Source of the DNA: Burkholderiales bacterium JOSHI_001
Lineage (GTDB): Bacteria; Pseudomonadota; Gammaproteobacteria; Burkholderiales; Burkholderiaceae_C
Length of the DNA stretch: 64,000 bases
NCBI GenBank assembly: GCA_000244995.1
Contig: CM001438.1
Span: forward strand, 1 to 64,000
Reading direction: 5' to 3'
This document shows, piece by piece, positions 1 to 64,000 of the stretch (its first letter is position 1; each line of letters begins with the position of its first letter). The position numbers and the translations under genes are program-made. The notes beneath the pieces were generated by a model, which saw only the letters and a program-made list of their open reading frames with translations, was not told the DNA's origin and made no database searches.

Positions 1-53
1 CACTTGCACCACAAACCAAGGGCTGCGGCGGGTATTGACCGCGGCTTCGAAAC

Positions 54-62
54 TGTGGATAA
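54..62 (-). promoter_or_regulatory. Consensus DnaA box upstream of dnaA
   Basis: Reading TTATCCACA on the minus strand, this is a perfect match to the classical DnaA box and lies about 60 bp before the dnaA start. It may serve dnaA autoregulation or be the edge of an origin that extends off the left end of the window. Positions 1-122 hold only the tail of an intergenic region; I see no gene in it. Confidence 0.75.
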
Positions 63-122
63 CCACGCCCTGGCCGGTAGGAGGAGCCTACAATCCGGCC
101 GCTCTTAGAAGAACTTGTCCAC

Positions 123-1631
123 ATGAGTCTTGATCTCTGGTCGCGCGGCTGCGAGCGCCTGGCTGCCGAACTGCCCGAACAGCAATACAACACCTGGATC
201 CGACCGCTGCCACCTGCCGAGGTGCAAGACCTGGGCGAGGCCGGCTCGGTGGCGTCCCTGCGCGTGCCCAACCGCTTCAAGCTGGACTGGATCCGCTCGC
301 AGTACGCCGGCCGGATCGAAAGCCTGTTGAGCGAACTGGCGGGCAAACCGGTGCGCCTGGAGCTGAGCCTGGCGCCACGCGAAGCCCTGGCCATGGGCAT
401 GCCCGTTCGGGCCCTGGTGAACGGCCAGGCCAGCCCGGCCAGCCTGGCGGTGCCCGTGCCGGCACCCGGGGTTGGCGGCCCTCGCGCAGCCGGCTCGCTG
501 CTGGACGCTGCCTTGCGCAACGCCGAGGCCAGCCGCGCGAACGGTGGCCATGCCGGTGCGGTGCAGCCCAGCATGGCGCCGCTGGCGCCTTCGGCACCGC
601 CAGCGGCCAACCGCCACAAGCTGAACACCGCGCTCACCTTCGACAACCTGGTGGCCGGCCGCGCCAACCAGATGGCGCGCACCGCCGCGCTGCACGTGGC
701 CGGTGCGCCGGGGGTCATGTACAACCCGCTGTTCATCTACGGCGGCGTGGGCCTGGGCAAGACCCACCTGGTGCACGCGGTGGGCAACGCCCTGCTGAAG
801 GACAAGCCCGACGCCCGCGTGCTGTACCTGCACGCCGAGCAGTTCATTTCCGACGTGGTGAAGAACTACCAGCGCAAGACCTTCGACGAGCTGAAGGCCA
901 AGTACCACAACCTGGACCTGCTGCTGATCGACGACGTGCAGTTCTTCGCCGGCAAGGACCGCACCCAGGAAGAGTTCTTCAACGCCTTCGAAGCCCTGCT
1001 GGCCAAGCGCGCCCACATCATCATGACCAGCGACACCTATCCCAAGGGGCTGGTGGACATCGACGAGCGCCTGACCAGCCGCTTCGACGCCGGGCTGACC
1101 GTGGCCATCGAGCCGCCCGAACTGGAAATGCGGGTGGCCATCCTGCTGGCCAAGGCCCGCGCCGAAGGCGCCGAGATGCCCGAGGACGTGGCCTTCTTCG
1201 TGGCCAAGAACGTGCGCGCCAATGTGCGCGAGCTGGAAGGTGCGCTGCGCAAGGTGCTGGCCTACAGCCGCTTCAGCCAGAAGGACATCAACATCGCCCT
1301 GGCGCGAGAAGCCCTGAAGGACCTGCTGAGCATCCAGAACCGGCAGGTGGGGGTGGAGAACATCCAGAAGACGGTGGCCGACTTCTACAAGATCAAGGTG
1401 GCCGACATGTACAGCAAGAAGCGCCCGGCCAGCATTGCCCGGCCGCGCCAGATTGCCATGTACCTGGCCAAGGAAATGACCCAGAAGAGCCTGCCCGAGA
1501 TCGGTGAGCTGTTCGGCGGGCGCGACCACACCACGGTGCTGCACGCGGTGCGCAAGATCGGCGGCGAGCGCAGCAAGGACACCGAGCTGAACCAGCAGCT
1601 GCACGTGCTGGAACAAACCCTCAAAGGCTGA
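123..1631 (+). CDS. dnaA: Chromosomal replication initiator protein DnaA
   Basis: DnaA binds DnaA boxes at the origin and opens the duplex to load the helicase. The 502-residue protein shows the full layout: an N-terminal helicase-interaction domain with the [13 protein letters not shown] signature near residues 18-30, an Ala/Pro-rich variable linker (about 95-165), the AAA+ core with Walker [10 protein letters not shown] near 207 and Walker [10 protein letters not shown] near 266, and the C-terminal DNA-binding domain with the DnaA signature [12 protein letters not shown] near 465. Its length is slightly above the usual 450-480 because of the linker. It heads the dnaA-dnaN-gyrB replication cluster, and a consensus DnaA box lies just upstream. 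The identification is secure. Confidence 0.99.
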
Positions 1632-1871
1632 GCCTGTCAAATCACAAGCCTGGGGACAACTTTCCAACAACCTGGCACCTGTCCACAGGCCCCTGCGCTT
1701 TCGTGAACTTGTTATCGAACCCTCCCGCCGTGCCAGGTCAGCGGCCCACAGGGTTCAGGCTGCGCTAAGCCCTTGCAAATACAGGCGAAAATAGCGTTCT
1801 CCACAGGGTGGCCGCCGCCCTACTACAACGACTAAGTTAAATACTTCAGTTAAAGAGTTGAAGAGGAAGAC
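1632..1871. other. dnaA-dnaN spacer, candidate oriC or regulatory region
   Basis: This 240-bp gap contains DnaA-box-like nonamers: TTCTCCACA at 1797-1805 (one mismatch) and CTGTCCACA at 1679-1687 (two mismatches). A short AT-rich stretch around 1832-1862 could be an unwinding element or simply the dnaN promoter and leader. The only perfect box in view is upstream of dnaA, so whether the origin sits here or left of dnaA is unresolved. No open reading frame in it looks real. Confidence 0.45.
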
Positions 1872-5655
<3,784 letters not shown>

Positions 5656-5663
5656 GCTGACCC

Positions 5664-6812
5664 ATGGCGCTGACGCTAGGTGATCTGACCAGCGCGCCAG
5701 CAGTTCAGGCAGCGCTCGATGAGTACATGGCCATCGGGCAAGCGGCGTTCCTGGCCAGGTATGGGTTTGGCAAGGCGCGAGAGTATGTGGTTCGCGATCC
5801 TCGAACCGGCAACTGGGCTGACTCCAAGGCGGTAGTCGGCGCGGCGTTGGCGCACCAGTTCCCAGGAAGCCAGGGACTGGCAGCTGCCGATTTTTCAGGC
5901 GGCGACGCTACCGTGCTGACCCGGTTGCAGGAACTGGGGTTCGATGTTCGGCGGATCAGCGACATCGTGGGCAGCGACTGGGGTCCGGACGAAGTGGCGC
6001 TGATCGTCGCCGACTACCTTCGGATGCTGACGTTTGAATTGAGCGGTCAGGCCTACAACAAGGCGGCGCATCGGCGCCAACTCGTGGGTTTGCTGCCCGG
6101 TCGCTCCGAACAGTCCATCGAGTTCAAGCACGCGAACATCAGCGCGGTGATGCTGGAACTGGGCTTCCCCTACCTGCGCGGGTACAAGCCACGAAGCAAC
6201 TTCCAACGCAGCAGGTTGCTGGATGAAGTGGCCTTGCAGGTTTCTCGCCATGAACTCATTGATCAGGTCGCCTTGGCCGCAGTTCAGCAGCCGGTGGCGG
6301 TTTCGGATTTCGCGAATTTCGAGAAGGTCAAGGCGGCAGCTCCCAAGGCCGACACGGCTGCCAATGAACCTGAGAAGACCTACAAGGCGCGTTCCGCCCT
6401 GCGGCGGGACTACCTCGAACGTGAAGCACGAAATCGGTCCCTGGGTCTGGCCGGCGAGCAATTCGCCCTGCGCTACGAGCAGTGGCGCCTGAGCCAATCG
6501 GGCGTCGGGCAATTGGCGGACCGGGTGCGCCATGTGTCGGTCGAACAAGGTGATGGCCTGGGTTTTGACATCCAGTCCTTCGAAATTGATGGTCGAGATC
6601 GGTTCATCGAGGTCAAGACCACGACTTTCGGTGAGCGAACGCCCTTCTTTGTCTCCGCCAACGAAGTCCGCTTCGCGCGGGAGGCCGGGCAGCAGTTCAG
6701 GGTCTACCGGCTTTTCGACTTCAAGGCCTCTCCCCGGTTGTTCGAGCTGGAAGGGCCTATCGAGCAGCACTGCCTGCTGGACCCGACCACCTTCAGGGCG
6801 TCGTTCGGTTGA
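5664..6812 (+). CDS. DUF3883 (NOV_C) domain protein, putative PD-(D/E)XK nuclease
   Basis: This 382-residue protein has two recognisable parts. The middle (about 110-185) is a helical block with DEVALIVADYLRML and SIEFKHANISAVMLELG, which in my recollection recurs in proteins ending in DUF3883. The C-terminus (about 255-382) is the DUF3883/NOV_C fold, with GFDI (Asp near 302) and IEVKTT (E-x-K near 317). That spacing matches a PD-(D/E)XK nuclease active site. A nuclease role is inferred, not shown. The domain is frequent in restriction and defence loci. The gene starts 8 bp after gyrB and its base composition looks less GC-rich than its neighbours, which suggests acquisition. A lone fic gene follows. 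Confidence 0.7.
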   Translation: MALTLGDLTSAPAVQAALDEYMAIGQAAFLARYGFGKAREYVVRDPRTGNWADSKAVVGAALAHQFPGSQGLAAADFSGGDATVLTRLQELGFDVRRISDIVGSDWGPDEVALIVADYLRMLTFELSGQAYNKAAHRRQLVGLLPGRSEQSIEFKHANISAVMLELGFPYLRGYKPRSNFQRSRLLDEVALQVSRHELIDQVALAAVQQPVAVSDFANFEKVKAAAPKADTAANEPEKTYKARSALRRDYLEREARNRSLGLAGEQFALRYEQWRLSQSGVGQLADRVRHVSVEQGDGLGFDIQSFEIDGRDRFIEVKTTTFGERTPFFVSANEVRFAREAGQQFRVYRLFDFKASPRLFELEGPIEQHCLLDPTTFRASFG

Positions 6813-6956
6813 TCGGCACCGGTTTCGAGGCGGTTTCCTCGGCTTGCCACGGCCTCACACGGGGTCGCGGTTCTGCGCGATCCTGTCAAGCAGGCCCCCA
6901 CCGTCGTCTGGCTCTTGGTCAAGCAACCCGGAACAGCGTGAAAGTGGCGTCTCGAA

Positions 6957-7073
6957 TCGACATATCGCTGTATTATGTCGACAAGACGACAAGAATTCGA
7001 CACGTTCTGGCGTCATGTCGATCCGATCGACAAGTCGCCCGGTATAAGTCGATTCCAGCCCCTTCGTTCGACA
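6957..7073 (+). promoter_or_regulatory. Array of TCGACA repeats in front of fic (putative operator)
   Basis: The hexamer TCGACA occurs five times on this strand, at 6957, 6978, 6997, 7027 and 7068, with TCGAT variants at 7018 and 7049. TCGACATA (6957-6964) and TATGTCGA (6974-6981) form a perfect 8-bp inverted repeat with a 9-bp spacer. CGACAAG occurs at 6979, 6987 and 7028. The last repeat ends one base before the fic ATG. The stretch is more AT-rich than its surroundings. An operator bound by the winged-helix C-terminus of the Fic protein itself is the simplest reading, but this is inference. Confidence 0.6.
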
Positions 7074-7074
7074 C

Positions 7075-8169
7075 ATGGCCTTCGACCCCGCCCGGCCCTT
7101 CAACGAGCTTCCGGCACTTCCACCGCGGGTCGACGTGGAGTCGCGGGCCGTTCTCAAGGCCTGCATCCCTGCGCGCGCCGCTGTCGCGGAGTTGAAGGCG
7201 GCCGGGCGGCTGATCCCGAACCAAGGGGTGCTGATCAACTCCATCCCGCTGCTCGAAGCCCAGGCCAGCAGCGAGATCGAGAACATCGTGACCACCACGG
7301 ATCAGATGTTCCTGTTCGACGGCATCAGCGAAGGTGAAGCCGATCCGGCGACCAAGGAGGCGCTGCGCTACCGAAGTGCGCTCTGGCAGGGATACCAGGC
7401 GCTGAAGACCCGACCGCTGTCCACCAACACGGCCGTGCAGATCTGCCGTGCGATCAAGGGCGTGGACATGGACATCCGCAAGACGCCCGGAACCACCCTC
7501 AGCAACGACCGCACGCGGCAGGTGATCTACACCCCGCCGGAAGGCGAGGTTCTGCTTCGAGAAAAGCTGGCCAACTGGGAACAGTGGATGCACGGCACCC
7601 TGCCGGGCAGCGCGGACATCGACCCCCTGGTGCGCATGGCGGCGGGCCACTACCAGTTCGAGGCCATCCACCCGTTCACTGACGGCAACGGGCGGACGGG
7701 GCGTGTCCTCAACCTGCTCTACATGGTTGAGCAAGGCTTGCTGGACATTCCGGTGCTCTACCTCAGCCGCCACATCCTTCGCCACAAGGCCGCTTACTAC
7801 GGCGGCCTGCAATCCATCACCGAGACAGGTGCGTGGGAGCCCTGGTTGCTGTACATGCTGACCGGTGTGACCGAGACGGCCCGCTGGACCATGAACAAGA
7901 TCGTCGCTGTGCGTGGTCTCCTGGAAGAGACCACGGAACGCATGCGACGAGATGCCAGCCAGATCTACTCTCGCGAACTGGCCGAACTGGTGTTCGTGCG
8001 GCCGTACTGCCGCATCGCGCACGTTGTGGAGTCGGGGCTCGCCAAGCGCCAGACCGCGAGCAACTACCTCAAGCAACTCGCGGCGATCGGCATCCTGCGC
8101 GAGCACAAGATGGGCCGGGAGAAGGTCTTCCTCAACCCGGCGTTCATCGATTTGCTGAAGCGCGACTGA
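7075..8169 (+). CDS. Fic family protein adenylyltransferase with N-terminal inhibitory helix and winged-helix domain
   Basis: Fic enzymes transfer AMP, or a related nucleotide moiety, from a nucleotide to a hydroxyl side chain of target proteins. The catalytic motif HPFTDGNGRTGR is intact at residues 199-210 (catalytic His199). The self-inhibitory motif [S/T]xxxE[G/N] is present N-terminally as S65-SEI-E69-N70, so this is a class II enzyme with its antitoxin helix built in. No separate antitoxin gene is seen. The C-terminus (about 305-364) resembles a winged helix-turn-helix (SGLAKRQTASNYLKQLAAIGIL), as in SoFic-type proteins. The leader carries the TCGACA array, which suggests autoregulation. 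The target protein is unknown. Confidence 0.9.
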   Translation: MAFDPARPFNELPALPPRVDVESRAVLKACIPARAAVAELKAAGRLIPNQGVLINSIPLLEAQASSEIENIVTTTDQMFLFDGISEGEADPATKEALRYRSALWQGYQALKTRPLSTNTAVQICRAIKGVDMDIRKTPGTTLSNDRTRQVIYTPPEGEVLLREKLANWEQWMHGTLPGSADIDPLVRMAAGHYQFEAIHPFTDGNGRTGRVLNLLYMVEQGLLDIPVLYLSRHILRHKAAYYGGLQSITETGAWEPWLLYMLTGVTETARWTMNKIVAVRGLLEETTERMRRDASQIYSRELAELVFVRPYCRIAHVVESGLAKRQTASNYLKQLAAIGILREHKMGREKVFLNPAFIDLLKRD

Positions 8170-8275
8170 ACAAGCCTGGACGCGCGCACCGAGCAAACGG
8201 CCATGCCGAGCCCGACCCAGCCCGCGGAAGGCGCGGCACAACAGGCGGCCCGCGAAGACCCCTAGACTGCCGCCC

Positions 8276-9349
8276 ATGCCCACACCTGCTTCGCAGCCCC
8301 TGGCCTTGGCAACCGCCTTCGCCGAAGCCCACGAGACGCCCTGGACGCGCGATCCGCTGCGCGAGCCCCAGCGCTTCGGGGTGCATCACGAAGACCCTCC
8401 GCCCTGGAACCGTCTGCGCGGCCCCGTGCATCCGCGCGGGCCCTGCAGCGGCGTGGTGTGGCAGCGCGGCGTCGAGATCGCCAGCTGGGGCCAGCCTGGC
8501 CGGTCCGACCAGACATTCAGCGTGGCCAAGACCTGCCTGGCCTTGCTGGCCGGCGTGGCGCAGGCGCGCGGGCTGCTGCCCGACGTGGACCGGCCGGTCG
8601 CCGCACAGCTGCCCGGCATCGGCTTCGACACGCCGCACAACGCGCCCATCACCTGGCGCCATCTGCTGGAACAGACCAGCGAGTGGGAGGGCAGTTGCTT
8701 CGGCCTGCCCGACCAGGTGGACCGCTGGCGGAAGGTCGCGCACGACCCGCGTCCGGCCGGCGGCCCCAAGGGGGGAAGCCGCCCGCTGCAGGCGCCGGGC
8801 AGCTACTGGGAATACAACGACGTGCGCATCAACCAGCTGTCGCTGGCCTTGCTGCACCTGTTCCGCGAACCGCTGGAGCAGGTGATGCAGAGCGCGCTGC
8901 TGCAACCGCTGGGCGCGCAGGACAGCTTCCGCTGGGAAGGTTATGACAACGCCTGGATCATGCTGGACGGCCGGCGCCTGCCCTCGGTTCCCGGCGGCAC
9001 GCACTGGGGCGGCGGCGTGATGGTCAGCGCCCGCGACCTGGCCCGGCTGGGCCGGCTGCTGCTGGATGGCGGCATGCACCAGGGCCGGGCGCTGCTGCCT
9101 GCGGATTGGGTGCGCCGCATGGGCCAGCCCACCGAGATCGCGCCCTTCTACGGCTGGCTGGTGTGGCTGAACCCCGAGGGCCGGCTGTTCGAGGGCGCAT
9201 CGGCGCGCGCGATGTTCATGCAGGGTGCCGGCGGCCACATGGTCTGGGTGGATCCTGAGCTGCAGGCGGTGGTGGTGACACGCTGGCTGGACCCCGCGCA
9301 CCAGACCCGCTTCATCGCCATGACGGCCCGCGCCCTGCGCGACAACTGA
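8276..9349 (+). CDS. Serine hydrolase of the beta-lactamase / penicillin-binding-protein-like family
   Basis: This 357-residue protein has the three motifs of the class C beta-lactamase/esterase fold: SVAK with Ser82 and Lys85 (S-x-x-K), a Tyr180-Asn-Asp at the Y-x-N position, and His243-Trp-Gly at the KTG/HxG position. The C-terminal half has the family's typical GGGVMVSARDLARLGRLLLDGG. I see no convincing signal peptide, so it is probably cytoplasmic and more likely an esterase or amide hydrolase (EstB- or NylB-like) than an antibiotic-resistance enzyme. The substrate is unknown. It stands alone, 106 bp after fic and 237 bp before the next gene. Confidence 0.85.
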   Translation: MPTPASQPLALATAFAEAHETPWTRDPLREPQRFGVHHEDPPPWNRLRGPVHPRGPCSGVVWQRGVEIASWGQPGRSDQTFSVAKTCLALLAGVAQARGLLPDVDRPVAAQLPGIGFDTPHNAPITWRHLLEQTSEWEGSCFGLPDQVDRWRKVAHDPRPAGGPKGGSRPLQAPGSYWEYNDVRINQLSLALLHLFREPLEQVMQSALLQPLGAQDSFRWEGYDNAWIMLDGRRLPSVPGGTHWGGGVMVSARDLARLGRLLLDGGMHQGRALLPADWVRRMGQPTEIAPFYGWLVWLNPEGRLFEGASARAMFMQGAGGHMVWVDPELQAVVVTRWLDPAHQTRFIAMTARALRDN

Positions 9350-9586
9350 ACCTGGGGCCTTCCGTGCGGGTCAGGAGCCTGTAGCCGGCCCTGGTGATGG
9401 TGTTTCACGTCCAGGCCGCAGCCCGCTGAAGGCTGCGCCAGCGACCCGGCCCGAACCCGGCGCCGGCATCGAGACTGCGGGCTAACCCGTCTGGGCGAGG
9501 GCTTGCCCAAGGCCTGATGCTGGCGGGCCCGCCAGTCGCCAGGCTGCTCGCGGCGCCAGACCATCCCATCCCTGCCGGAGACAACG

Positions 9587-10576
9587 ATGTCCATTCGCCG
9601 CCGCACGCTGCTGCAGACCACCGCCTTCGCCCCGCTGCTCGCGACCCTCGCCCAACGCGCGCAGGCCCAAGGCATGCCTTTCGAGAGCCTCAGGTTGGTC
9701 ACCGGCTTCCCTCCGGGCGGCACGTCGGACACGATCTGCCGCCGCGTCGCTGCAAAGATCCCGACCGGCTACGCGAAGAGCGCCGTGGTCGAGAACCGCA
9801 CCGGCGCTGGCGGCCAGATTGCCATCCAGGCACTCAAGCAGTTGCCCAACGACGGCAGCGTGATCCTGCAGACGCCGATGTCGATGCTGGGCATCTACCC
9901 GCACATCTACAAGAAGCTGCCCTACGACCCTGTGGCCGATGTCACCGCGGTGAGCCTGGGCTGCACCTTCGAATTCGGCCTCGCCGTCGGGCCCTCGGTG
10001 CCGGCGTCGGTGCGAAACGTCGAAGAGTTCCTCGCCTGGTGCAAGGCCAACCCGATGCAGGCCAACTTCGGCTCCCCGGGTGCCGGCGCGATGCCGCACT
10101 TCATGGGCGCTCTGATCGGCAAGGCGCGCCAGGTCGACTTGAAACACGTGCCCTACCGCGGCACGCAGCCGGCGATCCTGGAAATGATCGGCGGCCAGAT
10201 CCCGGCCGTATCGGGGCCGATCGGCGAGTTCACGCAGCATGTCAACGCCGGCAAGGCGCGCTTGCTGGCCGCCAGCGGCGCGGAGCGCAGCAAGTTCGCA
10301 CCGAACACGCCCACGCTCGTCGAGCAGGGCTTCAAGGACCTGGTGTTCGGAGAATGGTTCGGCTTCTTCCTGCCCGGCGGCACCGGGGCCGAGGTGGTGG
10401 CGCGCGCCAATGCCGCGCTGCGCGCCGCGCTGGCGGACAAGGAGACGATCGACGGCCTGGCGCAGATGGGCCTCGAGGCCAAGTCCTCGTCGCCGGCCGA
10501 ACTGTCGGCGCTTCTGAAGGCGGACTTCGAGAAGTGGGGCCCGCTCGTGAGGGCCGTGGGGTTCACGGTGGACTGA
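9587..10576 (+). CDS. Bug-family (TctC-like) periplasmic substrate-binding protein
   Basis: This 329-residue protein begins with an Arg-rich N-terminus (MSIRRRTLLQ) and a hydrophobic segment ending in AQAQG, a secretion signal that may be Tat-type. The mature part shows Bug/TctC landmarks: RLVTGFPPGGTSDTICR, VENRTGAGGQIA and the C-terminal ADFEKWGPLVRAVGFTVD. Family members bind carboxylates or other small organic molecules in the periplasm for tripartite tricarboxylate transporters. No tctA or tctB transporter gene is nearby, so this is one of the orphan Bug proteins that are abundant in Burkholderiales. The ligand cannot be predicted. Confidence 0.93.
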   Translation: MSIRRRTLLQTTAFAPLLATLAQRAQAQGMPFESLRLVTGFPPGGTSDTICRRVAAKIPTGYAKSAVVENRTGAGGQIAIQALKQLPNDGSVILQTPMSMLGIYPHIYKKLPYDPVADVTAVSLGCTFEFGLAVGPSVPASVRNVEEFLAWCKANPMQANFGSPGAGAMPHFMGALIGKARQVDLKHVPYRGTQPAILEMIGGQIPAVSGPIGEFTQHVNAGKARLLAASGAERSKFAPNTPTLVEQGFKDLVFGEWFGFFLPGGTGAEVVARANAALRAALADKETIDGLAQMGLEAKSSSPAELSALLKADFEKWGPLVRAVGFTVD

Positions 10577-10683
10577 TGGCCAGCCCGCCCCAGCCTTCGA
10601 CCCCGGGCCGCTTCGTGGGCCCCCGGGCTGCCCACGAAGGCGGTCGTGCCGATGGCGGCGTTCGCTGGCCGCCTGCGGCTCAA

Positions 10684-10785
10684 TCAAATGACGCTCCAGG
10701 CCAGGTCCCAGGTGCTGCCCGCGTCGTGCGAGAACGCGCGCCAGATGCGGTTGTCGTTGCCGCGGCCGAACACGTGCAGCTTCCA
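10684..10785 (-). pseudogene. C-terminal remnant of a DUF346-like repeat protein
   Basis: On the minus strand about 33 codons ending in TGA read LHVFGRGNDNRIWRAFSHD followed by AGSTWDLAWSVI. The LHVFGRG-x-DN-x-IW pattern and the closing WD-x-AW are typical of repeat units in DUF346/BNR-like lectin-type proteins. There is no start codon and no upstream part of the gene: the frame dissolves at about 10786, exactly where a fragment on the other strand begins. This looks like the tail of a gene whose 5' part was deleted. Confidence 0.55.
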
Positions 10786-10790
10786 ACACG

Positions 10791-10988
10791 GTGACTTCGC
10801 TGATCCGCAGCGCGCTGGCCCAGGCGATGCGCAGTGGCATCAGCACGGCCCTGGGCAGCAGCGCTGGCGCCAAGGACGACCTGATCGGTGCGGCCGCGCT
10901 GAAGCTGAACAACCAGGCCGGCGACCAGGCGGTGGTGACGCTCGTCGGCGACGGCGGCAGGTACAACGTGCGCTACGCCGCGGCCTGA
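10791..10988 (+). pseudogene. Short orphan C-terminal-like fragment
   Basis: This is a 65-codon open frame from a GTG. It reads like the end of a larger protein (AAALKLNNQAGDQAVVTLVGDGG, then RYNVRYAAA and stop). I recognise no family, signal peptide or convincing ribosome-binding site. It abuts the remnant on the opposite strand, and both appear to have lost their 5' ends at the same point, so I treat it as a deletion relic and not as a gene. The rest of the 10577-11089 gap holds nothing else I can support. Confidence 0.3.
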
Positions 10989-11089
10989 AGCGGCAAGGCC
11001 TGGTGTTCGCGCCTGGCACTGACCTGGAAATCGTGGTCAGCTGCCGGGCGCAGTGGACACCCAGCGGGCGGGCCGTTAGGCTGGCCCGC

Positions 11090-11350
11090 ATGACACCCTT
11101 GTTTCGCACGATTTGTTGGCTGGCCACCGCCATCACCGGCCTGCTGGCCGGCTGCAGTTCCATCGGCCTGGGCATCGGCATCCCCATCGGCGGCGGCGCC
11201 AGCGTGGGCGTGTCGGTGAACAGCGACGGCACGCTGGGCGCCGGTGTGGGTGTGGGCGCCGGCCCGGTCAGCGTGGGCGTGGGCGGCAGCGCACGCCTGC
11301 CTCCCCCCGCGCCAGCGGCGTCGGCCGCTTCTGGCGCTTCGCGGCGCTGA
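11090..11350 (+). CDS. Small Gly/Val-rich lipoprotein
   Basis: This is an 86-residue protein with a signal peptide and a lipobox (LLAGC, Cys near residue 19), so it is predicted to be a lipid-anchored envelope protein. The mature part is a low-complexity alternation of Gly with Val/Ile/Ser (GLGIGIPIGGG, GVGVGAGPVSVGVGG) and ends in a Pro/Ala/Ser tail. The start was chosen at the ATG that opens the signal sequence; upstream in-frame codons are not signal-like. I do not recognise the family. The alternating pattern could form beta structure. It is convergent with the cyclase gene that follows. Confidence 0.65.
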   Translation: MTPLFRTICWLATAITGLLAGCSSIGLGIGIPIGGGASVGVSVNSDGTLGAGVGVGAGPVSVGVGGSARLPPPAPAASAASGASRR

Positions 11351-11377
11351 GCGGCCGCATCATCCGCGGCGCAGCGC

Positions 11378-13312
11378 TCAGGCCTGGAACACCACCTGGT
11401 TCTTGCCGTGGTGCTTGGCGCGGTACAAGCGCTTGTCGGCCTGGGCCATCAAAGGCTCGTGGTGGTCGGGGCTCAGGTCGTCGCAGATGCCCATGCTGAG
11501 CGTGACCTTCAGCTCGGGGTGCAGGGTCTCCCAGGGGTGCCGGGCCACCAGCAGGCGGATCTTGTCGCAGGTGGCGTAGGCCTGCTCGCCCGGGGTGTTG
11601 GTCAGCAGCAGGGCGAATTCTTCGCCGCCGTAGCGGGCCACCACGTCGGTCTTGCGGCTGTGGCGGGTCAGCAGCCGGCCGATGGTGCGCAGCACTTCAT
11701 CACCCATCTGGTGTGAGTAGCGGTCGTTGATCTTCTTGAAATCGTCGATGTCGCAGATGACCACGCTGAGCGCGTGCCCGTAGCGCTTGGCCGCGCGGAA
11801 GGCGCGGGCCAGTTCCTGGTCGAAGTGGCGCCGGTTGTGCAGCCCGGTCAGGGCGTCGTGGGTGCTTTGGCGCTGCAGCTGGCGCTTCTGCTTTTCCAGC
11901 GCCTGCAGCAGCTTTTCCTTCTGCTGGTTGGCCTGGGCCAGGCGTTCGTTGGACTGCTGCAGGTCCAGGTTGGCCTGCGCCAGTTCCACATGCCGCAGCC
12001 GGTGAAGTTCCTTTTCCTTGTCGGCCTTTTCCAGCTCGAAGTGCAGGCGCAGGCCGCGCAGCTTGCCGTCCAGGTCTTCGCTGAACACCTCGCGCTCCAT
12101 GCGGTAAGCCTCGCGCACATGGGCCAGGGCTGACGCCAGGTCGCCGGCTTCTTCGCACAGGGCCGCCAGTTCGTTGCGCGCCTGCTGGGCCAGGCGCTTG
12201 GTCTGGATGTCTTCGCTCAGCTGCAGGGCGCGGTTCAGGGCCTGGCGTGCATCGTCGCCGCGCTGCTGCTGGCGCAGCACCTTGCCCAGGCACAGCAGCA
12301 GCAGCACCTGGTTGTAGCGGTCGCCCAGTTCGGTGCTGATGGCCAGGCCGGCCTGGTAGGACGCCACGGCGTCGTCCAGCCGTCCCCGTTTGGCGGCCAG
12401 GTCGCCCAGGCATTGGCGCGCCATGCAGATGCCTTCGCGGTCACCGATGTCCTGCACGATGGCCAGGCTGTGTTCCAGGCATTCCTGGGCCTGGGTCAGC
12501 CTGTCCAGGCACAGGTGGCTGTAGCCCAGGTTCTGCAGCGAGGTGCCTTCGCCCCAGCGGTCCTTCAGCCGGCGTTTCAACGCCAGGCTTTGCTCGTGAA
12601 ACGGAATGGCCTGCTGGTGCTCGCCCAGCGCGATGTAGACATTGGCGGCGTTGTTCAGCGCGAAGCTGCGTTCACGCGGGAAGCTGCCTTCGTCGAACTG
12701 CTGCAGGCAGCGCTGGTGGTAGGCCAGCGAGCGGGCGTATTCGCCCATGCGCTCGAAGGCATTGCCCAGGCAGCCCAGGGCGCGGCCCTGGCAGTAGGCG
12801 TCGCCCGCGGCCTGGGCCAGCTCCAGCGACTGCAGGTACAGCGCGATGGCCCCGGGGAAGTCGCTCTGGTCGTAGCGCAGGATGCCCAGGCTCAGCAGCG
12901 ACCTGCTGCTGCGCGTGCCGTCGCCGATCTGCTGGCTGAGCTGCAGCGCCGCCTGGTGCTGCGCCAGCGCCTGTGCGCTGCGGCCCAGCTTTTCGTGGCC
13001 CTTGCCCAGCAGTTCGTGGCTGTCGGCCATGCCGGCGCTGTGCTGCAGGTTCTGGTAGTGCGCCAGCGCTTGTGCAGCGTGGGTGCAGGCGCTGTCGTAG
13101 TCGGACAGGTCGTGCTGCAACTCGCCGCACAGCAGCAGGCAGGCGGCGGTGTCGGCCGGCGGCTGGTCGGCGCCGCACTGGGCCAGGGCCTGGCGGGCCC
13201 ATTCCAGCGCGGCCTGGGGGTCGTGCCGCCGCGCCGCCTGCGCGCGCGCCATCAGCAGGTCCAGCGTGGCCGCGGGGTCGGTGGCCAGGGCTGGGGCGCT
13301 CGAGGTTCGCAT
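11378..13312 (-). CDS. Diguanylate cyclase with N-terminal TPR array
   Basis: This 644-residue cytoplasmic signalling protein makes cyclic di-GMP from GTP. Residues about 10-400 are a series of tetratricopeptide repeats of the type seen in transcription and signalling regulators (LGYSHLCLDRLTQAQ, LGDLAAKRGRLDDAVASYQ). These are followed by a coiled coil (about 410-475) and a GGDEF domain. The active-site loop is intact as GGEEF at 562-566. The allosteric inhibitory site RxxD is present as R553-K-T-D556, exactly five residues before it, so product inhibition is expected. There are no membrane segments; the TPRs probably sense a protein partner. It is a single minus-strand gene. Confidence 0.95.
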   Translation of the reverse strand: MRTSSAPALATDPAATLDLLMARAQAARRHDPQAALEWARQALAQCGADQPPADTAACLLLCGELQHDLSDYDSACTHAAQALAHYQNLQHSAGMADSHELLGKGHEKLGRSAQALAQHQAALQLSQQIGDGTRSSRSLLSLGILRYDQSDFPGAIALYLQSLELAQAAGDAYCQGRALGCLGNAFERMGEYARSLAYHQRCLQQFDEGSFPRERSFALNNAANVYIALGEHQQAIPFHEQSLALKRRLKDRWGEGTSLQNLGYSHLCLDRLTQAQECLEHSLAIVQDIGDREGICMARQCLGDLAAKRGRLDDAVASYQAGLAISTELGDRYNQVLLLLCLGKVLRQQQRGDDARQALNRALQLSEDIQTKRLAQQARNELAALCEEAGDLASALAHVREAYRMEREVFSEDLDGKLRGLRLHFELEKADKEKELHRLRHVELAQANLDLQQSNERLAQANQQKEKLLQALEKQKRQLQRQSTHDALTGLHNRRHFDQELARAFRAAKRYGHALSVVICDIDDFKKINDRYSHQMGDEVLRTIGRLLTRHSRKTDVVARYGGEEFALLLTNTPGEQAYATCDKIRLLVARHPWETLHPELKVTLSMGICDDLSPDHHEPLMAQADKRLYRAKHHGKNQVVFQA

Positions 13313-13373
13313 GGTGGAATTATTGGGGAGGAAGGCCGCCCTTGGGCGGCGGCCCTGGCCCCCCAGCCACCGG

Positions 13374-14018
13374 TCAGCCCGCGCGCTGTGTTTCCAGCTG
13401 CGCCACCAGGGCCTCGTCCAGTTCCTTCGCCCTTTGCACCGCCGGCCGGGCCTGGAAGCGGGCCAGGTAGGCCATCAAGGCGGGGGTTTCGGGCACCAGC
13501 TTGAACTGGGTCATCCAGCCCAGGGCGCTGGCCCACAGCACGTCGGCAGCGCTGAAGCGCTCGCCCAGCCACCAGGGCCCGGCTTCCAGCTGGGCATGCA
13601 CCTGGCGCACCACGGTGGCGGCGTCGCCGTAGGGGCTGGTGGAAGGCGGCGCGGGTTCGCGCTTCATGGCCCGGTCCACCATGGCGGGCTCGAAGCAGGA
13701 GCCGTAGTACACCATCCAGCGCAGGTAGGGCCCGCGCAGCGCATCGCCCACCGCCGGCGACAGGCCTCTTTCGGGGTACAGCTCGGCCAGGTACATGTAC
13801 ACCGCCGCCTGTTCGGTGACCACGGTGTCGCCGTGGCGGATGGCCGGCACCTTGCCCATGGGGTTGATGGCCAGGTAGGCGGCCTGGCGCTGCTGGCCGG
13901 TTTTCATGTCCAGCACCTGCAGCTCGTGGTCGGCCTGCAATTCCTCCATCAGGATGCGCACCCCGTGGGAACGGGTGTGCGGGGCATGGAAGAAGGTCAC
14001 GCGGCGGTCGGTGGTCAT
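13374..14018 (-). CDS. Glutathione S-transferase family protein
   Basis: This 214-residue protein has a thioredoxin-like N-terminal domain (HAPHTRSHGVRILMEEL; MGKVPAI with the cis-proline; a TEQAAVYMYLAE stretch in place of the usual glutathione-contacting ES motif). An all-helical C-terminal domain follows (FSAADVLWASALGWM). AGGAG precedes the ATG at good spacing. Family members conjugate or reduce electrophiles with glutathione in the cytoplasm. The substrate is unknown. It is transcribed in the same direction as the two flavoenzyme genes upstream of it but is about 100 bp away. Confidence 0.9.
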   Translation of the reverse strand: MTTDRRVTFFHAPHTRSHGVRILMEELQADHELQVLDMKTGQQRQAAYLAINPMGKVPAIRHGDTVVTEQAAVYMYLAELYPERGLSPAVGDALRGPYLRWMVYYGSCFEPAMVDRAMKREPAPPSTSPYGDAATVVRQVHAQLEAGPWWLGERFSAADVLWASALGWMTQFKLVPETPALMAYLARFQARPAVQRAKELDEALVAQLETQRAG

Positions 14019-14116
14019 GGCGTTGGCTCCTGTGCTGGTGTTCTTGGGCGGTGGGCGCTGGCGGGGCTTGGCAAGCGCAGCCTAGGCCCGTGCGTCGCGG
14101 TGCTTCTTGTCGCGCA

Positions 14117-15238
14117 TCAGTCGCCCAGCAGCGCCAGCACCGCGTCGGCAATGGCCAGGCAGGACGTGAGCCCTGGCGATTCCACGCCGAACAGGTTCAC
14201 CAGCCCCGGCACGCCGTGCTCGGCCGGGCCTTGCAGGTGGAAATCGGCCGCGGGCTCGCCCGGCCCGTGCAGCTTGGGCCGCATGCCGGCATAACCCGGG
14301 GCCAGGGCGCCGTCGGGCAGGCCCGGCCAGTAGCGGCGGATGGCGGCCACCATGGCCGCGCCGCGCGCGGGGTCCACGCGGTAGTCCACCGGGTCGCCGA
14401 TGTCGGTCACCCATTCGGTGTCGGGGCCGAAGCGCATCTGGCCACCCAGGTCCAGGGTGACGTGCACGCCCAGGCCCGCCGCTTCGGGCAGGGGGTAGAT
14501 CAGGCGCTGGAAGGCCGGTTTGCCGCTGTAGAGGAAGTAGTTGCCCTTGCAGTAGCGCGCCTGCGGCACGTGCCGCGCGGCCAGGCCGGCGATGGACGCC
14601 GCTACCTGAGGTGCCCACAGGCCGGCGCTGTTCACCACCGTGCTGGCACGCAGGCACAGGGGCTCGGCGCCGCCCACTTGCAAGGTGATGCCCTGGCCGG
14701 TCACTTCACCGGCCACCACCGGCGCGCGGGCCACGAACTGGGCACCGGCGGCTTCGGCGTCGCCCAGCAGGGCCAGCATCAGGCCGTGGCTGTCGACGAT
14801 GCCGGTGGATGGCGACAGCAGCGCCCGCGTGCAGCGCAGCGCCGGTTCCAGCGCGCGGGCTTCGTCGGCGCCCAGCCACTGCAGGTCGTGCACGCCGTTG
14901 GCTTCGGCCTGGGCTTTCAGCGCATCGAGCTTCGGGTGCTGGTCCTCGTGGGTGGCCACCAGCAGCTTGCCGCAGCGGCGGTGGGCCACGCCGTGCTGCG
15001 CGCAGTAGTCGTACAAAAGGGCCTTGCCCTGCACGCACAGGCGCGCGCGCAGCGAGCCCGGCGGGTAGTAGAGGCCGGCGTGGATGACCTCGCTGTTGCG
15101 GGCACTGGTTTCGGTGCCGAAGGCGTCTGCCTTGTCCAGCAGCCACACCTCGCGACCGGCCCGCGCCAGGGCGCGTGCCACCGCCAGGCCCACCACGCCG
15201 GCGCCGATGACCACCGCGTCCACCCGTTCTTCCACCAC
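14117..15238 (-). CDS. FAD-dependent oxidoreductase, L-2-hydroxyglutarate dehydrogenase-like
   Basis: This 373-residue DAO-type flavoenzyme opens with a Rossmann FAD motif ([28 protein letters not shown]). It then shows the block [28 protein letters not shown], which is characteristic of the LhgO/L2HGDH branch. The C-terminal flavin-contact region ([20 protein letters not shown]) is also present. LhgO oxidises L-2-hydroxyglutarate to 2-oxoglutarate and passes electrons to quinones. The gene lies 33 bp downstream of an FAD monooxygenase, so the two are probably one transcript. The exact substrate is inferred from the family. Confidence 0.88.
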
Positions 15239-15271
15239 GTCCTGTCCCCTTCCTGGGCGAGGGCGCGCGGC

Positions 15272-16570
15272 TCAGGCGGGACGCACCCGCGCGCCGGGTG
15301 CGATGGTGGGTGGCGCAGCATTCAGGGTTTCGATCGCGAAGCCCGCGGCGGCCTTGTAGCGGGCCATGAAGGCCTCGCGTTCGGCGGCGGGGATCACGTC
15401 GTCGATGTTGTCGAACACGCCGCCGCAGCGCTCGTCCACCAGCCCCAGGATGCCGAAGGGCCCGGCCCCCCGGTTGCGCAGCACCAGGGCCGAGATGTCC
15501 GCGCACAGCCGGTCGTCGTAGGCGCGCAGGGCCTGCGGGCCCACGCCGTGGGCCACCAAGGCGGCGCCCAGCACGCGCGCGTCCACGATGGCCTGGCTGG
15601 CGCCGTTGCTGCCCACCGGGTACATCACGTGCGCGGCGTCGCCCAGCAGGGCCACCCGGTGGTCCACCCAGGTGGGCACGGGGTCGCGGTCGATCATGGG
15701 GTATTCGAAGATCTCCTGCGCCCCGCGCAGCATCGCGGGCACGTCCAGCCAGCCGAAGTTCCAGTCGGCAAAGTGGTGGGCAAAGTCGGACAGGGCCACG
15801 CGGCGGTTCCAGTCGCCCTGGGTCCAGCCCTGCGAGTTGTCCACCGTGATCTCGGCAATCCAGTTGATGGTGGCCAGCCCGGTGGCGGGGTCGGGGGGCG
15901 AGATCGGGTACAGCACCACCCGGTGGCGCAGCGAGCCCACCCCCACAAAAGACGCGCCGCTGCGGATGGGCACCCCCGGCGTGGTGCCGCGCCACATGAT
16001 GGCGCCGCCCCACTGGATGGGTGGCTGCTGCGGGTGCATCTGCGCGCGCACCGCCGAGTGCAGGCCGTCGGCGGCCACCAGCAGCCGGCCCGGCACGTCC
16101 AGGCGGCGCCCGTCGCGCGCCACCACCTGTGCCGTCACACCGTCGCCACTTTGGCGGTAGCCGGTCACGCGCTGGCCCAGGCGCAGCGCGTCGGGCCCCA
16201 GGCGCTGGCGCACCGCTCGCAACAGCAGCGCCTGCAACTGGCCGCGGTGCACCGAATACTGCGGCCAGCGGTAGCCGGCCAGCAGACCGCGCGGCTCGGC
16301 GTACACATCGTTGCCGTTGCGCCCCACCAGCGCCCATTCGCGCGCCTGGACGCCAATGTCCTGCAGCGCCCCTTCGTCCAGGCCCAGGTCGTACAGCTCG
16401 CGCACGGCGTTGGGCTGCAGGTTGATGCCCACGCCCAGGGGCTTGAGCTCGGCCACCGCTTCCAGCACCACGCAGGGCACGCCGATCTGGTGCAGCGTCA
16501 GGGCCAGCGCCAGGCCGCCGATGCCGCCGCCGGCGATCAGCACCGGAGCTGGGTTTGATGTGTCAGACAT
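15272..16570 (-). CDS. FAD-dependent aromatic-ring-type monooxygenase
   Basis: This 432-residue group A flavoprotein monooxygenase carries the N-terminal FAD motif GGGIGGLALALTLHQIG, the DG-type motif (LLVAADGLHSAVR, about 170) and the GD motif that contacts the flavin ribityl (VALLGDAAHVMYPVGSNGASQAI, about 310). These proteins use NAD(P)H and O2 to hydroxylate phenolic or similar substrates. It resembles salicylate- and 3-hydroxybenzoate-hydroxylase relatives often annotated only as flavin-dependent oxidoreductase. It is co-directional with the LhgO-like gene. The real substrate is unknown. Confidence 0.88.
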   Translation of the reverse strand: MSDTSNPAPVLIAGGGIGGLALALTLHQIGVPCVVLEAVAELKPLGVGINLQPNAVRELYDLGLDEGALQDIGVQAREWALVGRNGNDVYAEPRGLLAGYRWPQYSVHRGQLQALLLRAVRQRLGPDALRLGQRVTGYRQSGDGVTAQVVARDGRRLDVPGRLLVAADGLHSAVRAQMHPQQPPIQWGGAIMWRGTTPGVPIRSGASFVGVGSLRHRVVLYPISPPDPATGLATINWIAEITVDNSQGWTQGDWNRRVALSDFAHHFADWNFGWLDVPAMLRGAQEIFEYPMIDRDPVPTWVDHRVALLGDAAHVMYPVGSNGASQAIVDARVLGAALVAHGVGPQALRAYDDRLCADISALVLRNRGAGPFGILGLVDERCGGVFDNIDDVIPAAEREAFMARYKAAAGFAIETLNAAPPTIAPGARVRPA

Positions 16571-16601
16571 GGCGGCGGATTGTGCTGCAGCGTGTCCGGC
16601 C

Positions 16602-16677
16602 GCGGCGGCGTGAAAACGCCCGCCGCGGCATGGGCCGGGCGGGCGTGGTTCAGGCGGGCCGGGCGGCGCCCGGCCCG
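16602..16677. terminator. Two GC-rich hairpins between the monooxygenase and PEP-CTERM genes
   Basis: The first hairpin, 16602-16626, has a GAAA tetraloop and a roughly 10-bp stem with one bulged C. The second, 16655-16677, is a perfect 10-bp stem (CGGGCCGGGC with GCCCGGCCCG) around a GGC loop, just beyond the stop of the minus-strand PEP-CTERM gene. Neither is followed by a strong T-run, so termination is likely but not certain. Confidence 0.45.
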
Positions 16678-16685
16678 GGCAGCGC

Positions 16686-17555
16686 TCAGGCGCTGCGGTT
16701 CATGCGGCGGCGGGCCAGGAAGCCGAAGGCACCGAGTGCGGCCAGCATCATGGGCGCGGTGCCGGTTTCGGGCACGGGGGCGGCCAGGGCGGGCACGTTG
16801 AAGGCCAGGCCGCTGTCGTACAGCGTGTCGCCGAAGTTCATCACACCCACTTCCAGGCGGTAGTTGCCGGCGGCCAGGTTCACCGACGCGTCCAGCCAGC
16901 CGGTGAAGCCGCAGCCCCCGTTGGACTTCTTGGTTTCCCAGCAGGTGCCGGTGCCGTTCAGGCCGCCGGGAGCGGCCGCGCCCAGGGCCGACCAGTTCAC
17001 GAACTGGCCATTGCTGCCGTCCAGCTGGGTGAAGTTGTAGGACGCGTAGTTGGTGATGGTGCTGGTGGGCACCGAGAACGCCAGGTTGCCCGGAACGATC
17101 TGCTGCGTGCCGCTGTTGGTGGAGCGGGCGGTGAACAGCCAGGCCACCGTGTTGTTGACCGGGTTGTCGTTGGTGGCGTCGATCACGCGGGCCCAGCTGT
17201 AGTCGTCAAAACCGTTGCCGTCGGTGGACACGTAGTTGAACGACGCGCTGAAGGCGCCGCCCGCGGTGCTGAACACCGAGGACACCAGCTTGGAGCCGTT
17301 GGACGTTCCGTTGCCGGTGCTGACCTTGCTGTCGGACACCTGTTGCGGGGTCACGCCGAAGAAGACGTTCGAACCCGAGGTGGTGACGTAGCCGTACTGG
17401 CCGTCCGGCGCGGTCACGTTGCCGTCGGCACCCAGCTGGCCGCAGGAGCCGGTGCAGGTGTAGGTGTTGCCGTCGATGACGACAGCCTGGGCATTCAGCG
17501 CCAGCAGCGCAACGGCGGCCGCGACCAAGTTCTTGGTGAGGGAAATGGGTTTCAT
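16686..17555 (-). CDS. PEP-CTERM sorting-domain exported protein
   Basis: This is a 289-residue exported protein. The chosen ATG follows GGAGG with a 10-base gap and opens a signal peptide (MKPISLTKNLVAAAVALLALNAQA). The C-terminus is a sorting tail: VPETGTAPMM, a hydrophobic helix, then RRRMNRSA. In PEP-CTERM systems exosortase cleaves at this tail. The P-E-T variant of P-E-P is a small oddity. The mature body is Asn/Thr/Gly-rich with four Cys, and I recognise no enzymatic fold. No exosortase gene lies in this window. The divergent neighbour is the secretion operon. Confidence 0.88.
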   Translation of the reverse strand: MKPISLTKNLVAAAVALLALNAQAVVIDGNTYTCTGSCGQLGADGNVTAPDGQYGYVTTSGSNVFFGVTPQQVSDSKVSTGNGTSNGSKLVSSVFSTAGGAFSASFNYVSTDGNGFDDYSWARVIDATNDNPVNNTVAWLFTARSTNSGTQQIVPGNLAFSVPTSTITNYASYNFTQLDGSNGQFVNWSALGAAAPGGLNGTGTCWETKKSNGGCGFTGWLDASVNLAAGNYRLEVGVMNFGDTLYDSGLAFNVPALAAPVPETGTAPMMLAALGAFGFLARRRMNRSA

Positions 17556-17746
17556 GGGATCGCGTCCTCCGGTAGTTTGTTCAAATGACTTCTTGACGGG
17601 CCCCGGAACGTCCGAAACCACCGGCGCGAGTGTGCCTTGCGAAGATTGATGTAGGACAAGGTCCGGACAATTTGCCGCACCTCGGAATGCGGGGGAAACG
17701 GCGGGAATAGGTTCGCCTGGCGGTCCATTTGAGGCGGTGTGCCGGT

Positions 17747-17763
17747 GCGTGCAATTTGCACGC
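17747..17763. promoter_or_regulatory. 17-bp perfect palindrome in the divergent spacer
   Basis: GCGTGCAA, one T, then TTGCACGC makes a perfect dyad. It lies between the minus-strand PEP-CTERM gene (start 17555) and the plus-strand secretion operon (start 17920), placed to regulate either. The rest of this 364-bp spacer shows no gene and no recognisable sigma-54 or strong sigma-70 promoter. Confidence 0.45.
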
Positions 17764-17919
17764 TATCGGCGCCGCCCCACGAAGCGGTGGCCCTGTGTCC
17801 ACCCGATTAAAGGGGCCGGGATGCACATGGGAGGCGGGCGGCTGGCTTATCGTTCGGCCTCCCCGCCCCTTTGGTCCAGGTAACCTCCCCCGGCTGCGCC
17901 GCGCCGCGCCGCCTTCACC

Positions 17920-18417
17920 ATGATTGCGCCAGCCACCCCTACCGCGGGCCCCCACCGGGCCCGGTTGAACCGCCCGCCCGGCTGCCCGCCGCGGCGCGGC
18001 GCGGCGTGCGGCTTCACCATGCTGGAGGTGGTGGTGGTGCTCACCGTCCTGGGCTTGCTGGCCGGCATCGTGGGGCCGCGGCTGTTCATGCGCCAGGGCC
18101 AGGCCACGGCGACGGCGGTGAATGCGCAGCTGGAAATGCTGTCCAAGGCGCTGGACCAGTACCGTTTTGACACCGGCCACTACCCCACGCCCGAACAGGG
18201 CCTGGTGGCCCTGGTGCTGCGCCCGGCCGGTGAAATGCGCTGGCAGGGCCCCTACCTGGCGCGTGCCGTGCCCACCGACCCCTGGGGCCGCGCTTTCGTC
18301 TACCGCCTCACCGGCCCTGCCGGCTCACCCCAACCCCTGTTGAGCAGCCTGGGCGCGGACGGCCAGGAAGGCGGCCACAACGACGCCGCCGACATCGTGC
18401 TGGCGCCCCGACCCTAG
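17920..18417 (+). CDS. gspG: GspG-like major pseudopilin
   Basis: This 165-residue type IV pilin-like protein is the first gene of an eleven-gene secretion operon. A long basic leader of about 30 residues precedes the prepilin peptidase site (CGFTMLEVVVVLTVLGLLAG; the mature protein would begin at Phe with Glu at +5 in the usual register). The globular domain has GspG hallmarks: YPTPEQGL, a GPYLARAVPTDPWGRAFVYR segment and a C-terminal GADGQEGG-type loop. GspG polymerises into the pseudopilus that drives secretion. Its stop overlaps the next start (TAGATG). Confidence 0.9.
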   Translation: MIAPATPTAGPHRARLNRPPGCPPRRGAACGFTMLEVVVVLTVLGLLAGIVGPRLFMRQGQATATAVNAQLEMLSKALDQYRFDTGHYPTPEQGLVALVLRPAGEMRWQGPYLARAVPTDPWGRAFVYRLTGPAGSPQPLLSSLGADGQEGGHNDAADIVLAPRP

Positions 18418-19551
18418 ATGCGACAACCCGGCCCCCCCTTGTCCGCGGTCATCGACGACCACGGCGAGCTGATGCCCGCCAGCGCGGCATCGGCCGCTGG
18501 CCGCGCGCCGCGCGCGGGGCGGCGCGGTCGCATCGACACCGCCTTGTTCGCCGAAAGCCTGGCGGCGCTGCTGGACGCGGGCCTGCCGGTGCTGGACGCG
18601 CTGCACACCCTGGGCCAGCGCGCCGCCTCGCCGGCCATGGCGGCGCTGGTGGCCGAACTCGACCGCTCGCTGCGCGAAGGCCTGGCGCTGTCGGCCGCGC
18701 TGGCCCAGCACCGTGACGTTTTCGGCGACGTGATCGTGGCGCTGGTGCAAAGCGCCGAGCGCACCTCCAACCTGGGCGAAAGCCTGGGCCGCTACGCCGC
18801 CGACCTGCGCGCCCAGCAGGCCATGCGCCGGCGTGTGCTGGGCTCGGCGCTGTACCCGGCGGTGGTGGTGTCGGTGGGGGTGCTGGTGATCGGCTTCCTG
18901 CTGGCCTATGTGGTGCCGCGTTTTGCCGAGATGGTGTTGTCCAGCGGCGTGAAGGTGTCGCCGGCCAGCCGCATGCTGCTCACGCTGTCGGCCGCCATGC
19001 ACCAGAGCCAGGGCATCACCCTGGCCATCCTGCTGGCCCTGGCCGCCGCCCCGGCCCTGCTGTTCGGCACCGCGCGCGGGCGCGCCCTGGCCGGGCGCTG
19101 GCTGGGCCGCATCCCGGCCTGGGGCCGCACCGTTCGCGAATACCATCTGGCCCGCTTCTTCAGCAGCGCCGCGCTGCTGCTGCGCGGCGGCCTGCCGGTG
19201 CTGCGCACCATCGAGCTGGCGGCCGACACCCTGCACGGCGACGACCGGGTGCGCATCCAGGGCGTGCTGCGCCGGCTGTCGGCGGGGCAGGACCTGGCCG
19301 GGGCGCTCACCGCCGAGGGCATCGACGACCACCTGGTCATCCGCCTGGTGGAAGTGGGCCAGCGCAGCGGCACGCTGGGCCCGCAGTTCCAGCGCGTGGC
19401 CACGCTGCTGGAGCTGGAGGTGTCGCGGCGCATCGACTGGGCCACGCGCCTGTTCGAGCCGCTGCTGATGCTGGCCATCGGCGTGGCCATCGGCACCATC
19501 GTCGTGCTGATGTACGTGCCCATCCTGGAACTGGCCACCGCCATCGAATGA
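18418..19551 (+). CDS. gspF: GspF-like inner-membrane platform protein
   Basis: This 377-residue polytopic membrane protein belongs to the GspF/PilC family, which anchors the secretion ATPase and pseudopilus at the inner membrane. Two homologous T2SSF domains are visible: residues about 40-160 (FAESLAALLDAGLPVLDALHTLG) and about 240-365 (FFSSAALLLRGGLPVLRTIELA). Three hydrophobic helices are also present, the last (PLLMLAIGVAIGTIVVLMYVPIL) at the C-terminus. It starts one base after the gspG stop, which implies translational coupling. Confidence 0.93.
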   Translation: MRQPGPPLSAVIDDHGELMPASAASAAGRAPRAGRRGRIDTALFAESLAALLDAGLPVLDALHTLGQRAASPAMAALVAELDRSLREGLALSAALAQHRDVFGDVIVALVQSAERTSNLGESLGRYAADLRAQQAMRRRVLGSALYPAVVVSVGVLVIGFLLAYVVPRFAEMVLSSGVKVSPASRMLLTLSAAMHQSQGITLAILLALAAAPALLFGTARGRALAGRWLGRIPAWGRTVREYHLARFFSSAALLLRGGLPVLRTIELAADTLHGDDRVRIQGVLRRLSAGQDLAGALTAEGIDDHLVIRLVEVGQRSGTLGPQFQRVATLLELEVSRRIDWATRLFEPLLMLAIGVAIGTIVVLMYVPILELATAIE

Positions 19552-19561
19552 ACCCGGCCCC

Positions 19562-21328
19562 ATGAACGTTGCCCTGTCCGACGAACGCCTGCGCCCCGCG
19601 CTGCCCGATGCGCAGGCGGTGGAGCGTGCCCGCGCGCTGGCCCGGGCGCAGGGCCAGGGCCATTGGCTGGACCACCTGGCCACGGTCACCGTCGGCGCCG
19701 CCCCCGGGGCCGCGGCGGGCAGCGACAACGCCGCCTTGCTGGCCCAGGCCCTGGGCCTGGCCAGTGTGAGCGCGGCCGACCTGCAGGGCCTGGCGCTGGA
19801 CCTGGCCCTGGTGCCCTTTGTGGAAGCCAGCGGCCGCCTGTGCGCCGCCTTCACCCGGCCCGGCCAGCCGTTGTTGCTGGTGGTGACCGACCCCCTGAAC
19901 GAAGCGCTGCGGCTGTGGCTGGAGCAGCGGCTGATGGCCAGCGCGCCGGCCGAGGGCCGGCTGGACGTGCAATGGGCGGTGGCCGACCGCGACACCCTGG
20001 CCGCCACGCTGCGCCAGCGCGAACGCGAGGTGCGCGTGAACGCGGGCGGCAACGACCCCAACGCCGCCGCGCGCCGGGGCGAGGGCGGCCTGTCGCTGTC
20101 CATGGCCGACCTGTATGCGGCCGACAGCCCGATCGTGCGCCTGGTCAACGGCACGCTGATCGACGCGCTGAATTCGGATGCCAGCGACATCCACATCGAG
20201 ACCGACGCCGAAGGCCTGACCGTGCGCTACCGGCTGGACGGCGTGCTGACCACCGTCAACCGCGTGGACGGCGCGGCGGTGGCGGCGCAGTTCATCTCGC
20301 GGCTGAAGGTGCTGAGCGAGCTGGACATCGCCGAGCAGCGCGTGCCGCAGGACGGCCGCCTGGCGGTGGCCCTGGGTGAGCGCGACGTGGCGCTGCGCGT
20401 GTCCATCATGCCCAACCTGCACGGTGAAGACGCGGTGCTGCGGGTGCTGGACCGGCGTTCGCTGTCCACCACCAGCGGCAGCGCCGGCAGCAACGCGCTG
20501 ACGATTGAAAACCTGGGCCTGGTGCCGCGCGACGCCGCCTTTGCGCGCCGCATGGCCAACCGCCCGCACGGCCTGTTCCTGGTCACCGGCCCCACCGGCA
20601 GCGGCAAGACCACCACGCTGTACGCGCTGCTGCAGGAAATCAACAACGGGCTGGAGAAGATCGTCACCATCGAAGACCCGGTGGAATACGAACTGAAGGG
20701 CGTGCTGCAGATCCCGGTGAACGAAGCCAAGGGCCTGAGCTTCGCGCGCGGCCTGCGCAGCATCCTGCGCCACGACCCGGACAAGATCATGGTGGGCGAA
20801 ATCCGCGACGCCGACACCGCCACCATCGCGGTGCAGGCCGCCCTCACCGGCCACCAGGTGTTCGCCACGGTGCACGCCAACAACGTCATCGACGTGGTGG
20901 GCCGCCTCACCAGCATGGGCACCGACGCCTACAACCTGGCTGCGGCGCTGAACGGCGTGCTGGCCCAGCGCCTGGTGCGCCTGAACTGCGCCGACTGCGC
21001 CCAGCCCTTCACCCCCGACGCCGCCACCCTGGCCGCCAGCGGGCTGGACGAAGGCTGGCTGGCCGGCAAGCACCTGAAACGCAGCCTGGGTTGCGGCCAC
21101 TGCCGCGGCAGTGGCTACCGGCAACGCCGCGCGGTGGTGGAAACACTCACCATCGACGACGAGATGCGCGCCCTCATCAGCCAGCGCGCGCCGCTGCGCA
21201 CCATCCGCGCCGCCGCGCGCGAACTGGGCATGCGCTCGCTGCGCGACACCGCGCTGGAGCTGGTGGCCAGCGGGCAGACCACCCTGGAGGAAATCAACCG
21301 TGTCACCACGCTGGACGACGCGGCTTGA
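19562..21328 (+). CDS. gspE: GspE-like secretion ATPase
   Basis: This 588-residue cytoplasmic hexameric ATPase powers pseudopilus assembly. The N-terminal third is a divergent GspE N-domain. The core has Walker A GPTGSGKTT at 343-351, the Asp box with a Walker B-like HDPDKIMVGEIRD, the His box region GHQVFATVHAN, and the metal-binding pair of CxxC motifs (Cys476/Cys479 and Cys511/Cys514) typical of GspE/PilB. It lies 10 bp after gspF, and its 3' end overlaps the next gene by about 29 bp. Confidence 0.95.
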   Translation: MNVALSDERLRPALPDAQAVERARALARAQGQGHWLDHLATVTVGAAPGAAAGSDNAALLAQALGLASVSAADLQGLALDLALVPFVEASGRLCAAFTRPGQPLLLVVTDPLNEALRLWLEQRLMASAPAEGRLDVQWAVADRDTLAATLRQREREVRVNAGGNDPNAAARRGEGGLSLSMADLYAADSPIVRLVNGTLIDALNSDASDIHIETDAEGLTVRYRLDGVLTTVNRVDGAAVAAQFISRLKVLSELDIAEQRVPQDGRLAVALGERDVALRVSIMPNLHGEDAVLRVLDRRSLSTTSGSAGSNALTIENLGLVPRDAAFARRMANRPHGLFLVTGPTGSGKTTTLYALLQEINNGLEKIVTIEDPVEYELKGVLQIPVNEAKGLSFARGLRSILRHDPDKIMVGEIRDADTATIAVQAALTGHQVFATVHANNVIDVVGRLTSMGTDAYNLAAALNGVLAQRLVRLNCADCAQPFTPDAATLAASGLDEGWLAGKHLKRSLGCGHCRGSGYRQRRAVVETLTIDDEMRALISQRAPLRTIRAAARELGMRSLRDTALELVASGQTTLEEINRVTTLDDAA

Positions 21329-22121
21329 CGCGCGCCTGGGCCCGCGTGGCCTGCAGCTGGAGCTGGCGAGCCGCCTGCCCTGGGACCAGCGCGCGCCCCT
21401 GTGGCAGCGCGCCTGGCCCGGCCCGATCGCGCGCGACCAGGCGGCTGACGCCCTGGCGTCGGCGCTGGCCGATGTGCTGGTGGAGTTCCGGCGCACCGAC
21501 CGCCGCCTGCCCGCCACCCTGGGCATCGAACTGGACGACGCCTGGGTGCTGCACGCGCTGCTGCGCGGCGCTTTCGACCGCATGGGCTCGGGCGCTGCCG
21601 CGGACGCGGCGGCGCGCTTTTTCCAGCAGGCCCTGGGCAGCGCGCCCGCCGACCTGCGCCTGGCCCTGAGCCCGCAGCCCGATGGTCGCAGCCTGTGGGC
21701 CAGCGCCTTGCCCGAGGCCTTGTGCGGCCAGCTGGGGGAAGTGGCGCGGGTGGCGGGCCTGCGGCTGCGGTCGCTGCGACCGGCCGCCCAGCACAGCGTG
21801 GCCGGCCGCACCGCCTGGCCCGCCCACGGGGTGCTGGCGCTGCCGCATGCGCACGGCCTGCTGCTGGCGCTGCGGCGCGGCGGCAGCTGGGTGGCGCTGG
21901 CCAATGAACGCATGGCCCTGACCGACGCCGTCACGCGGCGGGCCGATGCGCTGCTGCGCTTTCACGGCGTGCCGGCGGCCAACGGCAGCGCGGACGGCCC
22001 GCGCGAACAACAGCGCTGGGCCCGCGTGGACCTGCAGACCGCACTGCCCGAGGGTTGGTCGCGCGTGCAGGGCCGCGGCGCGGCCGGGGCGCCGGCGGCC
22101 ACGGCGAGGAAGGCCCGATGA
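21300..22121 (+). CDS. Secretion-operon protein in the position of PilM/GspL-N (unrecognised)
   Basis: This 273-residue protein starts at a GTG inside the gspE end and stops by sharing ATGA with the next gene. I do not recognise its sequence family. It sits where type IV pilus and MSHA operons encode the actin-like PilM/MshI component and T2SS operons encode GspL, directly before PilN- and PilO-like genes. It has no membrane segment, which fits a cytoplasmic PilM-like role. Motifs of the actin fold are not obvious, so the function is inferred from position only. Confidence 0.65.
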   Translation: MSPRWTTRLDARLGPRGLQLELASRLPWDQRAPLWQRAWPGPIARDQAADALASALADVLVEFRRTDRRLPATLGIELDDAWVLHALLRGAFDRMGSGAAADAAARFFQQALGSAPADLRLALSPQPDGRSLWASALPEALCGQLGEVARVAGLRLRSLRPAAQHSVAGRTAWPAHGVLALPHAHGLLLALRRGGSWVALANERMALTDAVTRRADALLRFHGVPAANGSADGPREQQRWARVDLQTALPEGWSRVQGRGAAGAPAATARKAR

Positions 22122-22735
22122 GCGCCGGCCAACTGGACTTTGCGCCGCTCGCCTTCTGGCGGCGCTGGACGCCGTGGACCTGGGCTGCGCTGGTGCTGGC
22201 CGCGCTGGCGCTGGCCGCGCTGCTGGCGCAGGCCCTGCCGGCCTGGCAGCGCGCGCAGCAGCGCGACGCGCTGGCCGCACAACTGGCCCGCGTGAATGCT
22301 CAAGCCCGGGCCCGCCCGCCGGCCGCCCCGCCGCTGCCGGCCGCGCTGGAGGCCGACGCGCTGGCCAGTGCCCAGGAACTGGCCATGCCCTGGGGCCGCC
22401 TGCTGGGCCACCTGGCCCGCCAGGGCGACGACAAGCTGGCGCTCACCCAGCTGGAGCCCGATGCGCGCGCCGGCTCGCTGCTGGTCAGCGGCCAGGCGGC
22501 TTCGCCCGAAGCGGCGCTGGCCTATGCCCGCCGCCTGGGCCAGGGCGGCACGCTCAGCCAGGTGCAGTTGATGGCGCACGAACCCGTGGCGGTGCCGCAG
22601 CGCCTGGCCACCCAGTTCCGGCTGAGTGCACGCTGGGCGCCTGGGGGCCCGGTGGTCGACCCGGTGCCGGACCCGGCGCCGTCGGCCGCGTCGCAACCCC
22701 TGGCCGCGGCCCCCGCCAGCGAGGTGAGGCGATGA
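22118..22735 (+). CDS. PilN-like bitopic assembly protein
   Basis: This 205-residue protein has a short cytoplasmic N-terminus, one membrane helix (WTWAALVLAALALAALLAQAL, about 20-40), a coiled-coil stretch (RAQQRDALAAQLARVNAQA) and a periplasmic alpha/beta domain. That is the architecture of PilN and the C-terminal half of GspL. The conserved pattern of strands around LALTQLEPDARAGSLLVSGQA is typical of these ferredoxin-like folds. ATGA overlaps tie it to both neighbours. The assignment rests on architecture and order. Confidence 0.65.
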   Translation: MSAGQLDFAPLAFWRRWTPWTWAALVLAALALAALLAQALPAWQRAQQRDALAAQLARVNAQARARPPAAPPLPAALEADALASAQELAMPWGRLLGHLARQGDDKLALTQLEPDARAGSLLVSGQAASPEAALAYARRLGQGGTLSQVQLMAHEPVAVPQRLATQFRLSARWAPGGPVVDPVPDPAPSAASQPLAAAPASEVRR

Positions 22736-23511
22736 TCAAGGCCCAGCTCATCCGCCTGGGCGACAGCCTGCGCCGCGGCCTGTGGCGCTGGCGCCTGCGC
22801 CTGGGTGCGGCCGGCCTGGCCGCGCTGGCCCTGGCGGCGCTGGCCGGTGGCGCGGCGGCGGTGCTGGCCTGGCAGGCGCGGGCCGACCAGGCCCAGGAAG
22901 CGCAGCTGCGCCAGGCCCTGGCCCAGGCCAGCGACAGCCTGGCCCGCCAGCGCCAGGCCGAAGCCCAGCGCGCGGCCCAGCAGCAGGAACAGATCAAGCA
23001 GGCCGCGCTGGCCCAGGCCCAGGCCGAACGGCCCCCGGCCGCGCGGCCCGGCATGCGGATGGACGCCCGTGCGGGCGACGAATTCGTGGACCCGGAGCAG
23101 GCGCCCCAAGGCGCCGGCCTGGCCGCCGCGCCGGCCGTGCCCGCCACACCGCCGGTGCTGCCGCCCGGCACTGCGCCGGCGCGGGTGCTGCTGGCCCGCC
23201 TGCCGCCGCTGGCCCAGCGCGACGACGACCTGGCCCTCGTGCTGGCGCTGGCGCGTGAGGCCGGCCTGGCCAACGCGCGGGCCCAGTACCGCCGGCTGGA
23301 GCCGCGTTCCACCGGCATCCAGCGCCTGGAGATCACCCTGGCGGCCAATGAGGACTTCGAAGCCTGGCGCCGGCTGATGGTGGGGGTGCTCAACCGCCTG
23401 CCGCATGCCGCGGTCAGCGGCGCGGCCTGGTCGCGCCCCCAGGCCGAAGGCGGCGCCACCGAGGCCCGCATGGGCTTCGTGCTGTACCACCGCACGGGTG
23501 CGGTTCAATGA
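22732..23511 (+). CDS. PilO/GspM-like bitopic assembly protein
   Basis: This 259-residue protein has a basic N-terminus, one membrane helix (about 26-48), a long Gln/Ala-rich coiled coil (about 50-100: QAEAQRAAQQQEQIKQ) and a Pro/Ala linker. A periplasmic domain of about 100 residues follows, containing IQRLEITLAANEDFEAWRRLMVGVLNRLP. This matches the PilO/GspM architecture, which dimerises with PilN/GspL in the periplasm. The start overlaps the previous stop as ATGA. The identification is by architecture and operon position. Confidence 0.65.
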   Translation: MIKAQLIRLGDSLRRGLWRWRLRLGAAGLAALALAALAGGAAAVLAWQARADQAQEAQLRQALAQASDSLARQRQAEAQRAAQQQEQIKQAALAQAQAERPPAARPGMRMDARAGDEFVDPEQAPQGAGLAAAPAVPATPPVLPPGTAPARVLLARLPPLAQRDDDLALVLALAREAGLANARAQYRRLEPRSTGIQRLEITLAANEDFEAWRRLMVGVLNRLPHAAVSGAAWSRPQAEGGATEARMGFVLYHRTGAVQ

Positions 23512-24113
23512 GCGACGCCCGGCCGCCGCGCCGCATCCACCCGCTGCTGCTGGTGGTGCTGGCCGCCACCGCGCTGTGGGCGCTGCTGGGCAGCCCGCCC
23601 GGGGCGGACGACGACAACGGCGTGGAACTGGCCGCACCCGCGCGCGGCGTCACGGCGGCGGCGGCGCTGAACGCCGCGCCCGCTGCGCGCGGCGGTCCCG
23701 CAGCCGCACCGGCGGCGCCTGCGGCCTGGCCCGGTGCGCGCGAGGTGGTGCCGCCCGACAGCGGGCGTGGCCTGATGGGCCGCCCGCCCGCCCCGCCGCC
23801 GCTGGCCGCGCGGGCCCAGCCGGCCGTGGCCGCGCGCCCGGCGGTGGCGCCGGTGGCGGTGGTCGCCGCGCCACAGGCGCCGGCGGTGCCGGCCGGCCCG
23901 CCGCTGCTGCTGATGGGCGTGGTGCAGACCGAGACGCCCGAGCCGCAGGTGTTCTTCACGCTGGGCGAGCGGCTCTTCCAGGCCCGCGTGGGCGAAACCA
24001 TCGACGGGCGCTTTCGCGTCGAGTCCATCACCGCCGCCAAGGTGGTGCTGACCGTGCTGCCCGACAACAACCGGGTGGAGATTCCCATCGCCACCGCAAC
24101 CCCTGGGGGCTGA
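23508..24113 (+). CDS. PilP/GspC-like periplasmic connector
   Basis: This 201-residue protein has an N-terminal anchor helix (LLLVVLAATALWALLG), an Ala/Pro-rich flexible linker (about 45-130) and a compact C-terminal beta domain (about 130-195: LLLMGVVQTETPEPQVFFTLGERLFQARVGETIDG). That is the layout of GspC homology regions and PilP/MshK, which link the inner-membrane complex to the secretin. It overlaps the previous gene by 4 bp and is followed after 3 bp by the secretin gene, consistent with that bridging role. Confidence 0.7.
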   Translation: MSDARPPRRIHPLLLVVLAATALWALLGSPPGADDDNGVELAAPARGVTAAAALNAAPAARGGPAAAPAAPAAWPGAREVVPPDSGRGLMGRPPAPPPLAARAQPAVAARPAVAPVAVVAAPQAPAVPAGPPLLLMGVVQTETPEPQVFFTLGERLFQARVGETIDGRFRVESITAAKVVLTVLPDNNRVEIPIATATPGG

Positions 24114-24116
24114 CGC

Positions 24117-26237
24117 ATGTCTTCCCGAGAACTCCACCGCAAGCCGCCGTTCGCGCTGCGCCTGCTGCCCTTGCTGGCCGCGCTGGTGCTGGCCGGCTGC
24201 GCCGCGCAGCGCCTGCACGACGACGGCCTGAAGCTCATCGAACGCGGCCAGGGCCGCGACGGCCTGGAGCTGCTGCGCCAGGCGCGCGATCTGCAACCCA
24301 CCGAAGCGCGGCTGCGGGTGGACTACCTGCGCGAGCTCAACAGCTGGCTGCAGGCCCAGGCCGGGCAGGCCGAAAACCTGCGCAACCAGGGCCGCCACGA
24401 CGAAGCCGAGAAGCTGTACCGCGAGATGCTGGACGCGGCCCCCGGCCATGTGGGCGCGCAGCGCGGCCTGCTGGGTGTGGCCGCACACCGTGCGCGCGAG
24501 GGCCAGTACAAGCTGGCCGAGGCCGCACTGAAGAAGGAAGATTTCGCCGAGGCCCACCGCCTGGCCGCCGAGCTGAACCGGGCCGACCCGTCCGACCTGC
24601 GGGCGGTGCAATTGCTGGCCCGCGTGAACGACGCCGACGTGGCCCACCGGCGCGAGGCCGAGGTGAAGAAGAAGGCCGACTCGCCCATGGCCAAGCCGGT
24701 GTCGCTGCAGTTCCGCGACGCCGCCATCAAGATGGTGTTTGAGGCCCTGTCGCGCTCCACCGGCATCAACATCGTCATCGACAAGGATGTGAAGTCGGAC
24801 CTGCGCAGCACCATCTTCGTCACCAACGTGCCGCTGGAAGAGGCCATCGACCTGATCCTGGTGCAGAACCAGCTGGCGCGCCGCCAGCTCACGCCGAACT
24901 CGGTGCTGGTGTACCCGGCCACCACCGCCAAGCAGCGCGAGTACCAGGACCTGCACGTGCGCACCTTCCTGCTGTCCAATGCCGACGCCAAGCACGTGCA
25001 GAACGTGCTGAAGACCCTGCTGAAGCTGCGCGACGTGGTGGTGGACGAGCGCAGCAACGCGGTGGTGCTGCGCGAGCCGCTGGAGACCCTGGCGGTGGCC
25101 GAGAAGATCATCGCGTCCCAGGAGAACGTGGAACCCGAGGTGATGCTGGAGCTGGAGGTGATGGAGGTCTCGCGCGAGCGCCTCACCAACCTGGGCGTGG
25201 CCTGGCCGGACAACTTCCAGCTGTCGCTGCCCGCCGGCGTGGGGTCCAACGGCACTGTCACCCTGGACGCTCTGCGCGAGATCAAGGGCGGTGACCTGCG
25301 GCTGGGCAGCTCGGTGCAAAGCCTGGGCATCAACCTGAAGCTGCAGGACATCGACGTGAACCTGCTGGCCAGCCCGCGCCTGCGGGCGCGCAGCCGCGAA
25401 AAGGCCACGGTGCTCATCGGCGACAAGGTGCCGGTGATCGTGAACACCGTGACCCCGGTGCAGAGTGGCTCGCCGGTGGTCACCGGTTCGGTGCAGTACA
25501 TCGACGTGGGCCTGAAGCTGGAGGTGTTGCCGCAGGTGTACGCCGAGGGCGAGGTGGGCGTGCGCGTGAACCTGGAGGTGAGCAACATCGTGCGCGAGAT
25601 CACCGGCCCGCAGGGGTCGCTGGCCTACCAGATCGGCACCCGCAACGCACAGACCGTGCTGCGCCTGCGCGACGGCGAAACCCAGGTGCTGGCCGGCCTG
25701 ATCAGCGACAACGACCGCAACACCGGCTCGCGCGTGCCCATCGTGGGCCAGCTGCCGGTGCTGAGCAAGCTGTTCGGCAGCGACAACGGCAGCCGCGCCA
25801 AGAGCGAAATCGTGCTGTCCATCACCCCGCGCATCGTGCGCCACCGGCCGGTGGACCTGGCGCAGAGCGAAATCGCCAGCGGCACCGAATCCAGCGTGCG
25901 CGGTGGCGGCGGTGGCGGCGGCATCGACAGCCCGGCGCCCACGCCGCCCACGCGTGCGCGCAGCGGCGCGCCCCTGGTCACCGCACCGCCCAGCCCGGTG
26001 CAGTCCCCGGCCAACAGCCTGTTGCAGCCGCCGTCCAGCATCACCCCGTCGATGAGCTTCACGCCGGGCGTGCCTGCGCCCACGCCCGCTCCGGCCCCGG
26101 CGCCGGCGGCCGCCCCGGCCCCGGCCACGTCGGGCGAACCCGCCGCGCCCACGACAGGCACCCCCACGTCACGCCAGCGCCCGGGTTTCGCACCGCCGGT
26201 GCCTGCGCCCGCGCCCGCCCCGGCCAACAGCAACTGA
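24117..26237 (+). CDS. gspD: Outer-membrane secretin, GspD/PilQ/MshL family
   Basis: This 706-residue secretin should form the outer-membrane channel of the machine. The N-terminus is a lipoprotein signal (LVLAGC, Cys28). An unusual TPR-like helical domain (about 35-180) follows, then N-domains (VSLQFRDAAIKMVFEALSRSTGINIVIDKDV; ADAKHVQNVLKTLLK) and the secretin core with VPVIVNTVTPVQ and the closing VPIVGQLPVLSKLFGS near 540. A Pro/Ala-rich tail of about 120 residues is low-complexity. The TPR segment and lipid anchor mean no separate pilotin may be needed, as in MshL-type systems. Confidence 0.93.
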   Translation: MSSRELHRKPPFALRLLPLLAALVLAGCAAQRLHDDGLKLIERGQGRDGLELLRQARDLQPTEARLRVDYLRELNSWLQAQAGQAENLRNQGRHDEAEKLYREMLDAAPGHVGAQRGLLGVAAHRAREGQYKLAEAALKKEDFAEAHRLAAELNRADPSDLRAVQLLARVNDADVAHRREAEVKKKADSPMAKPVSLQFRDAAIKMVFEALSRSTGINIVIDKDVKSDLRSTIFVTNVPLEEAIDLILVQNQLARRQLTPNSVLVYPATTAKQREYQDLHVRTFLLSNADAKHVQNVLKTLLKLRDVVVDERSNAVVLREPLETLAVAEKIIASQENVEPEVMLELEVMEVSRERLTNLGVAWPDNFQLSLPAGVGSNGTVTLDALREIKGGDLRLGSSVQSLGINLKLQDIDVNLLASPRLRARSREKATVLIGDKVPVIVNTVTPVQSGSPVVTGSVQYIDVGLKLEVLPQVYAEGEVGVRVNLEVSNIVREITGPQGSLAYQIGTRNAQTVLRLRDGETQVLAGLISDNDRNTGSRVPIVGQLPVLSKLFGSDNGSRAKSEIVLSITPRIVRHRPVDLAQSEIASGTESSVRGGGGGGGIDSPAPTPPTRARSGAPLVTAPPSPVQSPANSLLQPPSSITPSMSFTPGVPAPTPAPAPAPAAAPAPATSGEPAAPTTGTPTSRQRPGFAPPVPAPAPAPANSN

Positions 26238-26251
26238 GGCGCCGCCCGGCC

Positions 26252-26743
26252 ATGCTCGCCCTGCCCCGCCTGCGCACCGGCCGCGGCTTCACCCTGGTGG
26301 AGCTGCTGGTCAGCGTGGCCATCGTGGGCGTGCTGGCCAGCATGGTGCTGCCGCTGGCCGAGCTGACCATCCGGCGCCAGCGCGAAGCCGATCTGCGCCA
26401 GTCGCTGCGCGAGATCCGCCGTGCCATCGACGCCTACAAGCAGGCGGCCGATGCCGGGCTGATCGACCGCTCGCTGCTCAAGAGCGGCTACCCGCCGTCG
26501 CTGCAGGCGCTGGTGGTGGGCGTGCCCAACCGGCGTGACCCCGGCGCCGCGCCGCTGCGCTTCCTGCGCCGCGTACCGCGCGACCCCTTCGCCGTGGACC
26601 CCGCGCTGAGCGACGAGCAGACCTGGGGCCTGCGCAGCTACGCCAGCCCGCACGACAAGCCGCAGCTGGGCGAGGACGTGTTCGACGTCTATTCGCTGGC
26701 CCCGGGCCTTGGCATGAACGGCGTGCCTTTCCGGCAATGGTGA
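26252..26743 (+). CDS. Type II secretion pseudopilin (first of three downstream of the secretin)
   Basis: This 163-residue pilin-like protein has a short leader and the canonical cleavage/methylation motif GFTLVELLVSVAIVGVLASMVLPLAE, a long N-terminal helix (READLRQSLREIRRAIDAYKQA) and a GspG-like globular part (YPPSLQALVVGVPNR; LRRVPRDPF). It is likely a second major or minor pseudopilin. Together with the two genes that follow, which it overlaps, it gives this operon four pilin-like subunits. It starts 15 bp after the secretin stop. Confidence 0.85.
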   Translation: MLALPRLRTGRGFTLVELLVSVAIVGVLASMVLPLAELTIRRQREADLRQSLREIRRAIDAYKQAADAGLIDRSLLKSGYPPSLQALVVGVPNRRDPGAAPLRFLRRVPRDPFAVDPALSDEQTWGLRSYASPHDKPQLGEDVFDVYSLAPGLGMNGVPFRQW

Positions 26744-27150
26744 AGCCCATGCGCACCCCAGGACCGCGCGGCCGGCGCCGCGGCTTCACCCTGATCGAGC
26801 TGTCGGTGGTGCTGGCCGTCATCGCCCTGTTGCTGCTGCTGGTGACCCCGCGCTACTTCGGCGCCCTGGACCGCAGCAAGGACAAGGTGCTGGCGCACAA
26901 CCTGCTGCAGGTGCGCGCGGCCATCGACCAGTACCACGCCGACCGCGGCCGTTACCCCGAGAGCCTGGACGAGCTGGTGCGCGAACGCTACCTGCGGTCC
27001 ATGCCGGTGAACCCGGTGACCGAAGCGGTGGACTGGGTGCTGCTGCCGCCCCCGCCGGGCGAGCTGGGCACGGTGTTCGACGTGCAGGCGCCGGAGTCTT
27101 CCGCGTCGGCAGCGGCCCACGCGGCCGACGGCCATGAGGCGCCGCGCTAG
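26737..27150 (+). CDS. Type II secretion pseudopilin (second downstream of the secretin)
   Basis: This 137-residue protein has a basic leader and the prepilin motif GFTLIELSVVLAVIALLLLLVTPRYFG, then a helix and the segment RGRYPESLDELVRERYLRSMPVNPVT, which resembles the GspG/GspH core. The ATG at 26737 overlaps the previous gene by 7 bp; an internal ATG at 26749 is an alternative start. It is likely a minor pseudopilin. The C-terminal 20 residues are Ala/Ser-rich and poorly structured. Confidence 0.83.
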   Translation: MVKPMRTPGPRGRRRGFTLIELSVVLAVIALLLLLVTPRYFGALDRSKDKVLAHNLLQVRAAIDQYHADRGRYPESLDELVRERYLRSMPVNPVTEAVDWVLLPPPPGELGTVFDVQAPESSASAAAHAADGHEAPR

Positions 27151-27637
27151 CCCCAGCGGCCCGGCCCGTGGCCTGGCGCTGCTGGCGGTGCTGCTGCTGG
27201 TGGCGGTGCTGGCCACGGCCACGCTGTCGGTCACCCAGGTGTGGAGCCTGCAGGCCCAGCGCGAGCGAGAACTGGAACTGCTGGCCGTGGGCGCCGAAAT
27301 GCGCGCGGCGTTGCAAAGCTACCTGCGCAACACGCCCAACGGGCCGGGGCAGCTGCCCACCTCGCTGGACGACCTGCTGCTGGACAAGCGCTACCCGCAG
27401 CCCATGCGCCACCTGCGGCGCATCTACCCCGACCCCTTCACCGGCCAGCCCGACTGGGTGCTGGTGCGGGTGGGCGCGGGCATTGTCGGCCTGCACAGCC
27501 GGGCCAACGAGGTGCCGCGCAAACGCAGCGGCTTCGCCCCCCGCGACGCTGGCTTCGCCACCGCGCGCTGGGTGAGCGACTGGCGCTTCATGGCCGAAGT
27601 GCCGGCAGGCGCCGCCGCATCGGCCCCGGCGCGCTGA
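27134..27637 (+). CDS. Type II secretion pseudopilin-like protein (third downstream of the secretin)
   Basis: This 167-residue protein ends the operon. A basic leader and a hydrophobic helix (GLALLAVLLLVAVLATATLSVTQVW) replace the usual GFTLxE: the site reads R-G-L-A-L-L-A, without Phe+1 or Glu+5. In that it resembles GspK- or tip-type minor pseudopilins. The rest has the family's YLRNTPNGPGQLPTSLDDLLLDKRYPQPMRHLRRIYPDPFTG. It overlaps the preceding gene by 17 bp. No gspO peptidase gene is present here, so processing must use a peptidase encoded elsewhere. Confidence 0.8.
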   Translation: MRRRASPSGPARGLALLAVLLLVAVLATATLSVTQVWSLQAQRERELELLAVGAEMRAALQSYLRNTPNGPGQLPTSLDDLLLDKRYPQPMRHLRRIYPDPFTGQPDWVLVRVGAGIVGLHSRANEVPRKRSGFAPRDAGFATARWVSDWRFMAEVPAGAAASAPAR

Positions 27638-27657
27638 TGCGCGCGCCAAGGTTTCGC

Positions 27658-27703
27658 CCCGCGGACTTTTCGCGGGTTGAAACATCAGCCGCCTAACGGC
27701 TGA
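27658..27703 (+). terminator. Two hairpins after the secretion operon
   Basis: CCCGCG (27658-27663) pairs with CGCGGG (27671-27676) around GACTTTT. TCAGCCG (27685-27691) pairs with CGGCTGA (27697-27703) around CCTAA. Neither has a downstream T-run, so termination is weakly supported. From 27704 to 27912 the sequence is comparatively AT-rich and probably holds the promoter of the next gene; I could not pick a convincing -35/-10 pair. Confidence 0.4.
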
Positions 27704-27912
27704 CTTCTGGGGTCAAAACCACTTATTCATGCGCCCTCATTTGCGGGGGCCTGCGTCAATAAAGCGCAGCTTAAGGATATTGACGAAAAGCAAACTTCAC
27801 CCACGCGGAATGTTGGCGCAGGTCAACACCCCTGTTTCGCGCGGCGGCATTCCAGGGTTCCCCGCAATGGCCCGGTAGTGCAACCAGTACATCAATTTTG
27901 TGGAGGAACCGA

Positions 27913-30186
27913 ATGTCCCGACCCCTGAAGTTCAAGGGCGCACTGTGCGCCACCGCCCTGGCGGTCATGAGCCTGGCCGCGCACGCCGACCTGGCCCGTG
28001 TGGGCCCGACCAACAACCCCTCGCCCCCGGGCCATGGCTTCCCGCTGTGGTACCAGGACCTGCGCGGTGCGGTGCTGGACCTGTGCCTGCCCGACGCCAC
28101 CGACCCCGGCCAGGCCCAGATGACCGCCTGCCTGCAGACCGCTTCGCAGCCCTACACCTTCCCGTCGCTGTTTCCGGAGGAAGCCTTCTACTTCCGCGGC
28201 ACCTCGGCCCTGACCCTGCCGGGCGGCCAGAAGGTGGTTTACGTGTCGGCCCTGGAAGCTGCCTTTGCCAGCGGCGCCGCCACCGCGGGCCAGCAGATCA
28301 CCTTCACCCGCCTGCGCGTCACTGCCGGCCTGCCCGAAGTGGGCAACTACCTGTTCTACCACCCCTACGGCGTGCACCCTGAGACCGTGGACGCGGTCAC
28401 CGGCGCGCGCGACGTGGTGTGGAGCGACGACGTGGGCGTGAGCCCCGGCGCCTTCACCGGCGCCATGGTCAGCGACTTCGGTCCCTTCCTGGAGCGCGCC
28501 GACGCCACCGGCGTGGCCACCGGCCCGCTGACCATCAACGGTGCGCAGTTCCTGTCCGACGCTGCCCCGACCTTCGTGACCGGCAGCCCCTTCGGCACCA
28601 ACTACTTCATGGTCTGCGGCCGCCGCGCCGACGGCACCGAAATCCCGCTGGGCACCTCGCTCAGCCCGGACGGCAACGCCAGTTGCGCCAGCACCAACCA
28701 GTTCACCCTGACCGGCCGCCTGCGCAACCTGGTAGCCAACCCGGTGGGCAGCCCGCTGGCCATCCAGTCGGCCACCTACAGCCGCGACGCCGCCGGCACC
28801 CACGTGAACGTGGGCGCCCAGGTGGCCCGCGTGCTGGCCACGCAGCCCTTGCCGCTGCTGACCGCCGCGTCCAACCAGACGCCGCCGGTGCGCATGCAGG
28901 GCCCCGACGCCCTGGCGCGCTACTTCGCCCAAGGCTTCACCGACCCCAGCGGCACGCTGCCGGGCCAGATCTCGGTGACCAACAGCGCCGACAACCCGCC
29001 CACCACCGTGCAGGCCGCCACCAGCGACGTGGTCACCATCGTCAGCGCGTCCTACAACGCCACCACCCAGACCTTGAGCGCGGTGGCCACCTCCAGCGAC
29101 AAGGGCTTCGGCACCCAGCTGCCGCCCACCATGGCCTTCGACGGCTTCGTCACCACCGCCGTGCGCGGCGGCGTGGCGGGCGACCCGGCGGCCATGACCC
29201 TGACGGCCACCGGCGTGACCGTGCCGCCGACCCTGGTCGTGGTGCACTCCACCGCCGGCGGCGCCGGCCGCGTGGACATCACCACCGACCCCAACCTGGC
29301 CAACCCGCCCGGCTCGCCCTTCACCCGCGACGACGTGGCCACGGTGGCCGCCAGCGCGCCGGCGATCGACATCCCGGTGCTGGCCAACGACCTGGCCAAC
29401 GTGGCGGCGCCCATCAACCCGGCGTCGGTCACCCTCGTCGGTGGCGGTGTGGTTCCGGCGGCGCTGGGCACGGCCGCGGTCAACCCCGACGGCACCATCC
29501 GCTTCACCCCGGGTGCGTCGGTGGGCACGGGCACCATCAAGTACGTGGTGTCCTCGGCCGCGGTGGCCGGTGCGTCCAACGTGGGCACGGTGAACCTCAC
29601 GGTCACCGAGCCTGTCGGCGGCTTCTTGCCGCTGGGCGCCACCGACACCGCGTCGGTGCTGACCGGTGGCACGGTGAACATCAACGTCACCGCCAACGAC
29701 AGCGGCAACGGTGGCACCCTGGTGGCCACCAGCACGCAGATCGTGGCCGGCTCGGTCACCGGTGGCACCGCCACCGTGCAGGCCAACGGCACGGTGAACT
29801 ACGTGGCCGGCGCCACCCCGGGCGCCTTCGGCTTCAACTACACCGTGGCCAACACCAACGGCAACCGCTCGGCGCCGATCCGCGTGAACGTCACCGTGGC
29901 CAACGAGCCCGTGGGCGTCACCGCCGGCAGCGTGCAGTGCACCCGCACCGGCACCCGTTGGCGCGCTTCGGGTACCGGCATGGTGCCCAACACCCTGGTG
30001 ACGATGTACACCACCGCGGTGGCCCCGGCCGCCCCGACGGCGGCGCAGACCGCCGGCACGGCCACCTCCCTGGCCGACGGCACCTGGGCCATCGACCGCT
30101 CGGGCGGCCCGACCTGCACGGCCACGGCCAGCCTGCGCACGCAGAGCGGCACGGTGCGCAACAACCTGGCGGTTCGCATCCGCTGA
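27913..30186 (+). CDS. Large exported protein with Ig/cadherin-like repeats
   Basis: This is a 757-residue secreted protein. The start at 27913 follows GGAGGA and opens a signal peptide (MSRPLKFKGALCATALAVMSLAAHA). The N-terminal 300 residues have no recognised family (PSPPGHGFPLWYQDLRGAVLDLC...). The second half contains two tandem Ig/cadherin-type modules with the DDVATV...IPVLANDLAN and TDTASVLTGGTVNINVTANDSG patterns. A C-terminal domain with a Cys pair follows. These modules are common in cell-surface and matrix proteins. Its position right after the secretion operon makes it a plausible cargo. No PEP-CTERM or LPXTG tail is present. Confidence 0.8.
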   Translation: MSRPLKFKGALCATALAVMSLAAHADLARVGPTNNPSPPGHGFPLWYQDLRGAVLDLCLPDATDPGQAQMTACLQTASQPYTFPSLFPEEAFYFRGTSALTLPGGQKVVYVSALEAAFASGAATAGQQITFTRLRVTAGLPEVGNYLFYHPYGVHPETVDAVTGARDVVWSDDVGVSPGAFTGAMVSDFGPFLERADATGVATGPLTINGAQFLSDAAPTFVTGSPFGTNYFMVCGRRADGTEIPLGTSLSPDGNASCASTNQFTLTGRLRNLVANPVGSPLAIQSATYSRDAAGTHVNVGAQVARVLATQPLPLLTAASNQTPPVRMQGPDALARYFAQGFTDPSGTLPGQISVTNSADNPPTTVQAATSDVVTIVSASYNATTQTLSAVATSSDKGFGTQLPPTMAFDGFVTTAVRGGVAGDPAAMTLTATGVTVPPTLVVVHSTAGGAGRVDITTDPNLANPPGSPFTRDDVATVAASAPAIDIPVLANDLANVAAPINPASVTLVGGGVVPAALGTAAVNPDGTIRFTPGASVGTGTIKYVVSSAAVAGASNVGTVNLTVTEPVGGFLPLGATDTASVLTGGTVNINVTANDSGNGGTLVATSTQIVAGSVTGGTATVQANGTVNYVAGATPGAFGFNYTVANTNGNRSAPIRVNVTVANEPVGVTAGSVQCTRTGTRWRASGTGMVPNTLVTMYTTAVAPAAPTAAQTAGTATSLADGTWAIDRSGGPTCTATASLRTQSGTVRNNLAVRIR

Positions 30187-30233
30187 TGGTGGAAACGGTC
30201 CGGCGGCCTGGCGCCCCGGACCGCTGCAAGTCC

Positions 30234-30265
30234 AAGGCCCCTGGCTTCGCCCAGGGGCCTTTTTC
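30234..30265 (+). terminator. Rho-independent terminator after the Ig-like protein gene
   Basis: AAGGCCCCTGG and CCAGGGGCCTT form an 11-bp perfect stem around CTTCGC, directly followed by a T-rich run. It lies about 48 bp after the stop codon. The 259-bp stretch from here to 30524 holds no gene and presumably carries the protease promoter. Confidence 0.9.
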
Positions 30266-30524
30266 TTGGGCTTCGCACAGCGCGCCCCCTTGTTCGCGCG
30301 GCCCGCGCTTGCAGGTGTGATTCCGTCACCCGACTCCCTGGACGCGGGGAGGGCAATCACAGGGCGCCCGCCTAGCATTTGTGCACCGGAAAAGCAGGCC
30401 TTCACGGCTGCCCTTTTCCACGTCGTTCGGGAACCGCACCGGCGACCGGTGGTGCCTGTGCACTGCCGGTCGCACGGTCTGGGCACAAGCGCCGCGACAG
30501 CGGCCACACAACAAGGGATTTGCC

Positions 30525-33500
30525 GTGAAGAAGCTGATGCGCGCCCGCGTGGGCGGCCTGATGGTGGCGCTGGCCCTGCTGCCCGCCACCCCCCTGCTGC
30601 AGGCCGGCATGCTGGGGGACAAGTCGAATTGGGACCAGGTGTTCGCCCGCCGTGACCGCGAGAGCCGCGAAGCCGAGATCCTGGTGCGTTTCAAGGACGG
30701 CGTGAGCGCCGCCACCAAGGACGCCAAGCACAGCGCCGAAGGCAACCGCAAGCTGCGCGAATTCCGCCGCAGCGGCCTGCACCATGTGCGCATCTCGCCG
30801 GCCCAGCCGGTGCAGGAGGCCTTGGAGCGCTACGCCGCGGACCCCAACGTGCAGTCGGCGGAAGCCAACTTCGTGCTGCGCGCGCAACTGCTGCCCAACG
30901 ACGGCGGCATGCCCTTCCAGTGGAGCCTGCTGAACACCGGCCAGAACCTGGGCACGCCCGGCGCCGACATCAAGGCACCGCAGGCCTGGGACCGCGGCAC
31001 CGGCAGCGCCGAGGTGGTGGTGATGGTGCTGGACAGCGGCATCGACTACACCCACCCGGACCTGGCCGCCAACATGTGGGTGAACCCGCTGGAGATTCCG
31101 GGCAACGGCATCGACGACGACGGCAACGGCTACGTGGACGACGTGCACGGCATCGACGTGGTCAATGGCGATGGCGACCCGATGGACGACAACGGCCATG
31201 GCACGCACGTGGCCGGCATCATCGGCGCGGTGGGCAACAACACCCTGGGCATCACCGGGGTGGCCTGGAACGTCAAGCTCATCGCCTGCAAGGTGCTGGA
31301 CGCCAATGGCGAAGGCACCGTGGACAAGGCCGTGGAGTGCCTGGAATACGCCCGCGCGCTGAAGGCGCGCGGCGTGAACATCGTGGCCACCAACAACAGC
31401 TACGGCGAAGTGGGCCCCACGCCGGTGGCCCTGGGCGAGGCCATTGCCGCGCAACCCGACATCCTGTTCGTGGCCGCGGGGGGCAACTTCGGCGCCAACA
31501 ACGACGTCACCGACTACTTCCCCGGCAACTTCGCGCTGCCCAACGTGCTGTCGGTGGCCGCCACCGACAACCGCGACGGCCTGGTCTCGTTCTCCGGCTA
31601 TGGCCGCCGCACCGTGCACCTGGGTGCGCCGGGCGTGGACATCCTCAGCACCGCCCCGGGTGAAGCCATCCTGCCGGGCACCGGCACGTCCCAGTCGGCC
31701 CCCCACGTCACCGGCGTGGCGGCGCTGCTGAAGGCGCAGAACCCGCAGTTGGACCTGCGCGCCATCCGCAACCTCATCCTCACCGGCGGCGACCCGGTGC
31801 CGTCGCTGCAGGGGCGCACCGTGAGCGGCCGGCGCCTGAACGCGGCCAACGCCTCGGCCTGCTCGCAGCGGCCCTTGTTCTCGGCGCTGAAGCTGCCGGT
31901 GGCCTTCACCGTGGGCTCGGCCAGCACGGTGTCGGTGCTGAGCCTGGATTGCGGCAACGCCGTGGGGCCGGTCACCGGCACCGCGTCGTCCGGCGAATTG
32001 TTCAGCCTGCGCGACGACGGCGTGGCCCCCGACCAGGTGGCGGGTGACGGCGAGTTCACCGCCGCCTGGACGCCGACCCAGCCCTTTGGCCACATCGACT
32101 TCGCCTCCACCGCCGGCAGCGAACGCGTGAGCACCGTGGACCTGACGGTGGCCGGCGTGGCCGGCCCGTCAGCCGCCGCGCTGGGCACGACCATCACCGT
32201 GAACGTGACGGTGGGCAACACCAGCGGCAGCGCCACGCCAGCGTCGGTGCTGAACCTGCTGGTGTCGCGCGACGGCATCGTGAGCCCGGACGACGTGGTG
32301 CTGGCCAATGCGCCGGTGCCCAGCATCGGGCCGGCCAGCCAGGTGGTGGTGCCGGTGACGGTGACCCTGCCGTCTTCGCTGGGCGAAGGCATCTTCTTCC
32401 TGGCCGCCGTGGTGGACCCGGCCAACCAGGTGAGCGAGAGCAATGAAAGCAACAACGCCGCGTCGGGCAATGTGATGGTGGTGAACCGCGCCGCGGTGGA
32501 CCTGCTGCCCGGCGCCGTCAGCGGGCCGGCCACCGGCACCGTGGGCACGGCCATCACCGTGTCGGCCACGGTGCAGAACCAGGGCAGTGCCGCGTCGGTG
32601 CCCACCACGCTGAGCTTCTACCTGTCCAGCGACGCCACCATCACCACCGGCGACCTGCTGCTGGGCACTGCCAGCATCAACGCCTTGGCCGCTGGCGGTT
32701 CGCAGGCGGCCAGCGGCGCGGTGACCTTGCCGGCGGGCCTGGCCGCGGGCAGCTACACCATCGGCGCCATCGCCGATTCGGCCGGCGTGCAGGTGGAAAG
32801 CGACGAAGTCAACAACGCCCGTGCCGGCAACACCATCACAGTGGCCGCGTCCAAGGTGGACCTGGTGTTCACCGCGGTGGGCAACCCCCCGGCGGCCAAG
32901 AACGGCGCGGCCATCAGCCTGACGGCGACGCTGAAGAACCAGGGCACGGCCGCCGCGCCGGCGTCCACGGTGCGCTGGTACCTGTCCAGCGACGCCACCA
33001 TCACCACCGCCGACCGGGTGCTGGCCAGCCTGAACACCACCGCGCTGGCCGCCGCCGCCAGCCGCAACCTCACGGTGTCGGCGGGCATCCCGCTGGACGT
33101 GCCCGCGGGCACCTACTACATCGGCGCCATCGCCGACCCGGACAACCTGGTGGGCGAAAGCAATGACGCCAACAACGTGCGCGCCAGCACCACCAAGGTG
33201 GTGGTCAGCTACTCCGTGGACCTGGTCATGACCGCGGTGGCCGGGCCGGCCAGCGCCGTGACGGGCCAGAACGTCAGCTTCACCGGCACGCTGAAGAACC
33301 AGGGCGTGGCCGCCGCGGGCGAGGTGGTGGTGGGCTTCTACCTGTCCGCCGGCAGCGGCATCAGCCCCTCGGACCGCTTGATCGCCAGCACCAAGGTGGC
33401 CTCGCTGGCCGGGGGCGCGTCGGTGGCGGTGTCGGCCACGGCCGCGCTGCGCACCGACCTGCCCGCGGGCAGCTACTACATCGGCGCCATCGCCGACCCC

Positions 33501-33965
33501 GCCAACCTGGTGGCCGAGTCCAACAACGCCAACAACGCCCGGGTGGCCACCGGCCTGATCAGCACCGGCTTCGGCCCGGACCTGGTCGTCAGCGCGGTGT
33601 CGGCCCCGGCCACCGTGACCCGTGGCAGCGCCTTCGCCGTGAATGCCACGGTGCTGAACCAGGGCACGGGCGCCATCGGCGCGGCCAGCGACCAGGCGGT
33701 CATCACCAAGGGATCGACCATCCGCGTGGGCGTCTACCTGTCACGCAACGCCACCATCACCACGGCCGACGACCTGATCGGCACCGCCACCTTCTCGGCC
33801 CTGGGTGCCGGCGCGTCGCTGCCGCTGACGCTGAACATCACCCTGCCGGCCAACCTGGCGGCGGGCAGCTACTACATCGGCGCCATCGCCGACCGCACGC
33901 GCGACCTGCGCGAGGCGGTGGAGGTGAACAACGCGCTGGCGGGCAACCTCATCACCGTTCGATAG
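30525..33965 (+). CDS. Subtilisin-family (S8) serine protease with five CARDB repeats
   Basis: This is a 1146-residue exported protease. The GTG at 30525 follows AGGGA and opens a signal peptide ending near LLQA; longer upstream frames lack a signal. After a propeptide-like region (EILVRFKDGVSAATK; SAEANFVLRAQ) the catalytic triad is intact: Asp170 (VLDSGIDYTHPDL), His225 (NGHGTHVAG) and Ser389 (GTSQSAPH). From about residue 535 there are five consecutive CARDB adhesion-type modules of roughly 115-125 residues (about 32125-33963). Each has a YLS-type strand and an AIADxxxxxxEsNExNN ending. It is probably secreted or surface-bound and is a likely partner of the upstream secretion operon. Confidence 0.93.
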   Translation: MKKLMRARVGGLMVALALLPATPLLQAGMLGDKSNWDQVFARRDRESREAEILVRFKDGVSAATKDAKHSAEGNRKLREFRRSGLHHVRISPAQPVQEALERYAADPNVQSAEANFVLRAQLLPNDGGMPFQWSLLNTGQNLGTPGADIKAPQAWDRGTGSAEVVVMVLDSGIDYTHPDLAANMWVNPLEIPGNGIDDDGNGYVDDVHGIDVVNGDGDPMDDNGHGTHVAGIIGAVGNNTLGITGVAWNVKLIACKVLDANGEGTVDKAVECLEYARALKARGVNIVATNNSYGEVGPTPVALGEAIAAQPDILFVAAGGNFGANNDVTDYFPGNFALPNVLSVAATDNRDGLVSFSGYGRRTVHLGAPGVDILSTAPGEAILPGTGTSQSAPHVTGVAALLKAQNPQLDLRAIRNLILTGGDPVPSLQGRTVSGRRLNAANASACSQRPLFSALKLPVAFTVGSASTVSVLSLDCGNAVGPVTGTASSGELFSLRDDGVAPDQVAGDGEFTAAWTPTQPFGHIDFASTAGSERVSTVDLTVAGVAGPSAAALGTTITVNVTVGNTSGSATPASVLNLLVSRDGIVSPDDVVLANAPVPSIGPASQVVVPVTVTLPSSLGEGIFFLAAVVDPANQVSESNESNNAASGNVMVVNRAAVDLLPGAVSGPATGTVGTAITVSATVQNQGSAASVPTTLSFYLSSDATITTGDLLLGTASINALAAGGSQAASGAVTLPAGLAAGSYTIGAIADSAGVQVESDEVNNARAGNTITVAASKVDLVFTAVGNPPAAKNGAAISLTATLKNQGTAAAPASTVRWYLSSDATITTADRVLASLNTTALAAAASRNLTVSAGIPLDVPAGTYYIGAIADPDNLVGESNDANNVRASTTKVVVSYSVDLVMTAVAGPASAVTGQNVSFTGTLKNQGVAAAGEVVVGFYLSAGSGISPSDRLIASTKVASLAGGASVAVSATAALRTDLPAGSYYIGAIADPANLVAESNNANNARVATGLISTGFGPDLVVSAVSAPATVTRGSAFAVNATVLNQGTGAIGAASDQAVITKGSTIRVGVYLSRNATITTADDLIGTATFSALGAGASLPLTLNITLPANLAAGSYYIGAIADRTRDLREAVEVNNALAGNLITVR

Positions 33966-34049
33966 TCCCCGGATTGGGGAGGGGCGGCGCCGCAAGGCGC
34001 CCTACAGTCGGGGCGGCACCAGGTGGTGTCGCCCCGATGTGTTTCTGGG

Positions 34050-34901
34050 ATGCCCGTTTCCAGCCTCTGGCTTGCCTGCGGCGGCCGCCTGCTCGGCGGG
34101 GCGCTGTTGCTGCTGGTCAGCGCCTGCAGCGTGCTGCCGCCTGTGCCGCCAGTCCCGCGCGTGGCGCCCACCACGGTGGGGCCCGAACGCGTGGCACGGT
34201 TGATGGACGTGGCGCTGGCGCATTGGCAGCGCTGGGGCGCGCGCGAAGCGCAGCTGCTGGACGGTCAGCCGCTGTGCCTGCTGCAGCCCGATGGCCTCTG
34301 CGACACCGTGGACGACGGCTGCGGCGACGAACGCAGCGCGGGCCTGTGCCCGCTGGTGGACGCCTACTGGCAGGCCGTGCCGCCCCACACCCCCCGGCAT
34401 GATTGCGAGCGCACCGATGTCTGCGTCACGCGCTGGCCGGTGGACGAGACCGAGCCCGCGCCGTGGACGCCGGCCTGGAGCGCCGCTTTCGTGAGCGCGG
34501 TGCTGCGCGAGGCGGGTTTCAGCGAAACCGAGTTCCACGCCAGCGACGGCCATGCGCGTTACGTGGTGGCGGCGCGCGACGGCTGGGCATCGGCCTTCGA
34601 CGTGGTGGCCACGCCGGCCGTGGCTGTTCCGGGCGACCTGGTGTGCGCGGTGCGGGGCCGCATCGACCTGGGCAGCGAGCCGGTGCCGGCCCTGGACGGC
34701 GGCCACCCGGCCACGCCCATGCACTGCGACATCGTCGTGGCGGTGGACGTGGCCGCGCGCCGACTGCAGGCCGTGGGCGGCAATGTGCAGCAGACGGTGG
34801 CGCGCACCACGCTGGAACTGGACGCGGCGGGCCGGGTGTCCGCCGCACTGAACCCTTTCGGCCGCTGGGTCTTGGTGATGCGGCTGCGCCGCGCGCCTTG
34901 A
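34050..34901 (+). CDS. DUF2272 lipoprotein
   Basis: This 283-residue protein has a lipoprotein signal (LLLLVSAC); the ATG at 34050 is chosen because it opens that signal. The body matches DUF2272: WSAAFVSAVLREAGF, a central HCDIVVAV and GGNVQQTVARTTLELDAAGR. The fold is thought to be papain/NlpC-like, although the catalytic residues are not clear to me by eye. Six Cys in residues about 75-135 could form disulfides in the periplasm. Function unknown. A small membrane protein gene follows in the same direction. Confidence 0.8.
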   Translation: MPVSSLWLACGGRLLGGALLLLVSACSVLPPVPPVPRVAPTTVGPERVARLMDVALAHWQRWGAREAQLLDGQPLCLLQPDGLCDTVDDGCGDERSAGLCPLVDAYWQAVPPHTPRHDCERTDVCVTRWPVDETEPAPWTPAWSAAFVSAVLREAGFSETEFHASDGHARYVVAARDGWASAFDVVATPAVAVPGDLVCAVRGRIDLGSEPVPALDGGHPATPMHCDIVVAVDVAARRLQAVGGNVQQTVARTTLELDAAGRVSAALNPFGRWVLVMRLRRAP

Positions 34902-34949
34902 ACCTTCCGCGCCAGCCGCCATCTCACCCCCAACCGCGAAGGCCTGGTG

Positions 34950-35381
34950 ATGAAGATCCTGATCTGGACTGTATTCGGCCTGCTGGCCGGGGTGTGGACC
35001 CTGATGTCCTGGCTGCTGGCCCGCCTGGCCGGCTGGCTGGCGCAGTGGATGGCCGGCGGCGCTGCGGCCCCGCCGCCGTCGGCCTTGACCGAAGTGCGGT
35101 TGCCCGCCTGGCTGCTGGACTGGGTGGACGTGGGCACGCTGCAGGCCCTGCAGCAGGCCGTGCTGGCGCTGCTGGAGGCGCTGCGTGGCGCCGGCCCGTG
35201 GCTGGGCGACGCCTTGCATTGGCTGCAGCCCGCGGTGTGGGGCCTGTGGGCCCTGGGGCTGCTTGTCTTGCTGGCGGCGGCCGGCGGGCTGCACCTGCTG
35301 CTGCGGGTGGCCACGCCGGCACCGCCTGGGGCAAGGGCGCCGGCGGGGTCGCCGGTGGCGTCACCTCCCGGCGCCGCTTGA
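34950..35381 (+). CDS. Small membrane protein of unknown function
   Basis: This 143-residue protein has an N-terminal membrane helix (ILIWTVFGLLAGVWTLMSWLLARLAGWLAQWM) and a second near residues 100-120 (LWALGLLVLLAAAGGLHLLL), separated by an amphipathic region and ending in a Pro/Ala tail. GAAGG precedes the ATG by about 8 bp; a GTG three bases earlier is an alternative. No family recognised. It lies 48 bp after the DUF2272 gene and may share its transcript. Confidence 0.65.
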   Translation: MKILIWTVFGLLAGVWTLMSWLLARLAGWLAQWMAGGAAAPPPSALTEVRLPAWLLDWVDVGTLQALQQAVLALLEALRGAGPWLGDALHWLQPAVWGLWALGLLVLLAAAGGLHLLLRVATPAPPGARAPAGSPVASPPGAA

Positions 35382-35385
35382 CGGC

Positions 35386-35832
35386 TTACTGGTAGTAGCC
35401 GACGGCGCAGACCTGGTCGCCCACCTTGGTGACCAGGCTGACCTTCTTCACCGGGTCGGTGGAACCCGGGCGCGGCCACATGTAGGCCACTTCGGACACG
35501 CTGCCTTCCTTGGCCTGGTCATAGAACTTGCTGCCCAGGGGCTGGTCGGCCTTGTCCTTCAGGTCCTTCATGCTCTTGCCGGTGAGGCTGGGGTGGGCGG
35601 TGAAGTTGCCGTCCGGGCCGCCGCAGAAGGGGTACAGGTCGCGGTCCTTGAAGCCGCCTTCGCCCTTGGCGAACTGGGCCAGGGCGCCGGCCTTGTTGGC
35701 CTTCACGGCGGCGACCGCCTTGTCCAGCATGGCACGGGCTTCGGCGGCGCTGCCGAAATCGGCGGCGGTCGCCAGCGGGGCGGCGGCGGCCAGGACCAGG
35801 GCGCACGCAGCGCTAACAAGTGACTTGAGCAT
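35386..35832 (-). CDS. Periplasmic single-Cache-type sensor domain protein
   Basis: This 148-residue protein consists of a signal peptide (MLKSLVSAACALVLAAAAPLATAA) and one soluble domain. The segments AMLDKAVAAVKANKAGALAQF, DRDLYPFCGGPDGNFTAHPSLTGKSMKDLKD and VAYMWPRPGSTDPVKKVSLV are typical of stand-alone Cache domains that bind small ligands in the periplasm. AGGAGA precedes the ATG. It has no attached kinase or chemotaxis output domain, so any signalling partner must be separate. It ends 5 bp from the convergent membrane protein gene. Confidence 0.8.
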   Translation of the reverse strand: MLKSLVSAACALVLAAAAPLATAADFGSAAEARAMLDKAVAAVKANKAGALAQFAKGEGGFKDRDLYPFCGGPDGNFTAHPSLTGKSMKDLKDKADQPLGSKFYDQAKEGSVSEVAYMWPRPGSTDPVKKVSLVTKVGDQVCAVGYYQ

Positions 35833-36003
35833 GACTAATCTCCTCAGGAATGGAACACACAGGCGGTAGAACGGTGCGGCCCGCCGCGGTTGCGCAGCCG
35901 GGCCATCAGCGCCGGCGCGCAGCCTAAGCGCCCAACCCTTCAAGCACGCTTACAGCGCGGGGTCAGGTTTGCAACAGGGCGCTTCTTGGCGCTTCGTGGC
36001 GCC

Positions 36004-37581
36004 TCAACGGGCGGCCGCCGCGCTGGCGTCGTCCAGCGCCTGCACCGCGCTGCGGCGTGCCAGCAAGAGCAACAGCCCCGGCAGGGCCACCGCGGTGGAC
36101 AAGAGGAAGAACACCGGCCAGCCGATGCTCTGCGCCAGCACCCCGGCCATGGGCCCCACCCACACCCGGCCCACCGCGGCAAAGGCCGACAGCAGCGCGT
36201 ACTGCGTGGCGGAAAAGCGCTGCTGGCACAGCGCCATCATCAGCGCCACATGCGCGGCCGTTCCCATGCCGCCGGACAGGTTCTCGAAGGCCACCACCGC
36301 CAGCAGCGCGCCGTCCACCGGCGTGGGCGCCGCAATCTTGATGAAGCCCCAGTCGAAGGCCGGCAGCAGCAGCGCGCCCAAGCTACCCTTGCCGCCCGCG
36401 GCCAGCCACCAGAAGCCCAGGTTGCTGGCCATCTGCAGCAGGCCGAAGACCATCAGCGAGCGCCACAGGCCCAGGCGCAGCATCAGCACGCCGCCGCCCA
36501 GCGCGCCGGCGATGGTCAGCCACAGCCCGATCACCTTGTTCACCACGCCCACCTCGGCGGCGGCGTAATGCACGCCGGTCAGCAGGAAGGGCGTCATCAG
36601 CGCCCCGGCGAAGGCGTCGCCCAGCTTGTACAGCACCACCAGCAGCAGCATGGCGGCGGCGCCGCGCTGGCTGAAGAAGCCTTCCAGCCCGTTCACCAGC
36701 GTGGCAAAGCGCGCCCGGCGCGCGGCCCAGGTGGCCAGTGGCAAGGTCAGCGCCAGCCCCACCAGCAGCGCGGCCAGGTCGGCCCAGCGCGCGCGCAGGG
36801 CCGGGGCCAGGCTGGTGTAGCCCCAGGCGCTTTCAAACAGCGCTTCGGCCGCCGGGGCCAGCACGCGCTGGGTGAACAGCACACCCAGCGCCACCGCGGC
36901 CAGCACGGCGGCAAAGCCCAGCAGTTCCTGGCGCGCGCTGCCGGGCGCGGGGGCGGCTGCGCCGGAAGGGGGCGCCGGGCGCGCCGGCAGGCTGGGCAGC
37001 AACAGCGCCGACAGCACGGCGGTGCCGGCCATCAGCAGCGCCATCAGGCGGTAGACATCGCCCCAGCTCCAGCCGCTGCCCTGCACCGCGTCGGTCCAGA
37101 TCAGGGTGACGCCGCCGGACAGGATCATCGCGAAGCGGTAGCCCATCACCGCCAGCGACGCGCCCAGGCCGCGCTCGGCGGGCGGCAGGATGTCGGTGCG
37201 CCAGGCGTCCACCACCACGTCCTGCGACGCCGACAGGAAGGCCACGCACAGCGCCAGCAGCGCCACCGCGCGCAGGCTTTCACGCGGCGACAGCGCGGCC
37301 AGCGCCCACAGCGCCAGGGCCAGGGCCAGCTGCGTGGCCACCAGCCAGGCGCGGCGGCGCCAGCGGCCGGGGGCGTCGAAGCGGTCCATCAGCGGCGCCC
37401 AGACGAACTTGAAGGTGTAGGGCAGGCCCACCAGGGTGAGGAAGCCGATGTCGGCCAGCGCCAGGCCGTCCATGGTGAGCCAGGCCTGCAGGGCCTGGCC
37501 GGTCAATGCCAGCGGCAGGCCGGACGCGAAGCCCAGCAGCATCACCGCCAGCAACCGATGTGTGCGGGCGAAGGAGTTCAA
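36004..37581 (-). CDS. ampG: AmpG-family MFS permease
   Basis: This is a 525-residue major-facilitator membrane protein with about 12-14 hydrophobic helices. The N-terminus (LLGFASGLPLALTGQALQAWL followed by LPYTFKFVWAPLMDRF) is diagnostic of AmpG, which imports GlcNAc-anhydroMurNAc muropeptides for cell-wall recycling and beta-lactamase signalling. A cytoplasmic loop near residue 215 (ARPAPPSGAAAPAPGSARQ) separates the two halves. It shares 4 bp with the GNAT gene upstream of it, so the two are co-transcribed. Confidence 0.88.
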   Translation of the reverse strand: MNSFARTHRLLAVMLLGFASGLPLALTGQALQAWLTMDGLALADIGFLTLVGLPYTFKFVWAPLMDRFDAPGRWRRRAWLVATQLALALALWALAALSPRESLRAVALLALCVAFLSASQDVVVDAWRTDILPPAERGLGASLAVMGYRFAMILSGGVTLIWTDAVQGSGWSWGDVYRLMALLMAGTAVLSALLLPSLPARPAPPSGAAAPAPGSARQELLGFAAVLAAVALGVLFTQRVLAPAAEALFESAWGYTSLAPALRARWADLAALLVGLALTLPLATWAARRARFATLVNGLEGFFSQRGAAAMLLLVVLYKLGDAFAGALMTPFLLTGVHYAAAEVGVVNKVIGLWLTIAGALGGGVLMLRLGLWRSLMVFGLLQMASNLGFWWLAAGGKGSLGALLLPAFDWGFIKIAAPTPVDGALLAVVAFENLSGGMGTAAHVALMMALCQQRFSATQYALLSAFAAVGRVWVGPMAGVLAQSIGWPVFFLLSTAVALPGLLLLLARRSAVQALDDASAAAAR

Positions 37582-38003
37582 GCCAGTGCTTTCTGCAGGA
37601 AGCTGCGGGTGAAGCCGGGGGGGTGGTCGGGCAGTTCACCGAACACGGTGTAGCCCAGGCTTTCGTAGAAGCCGCGCGCACCGAACTGGGTGTCCACCCA
37701 GGCATGGTGGCAACCGCGCTGGCGGGCCTCGGCCTCGGCCGCGGCCATCAGCGCGCGGCCCAGGCCCTGGCCGCGCGCGGCGGCGGGCACCACCAGCATG
37801 TGCGTGTACAGCCAGCCGAAACTCGTGGCGCCCCACAGGCCGCCGCCGATGGCGCCCGCGGCGTTGCGCAGCACCAGCGCCAGGGGCTGGTGGCCGCTGG
37901 GGCCGGCCAGGGTTTCGTTGTGCGCCAGCAGCGGCGCGGCGATGGCGCGGCGCAGCGGGTCGTCGGGCGCGTCGGCCAGGGAAAGTTGCCAGGTGTCGGT
38001 CAC
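37578..38003 (-). CDS. GNAT family N-acetyltransferase
   Basis: This 141-residue protein has the acetyl-CoA binding loop as AARGQGLGRALMAAAEAEARQRG (R-x-x-G-x-G/A pattern) and the following strands HHAWVDTQFGARGFYESLGYTVFG typical of GNAT enzymes. It is 5' of, and overlaps by 4 bp, the AmpG gene on the same strand. A link to cell-wall metabolism is possible, but the substrate cannot be told from sequence. Confidence 0.88.
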   Translation of the reverse strand: MTDTWQLSLADAPDDPLRRAIAAPLLAHNETLAGPSGHQPLALVLRNAAGAIGGGLWGATSFGWLYTHMLVVPAAARGQGLGRALMAAAEAEARQRGCHHAWVDTQFGARGFYESLGYTVFGELPDHPPGFTRSFLQKALA

Positions 38004-38044
38004 CCGGCGAGCTTAAAGCCTCTCGCACCGGGGGCCGGCAGCGG

Positions 38045-38782
38045 TCAGGGTCCGGGCAGCACGCCGGCGGCCTGCGACAACGTGACGAAGCGCAGGCCGC
38101 GCTGCTGCAGTTCAGGCAGGGCGGCGGCGAAGCCGCGCGCGGTGCCGGAGGTCGGGTGGTTCATGTGGGCGATGACGATGTCGCCCGGCTTGGCGCGGCG
38201 CAGCCGCGCGGCCACGCCGGCGGCGCCCAGCGTGGCGCCGTCGTCGGCGTTCAGGCTGAAGCCGGCGATGCGATGGCCCTGGGCCGCGATGGCCTGCTGG
38301 CCCGCGGCGTCATAGGCCGCGCCGGCGCCGCGGAACCAGGTGGGCGCGCGGCCCCCGGCGGCCACGATGGCCTGGGCGCCGCCGCTCACTTCACGCGCCA
38401 CGGCCGCGGCGTCGGCGGCCCCGGCCATGCCGTACAGGCGCTGGCCGATCACCGCCGGCACATGCTCGGCGCCGTGGTTCTGGATCTCGAACAGCGGGCC
38501 ATGCGCCTGCAGATCGCGCAGGGCCTGGGGGTGGCGTGCCAGCCAGCGCCGGGTGACGAAGAGCGTGGCCGGGATGCGCAGCCGCACCAGGGTGTCGATC
38601 AGGGCGGGGTCGATGGCGCCGCCGCAGGCGTCCAGCGTCAGCGCGATGTCTTGCGCGTGCGCGCTGTCGCGGGTGTCCAGGCGCTGGTGGATTTCCTGCG
38701 GCCGGGCGCCGGACGGGCCGCCCGCGTGGGCCGCTGTGGCCAGCCACAGGCCGGCCAGCAGGCCGCCGAGCCGGCCCTTCAC
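38045..38782 (-). CDS. Exported polysaccharide deacetylase-like protein
   Basis: This 245-residue protein starts at a GTG overlapping the TGA of the upstream gene and has a signal peptide (LLAGLWLATAAHA). The NodB-type core is recognisable: DIALTLDACGGAID (motif 1; the Asp pair of TFDDG appears as LTLDAC), FVTRRWLARHPQAL, EIQNHGAEH (motif 2 His) and a C-terminal IVIAHMNHP. Such enzymes remove acetyl groups from amino-sugar polymers in the envelope. TLDACGG instead of TFDDG is a known variant but may alter metal binding. It ends a three-gene operon. Confidence 0.82.
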   Translation of the reverse strand: MKGRLGGLLAGLWLATAAHAGGPSGARPQEIHQRLDTRDSAHAQDIALTLDACGGAIDPALIDTLVRLRIPATLFVTRRWLARHPQALRDLQAHGPLFEIQNHGAEHVPAVIGQRLYGMAGAADAAAVAREVSGGAQAIVAAGGRAPTWFRGAGAAYDAAGQQAIAAQGHRIAGFSLNADDGATLGAAGVAARLRRAKPGDIVIAHMNHPTSGTARGFAAALPELQQRGLRFVTLSQAAGVLPGP

Positions 38783-39585
38783 CGCGCGTCCAGCCCGGCG
38801 TACAGCGCGGTCACCAGGTCCATGCTCTGCAGGATGGATTCGCTGGCGTCGGCCACCACCAGCGCGTAGGCGGTCTCGGCGTCCTGCTGCAGGGCCAGCG
38901 TGAACCAGGCCCACTGCTTTTCCACTTCTTCCAGCTCGGTGGCCAGGGTGGGCGTGTTTTCGGCCGCGCTGCGCAAGGTGGCCAGGGTGGCGGCAAATTC
39001 CTGCGTGGCGGCCTGGGTCTGCTGCGCCTGGTCGGCCGGCTGCAGGCCCCACACGCTGAGCATGTACAGCTTGGCCAGGCGCTGCGACAGCATGCGCTGG
39101 CGCCCGGCCAGGTTCACCAGCATGGCGCGCGCGCCGCCGGCGCTGTCCTGCAGCGCCAGCACCACGTCGTGGGTGGCTTCCAGCAGCGGCTCGCTCAAGG
39201 CCGTCAGGGCGCGGGCGCCGTCGGCGCTGGCCGGCGCGTCGGCGGCGTGGCGGAACGGGCCCCACAGGCTGTGCACACGCTCCAGCGCGCGGCGGGTGCG
39301 GGCGTCCGGCGCTTGCGCCTTCAGCAGCGCCAGTTGCAGGTCGAACTGGCGCAGCGCCTCGTCGCGCTGCTGGGCCGACGCTTCGGGCAGCACCCCCAGC
39401 CCCAGCTGGCAGTAGGTCTTGACGATGCGCTGGGTGAGCATGCGCTGGCGCCCGGCCACGTCGATCAGCCTGGCGCCGGCTTGCCTGGCCACCGTGGCGT
39501 GCAGCGGCGGCACGGCGCCAGCCCCCAGCAGGGCGGCCAGGCTGCCCAGGACCAGTTGGCGGCGGCGAGGGGAGGCGGGGCGCAT
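38779..39585 (-). CDS. Stand-alone PilJ/NarX-type sensory domain protein (two repeats)
   Basis: This 268-residue exported protein has an Arg-rich, possibly Tat-type, signal (RRRQLVLGSLAALLGAG). It has two copies of the type IV pili chemotaxis transducer N-terminal domain: ARLIDVAGRQRMLTQRIVKTYC near residue 38 and MLVNLAGRQRMLSQRLAKLYML near 155. In PilJ and NarX this helical module senses surface contact or nitrate. Here no HAMP, kinase or methyl-accepting domain is attached. The ATG at 39585 (GAGGA upstream) is preferred to a TTG at 39621. It overlaps the deacetylase gene by 4 bp. Confidence 0.82.
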   Translation of the reverse strand: MRPASPRRRQLVLGSLAALLGAGAVPPLHATVARQAGARLIDVAGRQRMLTQRIVKTYCQLGLGVLPEASAQQRDEALRQFDLQLALLKAQAPDARTRRALERVHSLWGPFRHAADAPASADGARALTALSEPLLEATHDVVLALQDSAGGARAMLVNLAGRQRMLSQRLAKLYMLSVWGLQPADQAQQTQAATQEFAATLATLRSAAENTPTLATELEEVEKQWAWFTLALQQDAETAYALVVADASESILQSMDLVTALYAGLDAR

Positions 39586-39617
39586 GGGGCGGGGTCCTCG
39601 GGCGGTGGCAGGGTGGG

Positions 39618-40535
39618 TCAATACAGGCCGGGCATGCCCGCGGCCTGCAGGGCGCGGAACAGCTGCTTGACGGCGTCTTCCAGCAGCTTCACGCCGGCGG
39701 CATGGTCGCCGCGCGCGGCGCTGTCGGCGGCGCGGGCCTGCAGGGCGCGCGCCTCGTCGGCGCGCTGGTCCACCGCCACGCGCGTGGCGCCGGGCAGCGG
39801 CTGCGCGGCCAGGGTCTGGCTGAGCAGGGTCTCGTGGCCCTGGTAGCGTTTCAGCTCGTAGGCGTACTCGTCGGCCGGGGTGTTGAACTTCAGCTCGATG
39901 GCCACGGTTTCACCCGCGCGCAGCGCCGACAAGGTTTCCACCGCCACGCGGTAGGCCTGTTCCAGCGCCACGGTGGCCTCGGCCGTGCGCCCGCCGTCCT
40001 GGTGGCGCTGGGCCTCGGCCAGGTGGCTGTCCAGCGATGCCAGTGTGCTGCCTGCGTTGCCGGCCGCGGCACCGCGCGCCTGCACCGCGCTGACGATGGC
40101 GCGGCGGTATTCGGTGACCTGCTCGCGCAGCTCGCCCTGGCGGGTGGCGGCACCGGGCGCCGCGGCCGCTTCGGCGGCGGCCTTGGCCTTGTCCTGCGGG
40201 CGGGTGGCCTGGCTGGTCAGGCGCAGAGCTTCGTTCACCCGCAGTTCGGCCTGGGCGGCGTCGCTGTCCTGGGCGGCTTCGCGCAGCAGGCTGCGGGCAC
40301 GCTCCAGGGCGGCCTGCACCTGCGGGTCGCCGCTGTTTTGTGCGGCCTGCACCTTGGCGCTGGCCAGCAGCTGCTCCACCAGCTTGGCCTTCTGCGCCAC
40401 CAGGGCCTGGCGGTCGGCGGGCTTGGGCTGGGCGAACACCGACAGCGTGGCGGCCGCGACCAGCAGCGCGGCCATCAGCAGGGCCGGCACGGGGGGCCGC
40501 GAAGCCGCTCGCGGCAGGGGGGGGAGGGCGGACAT
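39618..40535 (-). CDS. Exported helical protein of unknown function
   Basis: This 305-residue protein has a signal peptide (about 1-36, ending VFAQ) and is almost entirely helical, rich in Ala, Gln and Arg with heptad-like stretches (ERARSLLREAAQDSDAAQAELRVNEALRL; KAAAEAAAAPG). No catalytic motif is visible. It is the first gene of an operon with the PilJ-domain protein and the deacetylase, separated from the former by about 30 bp. A periplasmic adaptor or scaffold role is conceivable but not demonstrated. Confidence 0.7.
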   Translation of the reverse strand: MSALPPLPRAASRPPVPALLMAALLVAAATLSVFAQPKPADRQALVAQKAKLVEQLLASAKVQAAQNSGDPQVQAALERARSLLREAAQDSDAAQAELRVNEALRLTSQATRPQDKAKAAAEAAAAPGAATRQGELREQVTEYRRAIVSAVQARGAAAGNAGSTLASLDSHLAEAQRHQDGGRTAEATVALEQAYRVAVETLSALRAGETVAIELKFNTPADEYAYELKRYQGHETLLSQTLAAQPLPGATRVAVDQRADEARALQARAADSAARGDHAAGVKLLEDAVKQLFRALQAAGMPGLY

Positions 40536-40553
40536 GGCCCCCCGATTGGAGCG

Positions 40554-41747
40554 CTAGGGCTTAACGCCAGGCTGACGCGCCGCCGGGGCGCTGCGCTCGC
40601 CCCGCTCCTGGCGGGCCTGTGCCAGCGCGGCGTCCAGGTCCGGCTCCTTCAGGCCCTTGAGGGCGCAGAAGTTGGCCTTGGACAAGGGGCTGGTTTCGAA
40701 CTGGCGCAGCAGCACGGCGCGGTCGCGCTGGGCCGGGTCGGTGGGCAGGGCAGGGGCGTTGTCGCCAGCGTCGCGCGGGCCCGGGTTCGGGCGGCGGTCG
40801 GGGCGCCCTTCCTGGCGCGGATCGTGCCGCGGATCGGGTCGCGCGCCGGGACGCGGGTCCGGCCGTCCCTCGGGCCGGCGGTCGGGGCGTCCTTCGGGGC
40901 GTGCACCGGCCGGCCGGCCGGGTGGGCCTTCCGGTCGCCCGTCGCGCCGCGCTTCACGCGCTGCCCCGGCGGGCGGCGGGCCGCGCCGGTCGTCGCGGCG
41001 GGGGTCCGGGCGCCGCGGCTGCGCTGCCGCATTGGGGTCTTGCGGCCGGCGCGGGGGGCGCTCGTCGCGCCGCGGTGGGCGCTTCGGCGGCGTGGCCGTG
41101 GACGGGGCGCTGGCGTCCGTCGGCCCGGAGGCGGGTGAGCCCTCGGCGCCTTCGGTGGCGGCCGCATCCTGCGGCCCCGGGCCCGCGGGGCGGCCCGGCC
41201 CGCCGGGCCCGCGTGGCGGGCGCTGGGCGGCGCGGCGCTGCTGCACCAGGTCGCGGCGGCGGTTCAGTTCTTCCTGCGCGGCTTGCCGGTGTTCGTCGGC
41301 GATGTCGCCCGCGGGCTGGCCGTCCAGGTCGAAGCGCGTGGCGCTGGCCAGCAAGGCCTTCAGGTAGGCGGTGGTGGTGGTGTGGCGGCTGAAGAACAGG
41401 CCCATGGCCTTGCGGCTGAAGACACCCGGCGCCCGCTGCTGGATGTCGGCCTGGATGCGCAGCTTCAGCGGCCGCGGCGGCTGGTCGGCGCCGAACATCG
41501 CGGGGAAGTGCTGCGCCAGCGCCTGGGCACAGGCCGCTGGGCCCATGGTGGGTGTCGTGGGTGTGGTGGCCGTGCCCGCCTCGGCGGCCGGCGCGCCTGC
41601 CGGCCTTGCGTCGGGGCTGGCGTCCATGGGCGTGGCCGCTGCCGGTGTGGCGTCCGCCGGGGTCGCGGTGGCCTCGGGCTGGCTGGGCGTGGCCTCCAGC
41701 GGCGAAGGCGCCGCGTCGGCGGGCGGCGTGGAAACGGGATCTTGCAT
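40554..41747 (-). CDS. ProQ/FinO-domain RNA chaperone with long disordered linker
   Basis: This 397-residue protein's FinO/ProQ domain (about 60-165) contains AQHFPAMFGADQPPRPLKLRIQADI, FFSRHTTTTAYLKALLA and ATRFDLDG, the conserved RNA-binding face of ProQ. It is preceded by a Thr/Ala/Pro-rich tail. It is followed by about 170 residues of low-complexity, Arg/Pro/Asp-rich sequence (repeats like RPEGRPDRRPEGRPDPRP) and a short folded C-terminal element (LLRQFETSPLSKANFCALKGLKE). ProQ proteins bind structured sRNAs and mRNA 3' ends. The linker is far longer than in E. coli ProQ (232 residues). Confidence 0.93.
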   Translation of the reverse strand: MQDPVSTPPADAAPSPLEATPSQPEATATPADATPAAATPMDASPDARPAGAPAAEAGTATTPTTPTMGPAACAQALAQHFPAMFGADQPPRPLKLRIQADIQQRAPGVFSRKAMGLFFSRHTTTTAYLKALLASATRFDLDGQPAGDIADEHRQAAQEELNRRRDLVQQRRAAQRPPRGPGGPGRPAGPGPQDAAATEGAEGSPASGPTDASAPSTATPPKRPPRRDERPPRRPQDPNAAAQPRRPDPRRDDRRGPPPAGAAREARRDGRPEGPPGRPAGARPEGRPDRRPEGRPDPRPGARPDPRHDPRQEGRPDRRPNPGPRDAGDNAPALPTDPAQRDRAVLLRQFETSPLSKANFCALKGLKEPDLDAALAQARQERGERSAPAARQPGVKP

Positions 41748-41821
41748 GCGGCGGGCGCGTCAACGCGCGAAAGGGCGACAGCCGGCGATTGTCGCTGCTG
41801 CGCCGCCGGCGGTGTGCGGCT

Positions 41822-42259
41822 TCAGGCGCGGGCGGCCAGGTCCTGGCGCCAGCCGCGTGCGCGCGGGCGGGGAAGGGGTCCGGGCACCGGGTAGTCGCGC
41901 ATGGCCTTCAGCACGCGCAGCACCTCGTTCTGCCAGGGCAGGGCGTGGGCCAGCAGGTTCAGCGCCACGGTGTTGCTCAGGCCGCTGTCGCCGCGGCAGC
42001 GCAGGTTGGAGACGATGGCGTTGGGATCGGACAACAGCACCACGCCGGGGCGCCACTCGGTCCAGGCCCAGGCCGCGCCGGCGGTGCGGCCGTCCACATT
42101 GCCCAACCAGACGGTGTGGCCCACGCAGCGGCCTTGCGCGTCGGGTTGACCCTGCACCTGGGTGCCCATGTGGCTGAACGCCGGCCACTCGTTCAGCGTG
42201 GCCGGGAGGTACCATTCCACGTGGGGCCAGCGTCTGATCATCCAGGACTGAATTTCCAC
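41822..42259 (-). CDS. RsaM-like (DUF4902-type) protein next to luxR, tentative
   Basis: This protein of about 145 residues is divergent from luxR. The start is uncertain: a GTG at 42259 with GAGAG upstream is chosen, a GTG at 42316 would overlap the promoter, and an ATG lies at 42241. It has no signal peptide or membrane segment. The sequence AAWAWTEWRPGVVLLSDPNAIVSNLRC followed by TVALNLLAHALPWQNEV resembles, from memory, the G-x-W ... SN ... LL ... WQ pattern of RsaM (DUF4902). RsaM proteins are small regulators encoded beside luxR/luxI genes in Burkholderia and relatives. Size and location fit; the family call is inference. Confidence 0.5.
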   Translation of the reverse strand: MEIQSWMIRRWPHVEWYLPATLNEWPAFSHMGTQVQGQPDAQGRCVGHTVWLGNVDGRTAGAAWAWTEWRPGVVLLSDPNAIVSNLRCRGDSGLSNTVALNLLAHALPWQNEVLRVLKAMRDYPVPGPLPRPRARGWRQDLAARA

Positions 42260-42317
42260 GGCGCTCTCATGTCGTTCGAACAGGGCGCCATGGTGCTGCG
42301 CGGCAATCGGCCCCACA

Positions 42318-42337
42318 AGCTACAAACATTGATAGTG
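42318..42337 (+). promoter_or_regulatory. Lux-box-like half dyad upstream of luxR
   Basis: AGCTACAA (42318-42325), then ACAT, then an imperfect second half (TGATAGTG). The first half-site is identical to that of the perfect dyad at 43152-43171 beyond the luxR gene. It lies 14-34 bp before the luxR start and in the divergent spacer with the RsaM-like gene. An autoregulatory operator is inferred from the match. Confidence 0.45.
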
Positions 42338-42351
42338 TTGGGTCGCTGCCC

Positions 42352-43065
42352 ATGAACCTGCAGGACTACCAGGAGCTTTATTCCGCCTCGGACCTGCAGG
42401 GTTTCGAGCGCAAGCTGGTGGCGTTTGCGCACCACTTCGACTTCGGCATCGTCTCGGCGGCCATCGGGGTGGACCGCCCTGGGCAGGCCCCGGTCTTCGT
42501 GGCGGTGGGCAACACGCCCAAGGACTTTGCCGAAGCCGCGCGAGACCCCGAAGACTACAAGCGCGACCCGGTGCTGCAGCGGCTGAAGTCGCAGTCTGTG
42601 CCCTTCTTCTATGACCAGGACCTGTACGTGAAGGCTGGCGGCGGCGACCTCTGGGAGGAGCAGGCCCGCTACGGCTTTCGCACCGGCGTCTCGCTGGCCA
42701 CGCACTTGCCCGGTGGGCGCCATTTCCTGCTGGGGGTGGACCGCGAGAAGGCCTTGCCCGAGGACGACGATCAACTGATCCGCCTGATGGCCGACCTGCA
42801 GTTGCTGGCGGTGCACGCGCAGGAGGCCGCGTTCCGGCTGCTGATGCCCCAGGCCCTGATCCGCATGAACGCACCGTCCATCACCGCGCGGGAGCGCGAG
42901 GTGCTGCAGTGGACGATGGAGGGCAAGTCGGCCTGGACGGTGGGCCAATTGCTGTCCATGAGCGAGCACACGGTGAACTTCCACCTGCGCAACGCCATGC
43001 GCAAGTTCGACGCGTCCACCAAGCAGCAAGCGGCGCTGCGGGCGCGCGAGTTCGGCCTGATCTGA
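42352..43065 (+). CDS. LuxR-family regulator with autoinducer-binding domain (solo)
   Basis: This 237-residue protein has an N-terminal autoinducer-binding domain (about 15-160) and a C-terminal LuxR helix-turn-helix (TAREREVLQWTMEGKSAWTVGQLL followed by SMSEHTVNFHLRNAMRKF). No luxI synthase is in the window. Of the residues that contact acyl-homoserine lactones in TraR, the Asp-Pro pair is kept (D72-P73). The Trp57 and Tyr61 positions appear to be Phe59 and Ala63, by my hand alignment. The pocket may therefore prefer a different signal. A divergent RsaM-like gene and two related dyads suggest a compact quorum-type switch. Confidence 0.9.
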   Translation: MNLQDYQELYSASDLQGFERKLVAFAHHFDFGIVSAAIGVDRPGQAPVFVAVGNTPKDFAEAARDPEDYKRDPVLQRLKSQSVPFFYDQDLYVKAGGGDLWEEQARYGFRTGVSLATHLPGGRHFLLGVDREKALPEDDDQLIRLMADLQLLAVHAQEAAFRLLMPQALIRMNAPSITAREREVLQWTMEGKSAWTVGQLLSMSEHTVNFHLRNAMRKFDASTKQQAALRAREFGLI

Positions 43066-43151
43066 AGGCCCCAGGGCGCAGGCTGCGCCCGCTCGGTGGC
43101 CCGGCGCAGCCTGGGTTGAAGACCCCCCGACAGATCTTCTTGCACTTGTCA

Positions 43152-43171
43152 AGCTACAAGGGGTTGTAGCT
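43152..43171. promoter_or_regulatory. Perfect 20-bp dyad downstream of luxR, putative LuxR operator
   Basis: AGCTACAA and TTGTAGCT flank GGGG, a perfect 8-4-8 inverted repeat with the length of a lux box (20 bp) but not its usual ACCTG/CAGGT arms. The first arm recurs upstream of luxR. It lies 86 bp after the luxR stop, upstream of a structured leader with a micro-ORF, so it could control a transcript beginning here. Confidence 0.55.
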
Positions 43172-43199
43172 ACCTGATTAGTGGGCTTCTTGCTGAAAT

Positions 43200-43226
43200 C
43201 TTTTCATCCCGTTTCGGGTTGAAAAG
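43200..43226 (+). other. Hairpin overlapping the ribosome-binding site of a micro-ORF
   Basis: CTTTTCA (43200-43206) pairs with TGAAAAG (43220-43226). Inside, CCCG pairs with CGGG after one T-T mismatch, and the loop is TTT. The 3' arm runs into the AGAAGGA that precedes the ATG at 43238, so folding could limit ribosome access. It could equally be a factor-binding dyad in DNA. Confidence 0.5.
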
Positions 43227-43237
43227 AAGGAATCGGC

Positions 43238-43294
43238 ATGCTCTGCGCCCACTTTGACGCTGTTGTTCTCATTCCGCGCATCGGCCCCTGGTGA
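43238..43294 (+). CDS. 18-codon micro-ORF with good ribosome-binding site
   Basis: The peptide MLCAHFDAVVLIPRIGPW would be made from an ATG placed 6-7 bases after AAGGA. It is unrelated to any leader peptide I know and contains no run of one amino acid that would suggest attenuation. It lies between the LuxR-type dyad and two strong hairpins. It could be a leader peptide, a small signalling or toxic peptide, or a chance ORF. Expression is unproven. Confidence 0.3.
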   Translation: MLCAHFDAVVLIPRIGPW

Positions 43295-43378
43295 GTGCCA
43301 GGCCGGGCCGGCGGCCCCCGTCCTTCTGACCGTTTTTGAGTGCATTGAGGTTTGTCCCCTCCAACCCCGGTGCATTCA

Positions 43379-43442
43379 GCGCCACCCCGTTTTGGGGTGG
43401 CGCAACTTGCAAGTCGAAGCGGCCGCCAGCGAGCGGCCGCTT
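43379..43442 (+). other. Two strong 10-bp hairpins before the thioredoxin gene
   Basis: GCGCCACCCC (43379-43388) pairs perfectly with GGGGTGGCGC (43394-43403) around GTTTT. AAGCGGCCGC (43417-43426) pairs perfectly with GCGGCCGCTT (43433-43442) around CAGCGA. The second ends in TT but no full T-run follows. Together with the upstream elements they suggest a structured, possibly terminated, short transcript in this 500-bp gap. The remaining part of the gap, to 43566, shows nothing else. Confidence 0.5.
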
Positions 43443-43566
43443 CCCTGTGTGTCATGTGTCTCGGCCTCGCCGGTGGGCCCTTCCCCTGCGGGGCGGCGCG
43501 AAACGCCAGCCCGCCGCACAATGGCGTCTCGCGCCTGCACCGTGCAGCGCGCTGGAGCCGTCTGCC

Positions 43567-45150
43567 ATGAAGCACCCCGCCCGCCACTGGATCGCCTGCG
43601 CTTCGCTGGCGGCATTTGCCCTGCTGGCCGCCTCGGCCCATGCGGCCCCGGCCCCCGCGGCCGGCCCGCAGGTGGCCTGGCTGAACGCAGCCGCCGACGC
43701 CGACATGGAGCGGGCCTTTGCCCAGGCCCGCAGCGAGAACAAGCCCGTGCTGCTGTACTGGGGCGCGGCCTGGTGCCCGCCCTGCAACCAGCTCAAGGCC
43801 ACGCTGTTCAACCGCCAGGACTTCATCGAACGCAGCCGCGGGCTGGTGGCGGTGAACATCGACGGCGACCTGCCCGGCGCGCAGAAGCTGGGCACGCGCT
43901 TCAAGGTGCGCGGCTACCCCACCATGGTGCTGTTGCGCGCCGACGGGGTGGAAATCACCCGCCTGCCGGGCGAGGTGGACGCAGCCCAGGCGCTGGCGGT
44001 GCTGCAGCTGGGCCTGTCGGGCGGGCGGCCGGTGAAGGCCGTGCTGGCCGACGCGCGCGCCGGCAAGCCGATCACCGGGTCCGAATGGCGGCTGCTGGCC
44101 TTTTACGCCTGGGACGTGGACCAGGACCAGCTGGTGGCCGAGAAGGACCGCGCCGGTGTGCTGGCGCAGCTGGCGGCGCAGGCCCCGGCGGCAGAAGCCG
44201 ACGCCGGCACGCGCCTGCTGCTGAAGGCGCTGGCCGAAAGCGACGACGGCAAGGGCCTCAAGCCCGATGCCGCCCTGCGCGAACGGGTGCGCACGCTGCT
44301 GGCCGACGCCGCTGCGTCGCGCCGCCAGATGGACGTGCTGGTGAACTTCGCCCCCGAGATCACCAAAGCGCTGGCCAGCGAGCCTGGCGCCACGCGCGTG
44401 GCGGTGGTGGCGCCCTTCGAGCAGGCCCTGAAGCGGCTGCAGGACGACACCAGCCTGTCGCGCGGCGACCGGGTGTCGGCCCTCATCTCGCGCGTGGCCC
44501 TGGCCCGCATCGACCTGCCCAAGGACGAGCATCATCCCAAGCTGGCTGCGCCGCTGCTGAAGGACGTGCGCGAACTCGCCGCGCGCATGGACCGCGACAT
44601 CACCGACGGCTACGAACGCCAGGCGGTCATCACCTCGGTCGCCCACGCGCTGTCGCAGGCCGGGCTGTGGGCCGACAGCGACGCGCTGCTCAAGGCCAAC
44701 CTGGCCCGGAGCCATTCGCCCTACTACCTGATGTCCTCGCTGGCCAGCAACGCCCGCAAACAGGGCCGCAACGACGAAGCGCTGCGCTGGATGGAGCAGG
44801 CGCATGCCAAGAGCGAAGGGCCTGCCACCCGGCTGCAATGGGGTGCGGCCTATGTCAGCGGCCTGGTGGAGCTGGCGCCCAAGGACGCGGCGCGCATCGA
44901 GCGGGCGGCGCAGGACGTGCTGGCCGATGCGGCCAAGGACAGCGCCGCCTTCCACGAGCGCAGCGCGCGCAGCCTGCAGCGGGTGGCGTCCAAGCTGGCC
45001 GAATGGAACGCGGTGGGCGACCACGACGCGGTGATCGCCCGCCTGCAACAGCGCCTGGACCCGGTGTGCGCGGCGCTGCCGGCGGCCGATGCGCAGCGCA
45101 AGAGCTGCGAGACGCTGTTCAAATCCGCTGCCAAAGGCCGCGGTGCCTGA
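43567..45150 (+). CDS. Exported thioredoxin-fold protein with long helical C-terminus
   Basis: This is a 527-residue protein. The ATG at 43567 opens a signal peptide (IACASLAAFALLAASAHA). A thioredoxin domain (about 35-165) has the active site W69-C70-P-P-C73 and the later cis-proline GYPTMVLLRADG. The remaining roughly 360 residues are helical, TPR-like (SLASNARKQGRNDEALRWMEQAH) and contain no further enzyme motif. It is probably a periplasmic disulfide reductase or oxidase with a protein-interaction platform. WCPPC is an uncommon active-site dipeptide, also seen in some thiol reductases. Confidence 0.88.
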   Translation: MKHPARHWIACASLAAFALLAASAHAAPAPAAGPQVAWLNAAADADMERAFAQARSENKPVLLYWGAAWCPPCNQLKATLFNRQDFIERSRGLVAVNIDGDLPGAQKLGTRFKVRGYPTMVLLRADGVEITRLPGEVDAAQALAVLQLGLSGGRPVKAVLADARAGKPITGSEWRLLAFYAWDVDQDQLVAEKDRAGVLAQLAAQAPAAEADAGTRLLLKALAESDDGKGLKPDAALRERVRTLLADAAASRRQMDVLVNFAPEITKALASEPGATRVAVVAPFEQALKRLQDDTSLSRGDRVSALISRVALARIDLPKDEHHPKLAAPLLKDVRELAARMDRDITDGYERQAVITSVAHALSQAGLWADSDALLKANLARSHSPYYLMSSLASNARKQGRNDEALRWMEQAHAKSEGPATRLQWGAAYVSGLVELAPKDAARIERAAQDVLADAAKDSAAFHERSARSLQRVASKLAEWNAVGDHDAVIARLQQRLDPVCAALPAADAQRKSCETLFKSAAKGRGA

Positions 45151-45154
45151 ACCA

Positions 45155-45184
45155 GGGCATCCCGCGCTCCCGCGCGGGATGCCC
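45155..45184. terminator. Convergent hairpin between the thioredoxin and GST genes
   Basis: GGGCATCCCGCG and CGCGGGATGCCC form a perfect 12-bp stem around CTCCCG. It sits 4 bp past one stop and 5 bp before the other, so it could end both transcripts. There is no T-run on either side. Confidence 0.55.
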
Positions 45185-45189
45185 CCGGC

Positions 45190-45798
45190 TCACTTGGCCA
45201 GGCCTTCGGCCTTCAGGGCTTCCTGCACCGCCGGGCGGGCCGCCACGCGGGCGCTGAAGGCCTGCAGGTTGGCGAAGGGCTTCAGGTCCACGCCCACGTA
45301 CTGGCCCCAGCTGCTGACCACGAACAGGTAGGCATCGGCCACGCTGAAGTCGTTGCCCAGCAGGTACTGTTTGCCTTCCAGCTGTTCGTTCACCCACTTG
45401 AAGCGGCCCAGCAGGCGCTCCTTCACCTGGGGCTTGTAGTCGTCCGGCGTGGCCGGGTTGAACAGGGGCGAGAAGCCCTTGTGCAGCTCGCTGGTGATGA
45501 AGTTCAGCCACTCCTGCAGGCGGTAGCGCTCCATGGTGCCGTTGGCCGGCGCCAGCTTCTTGGCCGGCACCTGGTCGGCGATGTACTGCACGATGGCCGG
45601 GCCTTCGGACAGGCGCTGGCCGTTGTCCAGTTCCAGCAGCGGCACGTAGCCCTTGGGGTTGATGGTGTAGTAGTCGGTGCCGTCGGGCAGCTTGTGGGTC
45701 TTGGTGCTGGCCAGCACCAGCTCGAAGGGCAGGCCGGACTCGCGCAGCACGATGTGCGGCGACAGCGAGCAGGCACCATTGCTGTAGTAAAGCTTCAT
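45190..45798 (-). CDS. Glutathione S-transferase, GstA-like (beta class)
   Basis: This 202-residue protein begins MKLYYSNGACSLSPHIVLRESG; the Cys10 and Ser12 region is the beta-class GST signature. The NPKGYVPLLELDNGQRLSEGPAIVQYIAD segment holds the cis-Pro and the glutathione-contacting SEGPAI. The helical C-terminal domain has FSVADAYLFVVSSWG. GAGGAG precedes the ATG. It is a cytoplasmic detoxification or reductive enzyme with unknown substrate, divergent from an exported hydrolase gene. Confidence 0.93.
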   Translation of the reverse strand: MKLYYSNGACSLSPHIVLRESGLPFELVLASTKTHKLPDGTDYYTINPKGYVPLLELDNGQRLSEGPAIVQYIADQVPAKKLAPANGTMERYRLQEWLNFITSELHKGFSPLFNPATPDDYKPQVKERLLGRFKWVNEQLEGKQYLLGNDFSVADAYLFVVSSWGQYVGVDLKPFANLQAFSARVAARPAVQEALKAEGLAK

Positions 45799-45928
45799 GC
45801 GGAACTCCTCGTTCGGGGGTGACAGGGGAGCGCGGACGTTAGCGCCTTCACGCTTGGCGCGCCATTGGAAGGGATTGCAAGGTTTTGAACGCGGCATTCA
45901 AGCGGCTGCGGTGTACGCTCGCCGCCGC

Positions 45929-47413
45929 ATGCCATTCCCCACCCTTCGCGTGTCCGTCCTGGCGCTGCTTTTCGGCCTGGCCGGTCCTGTGGCCGCCCAG
46001 GCCCCCAGCGCCACCGCCAGCGGCCTGGCCCGCTGCTGGCTGCGCGGGCTGGAACAGCAGGCCCTGTGCGGCAGCGTGAAACGCCCGTTGGACCCGGCCC
46101 GGCCCGCAGGCACCACCATCGAGGTGCATTACGCGGTGCTGCCCGCGCTGGCGCGCCACGGCCGGCCCGACCCGGTGTTTTTCTTGGCCGGCGGCCCGGG
46201 CCAGAGCGCCATGGACCTGGCCGCGCCGCTGTCACGCCAGTTCTCCCGCCTGCTGAACGGCCGCGACCTGGTGCTGATTGACCAGCGCGGCACCGGCCGC
46301 AGTGCACCCTTGAAGTGCCCTGACGACCAGGAAGGCGCCGTGCCCCAGCCCCTGGCCCAGCGCCTGGACCAGGGCCTGCAGTTGCAGCGCCTGCAGCAAT
46401 GCCGCAGCGCGCTGCAGCGCCTGCCGCACGGCGACCTGCGCCACTACACCACGCCGCTGGCCATGGCCGACGCCGAGGCCGTGCGCGCCGCGCTGGGCGC
46501 CGACAAAGTGAACCTGGTGGGCGGCTCTTACGGCACGCGGGCGGCGCTGGAATACCTGCGCCAGTTCCCGCAGCGCGTGCGCCGGGTGGTGATCGACGGC
46601 GTGGCGCCGCCGGACATGGCGCTGGCGGCTTCTTTCTCCACCGACAACCAGGCCGCGCTGGACGCGCTGTTCGCGTGGTGTGCGGCCGACCCGGCCTGCA
46701 AGGCCCGGCACCCCGACCTGCGCGCGCAGTGGCAGGCGCTGTTGGCCGGCCTGCCGCGCAGCGTGAATGTCACCGACCCCTTCAGCGGTCAGCCCGAGTC
46801 CCTCACCCTGACCCGCCACGCCGTGCTGGACGCGGTGCGCAATGCGCTGTACCTGCCGCTGGCCGCGTCGGCCCTGCCGCAGGCGCTGGCCCAGGCGGGC
46901 CAGGGCAGCTTCGGCGCGCTGCTGGCGCTGCCCTCGATGCTGGGCGGGGGCGCCGGCGGCCTGGCCACCGGCATGCATTTCTCCGTGGTGTGCAGCGAGG
47001 ACGCGCAGTCCCCCGGCCCGCGCAGTGCGCCGGGCGCCGACTTCGGCGACCTGTTCGAGCGCCAGTACCGCGAGGTCTGCGCCGACTGGCCGCGCGGCTC
47101 GCTGCCCGCCGCCTTCTACAGCGTGCCGGCCAGTACGGCGCCGGTGCTGGTGCTGTCGGGCGCCATCGACCCGGCCACGCCGCCGCGCCACGGCGAACGG
47201 GTGGCGCGGGCGCTGGGCCCGAACGCGCGCCATGTGGTGGTGCCCAACGCCGGCCATGGCGTGCTGTCCCTGGCCTGCCAGAACGAGGTGATGAACCGCT
47301 TCATCGGCGCCGACACCGACGCCGCTGCGCTGCAGGTGGACACCGGCTGCGCCAAGGACCTGCCGCGTCCGCCGGCTGCGCGCGCGCTGACACCCCCGGG
47401 GGCCCGCCCATGA
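45929..47413 (+). CDS. Exported alpha/beta hydrolase, tripeptidyl/prolyl-aminopeptidase-like
   Basis: This 494-residue protein has a signal peptide (LRVSVLALLFGLAGPVAAQA). The alpha/beta-hydrolase fold shows the oxyanion region FFLAGGPGQSAMD, DLVLIDQRGTGRS, the nucleophile elbow GGSYGTR with Ser200, and a C-terminal TAP-like part with SGAIDPATPPRHG (acid) and NAGHGVLS (His). Such enzymes cleave N-terminal residues or short peptides outside the cytoplasm. Its stop overlaps the start of an ABC transporter gene pair, an unusual but clear translational coupling. Confidence 0.88.
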   Translation: MPFPTLRVSVLALLFGLAGPVAAQAPSATASGLARCWLRGLEQQALCGSVKRPLDPARPAGTTIEVHYAVLPALARHGRPDPVFFLAGGPGQSAMDLAAPLSRQFSRLLNGRDLVLIDQRGTGRSAPLKCPDDQEGAVPQPLAQRLDQGLQLQRLQQCRSALQRLPHGDLRHYTTPLAMADAEAVRAALGADKVNLVGGSYGTRAALEYLRQFPQRVRRVVIDGVAPPDMALAASFSTDNQAALDALFAWCAADPACKARHPDLRAQWQALLAGLPRSVNVTDPFSGQPESLTLTRHAVLDAVRNALYLPLAASALPQALAQAGQGSFGALLALPSMLGGGAGGLATGMHFSVVCSEDAQSPGPRSAPGADFGDLFERQYREVCADWPRGSLPAAFYSVPASTAPVLVLSGAIDPATPPRHGERVARALGPNARHVVVPNAGHGVLSLACQNEVMNRFIGADTDAAALQVDTGCAKDLPRPPAARALTPPGARP

Positions 47414-48186
47414 TCGAGGTGCGCGACCTGAACAAGCGCTTCGTCACCGGCCGCGGCCGCACCCGCCGTGAGGTGCAGGCGGTGGCCGGCCTGTCCTGGC
47501 AGGCGGGCGATGGCCGCATCACCGGCCTGCTGGGCCCCAACGGCGCGGGCAAGACCACCTCGCTGCGCATGCTGGCCGGCCTGATTGCGCCCGATTCGGG
47601 CATGCTGGCGGTGGACGGCATCGACGTGCGGCTGCAGCCGCAGCGGGCCTTGTCGCGCATGGGCGTGCTGGGCGATTCGCGCGGGCTGTACCCGCGCCTG
47701 ACCGCGCGCGAAAACATCGTCTACCACGGCCGCCTGCAGGGCCTGGACGCAGACACCGCGAACGCGCGCGCCGAGACCCTGGCCCGCATGCTGGAGCTGA
47801 CCCCGTTGCTGGAGCGCCGCACCGAAGGCTTCAGCCAGGGCGAGCGCATGAAGACCGCGCTGGCCCGCGCGCTGGTGCACGACCCGGCCAACATCGTGCT
47901 GGACGAACCCACCAACGGCCTGGACGTGCTGGCCACGCGCGCGCTGCGCGAGTCGCTGCGCGTGCTGCGCGACGAACACGGCAAGTGCATCGTCTTCTGC
48001 ACCCACATCATGCAGGAGGTGCAGCGCCTGTGCGACCAGGTGGTGGTGGTGGCCCATGGGCGCCGGGTGGCCGAAGGCACGGTGGACGAACTGCTGGCGG
48101 CCACCGGCCAGACCGACTTTGAAGCCTGTTTCGTGCAGCTGGCCTTCAGCCCCGACGAACGCCATGCCCAGGGGCCGCGGCCGTGA
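47410..48186 (+). CDS. ABC transporter ATP-binding protein, NatA-like
   Basis: This 258-residue cytoplasmic ATPase subunit has Walker A GPNGAGKTT (residues 42-50), a signature loop FSQGERMKTALARAL (SQGE in place of SGGQ), Walker B NIVLDEPTNGLD and the switch His in FCTHIMQEV. Sequence and pairing with the next gene match the NatA branch of exporters, which in Bacillus extrude Na+. Overlaps of 4 bp tie it to both neighbours. The transported substrate here is unknown. Confidence 0.9.
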   Translation: MIEVRDLNKRFVTGRGRTRREVQAVAGLSWQAGDGRITGLLGPNGAGKTTSLRMLAGLIAPDSGMLAVDGIDVRLQPQRALSRMGVLGDSRGLYPRLTARENIVYHGRLQGLDADTANARAETLARMLELTPLLERRTEGFSQGERMKTALARALVHDPANIVLDEPTNGLDVLATRALRESLRVLRDEHGKCIVFCTHIMQEVQRLCDQVVVVAHGRRVAEGTVDELLAATGQTDFEACFVQLAFSPDERHAQGPRP

Positions 48187-49349
48187 TGCAGCAGGCCTGG
48201 TTTGTGTTCGCCAAAGAGTTGCGCGACGCGCTGCGCGACCGCCGCACGCTGATGATGGTGATGCTGTCGGCCGTGGTGATGGGGCCGCTGCTGCTGGTGG
48301 TGCTGTCCACCGTGGTGGCCGACATCGAAGAACGCGGCCAGGCGCGCGAAGTGCGGGTGCAGGGCATCGAGCATGCCCCGTCGCTGCGCAACTACCTGCA
48401 GCGCCAGACCTACCGCATCCTGCCGGCGCCGCCCGACTATGAAAGGCAGTTGCTGGACAAGCGCCTGGGCGACCCGGTGGTGGTGGTGCCCGCCCATTTC
48501 GAGGCCGACCTGGCCGCCGGCCTGGCGCCCCGGCTGCTGCTGGTGAGCGCCAGCGCCAACCAGCGCGCCCAGGCCGCCAGCGGCCGGGTGCAGGGCCTGC
48601 TGCACGGCTTTGCGCGCGAGCAGGCCAGCCTGCGCCTGGTGCTGCGCGGGGTGTCGCTGCAATTGCTGGAGCCTCTGAAGGTGCAGGAACGCGACCTGGC
48701 CGATTCGCAGGCCCGCAGCGCGCAGCTCACCGGCATGCTGCCCTTCTTTGTGCTGATGGCGGTGCTGTACGGCGCGCTGCCGGCAGCGCTGGACACGGCC
48801 GCGGGCGAGCGCGAACGCGGCTCGCTGGAGCCCCTGCTCACCACGCCGGTGGGCCGCGGTGCGCTGGTGCTGGGCAAGTGGGGCGCGGTGGCCTGCGTGG
48901 CGATGCTCATCGCGGTGCTGGCGTCCTTGAGCTTCCTGCCCGGGCAGTGGCTGCTGCGCAGCGAAACGCTGGCGGCGCTGTTCCAGTACGGCCCGCGTGA
49001 AGCGCTGCTGTTCCTGGCCCTGCTGCTGCCGCTGGCGGCGCTGGCCTCGGCGCTGCTGATGGCGGTGGCCATCCGCTGCAAGTCGGTGAAGGAAGCGCAG
49101 GCCAATGCCACGGTGGTGATCACGGTGGCGTCGCTGCTGCCGCTGGTGCAGCTGTTTGGCCAGGAAGGCGAGAAGCCCTGGCACCTGTGGCTGCCGGTGC
49201 TGGCCCAGGCCACGCTGATGGGCCGGGTGCTCAAGGGCGAAGCCATTGCCGCGCCGGACCTGCTGGCGCCGCTGGCGGTGGCCGGCTTGTTGGCCGCGTT
49301 GTGCCTGGCCTTTGTGGCCCGGCGCTTGAACGCTGCCGCCACGCGCTGA
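48183..49349 (+). CDS. ABC transporter permease, NatB-like
   Basis: This 388-residue membrane protein has an N-terminal helix (TLMMVMLSAVVMGPLLLVVLSTVVA), a large extracytoplasmic domain (about 45-185) and five or more helices in the C-terminal half. The middle has the family motif GERERGSLEPLLTTPVGRGALVLGKW. This is the ABC-2 permease layout of NatB. It overlaps the ATPase gene by 4 bp and is the last gene of the unit, closed by a bidirectional terminator. Confidence 0.9.
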   Translation: MMQQAWFVFAKELRDALRDRRTLMMVMLSAVVMGPLLLVVLSTVVADIEERGQAREVRVQGIEHAPSLRNYLQRQTYRILPAPPDYERQLLDKRLGDPVVVVPAHFEADLAAGLAPRLLLVSASANQRAQAASGRVQGLLHGFAREQASLRLVLRGVSLQLLEPLKVQERDLADSQARSAQLTGMLPFFVLMAVLYGALPAALDTAAGERERGSLEPLLTTPVGRGALVLGKWGAVACVAMLIAVLASLSFLPGQWLLRSETLAALFQYGPREALLFLALLLPLAALASALLMAVAIRCKSVKEAQANATVVITVASLLPLVQLFGQEGEKPWHLWLPVLAQATLMGRVLKGEAIAAPDLLAPLAVAGLLAALCLAFVARRLNAAATR

Positions 49350-49353
49350 AAGC

Positions 49354-49383
49354 AAAAAGGCCCGGCGGGGCCGGGCCTCTTTT
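49354..49383. terminator. Bidirectional intrinsic terminator
   Basis: AGGCCCGGC (49358-49366) and GCCGGGCCT (49370-49378) form a perfect 9-bp stem around GGG. A-run on the left and CTTTT on the right give T-tracts in both directions. It closes the permease gene (+) and the DUF2892 gene (-). Confidence 0.9.
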
Positions 49384-49400
49384 CGCGCTGCAGCCTGCGA

Positions 49401-49595
49401 TCAGGCTTTTTTCATCGGGCAGGTGTTCATGCCCAGCAGCGGGTACACCGGGCAGAAACCCACCGCGCCGGTGAGCAGCGGCACCACGCCGATGTAGCCC
49501 CACACGCCGATGGTGCCGGTGAAAGCCAGCGCGATCAGCACCAGGCCGGCCACGATGCGAAGAATGCGGTCAATGCCGCCGACGTTCAGTTTCAT
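49401..49595 (-). CDS. DUF2892 (YgaP-type) small membrane protein
   Basis: This 64-residue protein begins MKLNVGGIDRILRIVAGLVLI and has two short hydrophobic helices and a C-terminal CPVYPLLGMNTCP. This is the inner-membrane domain found fused to rhodanese in YgaP and alone in many bacteria. It has no rhodanese partner here. GGAG-like sequence (AAGGAGCAAAGC) precedes the ATG. The next gene upstream on the same strand is a Crp/Fnr regulator, about 100 bp away. Confidence 0.88.
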   Translation of the reverse strand: MKLNVGGIDRILRIVAGLVLIALAFTGTIGVWGYIGVVPLLTGAVGFCPVYPLLGMNTCPMKKA

Positions 49596-49692
49596 GCTTT
49601 GCTCCTTCTTGATTCGGCTCAAAAAGGGCCGATGGGGCGAACTGTGCCGGGTCGGGCCGTGGCGGTCTGTGACCTGGGTCACTTAGCCCCGG

Positions 49693-50397
49693 TCAGGGCG
49701 CCGCGCAAGGCTGGCCGGCCGCCAGCGCGCGCAGCGCCGCCGGGTCCAGCACCTCGATGCGTTCGCGCGACAGGCTCACCCAGCCGGCGCGCTCAAAGCG
49801 CTTCAGCAGCCGGGTGACGATCTCGCGCACCGTGCCCAGGCCGTCGGCCAGGGCCTGGTGCGTGGCCTGGATGGAACGGCCGTGGCCCAGCAGGGTGGCG
49901 GCCAGACGCTGGTCCAGGCGCTGGAAGGCCACGGCCTCGGCCAGGGCCATCAGGTCGGACAGGCGGTCGGCGAACACGCCGAAGACGAAGCGCCGGAAGG
50001 GCTCGTGCTCGGTCCAGCGGGCAAAGGCGGCGGGCGACAGCGCCACCAGTTCGGTGGGCGCGGCGGTGACGCCGTGCGCGGTGAGCGCCACCTGGCCGAA
50101 CAGGCAGGAGGTGCTGGCCACGCACAGCTCACCCGGCGTGACCCGGTACAGCTCGATGCTGCGGCCGTTGGGCGTGCCGCGCGCCACCCGCACCTCGCCC
50201 GCCAGCACCATGGGGAAGCCCTGGCAGGGCGCGCCTTCTTCGAACAGCAATTGCCCGGACGGCAGGCTGAGCACCTGGGCGTCGTTCGCCAGCGCGGGGT
50301 CGCGCAAAGCGGCGGGCATGGCGGCCAAGACGGGGTACAGCGGGTTCAGGCGGTGCAGCAAGTCGGTGGTGTCGTTGGGCATCGCTATGGGTTGCAT
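49693..50397 (-). CDS. Crp/Fnr-family transcriptional regulator
   Basis: This 234-residue protein has an N-terminal cyclic-nucleotide-binding-like beta barrel (QLLFEEGAPCQGFPMVLAGEVRVARG), a dimerisation helix and a C-terminal winged helix with TVREIVTRLLKRFERAGWVSL. It lacks the N-terminal Cys cluster of FNR; the few Cys present (residues about 60-100) are not in that arrangement. It may respond to redox or a small molecule. An internal ATG at 50382 is an alternative start. A 24-bp dyad lies just upstream and is a candidate site for autoregulation. Confidence 0.92.
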   Translation of the reverse strand: MQPIAMPNDTTDLLHRLNPLYPVLAAMPAALRDPALANDAQVLSLPSGQLLFEEGAPCQGFPMVLAGEVRVARGTPNGRSIELYRVTPGELCVASTSCLFGQVALTAHGVTAAPTELVALSPAAFARWTEHEPFRRFVFGVFADRLSDLMALAEAVAFQRLDQRLAATLLGHGRSIQATHQALADGLGTVREIVTRLLKRFERAGWVSLSRERIEVLDPAALRALAAGQPCAAP

Positions 50398-50402
50398 TTG
50401 AA

Positions 50403-50426
50403 CTATTGAATTCTAAGAATCAATAG
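50403..50426. promoter_or_regulatory. CTATTGA-N10-TCAATAG dyad between divergent genes
   Basis: A perfect 7-bp inverted repeat with a 10-bp AT-rich spacer, in a short AT-rich island between the minus-strand Crp/Fnr gene and the plus-strand DUF2061 gene. The half-sites contain TTGA and TCAA as in Crp/FNR boxes, but the spacing (10 instead of 6) differs from the standard FNR site. Confidence 0.5.
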
Positions 50427-50473
50427 CTTTTGTGAAAATTCCGGCTCCAAACCCTGCCACAGAGGAACACACC

Positions 50474-50725
50474 ATGGCCAAGTCCGCCGCCTTCGGCATC
50501 ATGCACCTGGGCATTGCCTTCGGGGTCGGCTACGCGCTGACCGGCAGCCTGGCCATCGCCGGCGCCTTGACCTTGGTGGAGCCCCTGGTGAACACGGTGG
50601 CGCATTACTTCTTCGACCGCTGGTGGGACCGGCGCGCGCGGCGCCACGCCAGGAACGCGACGGGCCATCAGGCCGAACCTGGCGTGGTGGCCTTTTCCAG
50701 CCGGGTCAGCCAGGCCAGCGCCTGA
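50474..50725 (+). CDS. DUF2061 small membrane protein
   Basis: This 83-residue protein starts [24 protein letters not shown] after AGAGGAAC. It has two hydrophobic segments and the conserved ending of the family, [19 protein letters not shown]. Function unknown; family members are widespread inner-membrane proteins. The last 19 codons overlap, on the opposite strand, the end of the YkgJ-type gene. Confidence 0.85.
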
Positions 50726-50943
50726 TCGCGGCTGGTGCCGCACATCTCGGCCGAAGGCTGCAGCCCGCCGCAGAAGTCGGGCCGCTCGGGGCGGCCAAAC
50801 AGCCGGCAGCGCAGCTGCTCGTCCAGCTGGATGCAGGGCAGGCCAGCGGGCTTGCCCCGGGGCATGCCAGGAATCGGCCGCGTGATCGACGGGGCGATGC
50901 AGCAGGCGGCGCAGGCCGGTCGGCAGTCGGGTCGGCATTCCAT
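50668..50943 (-). CDS. YkgJ-family cysteine cluster protein
   Basis: This 91-residue protein has an N-terminal Cys pattern C-x3-C-x3-C-x2-CC (residues 3-15) followed by IAPSI. A later C near [14 protein letters not shown] and [16 protein letters not shown] completes the family's predicted Fe-S or zinc-binding site. Function unknown. The ATG at 50943 is in a frame different from the longer 50938 frame; the Cys-rich frame is the conserved one. It is convergent with and overlaps the DUF2061 gene by 58 bp. Confidence 0.87.
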
Positions 50944-51027
50944 GGCCCCGAGATTGTGCGGGCCATGGCCCGCGCGCGCAGAGGGCGGGTTCCTACAATC
51001 GCGGGTTGTCCTTTCCCAGGCGGTTCC

Positions 51028-52998
51028 ATGCAGTACCCGAAGGAGTTCGATGTCATCGTCGTCGGTGGCGGCCACGCCGGCACCGAGGCCGCGCTGGCCG
51101 CCGCCCGCATGGGCTGCGCCACGCTGCTGCTGACGCACAACATCGAGACCCTGGGGCAGATGAGCTGCAACCCCAGCATCGGCGGCATCGGCAAGGGTCA
51201 CCTGGTGAAGGAGGTGGATGCACTGGGCGGCGCCATGGCCGCCGCCACCGACGAAGCCGGCATCCAGTTCCGCATCCTGAACGGCAGCAAGGGCCCGGCG
51301 GTGCGCGCCACGCGGGCCCAGGCCGACCGCATCCTGTACAAGGCCGCCATCCGCCACCGGCTGGAAAACCAGCCCAAGCTGTGGCTGTTCCAGCAGGCCG
51401 TGGACGACCTGATGGTGGAGGGCGACCGCGTGGTGGGCGCCGTCACGCAAGTGGGCATCCGCTTCCGCGGCCGTGCGGTGGTGCTGACCGCCGGCACCTT
51501 CCTGGACGGCAAGGTGCATGTGGGCCTGCAGAACCACCCGGCCGGCCGCGCCGGCGACCCACCGGCGCTGAGCCTCTCAGCCCGGCTGAAGGAGCTGAAG
51601 CTGCCGCAGGGCCGGCTGAAGACCGGCACGCCGCCGCGCCTCGACGGGCGCAGCATCGACTTCAGCAAGTGCATGGAGCAGCCCGGTGACATGGACCCGG
51701 TGCCGGTGTTCAGCTTCATGGGCCACGCCCGCCAGCACCCGCGCCAGGTGCCGTGCTGGATCACCCACACCAACGCGCGCACCCACGACATCATCCGCAG
51801 TGGCTTCGACCGCAGCCCCATGTTCACCGGCGTGATCGAAGGGGTGGGGCCGCGCTACTGCCCCAGCATCGAAGACAAGGTGAACCGCTTCGCCGACAAG
51901 GACGGACACCAGATCTTCCTGGAGCCCGAAGGCCTGACGACGCACGAGTTCTACCCCAACGGCATTTCCACCTCGTTGCCCTTTGACATCCAGCTGGCCG
52001 CGGTGCGCAGCATGGTCGGGCTGGAAAACGCCCACATCCTGCGGCCCGGCTACGCCATCGAGTACGACTACTTCGACCCGCGCGAGCTGAAGCCCAACTT
52101 TGAGACCAAGCAGATCGCCGGCCTGTACTTCGCCGGCCAAATCAACGGCACCACGGGTTACGAAGAGGCGGCGGCCCAAGGCCTGTACGCCGGGGTGAAC
52201 GCCGCGCTGGCGGCCACCGGCCGTGAGCCCTTCACCCTGGGCCGGCACCAGGCCTACCTGGGCGTGCTGGTGGACGACCTCATCACCAAGGGCGTGACCG
52301 AGCCCTACCGCATGTTCACCAGCCGGGCCGAGTTCCGCCTGCAACTGCGCGAGGACAACGCCGACGCCCGGCTCACCACCAAGGGCCGCGAACTGGGTCT
52401 GGTGGACGGCGCCCGCTGGGCCGCCTTCGAGAAAAAGCGCGAGGCCATTGCGAAGGAGAGCCAGCGGCTGAAAAGCAGCTGGGTGCACCCCGGCCTGCTG
52501 CCGGCGGCCGATGGCGAGCGCCTGCTGGGCAAGGCCATCGAACACGAACACAGCCTGGCCGACCTGTTGAAGCGCCCCGGCGTGGGCTGGGACGGGGTGG
52601 CGCAGATCGACGCCATCGCCCACCCGCACAGCGCTGTTTCACGTGAAACATTGGCGGCCCAGCTGGGCGACCCCGACCTGGCTGCGGCGGTGATCGAGCA
52701 GGTGGAAATCGCCACCAAGTACGCCGGCTACATCGACAAGCAGGTGGAGGAGGTGGAGCGCGCCGCCCACTTCGAACACCTGAAGTTGCCGGCCGAGCTG
52801 GACTACGGCCAAGTCACTGCCCTGAGTTTCGAGGTGCGGCAGAAGCTGAGCCGCCACCGGCCCGAGACCCTGGGCCAGGCCTCGCGCATTTCCGGCGTCA
52901 CCCCGGCGGCCATCTCGCTGCTGCTGGTGCACCTGAAGAAGGGCCGCTTCAAGGGTTTCGAGCGGCCGGCCCCGGCGGCCTTGGCCATGCCGGAATGA
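51028..52998 (+). CDS. mnmG: tRNA uridine 5-carboxymethylaminomethyl modification enzyme MnmG
   Basis: This 656-residue FAD protein works with MnmE to make the cmnm5 modification at the wobble uridine of several tRNAs. It begins [22 protein letters not shown] (FAD motif), then shows [40 protein letters not shown] and [17 protein letters not shown], all MnmG signatures. The helical C-terminal domain binds MnmE. It overlaps rsmG by 4 bp. The start is the ATG that opens the FAD motif, correcting a longer upstream frame. A perfect parS site is embedded in its 3' part. Confidence 0.98.
52635..52650. promoter_or_regulatory. Perfect parS centromere site inside mnmG
   Basis: TGTTTCACGTGAAACA, the universal 16-bp ParB-binding palindrome, read within mnmG codons for AVSRET. 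ParB loads here and spreads to organise origin segregation. The site is about 1.1 kb upstream of parA. Confidence 0.95.
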
Positions 52999-53675
52999 GC
53001 CCCGAGGACGCACGCCGCCAGCGCTTGCTGGCCGGTGCCGCCGCGCTGGGCGTGGACCTGGCGGACGCCCAGACCAACAGGCTGCTGGCCTACCTGGACC
53101 TGCTGCAGCGCTGGAACCGCGTCTACAACCTGACCGCGGTGCGCGACCCCGACGAGATGCTGGTGCAGCACCTGCTGGACTGCCTGGCCGTTTGGCCGCC
53201 GCTGCAGCGGCAGGCCGAAGCCCAGGCGCCGGGCCAGCCGCTGAAGCTGCTGGACGTGGGCTCGGGCGGCGGCCTGCCCGGCGTGGTGCTGGCCATCCTG
53301 GCCCCGGCCTGGACCGTGACCTGCGTGGACACCGTGGCCAAGAAGGCCAGCTTCATCCGCCAGGTGGCGGGCGAACTGGGCCAGTTGAACCTGAAGGCGC
53401 TGCACGCCCGGGTGGAAACGCTGTCGGGGCAGGGCGTTCGTTTCGACCTCGTCACGTCCCGCGCTTTCGCGTCCCTGGCCGACTTCGTGAACCTCAGCGC
53501 CGGCCTGCTGGCCGAGGGCGGCGTGTGGATGGCGATGAAGGGCAAGAGCACGGCCGACGAGCAGGCAGCGTTGCCGGCGAACGTGGCTGTGTTCCACGTG
53601 GAACAGTTGCATGTACCGGGTTTGGACGCCGAGCGCTGCCTGGTGTGGATGCAGCCGGCGCCAGCCGCCGCCTGA
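52995..53675 (+). CDS. rsmG: 16S rRNA (guanine527-N7)-methyltransferase RsmG
   Basis: This 226-residue SAM-dependent methyltransferase methylates G527 of 16S rRNA. It shows [30 protein letters not shown], the SAM-binding [36 protein letters not shown] and [13 protein letters not shown], all typical. It overlaps mnmG by 4 bp and precedes parA by 43 bp, the classical order. A parS-type palindrome lies in its last codons. Confidence 0.98.
53590..53605. promoter_or_regulatory. Second parS-type palindrome inside rsmG
   Basis: TGTTCCACGTGGAACA is a perfect 16-bp dyad differing from canonical parS only at the symmetric fifth and twelfth positions, which are the tolerated ones. It lies about 115 bp before parA and 940 bp after the first site. 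Confidence 0.8.
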
Positions 53676-53718
53676 TCCGCAGAAAACCCCACGCGGCCCG
53701 GCGATACTCCGGAGCACC

Positions 53719-54486
53719 ATGTCGCGCATCTTTTGCATCGCCAACCAGAAGGGTGGGGTCGGCAAGACCACCACCACCGTCAACCTGGCCGCCGGCCTGG
53801 CCCAGCTGAAGCAGCGGGTGCTGGTGGTGGACCTGGACCCGCAGGGCAATGCCACCATGGGTTCGGGCGTGGACAAGCGCAAGCTGGACCTGAGCGTTTA
53901 CGACGTGCTGCTGGGCGAAGCCTCGGTGCGGGAAGCGCGCTCGGAAGCCACCCCGGGCGGCTACGACGTGCTGGGGGCCAACCGCGAACTGGCCGGCGCT
54001 GAAGTGGAATTGGTGAACCTGGACGAGCGCAACATCCGCCTGCGCAAGGCCCTGGCCGAAGTGTCCGAGGCCTACGACTTCGTGCTGATCGACTGCCCGC
54101 CGTCCTTGAGCCTGCTCACGCTGAACGGCCTGTGCAGCGCCCACGGCGTGATCGTGCCCATGCAATGCGAGTACTTCGCGCTGGAGGGCCTGTCCGACCT
54201 GGTGAACACCATCAAGCAGGTGCATGCCAACCTGAACCCGAAGCTGGAAATCATCGGCCTGCTGCGGGTGATGTACGACCCGCGCATCACCCTGCAAAGC
54301 CAGGTGAGTGAACAGCTGAAGGCGCACTTCGGCGACAAGGTCTTCGACACCGTCATCCCGCGCAATGTGCGCCTGGCGGAGGCGCCCAGCTATGGCAAAC
54401 CGGGGGTGGTGTTCGACCCGGCGTCCAAGGGCGCCCAGGCCTTCGTGCAGTTCGCGGCGGAGATGGTGAAGCGCTTGGGCCGTTAG
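53719..54486 (+). CDS. parA: Chromosome-partitioning ATPase ParA (Soj)
   Basis: This 255-residue protein has the deviant Walker A KGGVGKTTTT (Lys11 and Lys16), DLDPQGNATMG (Walker A') and DFVLIDCPPSLSLLTLN (Walker B region), the hallmarks of chromosomal ParA. ParA forms a nucleoid-bound gradient that moves ParB-parS complexes. The start ATG at 53719 follows GGAGCACC. Unlike the usual arrangement its parB partner is not next door but 3.9 kb away, after argC and two PEP-CTERM genes. Confidence 0.98.
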   Translation: MSRIFCIANQKGGVGKTTTTVNLAAGLAQLKQRVLVVDLDPQGNATMGSGVDKRKLDLSVYDVLLGEASVREARSEATPGGYDVLGANRELAGAEVELVNLDERNIRLRKALAEVSEAYDFVLIDCPPSLSLLTLNGLCSAHGVIVPMQCEYFALEGLSDLVNTIKQVHANLNPKLEIIGLLRVMYDPRITLQSQVSEQLKAHFGDKVFDTVIPRNVRLAEAPSYGKPGVVFDPASKGAQAFVQFAAEMVKRLGR

Positions 54487-54565
54487 CTGCGGTTGGCTGC
54501 GTTCGGCAGGTTGCAGACCTTCCATGGCTGCGTGCCAAGTTCAGCGCGAGGCGCGCTGCGCCGTA

Positions 54566-54629
54566 CTCGCTTTGCTCCGTGTCCCCCGCCGGCCTGCGGC
54601 CGGCTCCTCCTTGACCTGCGCAAAGCGAG
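54566..54629 (-). repeat. Structured intergenic repeat, copy A
   Basis: Read on the minus strand: outer arm CTCGCTTTGC, then a block ending in AAGGAGGAG, an inner hairpin GCCGGCC-loop-GGCCGGC, the block GGGGGACACGGAGCAAA and the closing outer arm GCAAAGCGAG. It shares the two conserved blocks with copy B on the opposite strand, while the stem sequences differ and keep pairing. It lies 80 bp after parA. The remainder of the 54487-55021 gap shows no gene. Confidence 0.75.
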
Positions 54630-54699
54630 CACGGCACATCGCTCCCGAACCTACGGTGGCGTGCCGCCGACCGCATGCCACGCTAGTGCCGGCAGTGAT

Positions 54700-54782
54700 G
54701 GGCTGGGGCCTATTTGCGTAAGTAAAGGAGGAGGACCCGCGTCAGCGGGTCCGGGGGACATGGAGCAAAAAGGCCCCAGCCC
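54700..54782 (+). repeat. Structured intergenic repeat, copy B
   Basis: The outer arms GGGCTGGGGCCT (54700-54711) and AGGCCCCAGCCC (54771-54782) are perfect 12-mers. TTTGC (54713-54717) can pair with GCAAA (54765-54769). The inner hairpin is GGACCCGC-GTCA-GCGGGTCC (54733-54752). The unpaired conserved blocks are AAGGAGGAG (54725-54733) and GGGGGACATGGAGCAAA (54753-54769), which differ from copy A by a single base in the second block. The two copies are inverted relative to each other. Confidence 0.75.
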
Positions 54783-55021
54783 AGCGCTGCCTACGCGCCA
54801 ATCACAGCACGAACAGCGGACCGTCGCCGAGCGGCCGCAACGTGCCGAACGTGACCCCACCCGGTGAAGTCGATCCCCCCGCACCCACGGATTGGATGAG
54901 CCATTTCGTCCCAGCTTCAGGCGTAACCCCATGGACGCCAGATGGCCATTGCCTTTGACGCCCGCCGGTACAGCCCTCGACGGTTTCCGGCGCCACATCG
55001 GTCAATGTTGGGAGGCTCCTC

Positions 55022-55885
55022 GTGCACATTTCGCGCAACACCACCATCGTTCGCTCCCTCGCCGCTTGGGCCCTGGCAGGCGCCTCGGCGCTGGCCCAGG
55101 CCGGTCCCGTCGGCTACACCGCCTGGGACGTGTCCGGCAACGACAAGCTGCTGCGCATCGACCTGGCCACCGGCGCGGGCACGGTCGTCGGCAGCAACAT
55201 CGGCTTCTCCGATGTGGACGGCATGTCCTTTGACGGCAGTGGCCGGCTCTGGGGCGTGGACGACGACACCAACCGCCTGCTTCAGATCGACCTGAACACC
55301 GGCGTGGGCACGGCCGTGGGCAGTTTTGGCAGCGGCTTCAACGACATGGGCCTGGCCTTCGGCAACGGCGTCATGTACATGGCCGCCACCGACAGCGCCG
55401 GCGTCGTGGGGTCGTTGTACACCGTCAACACCGGCACCGGCGCCGCGTCCCTGGTGGGCGCCTTCGGCTTCAACAATGCGGGCCAGCGCCTGCGCGTGCG
55501 CAGCCTGGGCTTCTACAACGGCGTGCTGTATGGCTGGTCCAACCGTGACACCGTGCTCACCATCAACACCAGCACCGGCGCCGCCACCACCGTGGGCGCC
55601 TTCGGATTCCCCAGCCTGGTGATCGGCCAGGACGGCTTCGACATCGACCCGGCCACCGGCATCGGCTGGTCGGTGGCGGAAGTCGAGAACCGCACCTACA
55701 CCCTGAACCTGCAAACCGGCGCGGCCAGCATCGTGGCCAGTTCGCTCAGTTGTGATGGCGGATCCTGCAGCGCCGGCGGTTTCAACAGCCTGGCCATCCA
55801 GGCCGTGCCCGAACCGGGCAGCCTGGGCCTGTTGCTGGCCGGTATGGGCAGCCTGGGCTGGGTGAACCGCCGCCGCCGCGGCTGA
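55022..55885 (+). CDS. PEP-CTERM exported protein with propeller-like repeats
   Basis: This 287-residue protein starts at a GTG 6 bases after GGAGG, with a signal peptide (SLAAWALAGASALAQAG). The body consists of repeated units such as LLRIDLATGAGTVVG, LLQIDLNTGVGTAVG, LYTVNTGTGAASLVG and VLTINTSTGAATTVG, suggesting a beta-propeller-type surface protein. The C-terminus is a PEP-CTERM tail: VPEPGSLGLLLAGMGSLGW then RRRRG. It would be cleaved by an exosortase encoded elsewhere. It is placed between parA and argC, convergent with argC. Confidence 0.9.
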   Translation: MHISRNTTIVRSLAAWALAGASALAQAGPVGYTAWDVSGNDKLLRIDLATGAGTVVGSNIGFSDVDGMSFDGSGRLWGVDDDTNRLLQIDLNTGVGTAVGSFGSGFNDMGLAFGNGVMYMAATDSAGVVGSLYTVNTGTGAASLVGAFGFNNAGQRLRVRSLGFYNGVLYGWSNRDTVLTINTSTGAATTVGAFGFPSLVIGQDGFDIDPATGIGWSVAEVENRTYTLNLQTGAASIVASSLSCDGGSCSAGGFNSLAIQAVPEPGSLGLLLAGMGSLGWVNRRRRG

Positions 55886-55912
55886 ACCCGCGATGATGTC
55901 GGGGCGGGGCGC

Positions 55913-56854
55913 CTACAGCCCCAGCCCTTCGTCCAGCCCCAGGTGCACGTTCATGCACTGCACCGCGGCGCCGCTGGCGCCCTTGCCCAGGTTGTCGATG
56001 CGGCCGATCAGCACCGCCTGCCGGTCGTCGGCAAAGACGAAGATCTCGCAGCGGTTGCTGTCGTTGCAGGCCTGCACGTCCAGGAAGCCCGACTCCAGCG
56101 TGGCCGGGTCGGACAGCGGCATCACCTTCACGAAGCGCTCGTCGGCATAACGCTCTGCCAGTGCACGCTGCAGGGCCGTACCATCCGTTCCAGCCTTCAA
56201 TTGGCTGAAATGTAAGGGCACACTGACAGCCAAACCCTTGTAGAAATTGCCCACCACCGGCATGAACACCGGCTTGGTGGTGATGCCTGTGTGGGCCATC
56301 ATTTCCGGGATGTGCTTGTGCGCCAGGCTCAGGCCGTAGGGCCGGGGCGACTGCAGCTTCGGGTCACCGCCGGCTTCGTACTGTTCGATCATCTTCTTGC
56401 CGCCGCCCGAATAACCGGTGATGGACGTGGCGCTGACCGGCAGGTTCGCCGGAACCAGGCCCGCATCCACCAGCGGGCGCAGCATCAGGATGAAGGGCGT
56501 GGCGTGGCAACCCGGGTTGGCAATGCGCTTGCCGGCGCGCAACTTGGCGCGCTGGTCGGGTGCCACTTCCGGCATGCCGAAGGCCCAGCCCGGCGCGGTG
56601 CGGTGCGCCGTGCTGGCGTCGATCAGGCAGGTGGTGGGGTTGTTCACCAGCGCGGCGGCTTCGCGCGCGGCGGCGTCGGGCAGGCACAGGAAGGCCACGT
56701 CGGCGGCGTTCAGCAGCCGGGCGCGTTCGGCGGCGTCCTTGCGCTTGTCGGCGTCAATGCGCAGCACTTCCACATCGCCGCGGCGGGCCAGCATCTCGTG
56801 GATGCGCAGGCCCGTCGTGCCTTCCTGGCCGTCAACGAAGATGCGAAACGCCAT
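55913..56854 (-). CDS. argC: N-acetyl-gamma-glutamyl-phosphate reductase, type 2 ArgC
   Basis: This 313-residue enzyme reduces N-acetylglutamyl phosphate to the semialdehyde with NADPH in arginine synthesis. The short type 2 form is recognised from VDGQEGTTGLRIHEML (nucleotide-binding N-terminus), DASTAHRT, the catalytic Cys in RIANPGCHATPFILMLRPL, SGGGKKMIEQYE and LAHKHIPEM. It is flanked on both sides by PEP-CTERM genes and interrupts the parA-parB interval. An upstream start at 56863 would add three residues. Confidence 0.97.
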   Translation of the reverse strand: MAFRIFVDGQEGTTGLRIHEMLARRGDVEVLRIDADKRKDAAERARLLNAADVAFLCLPDAAAREAAALVNNPTTCLIDASTAHRTAPGWAFGMPEVAPDQRAKLRAGKRIANPGCHATPFILMLRPLVDAGLVPANLPVSATSITGYSGGGKKMIEQYEAGGDPKLQSPRPYGLSLAHKHIPEMMAHTGITTKPVFMPVVGNFYKGLAVSVPLHFSQLKAGTDGTALQRALAERYADERFVKVMPLSDPATLESGFLDVQACNDSNRCEIFVFADDRQAVLIGRIDNLGKGASGAAVQCMNVHLGLDEGLGL

Positions 56855-56924
56855 GATGCCCAATGTCCCGGTAGCCGGCGCCCACCCGGGGTGGCGGGCG
56901 CGTCAGCCGGCAAGCATAAGGCAA

Positions 56925-56940
56925 GCGCCCGCAGGGGCGC
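56925..56940 (-). terminator. Short hairpin after a PEP-CTERM gene
   Basis: GCGCCC and GGGCGC flank GCAG, 6 bp past the stop of the minus-strand PEP-CTERM gene. On that strand the hairpin is followed by TTGCCTT. A weak terminator at best. Confidence 0.4.
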
Positions 56941-56945
56941 GGGGA

Positions 56946-57614
56946 TCAGCCGCGCTTCACCTGGCTGCGGCGCCCGCCCAGCGTGCCCACCGCCATCAGG
57001 CCGGCCAGCACCAGCGCGATGGAGCCGGGCTCGGGCACCGCGGCCACCTGGGTGTTCATCTGCACCGCGTCCAGAAAGGCACTGGTGTCGCCGAAGGTGC
57101 CGAAGTCGCCCAGTCCGCGAAAGGCCAGTGTGTGGTTGCCGGCGGTCAGCGCGCCCAGCGACAGGTTCATTGCCTGCCAGCCGCTGCCAGCGGCGGCCAC
57201 CGTGCCCACGGCCTGGTTGTCCACCAGCACCTGCACGCTCTGGCCGGGCTGGTAGCCGGGGCGCAGCGCCAGCGCAAAGCCCAGGTCCACGGTGGCCGCC
57301 TGGTCCAGCGTGAAAGCCTGGCTCAGCGCTTCAGTGGCGGTCTGCAAGAAGGCGAAGTGCGTGCCTTCGTAGGCGCTCAGCATGCTGTAGTTGCCGGCCA
57401 CGCCGGTGCCGGCGCCGAAGCTCCAGCCCATGCTGGCGCCGGTGGGGGCGTAGAAGAAGGTGACGTTGCCGTCACTGCCCACGAAGCCGGCCGAATCGAA
57501 GTTGCTTTCAAAGCCGGCGTTCTGCAGCGCCACAGGTGCGGCCTCGGCCAGGGACGCCAGGCTTAGCAGTGCCACGGCCAGGGTGCGGGCCAACGCGGTG
57601 GGGCGGAAGGTCAA
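56946..57614 (-). CDS. PEP-CTERM exported protein
   Basis: This is a protein of about 222 residues. The TTG at 57614 follows GGAGAA and opens a signal peptide (LARTLAVALLSLASLAEA); a TTG four codons earlier is the alternative. The body (VALQNAGFESNFDSAGF, then SYNM-like strands, LRPGYQPGQSVQVLVDNQAVG and LTAGNHTLAFRGLG) looks like a jelly-roll carbohydrate-binding-type fold common in this class. The sorting tail is VPEPGSIALVLAGLMAVGTLGGRR. It is co-directional with argC and ends 92 bp before the argC start, so argC lies downstream of it. Confidence 0.88.
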   Translation of the reverse strand: MTFRPTALARTLAVALLSLASLAEAAPVALQNAGFESNFDSAGFVGSDGNVTFFYAPTGASMGWSFGAGTGVAGNYSMLSAYEGTHFAFLQTATEALSQAFTLDQAATVDLGFALALRPGYQPGQSVQVLVDNQAVGTVAAAGSGWQAMNLSLGALTAGNHTLAFRGLGDFGTFGDTSAFLDAVQMNTQVAAVPEPGSIALVLAGLMAVGTLGGRRSQVKRG

Positions 57615-57808
57615 GGTATTCTCCAACGAGGGTGTGTTTGTGGGTGATCGTCTGTCTACGCCCGAAACCGCGCGTCAAAGGATCATGCCCGCGCCCCTGC
57701 GGCTTCGACACGCCCGCTCCCCCGTTCCGGCGCCGTGCAGGCGCGGGGGGAGCAGGCCGCAGCAGCGGCACAATTTCACAGTCGCCAAGCTCTTCACCCC
57801 ACGCCCGC

Positions 57809-58354
57809 ATGAGCAACCCACCGCCGCCCCCCGTGCTGCTGCTGCCGGGCTGGCAGGACAGCGGCCCCGCGCACTGGCAGTCGCGCTGGCAAGTGCTGCA
57901 CGGCTTTGAACGCGTGGAGCAGGACGACTGGTGGTGGCCCCGGCGCGGCGACTGGATGGCCCGGTTGGAGGATGTGCTGCTGGCCCAACCGCAGCCCGCG
58001 CTGCTGGTGGCCCACAGCCTGGGCTGCCACCTGGTGGCGGCCTGGGCCGCGCACACGCAGCAGGCGGGCCGGGTGCGCGGTGCACTGCTGGTGGCGCCAC
58101 CGGACACCGAGCGCGAGGATTTCCCGCCCAACCTGACCACCTGGCGCCCCATGCTGCGCCAGCGCCTGCCCTTTGCCACCACGCTGGTGGCCAGCCGCGA
58201 CGACCCCTACGGCAGCTTCGACCGCGCCGCCGCGCTGGCCGCCGACTGGGGCGCCACGCTGCACGACATTGGCGCGCGCGGCCATGTGAACGCCGAATCC
58301 GGCCTGGGCGACTGGCCCGAGGGCCTGGCGCTGCTGCAGGCGCTGGATGGCTGA
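57809..58354 (+). CDS. RBBP9/YdeN-family serine hydrolase
   Basis: This small 181-residue alpha/beta hydrolase opens with VLLLPGWQDSGPAHWQSRW, the RBBP9/YdeN signature. The nucleophile elbow is VAHSLGCHL, the acid lies in SRDDPY and the His in GARGHVNAESGLGDWPEG. Cytoplasmic, with unknown substrate. This gene commonly sits between parA and parB in related Burkholderiales and is 12 bp upstream of parB here. Its place suggests that the argC/PEP-CTERM block was inserted between parA and it. Confidence 0.93.
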   Translation: MSNPPPPPVLLLPGWQDSGPAHWQSRWQVLHGFERVEQDDWWWPRRGDWMARLEDVLLAQPQPALLVAHSLGCHLVAAWAAHTQQAGRVRGALLVAPPDTEREDFPPNLTTWRPMLRQRLPFATTLVASRDDPYGSFDRAAALAADWGATLHDIGARGHVNAESGLGDWPEGLALLQALDG

Positions 58355-58366
58355 CAATCGCGCCCC

Positions 58367-59266
58367 ATGGCAACCAAGAAGACCAAAGGCCTGGGGCTGG
58401 GCCTGGAGGCATTGCTGGGCCCCACCGTCAGCGACGCGCCCGCCGCGCCGCGCGACGAAGCCCCGCGCACCCTCAAGCTCACGCAACTGCAGCCCGGCAG
58501 GTACCAGCCGCGCACCCGCATGGACGAGGGCAGCCTGTACGAGCTGGCCGAGAGCATCAAGAGCCAGGGCGTGATGCAGCCCATCCTGGTCCGGCCGGTG
58601 GCCGGTGGCGGGCACGAAATCATCGCCGGCGAACGGCGCTTCCGCGCCGCGAAGCTGGCCGGCCTGGACGAGGTGCCGGTGCTGGTGAAGGCGGTGCCCG
58701 ACGAGGCCGCCGCGGTGATGGCGCTGATTGAAAACATCCAGCGCGAAGACCTGAACCCGCTGGAAGAAGCGCAGGGCCTGCAGCGGCTGGTGAACGAATT
58801 CAAGCTCACGCACGAGCAGGCCGCGCAGGCGGTGGGCCGTTCGCGCAGCGCCGCCAGCAACCTGCTGCGGCTGCTGAACCTGGCCGCGCCGGTGCAGCAG
58901 ATGCTGATGGCCGGCGACCTGGACATGGGCCATGCGCGCGCGCTGCTGGCCCTGGATGGCGCGCAGCAGATCTTGACCGCCACCGAGGTGGTGTCGAAAA
59001 AGCTGTCGGTGCGCGACGCCGAGAAGCTGGTGCACAAGGCCCAGAACGGCGGCGGCCGCCAGACCCCGTTGCTGCGCATGAAGAAGGACAAGTCGCGCGA
59101 CATCGTGCGGCTGGAAGAACAGCTGGCCGACGCGCTGACCGCGGCGGTGGACATCCGCATCCACCGCAAGACCAAGCGCGGCGAACAGGGCGAAATCGCC
59201 ATCGCATTCGGTTCGCTCGAAGAGCTGAACGGATTGCTTACCAAGCTGGGCGCCACCGATTCTTAG
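58367..59266 (+). CDS. parB: Chromosome-partitioning protein ParB (Spo0J)
   Basis: This 299-residue CTP-dependent DNA clamp binds parS and spreads. It shows an N-terminal basic ParA-interaction tail (KKTKGLGLGLEALLG), the ParB/Srx CTPase region with GHEIIAGERRFRAAKLAG (GERR motif) and ENIQREDLNPLEEAQ, the helix-turn-helix LTHEQAAQAVGRSRSAASNLLRLLNL, and a C-terminal dimerisation segment. The two parS palindromes at 52635 and 53590 are its expected targets. Confidence 0.98.
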   Translation: MATKKTKGLGLGLEALLGPTVSDAPAAPRDEAPRTLKLTQLQPGRYQPRTRMDEGSLYELAESIKSQGVMQPILVRPVAGGGHEIIAGERRFRAAKLAGLDEVPVLVKAVPDEAAAVMALIENIQREDLNPLEEAQGLQRLVNEFKLTHEQAAQAVGRSRSAASNLLRLLNLAAPVQQMLMAGDLDMGHARALLALDGAQQILTATEVVSKKLSVRDAEKLVHKAQNGGGRQTPLLRMKKDKSRDIVRLEEQLADALTAAVDIRIHRKTKRGEQGEIAIAFGSLEELNGLLTKLGATDS

Positions 59267-59684
59267 GTGTCAGCCCTGAGGCGCCGGTTCGGCGGGCCGT
59301 GACATTTACCCCCACCTGGCTTTAGAGTTTGGCGCATAGTTGGTGCCAGACAGGGTGCGTGTGCGCCGCAACGGTGCGTCAGGAATCTGCGGTCAACCGC
59401 AGGCCTGTACCCGCTGTTGAAGCTGCAGGCGTCAAGGCGCTGCGGGGCTGGCCCGCCACTTGCTGAGTCTGGATGAACAACCCACCTTTGCGGGGTTTAC
59501 TCGTCGGATTCACGCCCTCAGGATCGCTCAAGCTGGAGTCAAGAACACAACGCTGAACACACCGCCAACCTCGCCGGAAAGCTCTGATGACGCCTGGGCC
59601 AGTCAAGCCGGGACTTCATCAGAACTTCCCAGACGCTGACGGGACATCCTTCCCGCGCAGCGCCTTCCGACCAAGGAGGTCCGC
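59267..59684 (+). other. Long leader region between parB and prkA
   Basis: This 418-bp stretch has no gene. It holds a perfect hairpin CTGCGG-TCAA-CCGCAG (59387-59402) and a long-range inverted repeat CTGATGA (59584-59590) / TCATCAG (59616-59622), and ends in a near-ideal ribosome-binding site (AAGGAGGTCCGC) before prkA. A stress promoter is expected, since this cluster is controlled by RpoS or RpoN in other bacteria, but I could not identify one with confidence. Confidence 0.5.
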
Positions 59685-61607
59685 ATGGACGTGATCAGCA
59701 ACTTTGCCGCCCGCTACGAGCGCACCCGCGAAGAAGAAATCTCTCTCGAAGAGTATTTGGCGGAGTGCAAGCGCAACCCGCTGGCTTATGCCACCGCGGC
59801 CGAGCGCATGCTCAAGGCCATTGGCGAGCCCCAGATGGTGGACACCCGCAACGACGTGCGGCTGTCGCGCATCTTCGCCAACAAGGTCATCAAGATCTAC
59901 CCGGCCTTCGCCGAGTTCTACGGCATGGAAGACGCCATCGAACAGGTGGTGTCCTACTTCCGGCATGCCGCGCAGGGGCTGGAAGAAAAGAAGCAGGTGC
60001 TCTACCTGCTGGGTCCGGTGGGCGGCGGCAAGAGCAGCATCGCCGAACGCCTGAAGCAGCTGATGCAGGAAGTGCCCTTCTACGCGGTGAAGGGCTCGCC
60101 GGTGAATGAATCGCCGCTGGGCCTGTTCAACACCGAAGAGGACGGCCCCATCCTGGAAAAGGAATACGGCATTCCGCGCCGGTATCTGAACCGCGTGATG
60201 AGCCCCTGGGCCGTGAAGCGGCTGGATGAATTCGGCGGTGACATCCGCAAGTTCAAGGTCGTCAAGCGCTACCCCAGCATCCTGAAGCAGGTGGGCATCA
60301 GCAAGACCGAGCCGGGCGACGAGAACAACCAGGACATCAGCTCGCTGGTGGGCAAGGTGGACATCCGCAAGCTGGAAACCTACGCCCAGGACGACCCGGA
60401 CGCCTACAGCTACAGCGGTGGCCTGTGCCTGGCCAACCAGGGCCTGCTGGAATTCGTGGAAATGTTCAAGGCACCCATCAAGGTGCTTCACCCGCTGCTG
60501 ACCGCCACGCAGGAAGGCAATTACAAGGGCACCGAAGGTTTTGGCGCCATGCCCTATGACGGCATCATCCTCGCGCACAGCAATGAAAGCGAGTGGAAGA
60601 CCTTCCGCAACAACAAGAACAACGAAGCCTTCCTGGACCGCATCTACATCGTGAAGGTGCCGTACTGCCTGCGCGTTTCCGAGGAGGTGAAGATCTACGA
60701 AAAGTTGATCCGCGGCTCATCGCTGGCCGAGGCCAAGTGCGCCCCCGGCACGCTGAAGATGATGAGCCAGTTCGCCATCCTCACGCGGCTGAAGGAGCCG
60801 GAGAACAGCTCGCTGTTCTCCAAGATGCAGGTCTACGACGGCGACAACCTGAAGGACACCGACCCGCGCGCCAAGAGCTACCAGGAGTACCGCGACTACG
60901 CGGGCGTGGACGAAGGCATGACAGGCATTTCCACGCGCTTTGCCTACAAGATCATCTCCAAGGTCTTCAACTTCGACAGCCAGGAAGTGGCCGCCAACCC
61001 GGTGCACCTGATGTACGTGCTGGAGCAGCAGATCGAGCGCGAACAGTTCGCGCAGGAACTGGAGCAGAAGTACGTCGGCTTCATCAAGGAGCAACTGGCG
61101 CCGCGCTACGCCGAATTCATCGGCAAGGAAATCCAGACCGCCTACCTGGAAAGCTACAGCGAGTACGGCCAGAACATCTTCGACCGCTACGTCACCTACG
61201 CCGACTACTGGATCCAGGACCACGAGTACCGCGACACCGACACCGGCGAGGTGTTCGACCGCTCGGCACTGAACGCCGAACTGGAGAAGATCGAAAAGCC
61301 CGCGGGCATTGCCAACCCCAAGGACTTCCGCAACGAGATCGTCAACTTCGTGCTGCGCGCGCGCGCCAACAACGCCGGCAAGAACCCGAACTGGACCAGC
61401 TACGAAAAGCTGCGCTCGGTGATCGAGAAGAAGATGTTCAGCAACACCGAAGAGCTGCTGCCGGTCATCAGCTTCAACGCCAAGGCCAGCGCCGACGAAG
61501 CCAAGAAGCACGAGGACTTCGTGACCCGCATGGTCGAGAAGGGCTACACCAGCAAGCAGGTTCGTCTGCTGTGCGAGTGGTACCTGCGGGTCCGCAAATC
61601 AAGCTGA
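59685..61607 (+). CDS. prkA: PrkA/YeaG-family serine protein kinase
   Basis: This 640-residue protein has a PrkA AAA domain with the P-loop GPVGGGKSS (residues 110-118). A C-terminal kinase-like domain follows. Blocks such as GSPVNESPLGLF, YGIPRRYLNRVMSPWAVKRL and SYSGGLCLANQGLLEFVEMFKAPIKVLHPLL are near invariant in the family. In E. coli YeaG acts with YeaH under nutrient stress; whether the AAA or the kinase activity dominates is debated. It starts after a consensus ribosome-binding site and leads the conserved prkA-yeaH-spoVR cluster. Confidence 0.97.
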   Translation: MDVISNFAARYERTREEEISLEEYLAECKRNPLAYATAAERMLKAIGEPQMVDTRNDVRLSRIFANKVIKIYPAFAEFYGMEDAIEQVVSYFRHAAQGLEEKKQVLYLLGPVGGGKSSIAERLKQLMQEVPFYAVKGSPVNESPLGLFNTEEDGPILEKEYGIPRRYLNRVMSPWAVKRLDEFGGDIRKFKVVKRYPSILKQVGISKTEPGDENNQDISSLVGKVDIRKLETYAQDDPDAYSYSGGLCLANQGLLEFVEMFKAPIKVLHPLLTATQEGNYKGTEGFGAMPYDGIILAHSNESEWKTFRNNKNNEAFLDRIYIVKVPYCLRVSEEVKIYEKLIRGSSLAEAKCAPGTLKMMSQFAILTRLKEPENSSLFSKMQVYDGDNLKDTDPRAKSYQEYRDYAGVDEGMTGISTRFAYKIISKVFNFDSQEVAANPVHLMYVLEQQIEREQFAQELEQKYVGFIKEQLAPRYAEFIGKEIQTAYLESYSEYGQNIFDRYVTYADYWIQDHEYRDTDTGEVFDRSALNAELEKIEKPAGIANPKDFRNEIVNFVLRARANNAGKNPNWTSYEKLRSVIEKKMFSNTEELLPVISFNAKASADEAKKHEDFVTRMVEKGYTSKQVRLLCEWYLRVRKSS

Positions 61608-61633
61608 TCAACGCCTGAACCCGGGGGAACCGC

Positions 61634-62932
61634 GTGCTCCAGTCCATCATCGACAGACGGCTTGCCGGCAAGAACAAATCCATCGGCAACCGCGAACGTT
61701 TCCTGCGCCGCTACAAGGACCAGATCAAGGAAGCGGTGAAGCGGGCGGTGGACGGCCGCGGCATCCGCGACCTGGAACGCGGCGAAGAGGTGCGCATCCC
61801 GAAGAAGGACCTCCACGAGCCCGTGTTCCACCACGGCCAGGGCGGCAAACGCGAGATGGTGCACCCGGGCAACAAGCAGTACATCCGCGGTGACCGCATC
61901 GAGCGCCCGCAGGGCGGCCAAGGTGGTGGTGGCAGCGGCAAGGGCCAGGCCAGCGATTCGGGCGAGGGCGAAGACGACTTCACGTTCGCGCTCAGCAAGG
62001 AAGAGTTCATGCAGGTCTTCTTCGAAGACCTGGCGCTGCCCCACCTGGTGCGCACCCAGCTGGCCGAGATGCCCGAATGGAAAAGCCAGCGCGCCGGCTA
62101 CACCAGCGAAGGCACGCCCAACAACCTGCACGTGGTGCGCAGCATGCGCGGCGCCATCGGCCGGCGCATTGCCATCGGTTCCATCTCGCGCGGCGAAGTG
62201 CGCGAACTGGAAGAAGAGCTGGCCGGGCTGAAGGCGCGCGACGACGGCAAGGACGCGGTGCTGGCCAAGCTGATCGCCGAGGTGGAAGAAAAGATCCACG
62301 CGCTGAAGTCCCGCCTGGCGCGCATTCCCTACCTCGACCCCATCGACCTGCGCTTTCGCAACCGCATCCGCGTGCCGGTGCCCACCAGCAAGGCGGTGAT
62401 GTTCTGCTTGATGGACGTGTCGGGCTCGATGGACGAATCGCGCAAGGACCTGTCCAAGCGTTTCTTCATCCTGCTGTACCTGTTCCTGACGCGCCACTAC
62501 GAGAAGATCGACCTGGTCTTCATCCGCCACCACACGCAGGCCCAGGAGGTGGACGAAGAAAACTTCTTCCACGCCCGTGAAACCGGCGGCACGGTGGTGA
62601 GCAGTGCGCTGGTGCTGATGGAAGAGATCATCCGCGCGCGCTACAACCCGAGCGAGTGGAACATCTACGGCGCCCAGGCCAGCGACGGGGACAACTGGCA
62701 CCACGACAGCGGCCGCTGCCGCGAACTGCTGGCCGAGAAGATCCTGCCGCTGTGCCGCTACTTCGCTTATGTGCAGGTGGCCGAAGAGGAGCAGAACCTG
62801 TGGGAGGAATACGCGCACCTGGCCGCCGCCACACCGCACTTCGCGATGCGCAAGGCGGTGGAGGCCTCGCAGATCTACCCCGTGTTCCGCGACCTGTTCA
62901 AGAAGGAAGGCACCCATGCTGCCGCCGCATGA
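61634..62932 (+). CDS. yeaH: YeaH/YhbH-family (DUF444) protein
   Basis: This 432-residue protein has a basic N-terminus (IIDRRLAGKNKSIGNRERFLRRYKDQIKEAV), a Gly/Ser-rich linker near 95-110 and a von Willebrand A-type domain. That domain has a MIDAS-like DVSGSMDES (Asp261-Ser265), LFLTRHYEKIDLVFIRHHTQAQEVDEENFF and GGTVVSSALVLM. It is a partner of PrkA in stress signalling. It lies 26 bp after prkA and 22 bp before spoVR in one operon. Confidence 0.96.
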   Translation: MLQSIIDRRLAGKNKSIGNRERFLRRYKDQIKEAVKRAVDGRGIRDLERGEEVRIPKKDLHEPVFHHGQGGKREMVHPGNKQYIRGDRIERPQGGQGGGGSGKGQASDSGEGEDDFTFALSKEEFMQVFFEDLALPHLVRTQLAEMPEWKSQRAGYTSEGTPNNLHVVRSMRGAIGRRIAIGSISRGEVRELEEELAGLKARDDGKDAVLAKLIAEVEEKIHALKSRLARIPYLDPIDLRFRNRIRVPVPTSKAVMFCLMDVSGSMDESRKDLSKRFFILLYLFLTRHYEKIDLVFIRHHTQAQEVDEENFFHARETGGTVVSSALVLMEEIIRARYNPSEWNIYGAQASDGDNWHHDSGRCRELLAEKILPLCRYFAYVQVAEEEQNLWEEYAHLAAATPHFAMRKAVEASQIYPVFRDLFKKEGTHAAAA

Positions 62933-62954
62933 CGGACTTTGAAAGGCCCGCGCC

Positions 62955-64000
62955 ATGAGCCAGACCCTGTTGAGCCCGTCCTCGAACCTGCCGCTGCGCG
63001 GCCCCTTGCCCATGCGGCGCAGCGTCGAACGCCTGCCCGGCCCCAGCGACTGGAGCTTCGAGCTCATCGACCAGTACCACGAGGTCATCCGCAACACGGC
63101 CGAACGCTACGGGCTGGACACCTACCCGAACCAGCTGGAAATCATCACCGCCGAGCAGATGATGGACGCCTACGCCAGCGTGGGCATGCCGGTGAACTAC
63201 CGCCACTGGAGCTACGGCAAGGAATTCATCTCCACCGAAAAGAACTACCGCCGCGGCCACATGGGCCTGGCCTATGAAATCGTCATCAACTCCAACCCCT
63301 GCATCAGCTACCTGATGGAGGAAAACTCGCTGGCGATGCAGGCCCTGGTCATCGCGCATGCGGCCTATGGCCACAACAGCTTCTTCAAGGGCAACTACCT
63401 GTTCCGCATGTGGACGGACGCCTCGTCCATCATCGACTACCTGGTCTACGCCAAGAACTACGTGGCCGAATGCGAAGAGCGCCACGGCCTGGACACGGTG
63501 GAGGAATTCCTGGATTCCTGCCATGCGCTGAGCAACCACGGCGTGGACCGTTACCGCCGCCCCAGCCGCAAGAGCCTGTCGCAGGAACTGCGCGAACGCG
63601 CCGAGCGCGAGGCCCACGCCCAGCGCCAGGTGAACGACCTGTGGCGCACCCTGCCGCGCCGCGCCGACAAGGCCGACGACGGCCCGGCTGCGGCCAAGCG
63701 CTTCCCGGACGAGCCGCAGGAAAACCTGCTGTACTTCATCGAGAAGAACGCGCCGCTGCTCGAACCCTGGCAGCGCGAGATCGTGCGCATCGTGCGCAAG
63801 GTGGCGCAGTACTTCTACCCGCAGCGCCAGAGCCAGGTGATGAACGAAGGCTGGGCCACCTTCTGGCACCACCGCCTGCTCAACACCATGTACGACGAGG
63901 GCTGGCTCACCGACGGCATGATGATCGAGTGGCTGAAGTCGCACACCAACGTGATTTACCAGCCCAAGGTGGGTGACCGCGGCTACTCGGGCCTGAACCC
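62955..64000 (+). CDS. SpoVR-family protein (3' truncated by window end)
   Basis: At least 348 residues of a SpoVR/YcgB-type protein are visible. Family segments are YHEVIRNTAERYGLDTYPNQLEIITAEQMMDAY, HWSYGKEF, AHAAYGHNSFFKGNYLFRMWTDA, LLYFIEKNAPLLEPWQREIVRIVRKVAQYFYPQRQSQVMNEGWATFWHHRL and the following MYDEG. The His and Glu residues in AHAAYGHNSFF and NEGWATFWHH resemble a metal site. It is the third gene of the prkA-yeaH-spoVR cluster, which is conserved across proteobacteria; the molecular function is unknown. Confidence 0.95.
   Translation, partial: MSQTLLSPSSNLPLRGPLPMRRSVERLPGPSDWSFELIDQYHEVIRNTAERYGLDTYPNQLEIITAEQMMDAYASVGMPVNYRHWSYGKEFISTEKNYRRGHMGLAYEIVINSNPCISYLMEENSLAMQALVIAHAAYGHNSFFKGNYLFRMWTDASSIIDYLVYAKNYVAECEERHGLDTVEEFLDSCHALSNHGVDRYRRPSRKSLSQELRERAEREAHAQRQVNDLWRTLPRRADKADDGPAAAKRFPDEPQENLLYFIEKNAPLLEPWQREIVRIVRKVAQYFYPQRQSQVMNEGWATFWHHRLLNTMYDEGWLTDGMMIEWLKSHTNVIYQPKVGDRGYSGLN

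Follow-up and report, generated by a model that had tools for sequence, protein, structure and literature searches.

The analysed window, i.e. the whole stretch of 64,000 nt from Burkholderiales bacterium JOSHI_001 (GCA_000244995.1, contig CM001438.1, positions 1-64,000 of the forward strand), contains an RsaM-like gene on the reverse strand, followed on the forward strand by a luxR-type gene and by an unannotated 18-codon open reading frame (ORF), MLCAHFDAVVLIPRIGPW. A preliminary description of this DNA had centred on luxR and two related dyads flanking it; both the peptide ORF and the rsaM-like gene were missing from it. The locus is composed of the following features:

41822..42316, reverse strand: RsaM-like gene, divergent from luxR, 164 aa from a GTG at 42316 (start uncertain); a homologue lies upstream of luxR in 81 of 81 loci
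42318..42337, forward strand: imperfect LuxR box upstream of luxR, its midpoint 24 bp ahead of the ATG; likely autoregulatory
42352..43065, forward strand: luxR-type receptor gene, 237 aa, with a changed ligand pocket; Pfam Autoind_bind and GerE
43152..43171, forward strand: perfect LuxR box of 20 bp upstream of the peptide gene, its midpoint 76 bp ahead of that gene's ATG; putative promoter box
43194..43199, forward strand: putative -10 element TGAAAT with extended TG, placed by eye about 35 bp past the box centre
43226..43231, forward strand: Shine-Dalgarno-like GAAGGA, from the sequence
43238..43294, forward strand: peptide gene MLCAHFDAVVLIPRIGPW, putative pheromone precursor without leader; 78 of 79 loci have a peptide gene with a core of this type at the corresponding position
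43271..43291, forward strand: presumed active core IPRIGPW, matching cores repeated or conserved in relatives; presumed cleavage site
43379..43403, forward strand: GC-rich hairpin downstream of the peptide gene, seen by eye and followed by no T-run; the transcript possibly ends here

Stretches like TGnT..AAT are visible in several loci, by eye and without a controlled count, and the sigma-70 and terminator scans at the locus called neither a promoter nor a terminator. The downstream transcript, whose content lay beyond the view of the preliminary description, would encode a short peptide that is likely a signal.

How the divergent gene is classified depends on the measure applied. By curated Pfam score it would not count as an RsaM: the window copy has no hit to PF16245/DUF4902, and three relatives gave 18.6 bits, 14.8 bits and no match against a cut-off of 25. 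By the fold of BcRsaM, a tryptophan quartet and adjacency to luxR, it does. PDB searches with single RsaM-like proteins gave no match to BcRsaM and the profile search alone found 4o2h (E=5.9e-5), while in Foldseek both top hits were chains of 4o2h (probability 1.00, E 1.6e-3 and 1.8e-3, TM 0.48-0.59). Residues W70, W83, W85 and W128 align with Trp of BcRsaM and are kept in 75, 74, 75 and 75, respectively, of the 75 rows longer than 90 aa. Of 14 luxI loci examined, 7 likewise contain an RsaM-like gene (L129, L130, L131, L133, L135, L139, L142). According to the accessible text of a survey of such loci, RsaMs mostly restrain acyl-homoserine lactone (AHL) systems and adjoin luxI/luxR, and rsaM beside luxR solos (topology 6) is recorded in Pelomonas, Kinneretia, Albitalea, Thauera and Xenophilus; a term search of that text did not return the word 'peptide' (PMC10710839). 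Since an RsaM-like neighbour is present as in luxI/luxR loci, the peptide cassette resembles an AHL locus in which luxI has been exchanged. Further along, at 40554-41747 on the reverse strand, the window encodes a ProQ/FinO-domain protein with a long low-complexity tail (tail by eye).

The LuxR-type receptor and the search for luxI

With an autoinducer-binding domain (PF03472, 63.9 bits) and a GerE helix-turn-helix domain (PF00196, 59.5 bits), both above cut-off, the window protein is a LuxR-type autoinducer receptor. The nearest folds of its structure model (mean pLDDT 94) are predicted to be RhlR, QscR and SdiA, so that the receptor has a LuxR fold and not that of the TPR-type peptide-binding receptors of the RRNPP/Rgg class. 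The ligand pocket was read at the positions of Trp57, Tyr61 and Asp70, the AHL-pocket residues in TraR numbering, by way of an RhlR alignment made here. This alignment bears out the earlier observation that Trp57 and Tyr61 are changed, to F59 and A63 in the window LuxR, which does not have the complete Trp57/Tyr61/Asp70 pocket of an AHL receptor. Across the family the TraR W57 equivalent is Trp in 1 of 81 LuxRs and the Y61 equivalent is Tyr in 17 of 81, while all 20 control rows have Trp and Tyr there; these rows represent 17 different LuxR genes, 13 of which belong to luxI loci. The equivalent of the AHL-contacting Asp is kept in 79 of 81 family LuxRs, which would be compatible with a small-molecule ligand. 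The earlier suggestion of a possibly non-standard signal gains support from the family-wide state of the pocket. An AHL solo was dropped as a candidate because the pocket residues are changed.

In a quick tree the LuxR family forms one branch (SH-aLRT 100) apart from 16 controls. It was found in 54 of 200 sampled genomes of the bacterial family at E<=1e-40, representing 34 of 126 genera; the hit of one of those 54 genomes (G144) is a luxI-linked LuxR. Covariation between LuxR and the peptide core did not rise above phylogeny, and columns of the ligand and DNA domains scored alike. In four loci (L192, L193, L194, L195) family luxR copies stand in tandem groups of three to five with one peptide gene found per group, and single copies in L192 and L193 contain internal stops; the tandem copies are possibly eavesdropping or orphan receptors.

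The earlier statement that no luxI is present holds at the scale of the genome, in which PF00765 had no match; 14 control genomes of the same search had none either. LuxI/LuxR quorum sensing in the sense of a luxI synthase encoded in the genome is thus not what is found here. Within the same bacterial family this query matched 35 of 200 genomes at E<=0.001 and 14 at E<1e-20. The term 'solo' that had been applied to the gene is probably the wrong word, since the partner of luxR is a peptide gene and not luxI.

Conservation of the peptide gene and of the boxes

The locus was compared in a set of 81, consisting of the window and the best 80 of 207 relatives, which come from the Rubrivivax/Roseateles/Pelomonas group and include Mitsuaria, Paucibacter, Ideonella, Methylibium and unclassified Burkholderiales. 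Two loci (L077, L094) end at a contig boundary, hence 79 leave room behind luxR, and in 78 of these a short peptide gene follows (32 called by eye); none was found after luxR in L083. The typical core reads [hydrophobic]-P-[K/R/Y]-x-(G)-W/GG. All of the ten relatives read first (eight genomes, 41-51% identical) showed, by eye, a tiny ORF after luxR, with C-termini such as PRAGW, PRVGGW, PKGGW, VGRW, PRNGG and PITGN. Some members have a looser core (PTPTW, TPTPTW, APSKTW, APGRRW, LPRVS, LPYTGG, GPNGGW), and leaderless genes may be as short as 9 codons (MTSYPRVGW, MICLPRVGW). The L179 precursor has a double-glycine leader and five copies of GPNGGW, a core that lacks the K/R found in most members. 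In L063 (also L203) FPRVGF ends each of two adjoining tiny ORFs, which looks like a core duplication that gave separate genes.

A strict motif was defined as P[KR] followed by 2-3 residues and W; the ORF had to start with ATG, encode 8-90 aa, carry a Shine-Dalgarno-like site and lie at most 500 bp after luxR. It occurs in 46 of 79 loci. Among the controls it was absent from the reverse strand (0 of 79), from the upstream region and from luxR itself (0 of 81 each), turned up once in each of two sets of distant windows (1 of 77, 1 of 78) and averaged 0.55 per round in shuffles. The motif is counted as post hoc because it was written down after the loci of the 80 relatives had been read, though it was visible in the first ten. 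Five loci (L078, L085, L096, L103, L126) are the same records as first-read loci; once these and the window are set aside, the strict motif is present in 47 of the 72 peptides called. A looser motif, itself shaped on the loci, was found in 64 of 79 against 0-3 in six controls, and of its three reverse-strand hits in 79 loci, two belong to L050 and L051, where the gene is inverted. A later set comprised 29 loci; luxR was placed by script in 27, at least 10 of which had already been counted; 22 of the 27 pass the loose motif fixed beforehand, four more (L179 among them) have a peptide by eye, and no peptide was found in L187. A chance ORF was dropped as an explanation, the motif controls being near zero, as was a small RNA or leader only, the cores being repeated.

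Starting 86 bp past the luxR stop, the dyad AGCTACAAGGGGTTGTAGCT at 43152-43171 is the sole match in the window at up to 3 mismatches (shuffles: mean 0.03, 3 of 100 having one). A search of the genome, proposed earlier as a check, returned it as the only perfect copy in 5.6 Mb. All remaining genome matches carry 3 mismatches, and at this level the reversed control pattern outnumbers the dyad per strand (27 vs 12); there is accordingly no genomic surplus of weaker copies, and with no further copy better than 3 mismatches no regulon can be proposed from the window dyad. Taken alone, the element at 42318 is a poor palindrome (4 of 8 arm positions pairing, counted by eye). On a matrix of the family's peptide-side boxes, whose training set included the 43152 box but not the 42318 element, the latter (AGCTACAAACATTGATAGTG) nevertheless scores 21.9 and ranks second in the window, between the 43152 box (23.5) and a third-ranked site at 7.1. 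The two related dyads described as flanking luxR are hence both real, the one at 43152 being perfect.

A lack of conservation of the dyad at orthologous loci had been named beforehand as a result that would refute the preliminary description; the dyad is conserved. A box scoring at least 6 precedes luxR in 73 of 81 loci (34 of 1620 simple shuffles), and one precedes the peptide gene in 74 of 78 (9 of 1560 simple shuffles reaching the score), at 65-105 bp from the peptide start (median 83.5; 74 loci). In L050 and L051, where the peptide gene is inverted, the box lies upstream of it on that strand. Two earlier proposals, that the regulator has its own DNA code and that it controls both itself and a downstream transcript, are in agreement with these counts, the boxes being putative sites recognised from their sequence.

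Leaders, repeated cores and exporters

The precursors fall into two classes, 42 of 78 with a double-glycine-type leader ending in GG or GA and 36 of 78, the window included, without. Of the 41 leader-type loci with room, 36 have genes for HlyD and a C39-ABC exporter after the peptide gene, whereas none of the 35 leaderless loci with room does (queries: the HlyD and C39-peptidase ABC proteins of L098, L101 and L128); in the remaining five of the 41 no exporter was found within 5.5 kb. The window peptide shows neither part of the combination of GG leader and C39 exporter, as it has no double-glycine leader and no exporter match lies in the window; two C39 matches are located elsewhere in its genome, at 2.47 and 4.10 Mb. 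In 25 of 78 precursors an identical core occurs 2-4 times (e.g. LPRGTW or SPKGTW repeats), and in 23 of these 25 the copies differ by silent changes in the DNA. Among 20 chosen and partly overlapping close pairs, identity was 188/194 in the core vs 493/641 in the rest of the precursor.

The box code splits by LuxR group in the same manner, with CTGTAAGA-NN-TGACAG on one side and CTACAA/CTACCA-GGGT-TTGTAG on the other: among the 74 boxed loci, 39 of leader type use CCCTGTAAGAGCTGACAGTT and 32 leaderless ones use CCCTACAAGGGTTTGTAGTT, the exceptions being 3 leaderless loci, all nested in the leader clade. The leader-type pattern was scanned in 16 genomes from the top of the LuxR search, 15 of leader type and one leaderless (G011). 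Of 26 sites, half (13) coincide with the luxR-peptide locus, and 12 of these are perfect; the other 13, among them the one further perfect site (in G013), lie elsewhere vs 3 for the reversed control. The pattern had no match at the peptide locus of G079, G179 or G013. At a distance from luxR, G114 (L239) carries a second box with 1 mismatch, 95 bp before an ORF for an HlyD-family protein, and in G096 (also G189) one such box precedes a solute-binding-protein gene, two sites that are not independent because the stretches are 90% alike overall.

The proposed circuit and its alternatives

The anatomy of the rsaM-like/luxR/peptide cassette, its conservation and the co-occurrence of leader and exporter are demonstrated across the loci compared, and the best explanation is probably a LuxR quorum-sensing circuit in which luxI has been replaced by the gene of a ribosomal peptide pheromone. 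LuxR would bind the CTACAA...TTGTAG box and, once occupied by its ligand, activate the peptide promoter, the peptide-side box lying about 45 bp before the transcript start, which is expected near 43206. It would probably modulate its own gene too, feedback on luxR being suggested by the box 24 bp before its ATG. The ligand would be the peptide's own C-terminal core (approximately IPRIGPW in the window), which would create an autoinduction loop with a ribosomal peptide in place of luxI and its AHL. In the leader-type relatives, the neighbouring HlyD/C39-ABC exporter would cleave off the core and export it, after which the peptide would be taken up again and reach LuxR in the cytoplasm; for the window, exit and re-entry of a leaderless 18-mer is the weakest of these presumed steps. 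The RsaM-like protein would act as a brake on the loop, which is the role of most RsaMs studied in AHL systems. Tandem luxR copies without peptides of their own count against this reading, as do the retained Asp equivalent, covariation no higher than phylogeny, the loose cores of some members, the loci L083 and L187 in which no peptide was found, the five leader-type loci lacking a nearby exporter and, for the window, a peptide with neither leader nor adjoining exporter.

Alternatively, the peptide might never leave the cell as a signal and might instead act inside the cell as a small partner of its own LuxR, which it would activate, stabilise or inhibit as a built-in timer or anti-activator, with the exporter branch as a later elaboration. 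This is unlikely, even though the window peptide and 35 others are leaderless, with the exporter in 0 of 35 loci with room, and though L114, L119 and L126, located inside the leader clade, lack both leader and exporter while retaining LuxR, box and core. Two IMG/VR contigs with the same kind of luxR-peptide pair would also fit. The double-glycine-type leader of 42 of 78 precursors and the exporter in 36 of 41 loci argue against this reading, and the repeated cores are easiest to explain if they are cut apart.

The peptide could also be an output, such as a microcin-like toxin or a modified product, under a LuxR that senses AHLs of neighbours or another small molecule. A double-glycine leader with an HlyD/C39 exporter is the layout of class II microcins as well, the Asp equivalent is kept, and AHLs can be around, since 5 of the 14 genomes with a strong luxI also carry a peptide-type luxR (G013, G028, G140, G164, G223). 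This reading is nevertheless quite unlikely, given that the Trp and Tyr of the AHL pocket are mostly lost and that the products go down to 9 codons. There is moreover little room for an immunity or modification gene, because the exporter alignment begins between -9 and 254 bp past the peptide gene (36 loci), and past the exporter the three loci with ORFs listed show mnmG or opposite-strand genes (by eye). In L048 an ORF that reads as luxI (by eye) follows luxR with a similar box, and the concentration of half of the 26 box sites and nearly all perfect ones at the luxR-peptide locus of the 16 genomes speaks against an output role, too.

Known LuxR solos respond to foreign AHLs or plant compounds. 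Although known solos behave in this way and rsaM is recorded beside luxR solos (accessible text of PMC10710839), it is very improbable, and was already disfavoured, that the receptor is such an ordinary solo and the small ORF of the window incidental, since the peptide gene is found in 78 of 79 loci with controls near zero and is preceded by boxes.

Under the preferred reading of a peptide in place of luxI, the occurrence of a tiny peptide gene in the usual place of a signal-synthase gene suggests that these bacteria may signal by peptides. Double-glycine peptide export is known from ComC-type pheromones and class II microcins, and the leader-type relatives are alike in their GG/GA leader and adjoining C39-peptidase ABC exporter with HlyD; the differences are a LuxR-type receptor instead of a histidine kinase, several repeated cores and a window member that is leaderless. 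In the ComS/XIP-ComR and SHP-Rgg systems of streptococci, a leaderless peptide of about 17-20 aa is encoded beside the gene of its cytoplasmic receptor, often with a hydrophobic N-terminal part and, as here, a short C-terminal core ending in W or GG, whereas the receptor of the present family is LuxR and not Rgg/RRNPP and the hosts are Gram-negative. Phage LuxR and transcription factor-small ORF modules exist as well, and in two viral-classed contigs (L190, L191) a LuxR gene stands beside a tiny ORF, which differs from those modules in holding the LPYVGGN/IPYGGG kind of core of the bacterial peptides. In these IMG/VR contigs (L190 2935-3657, L191 2989-3711; longer flanks L251, L252) the family luxR is diverged, its GerE domain is unmatched by Pfam, and it is followed by the peptides MSFFELIAELLGLPYVGGN and MHSFFDAFLELLGIPYGGG; a second LuxR-type gene is convergent to the first and phage repressor/Cro-like genes lie nearby, an arrangement that is possibly a phage peptide switch.

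The LuxI/LuxR/RsaM AHL loci of Burkholderia, Acinetobacter and Pseudomonas, as far as the accessible text presents them, share with the cassette the LuxR fold, a lux-box-like operator before the signal gene, a signal gene beside luxR and an RsaM-like neighbour with four Trp aligned with BcRsaM; here luxI gives way to a peptide gene, the pocket Trp/Tyr are mostly lost and the box is clade-specific (PMC10710839). The rsaM-luxR solo loci (topology 6) of the same text (PMC10710839) have the same divergent pair without luxI, and Pelomonas is in both sets; what the present loci add is the peptide gene together with its box. Among the top-ranked open-access literature, no description of a LuxR-peptide pair of this kind was found.

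Taken together, the evidence on balance tilts towards a widespread Gram-negative quorum-sensing family in which a LuxR-type receptor has switched from AHLs to a short ribosomal peptide and luxI has been replaced in an otherwise intact rsaM-luxR locus, with two signal dialects (leader-exported and often multi-core, or leaderless), tandem receptor arrays and, on viral contigs, a version that lies close to phage repressor-like genes and could function as an arbitrium does. In Gram-negative signalling, LuxR receptors serve as the model for receptors of small molecules, and peptide pheromones are textbook Gram-positive. If true, a LuxR receptor for a peptide encoded in the genome would bring the two together, would provide a partner for 'orphan' LuxRs in about a quarter of the bacterial family (54 of 200 genomes), would make the signal readable from DNA and would reduce the question of peptide signalling in Gram-negative bacteria to a single synthetic-peptide experiment.
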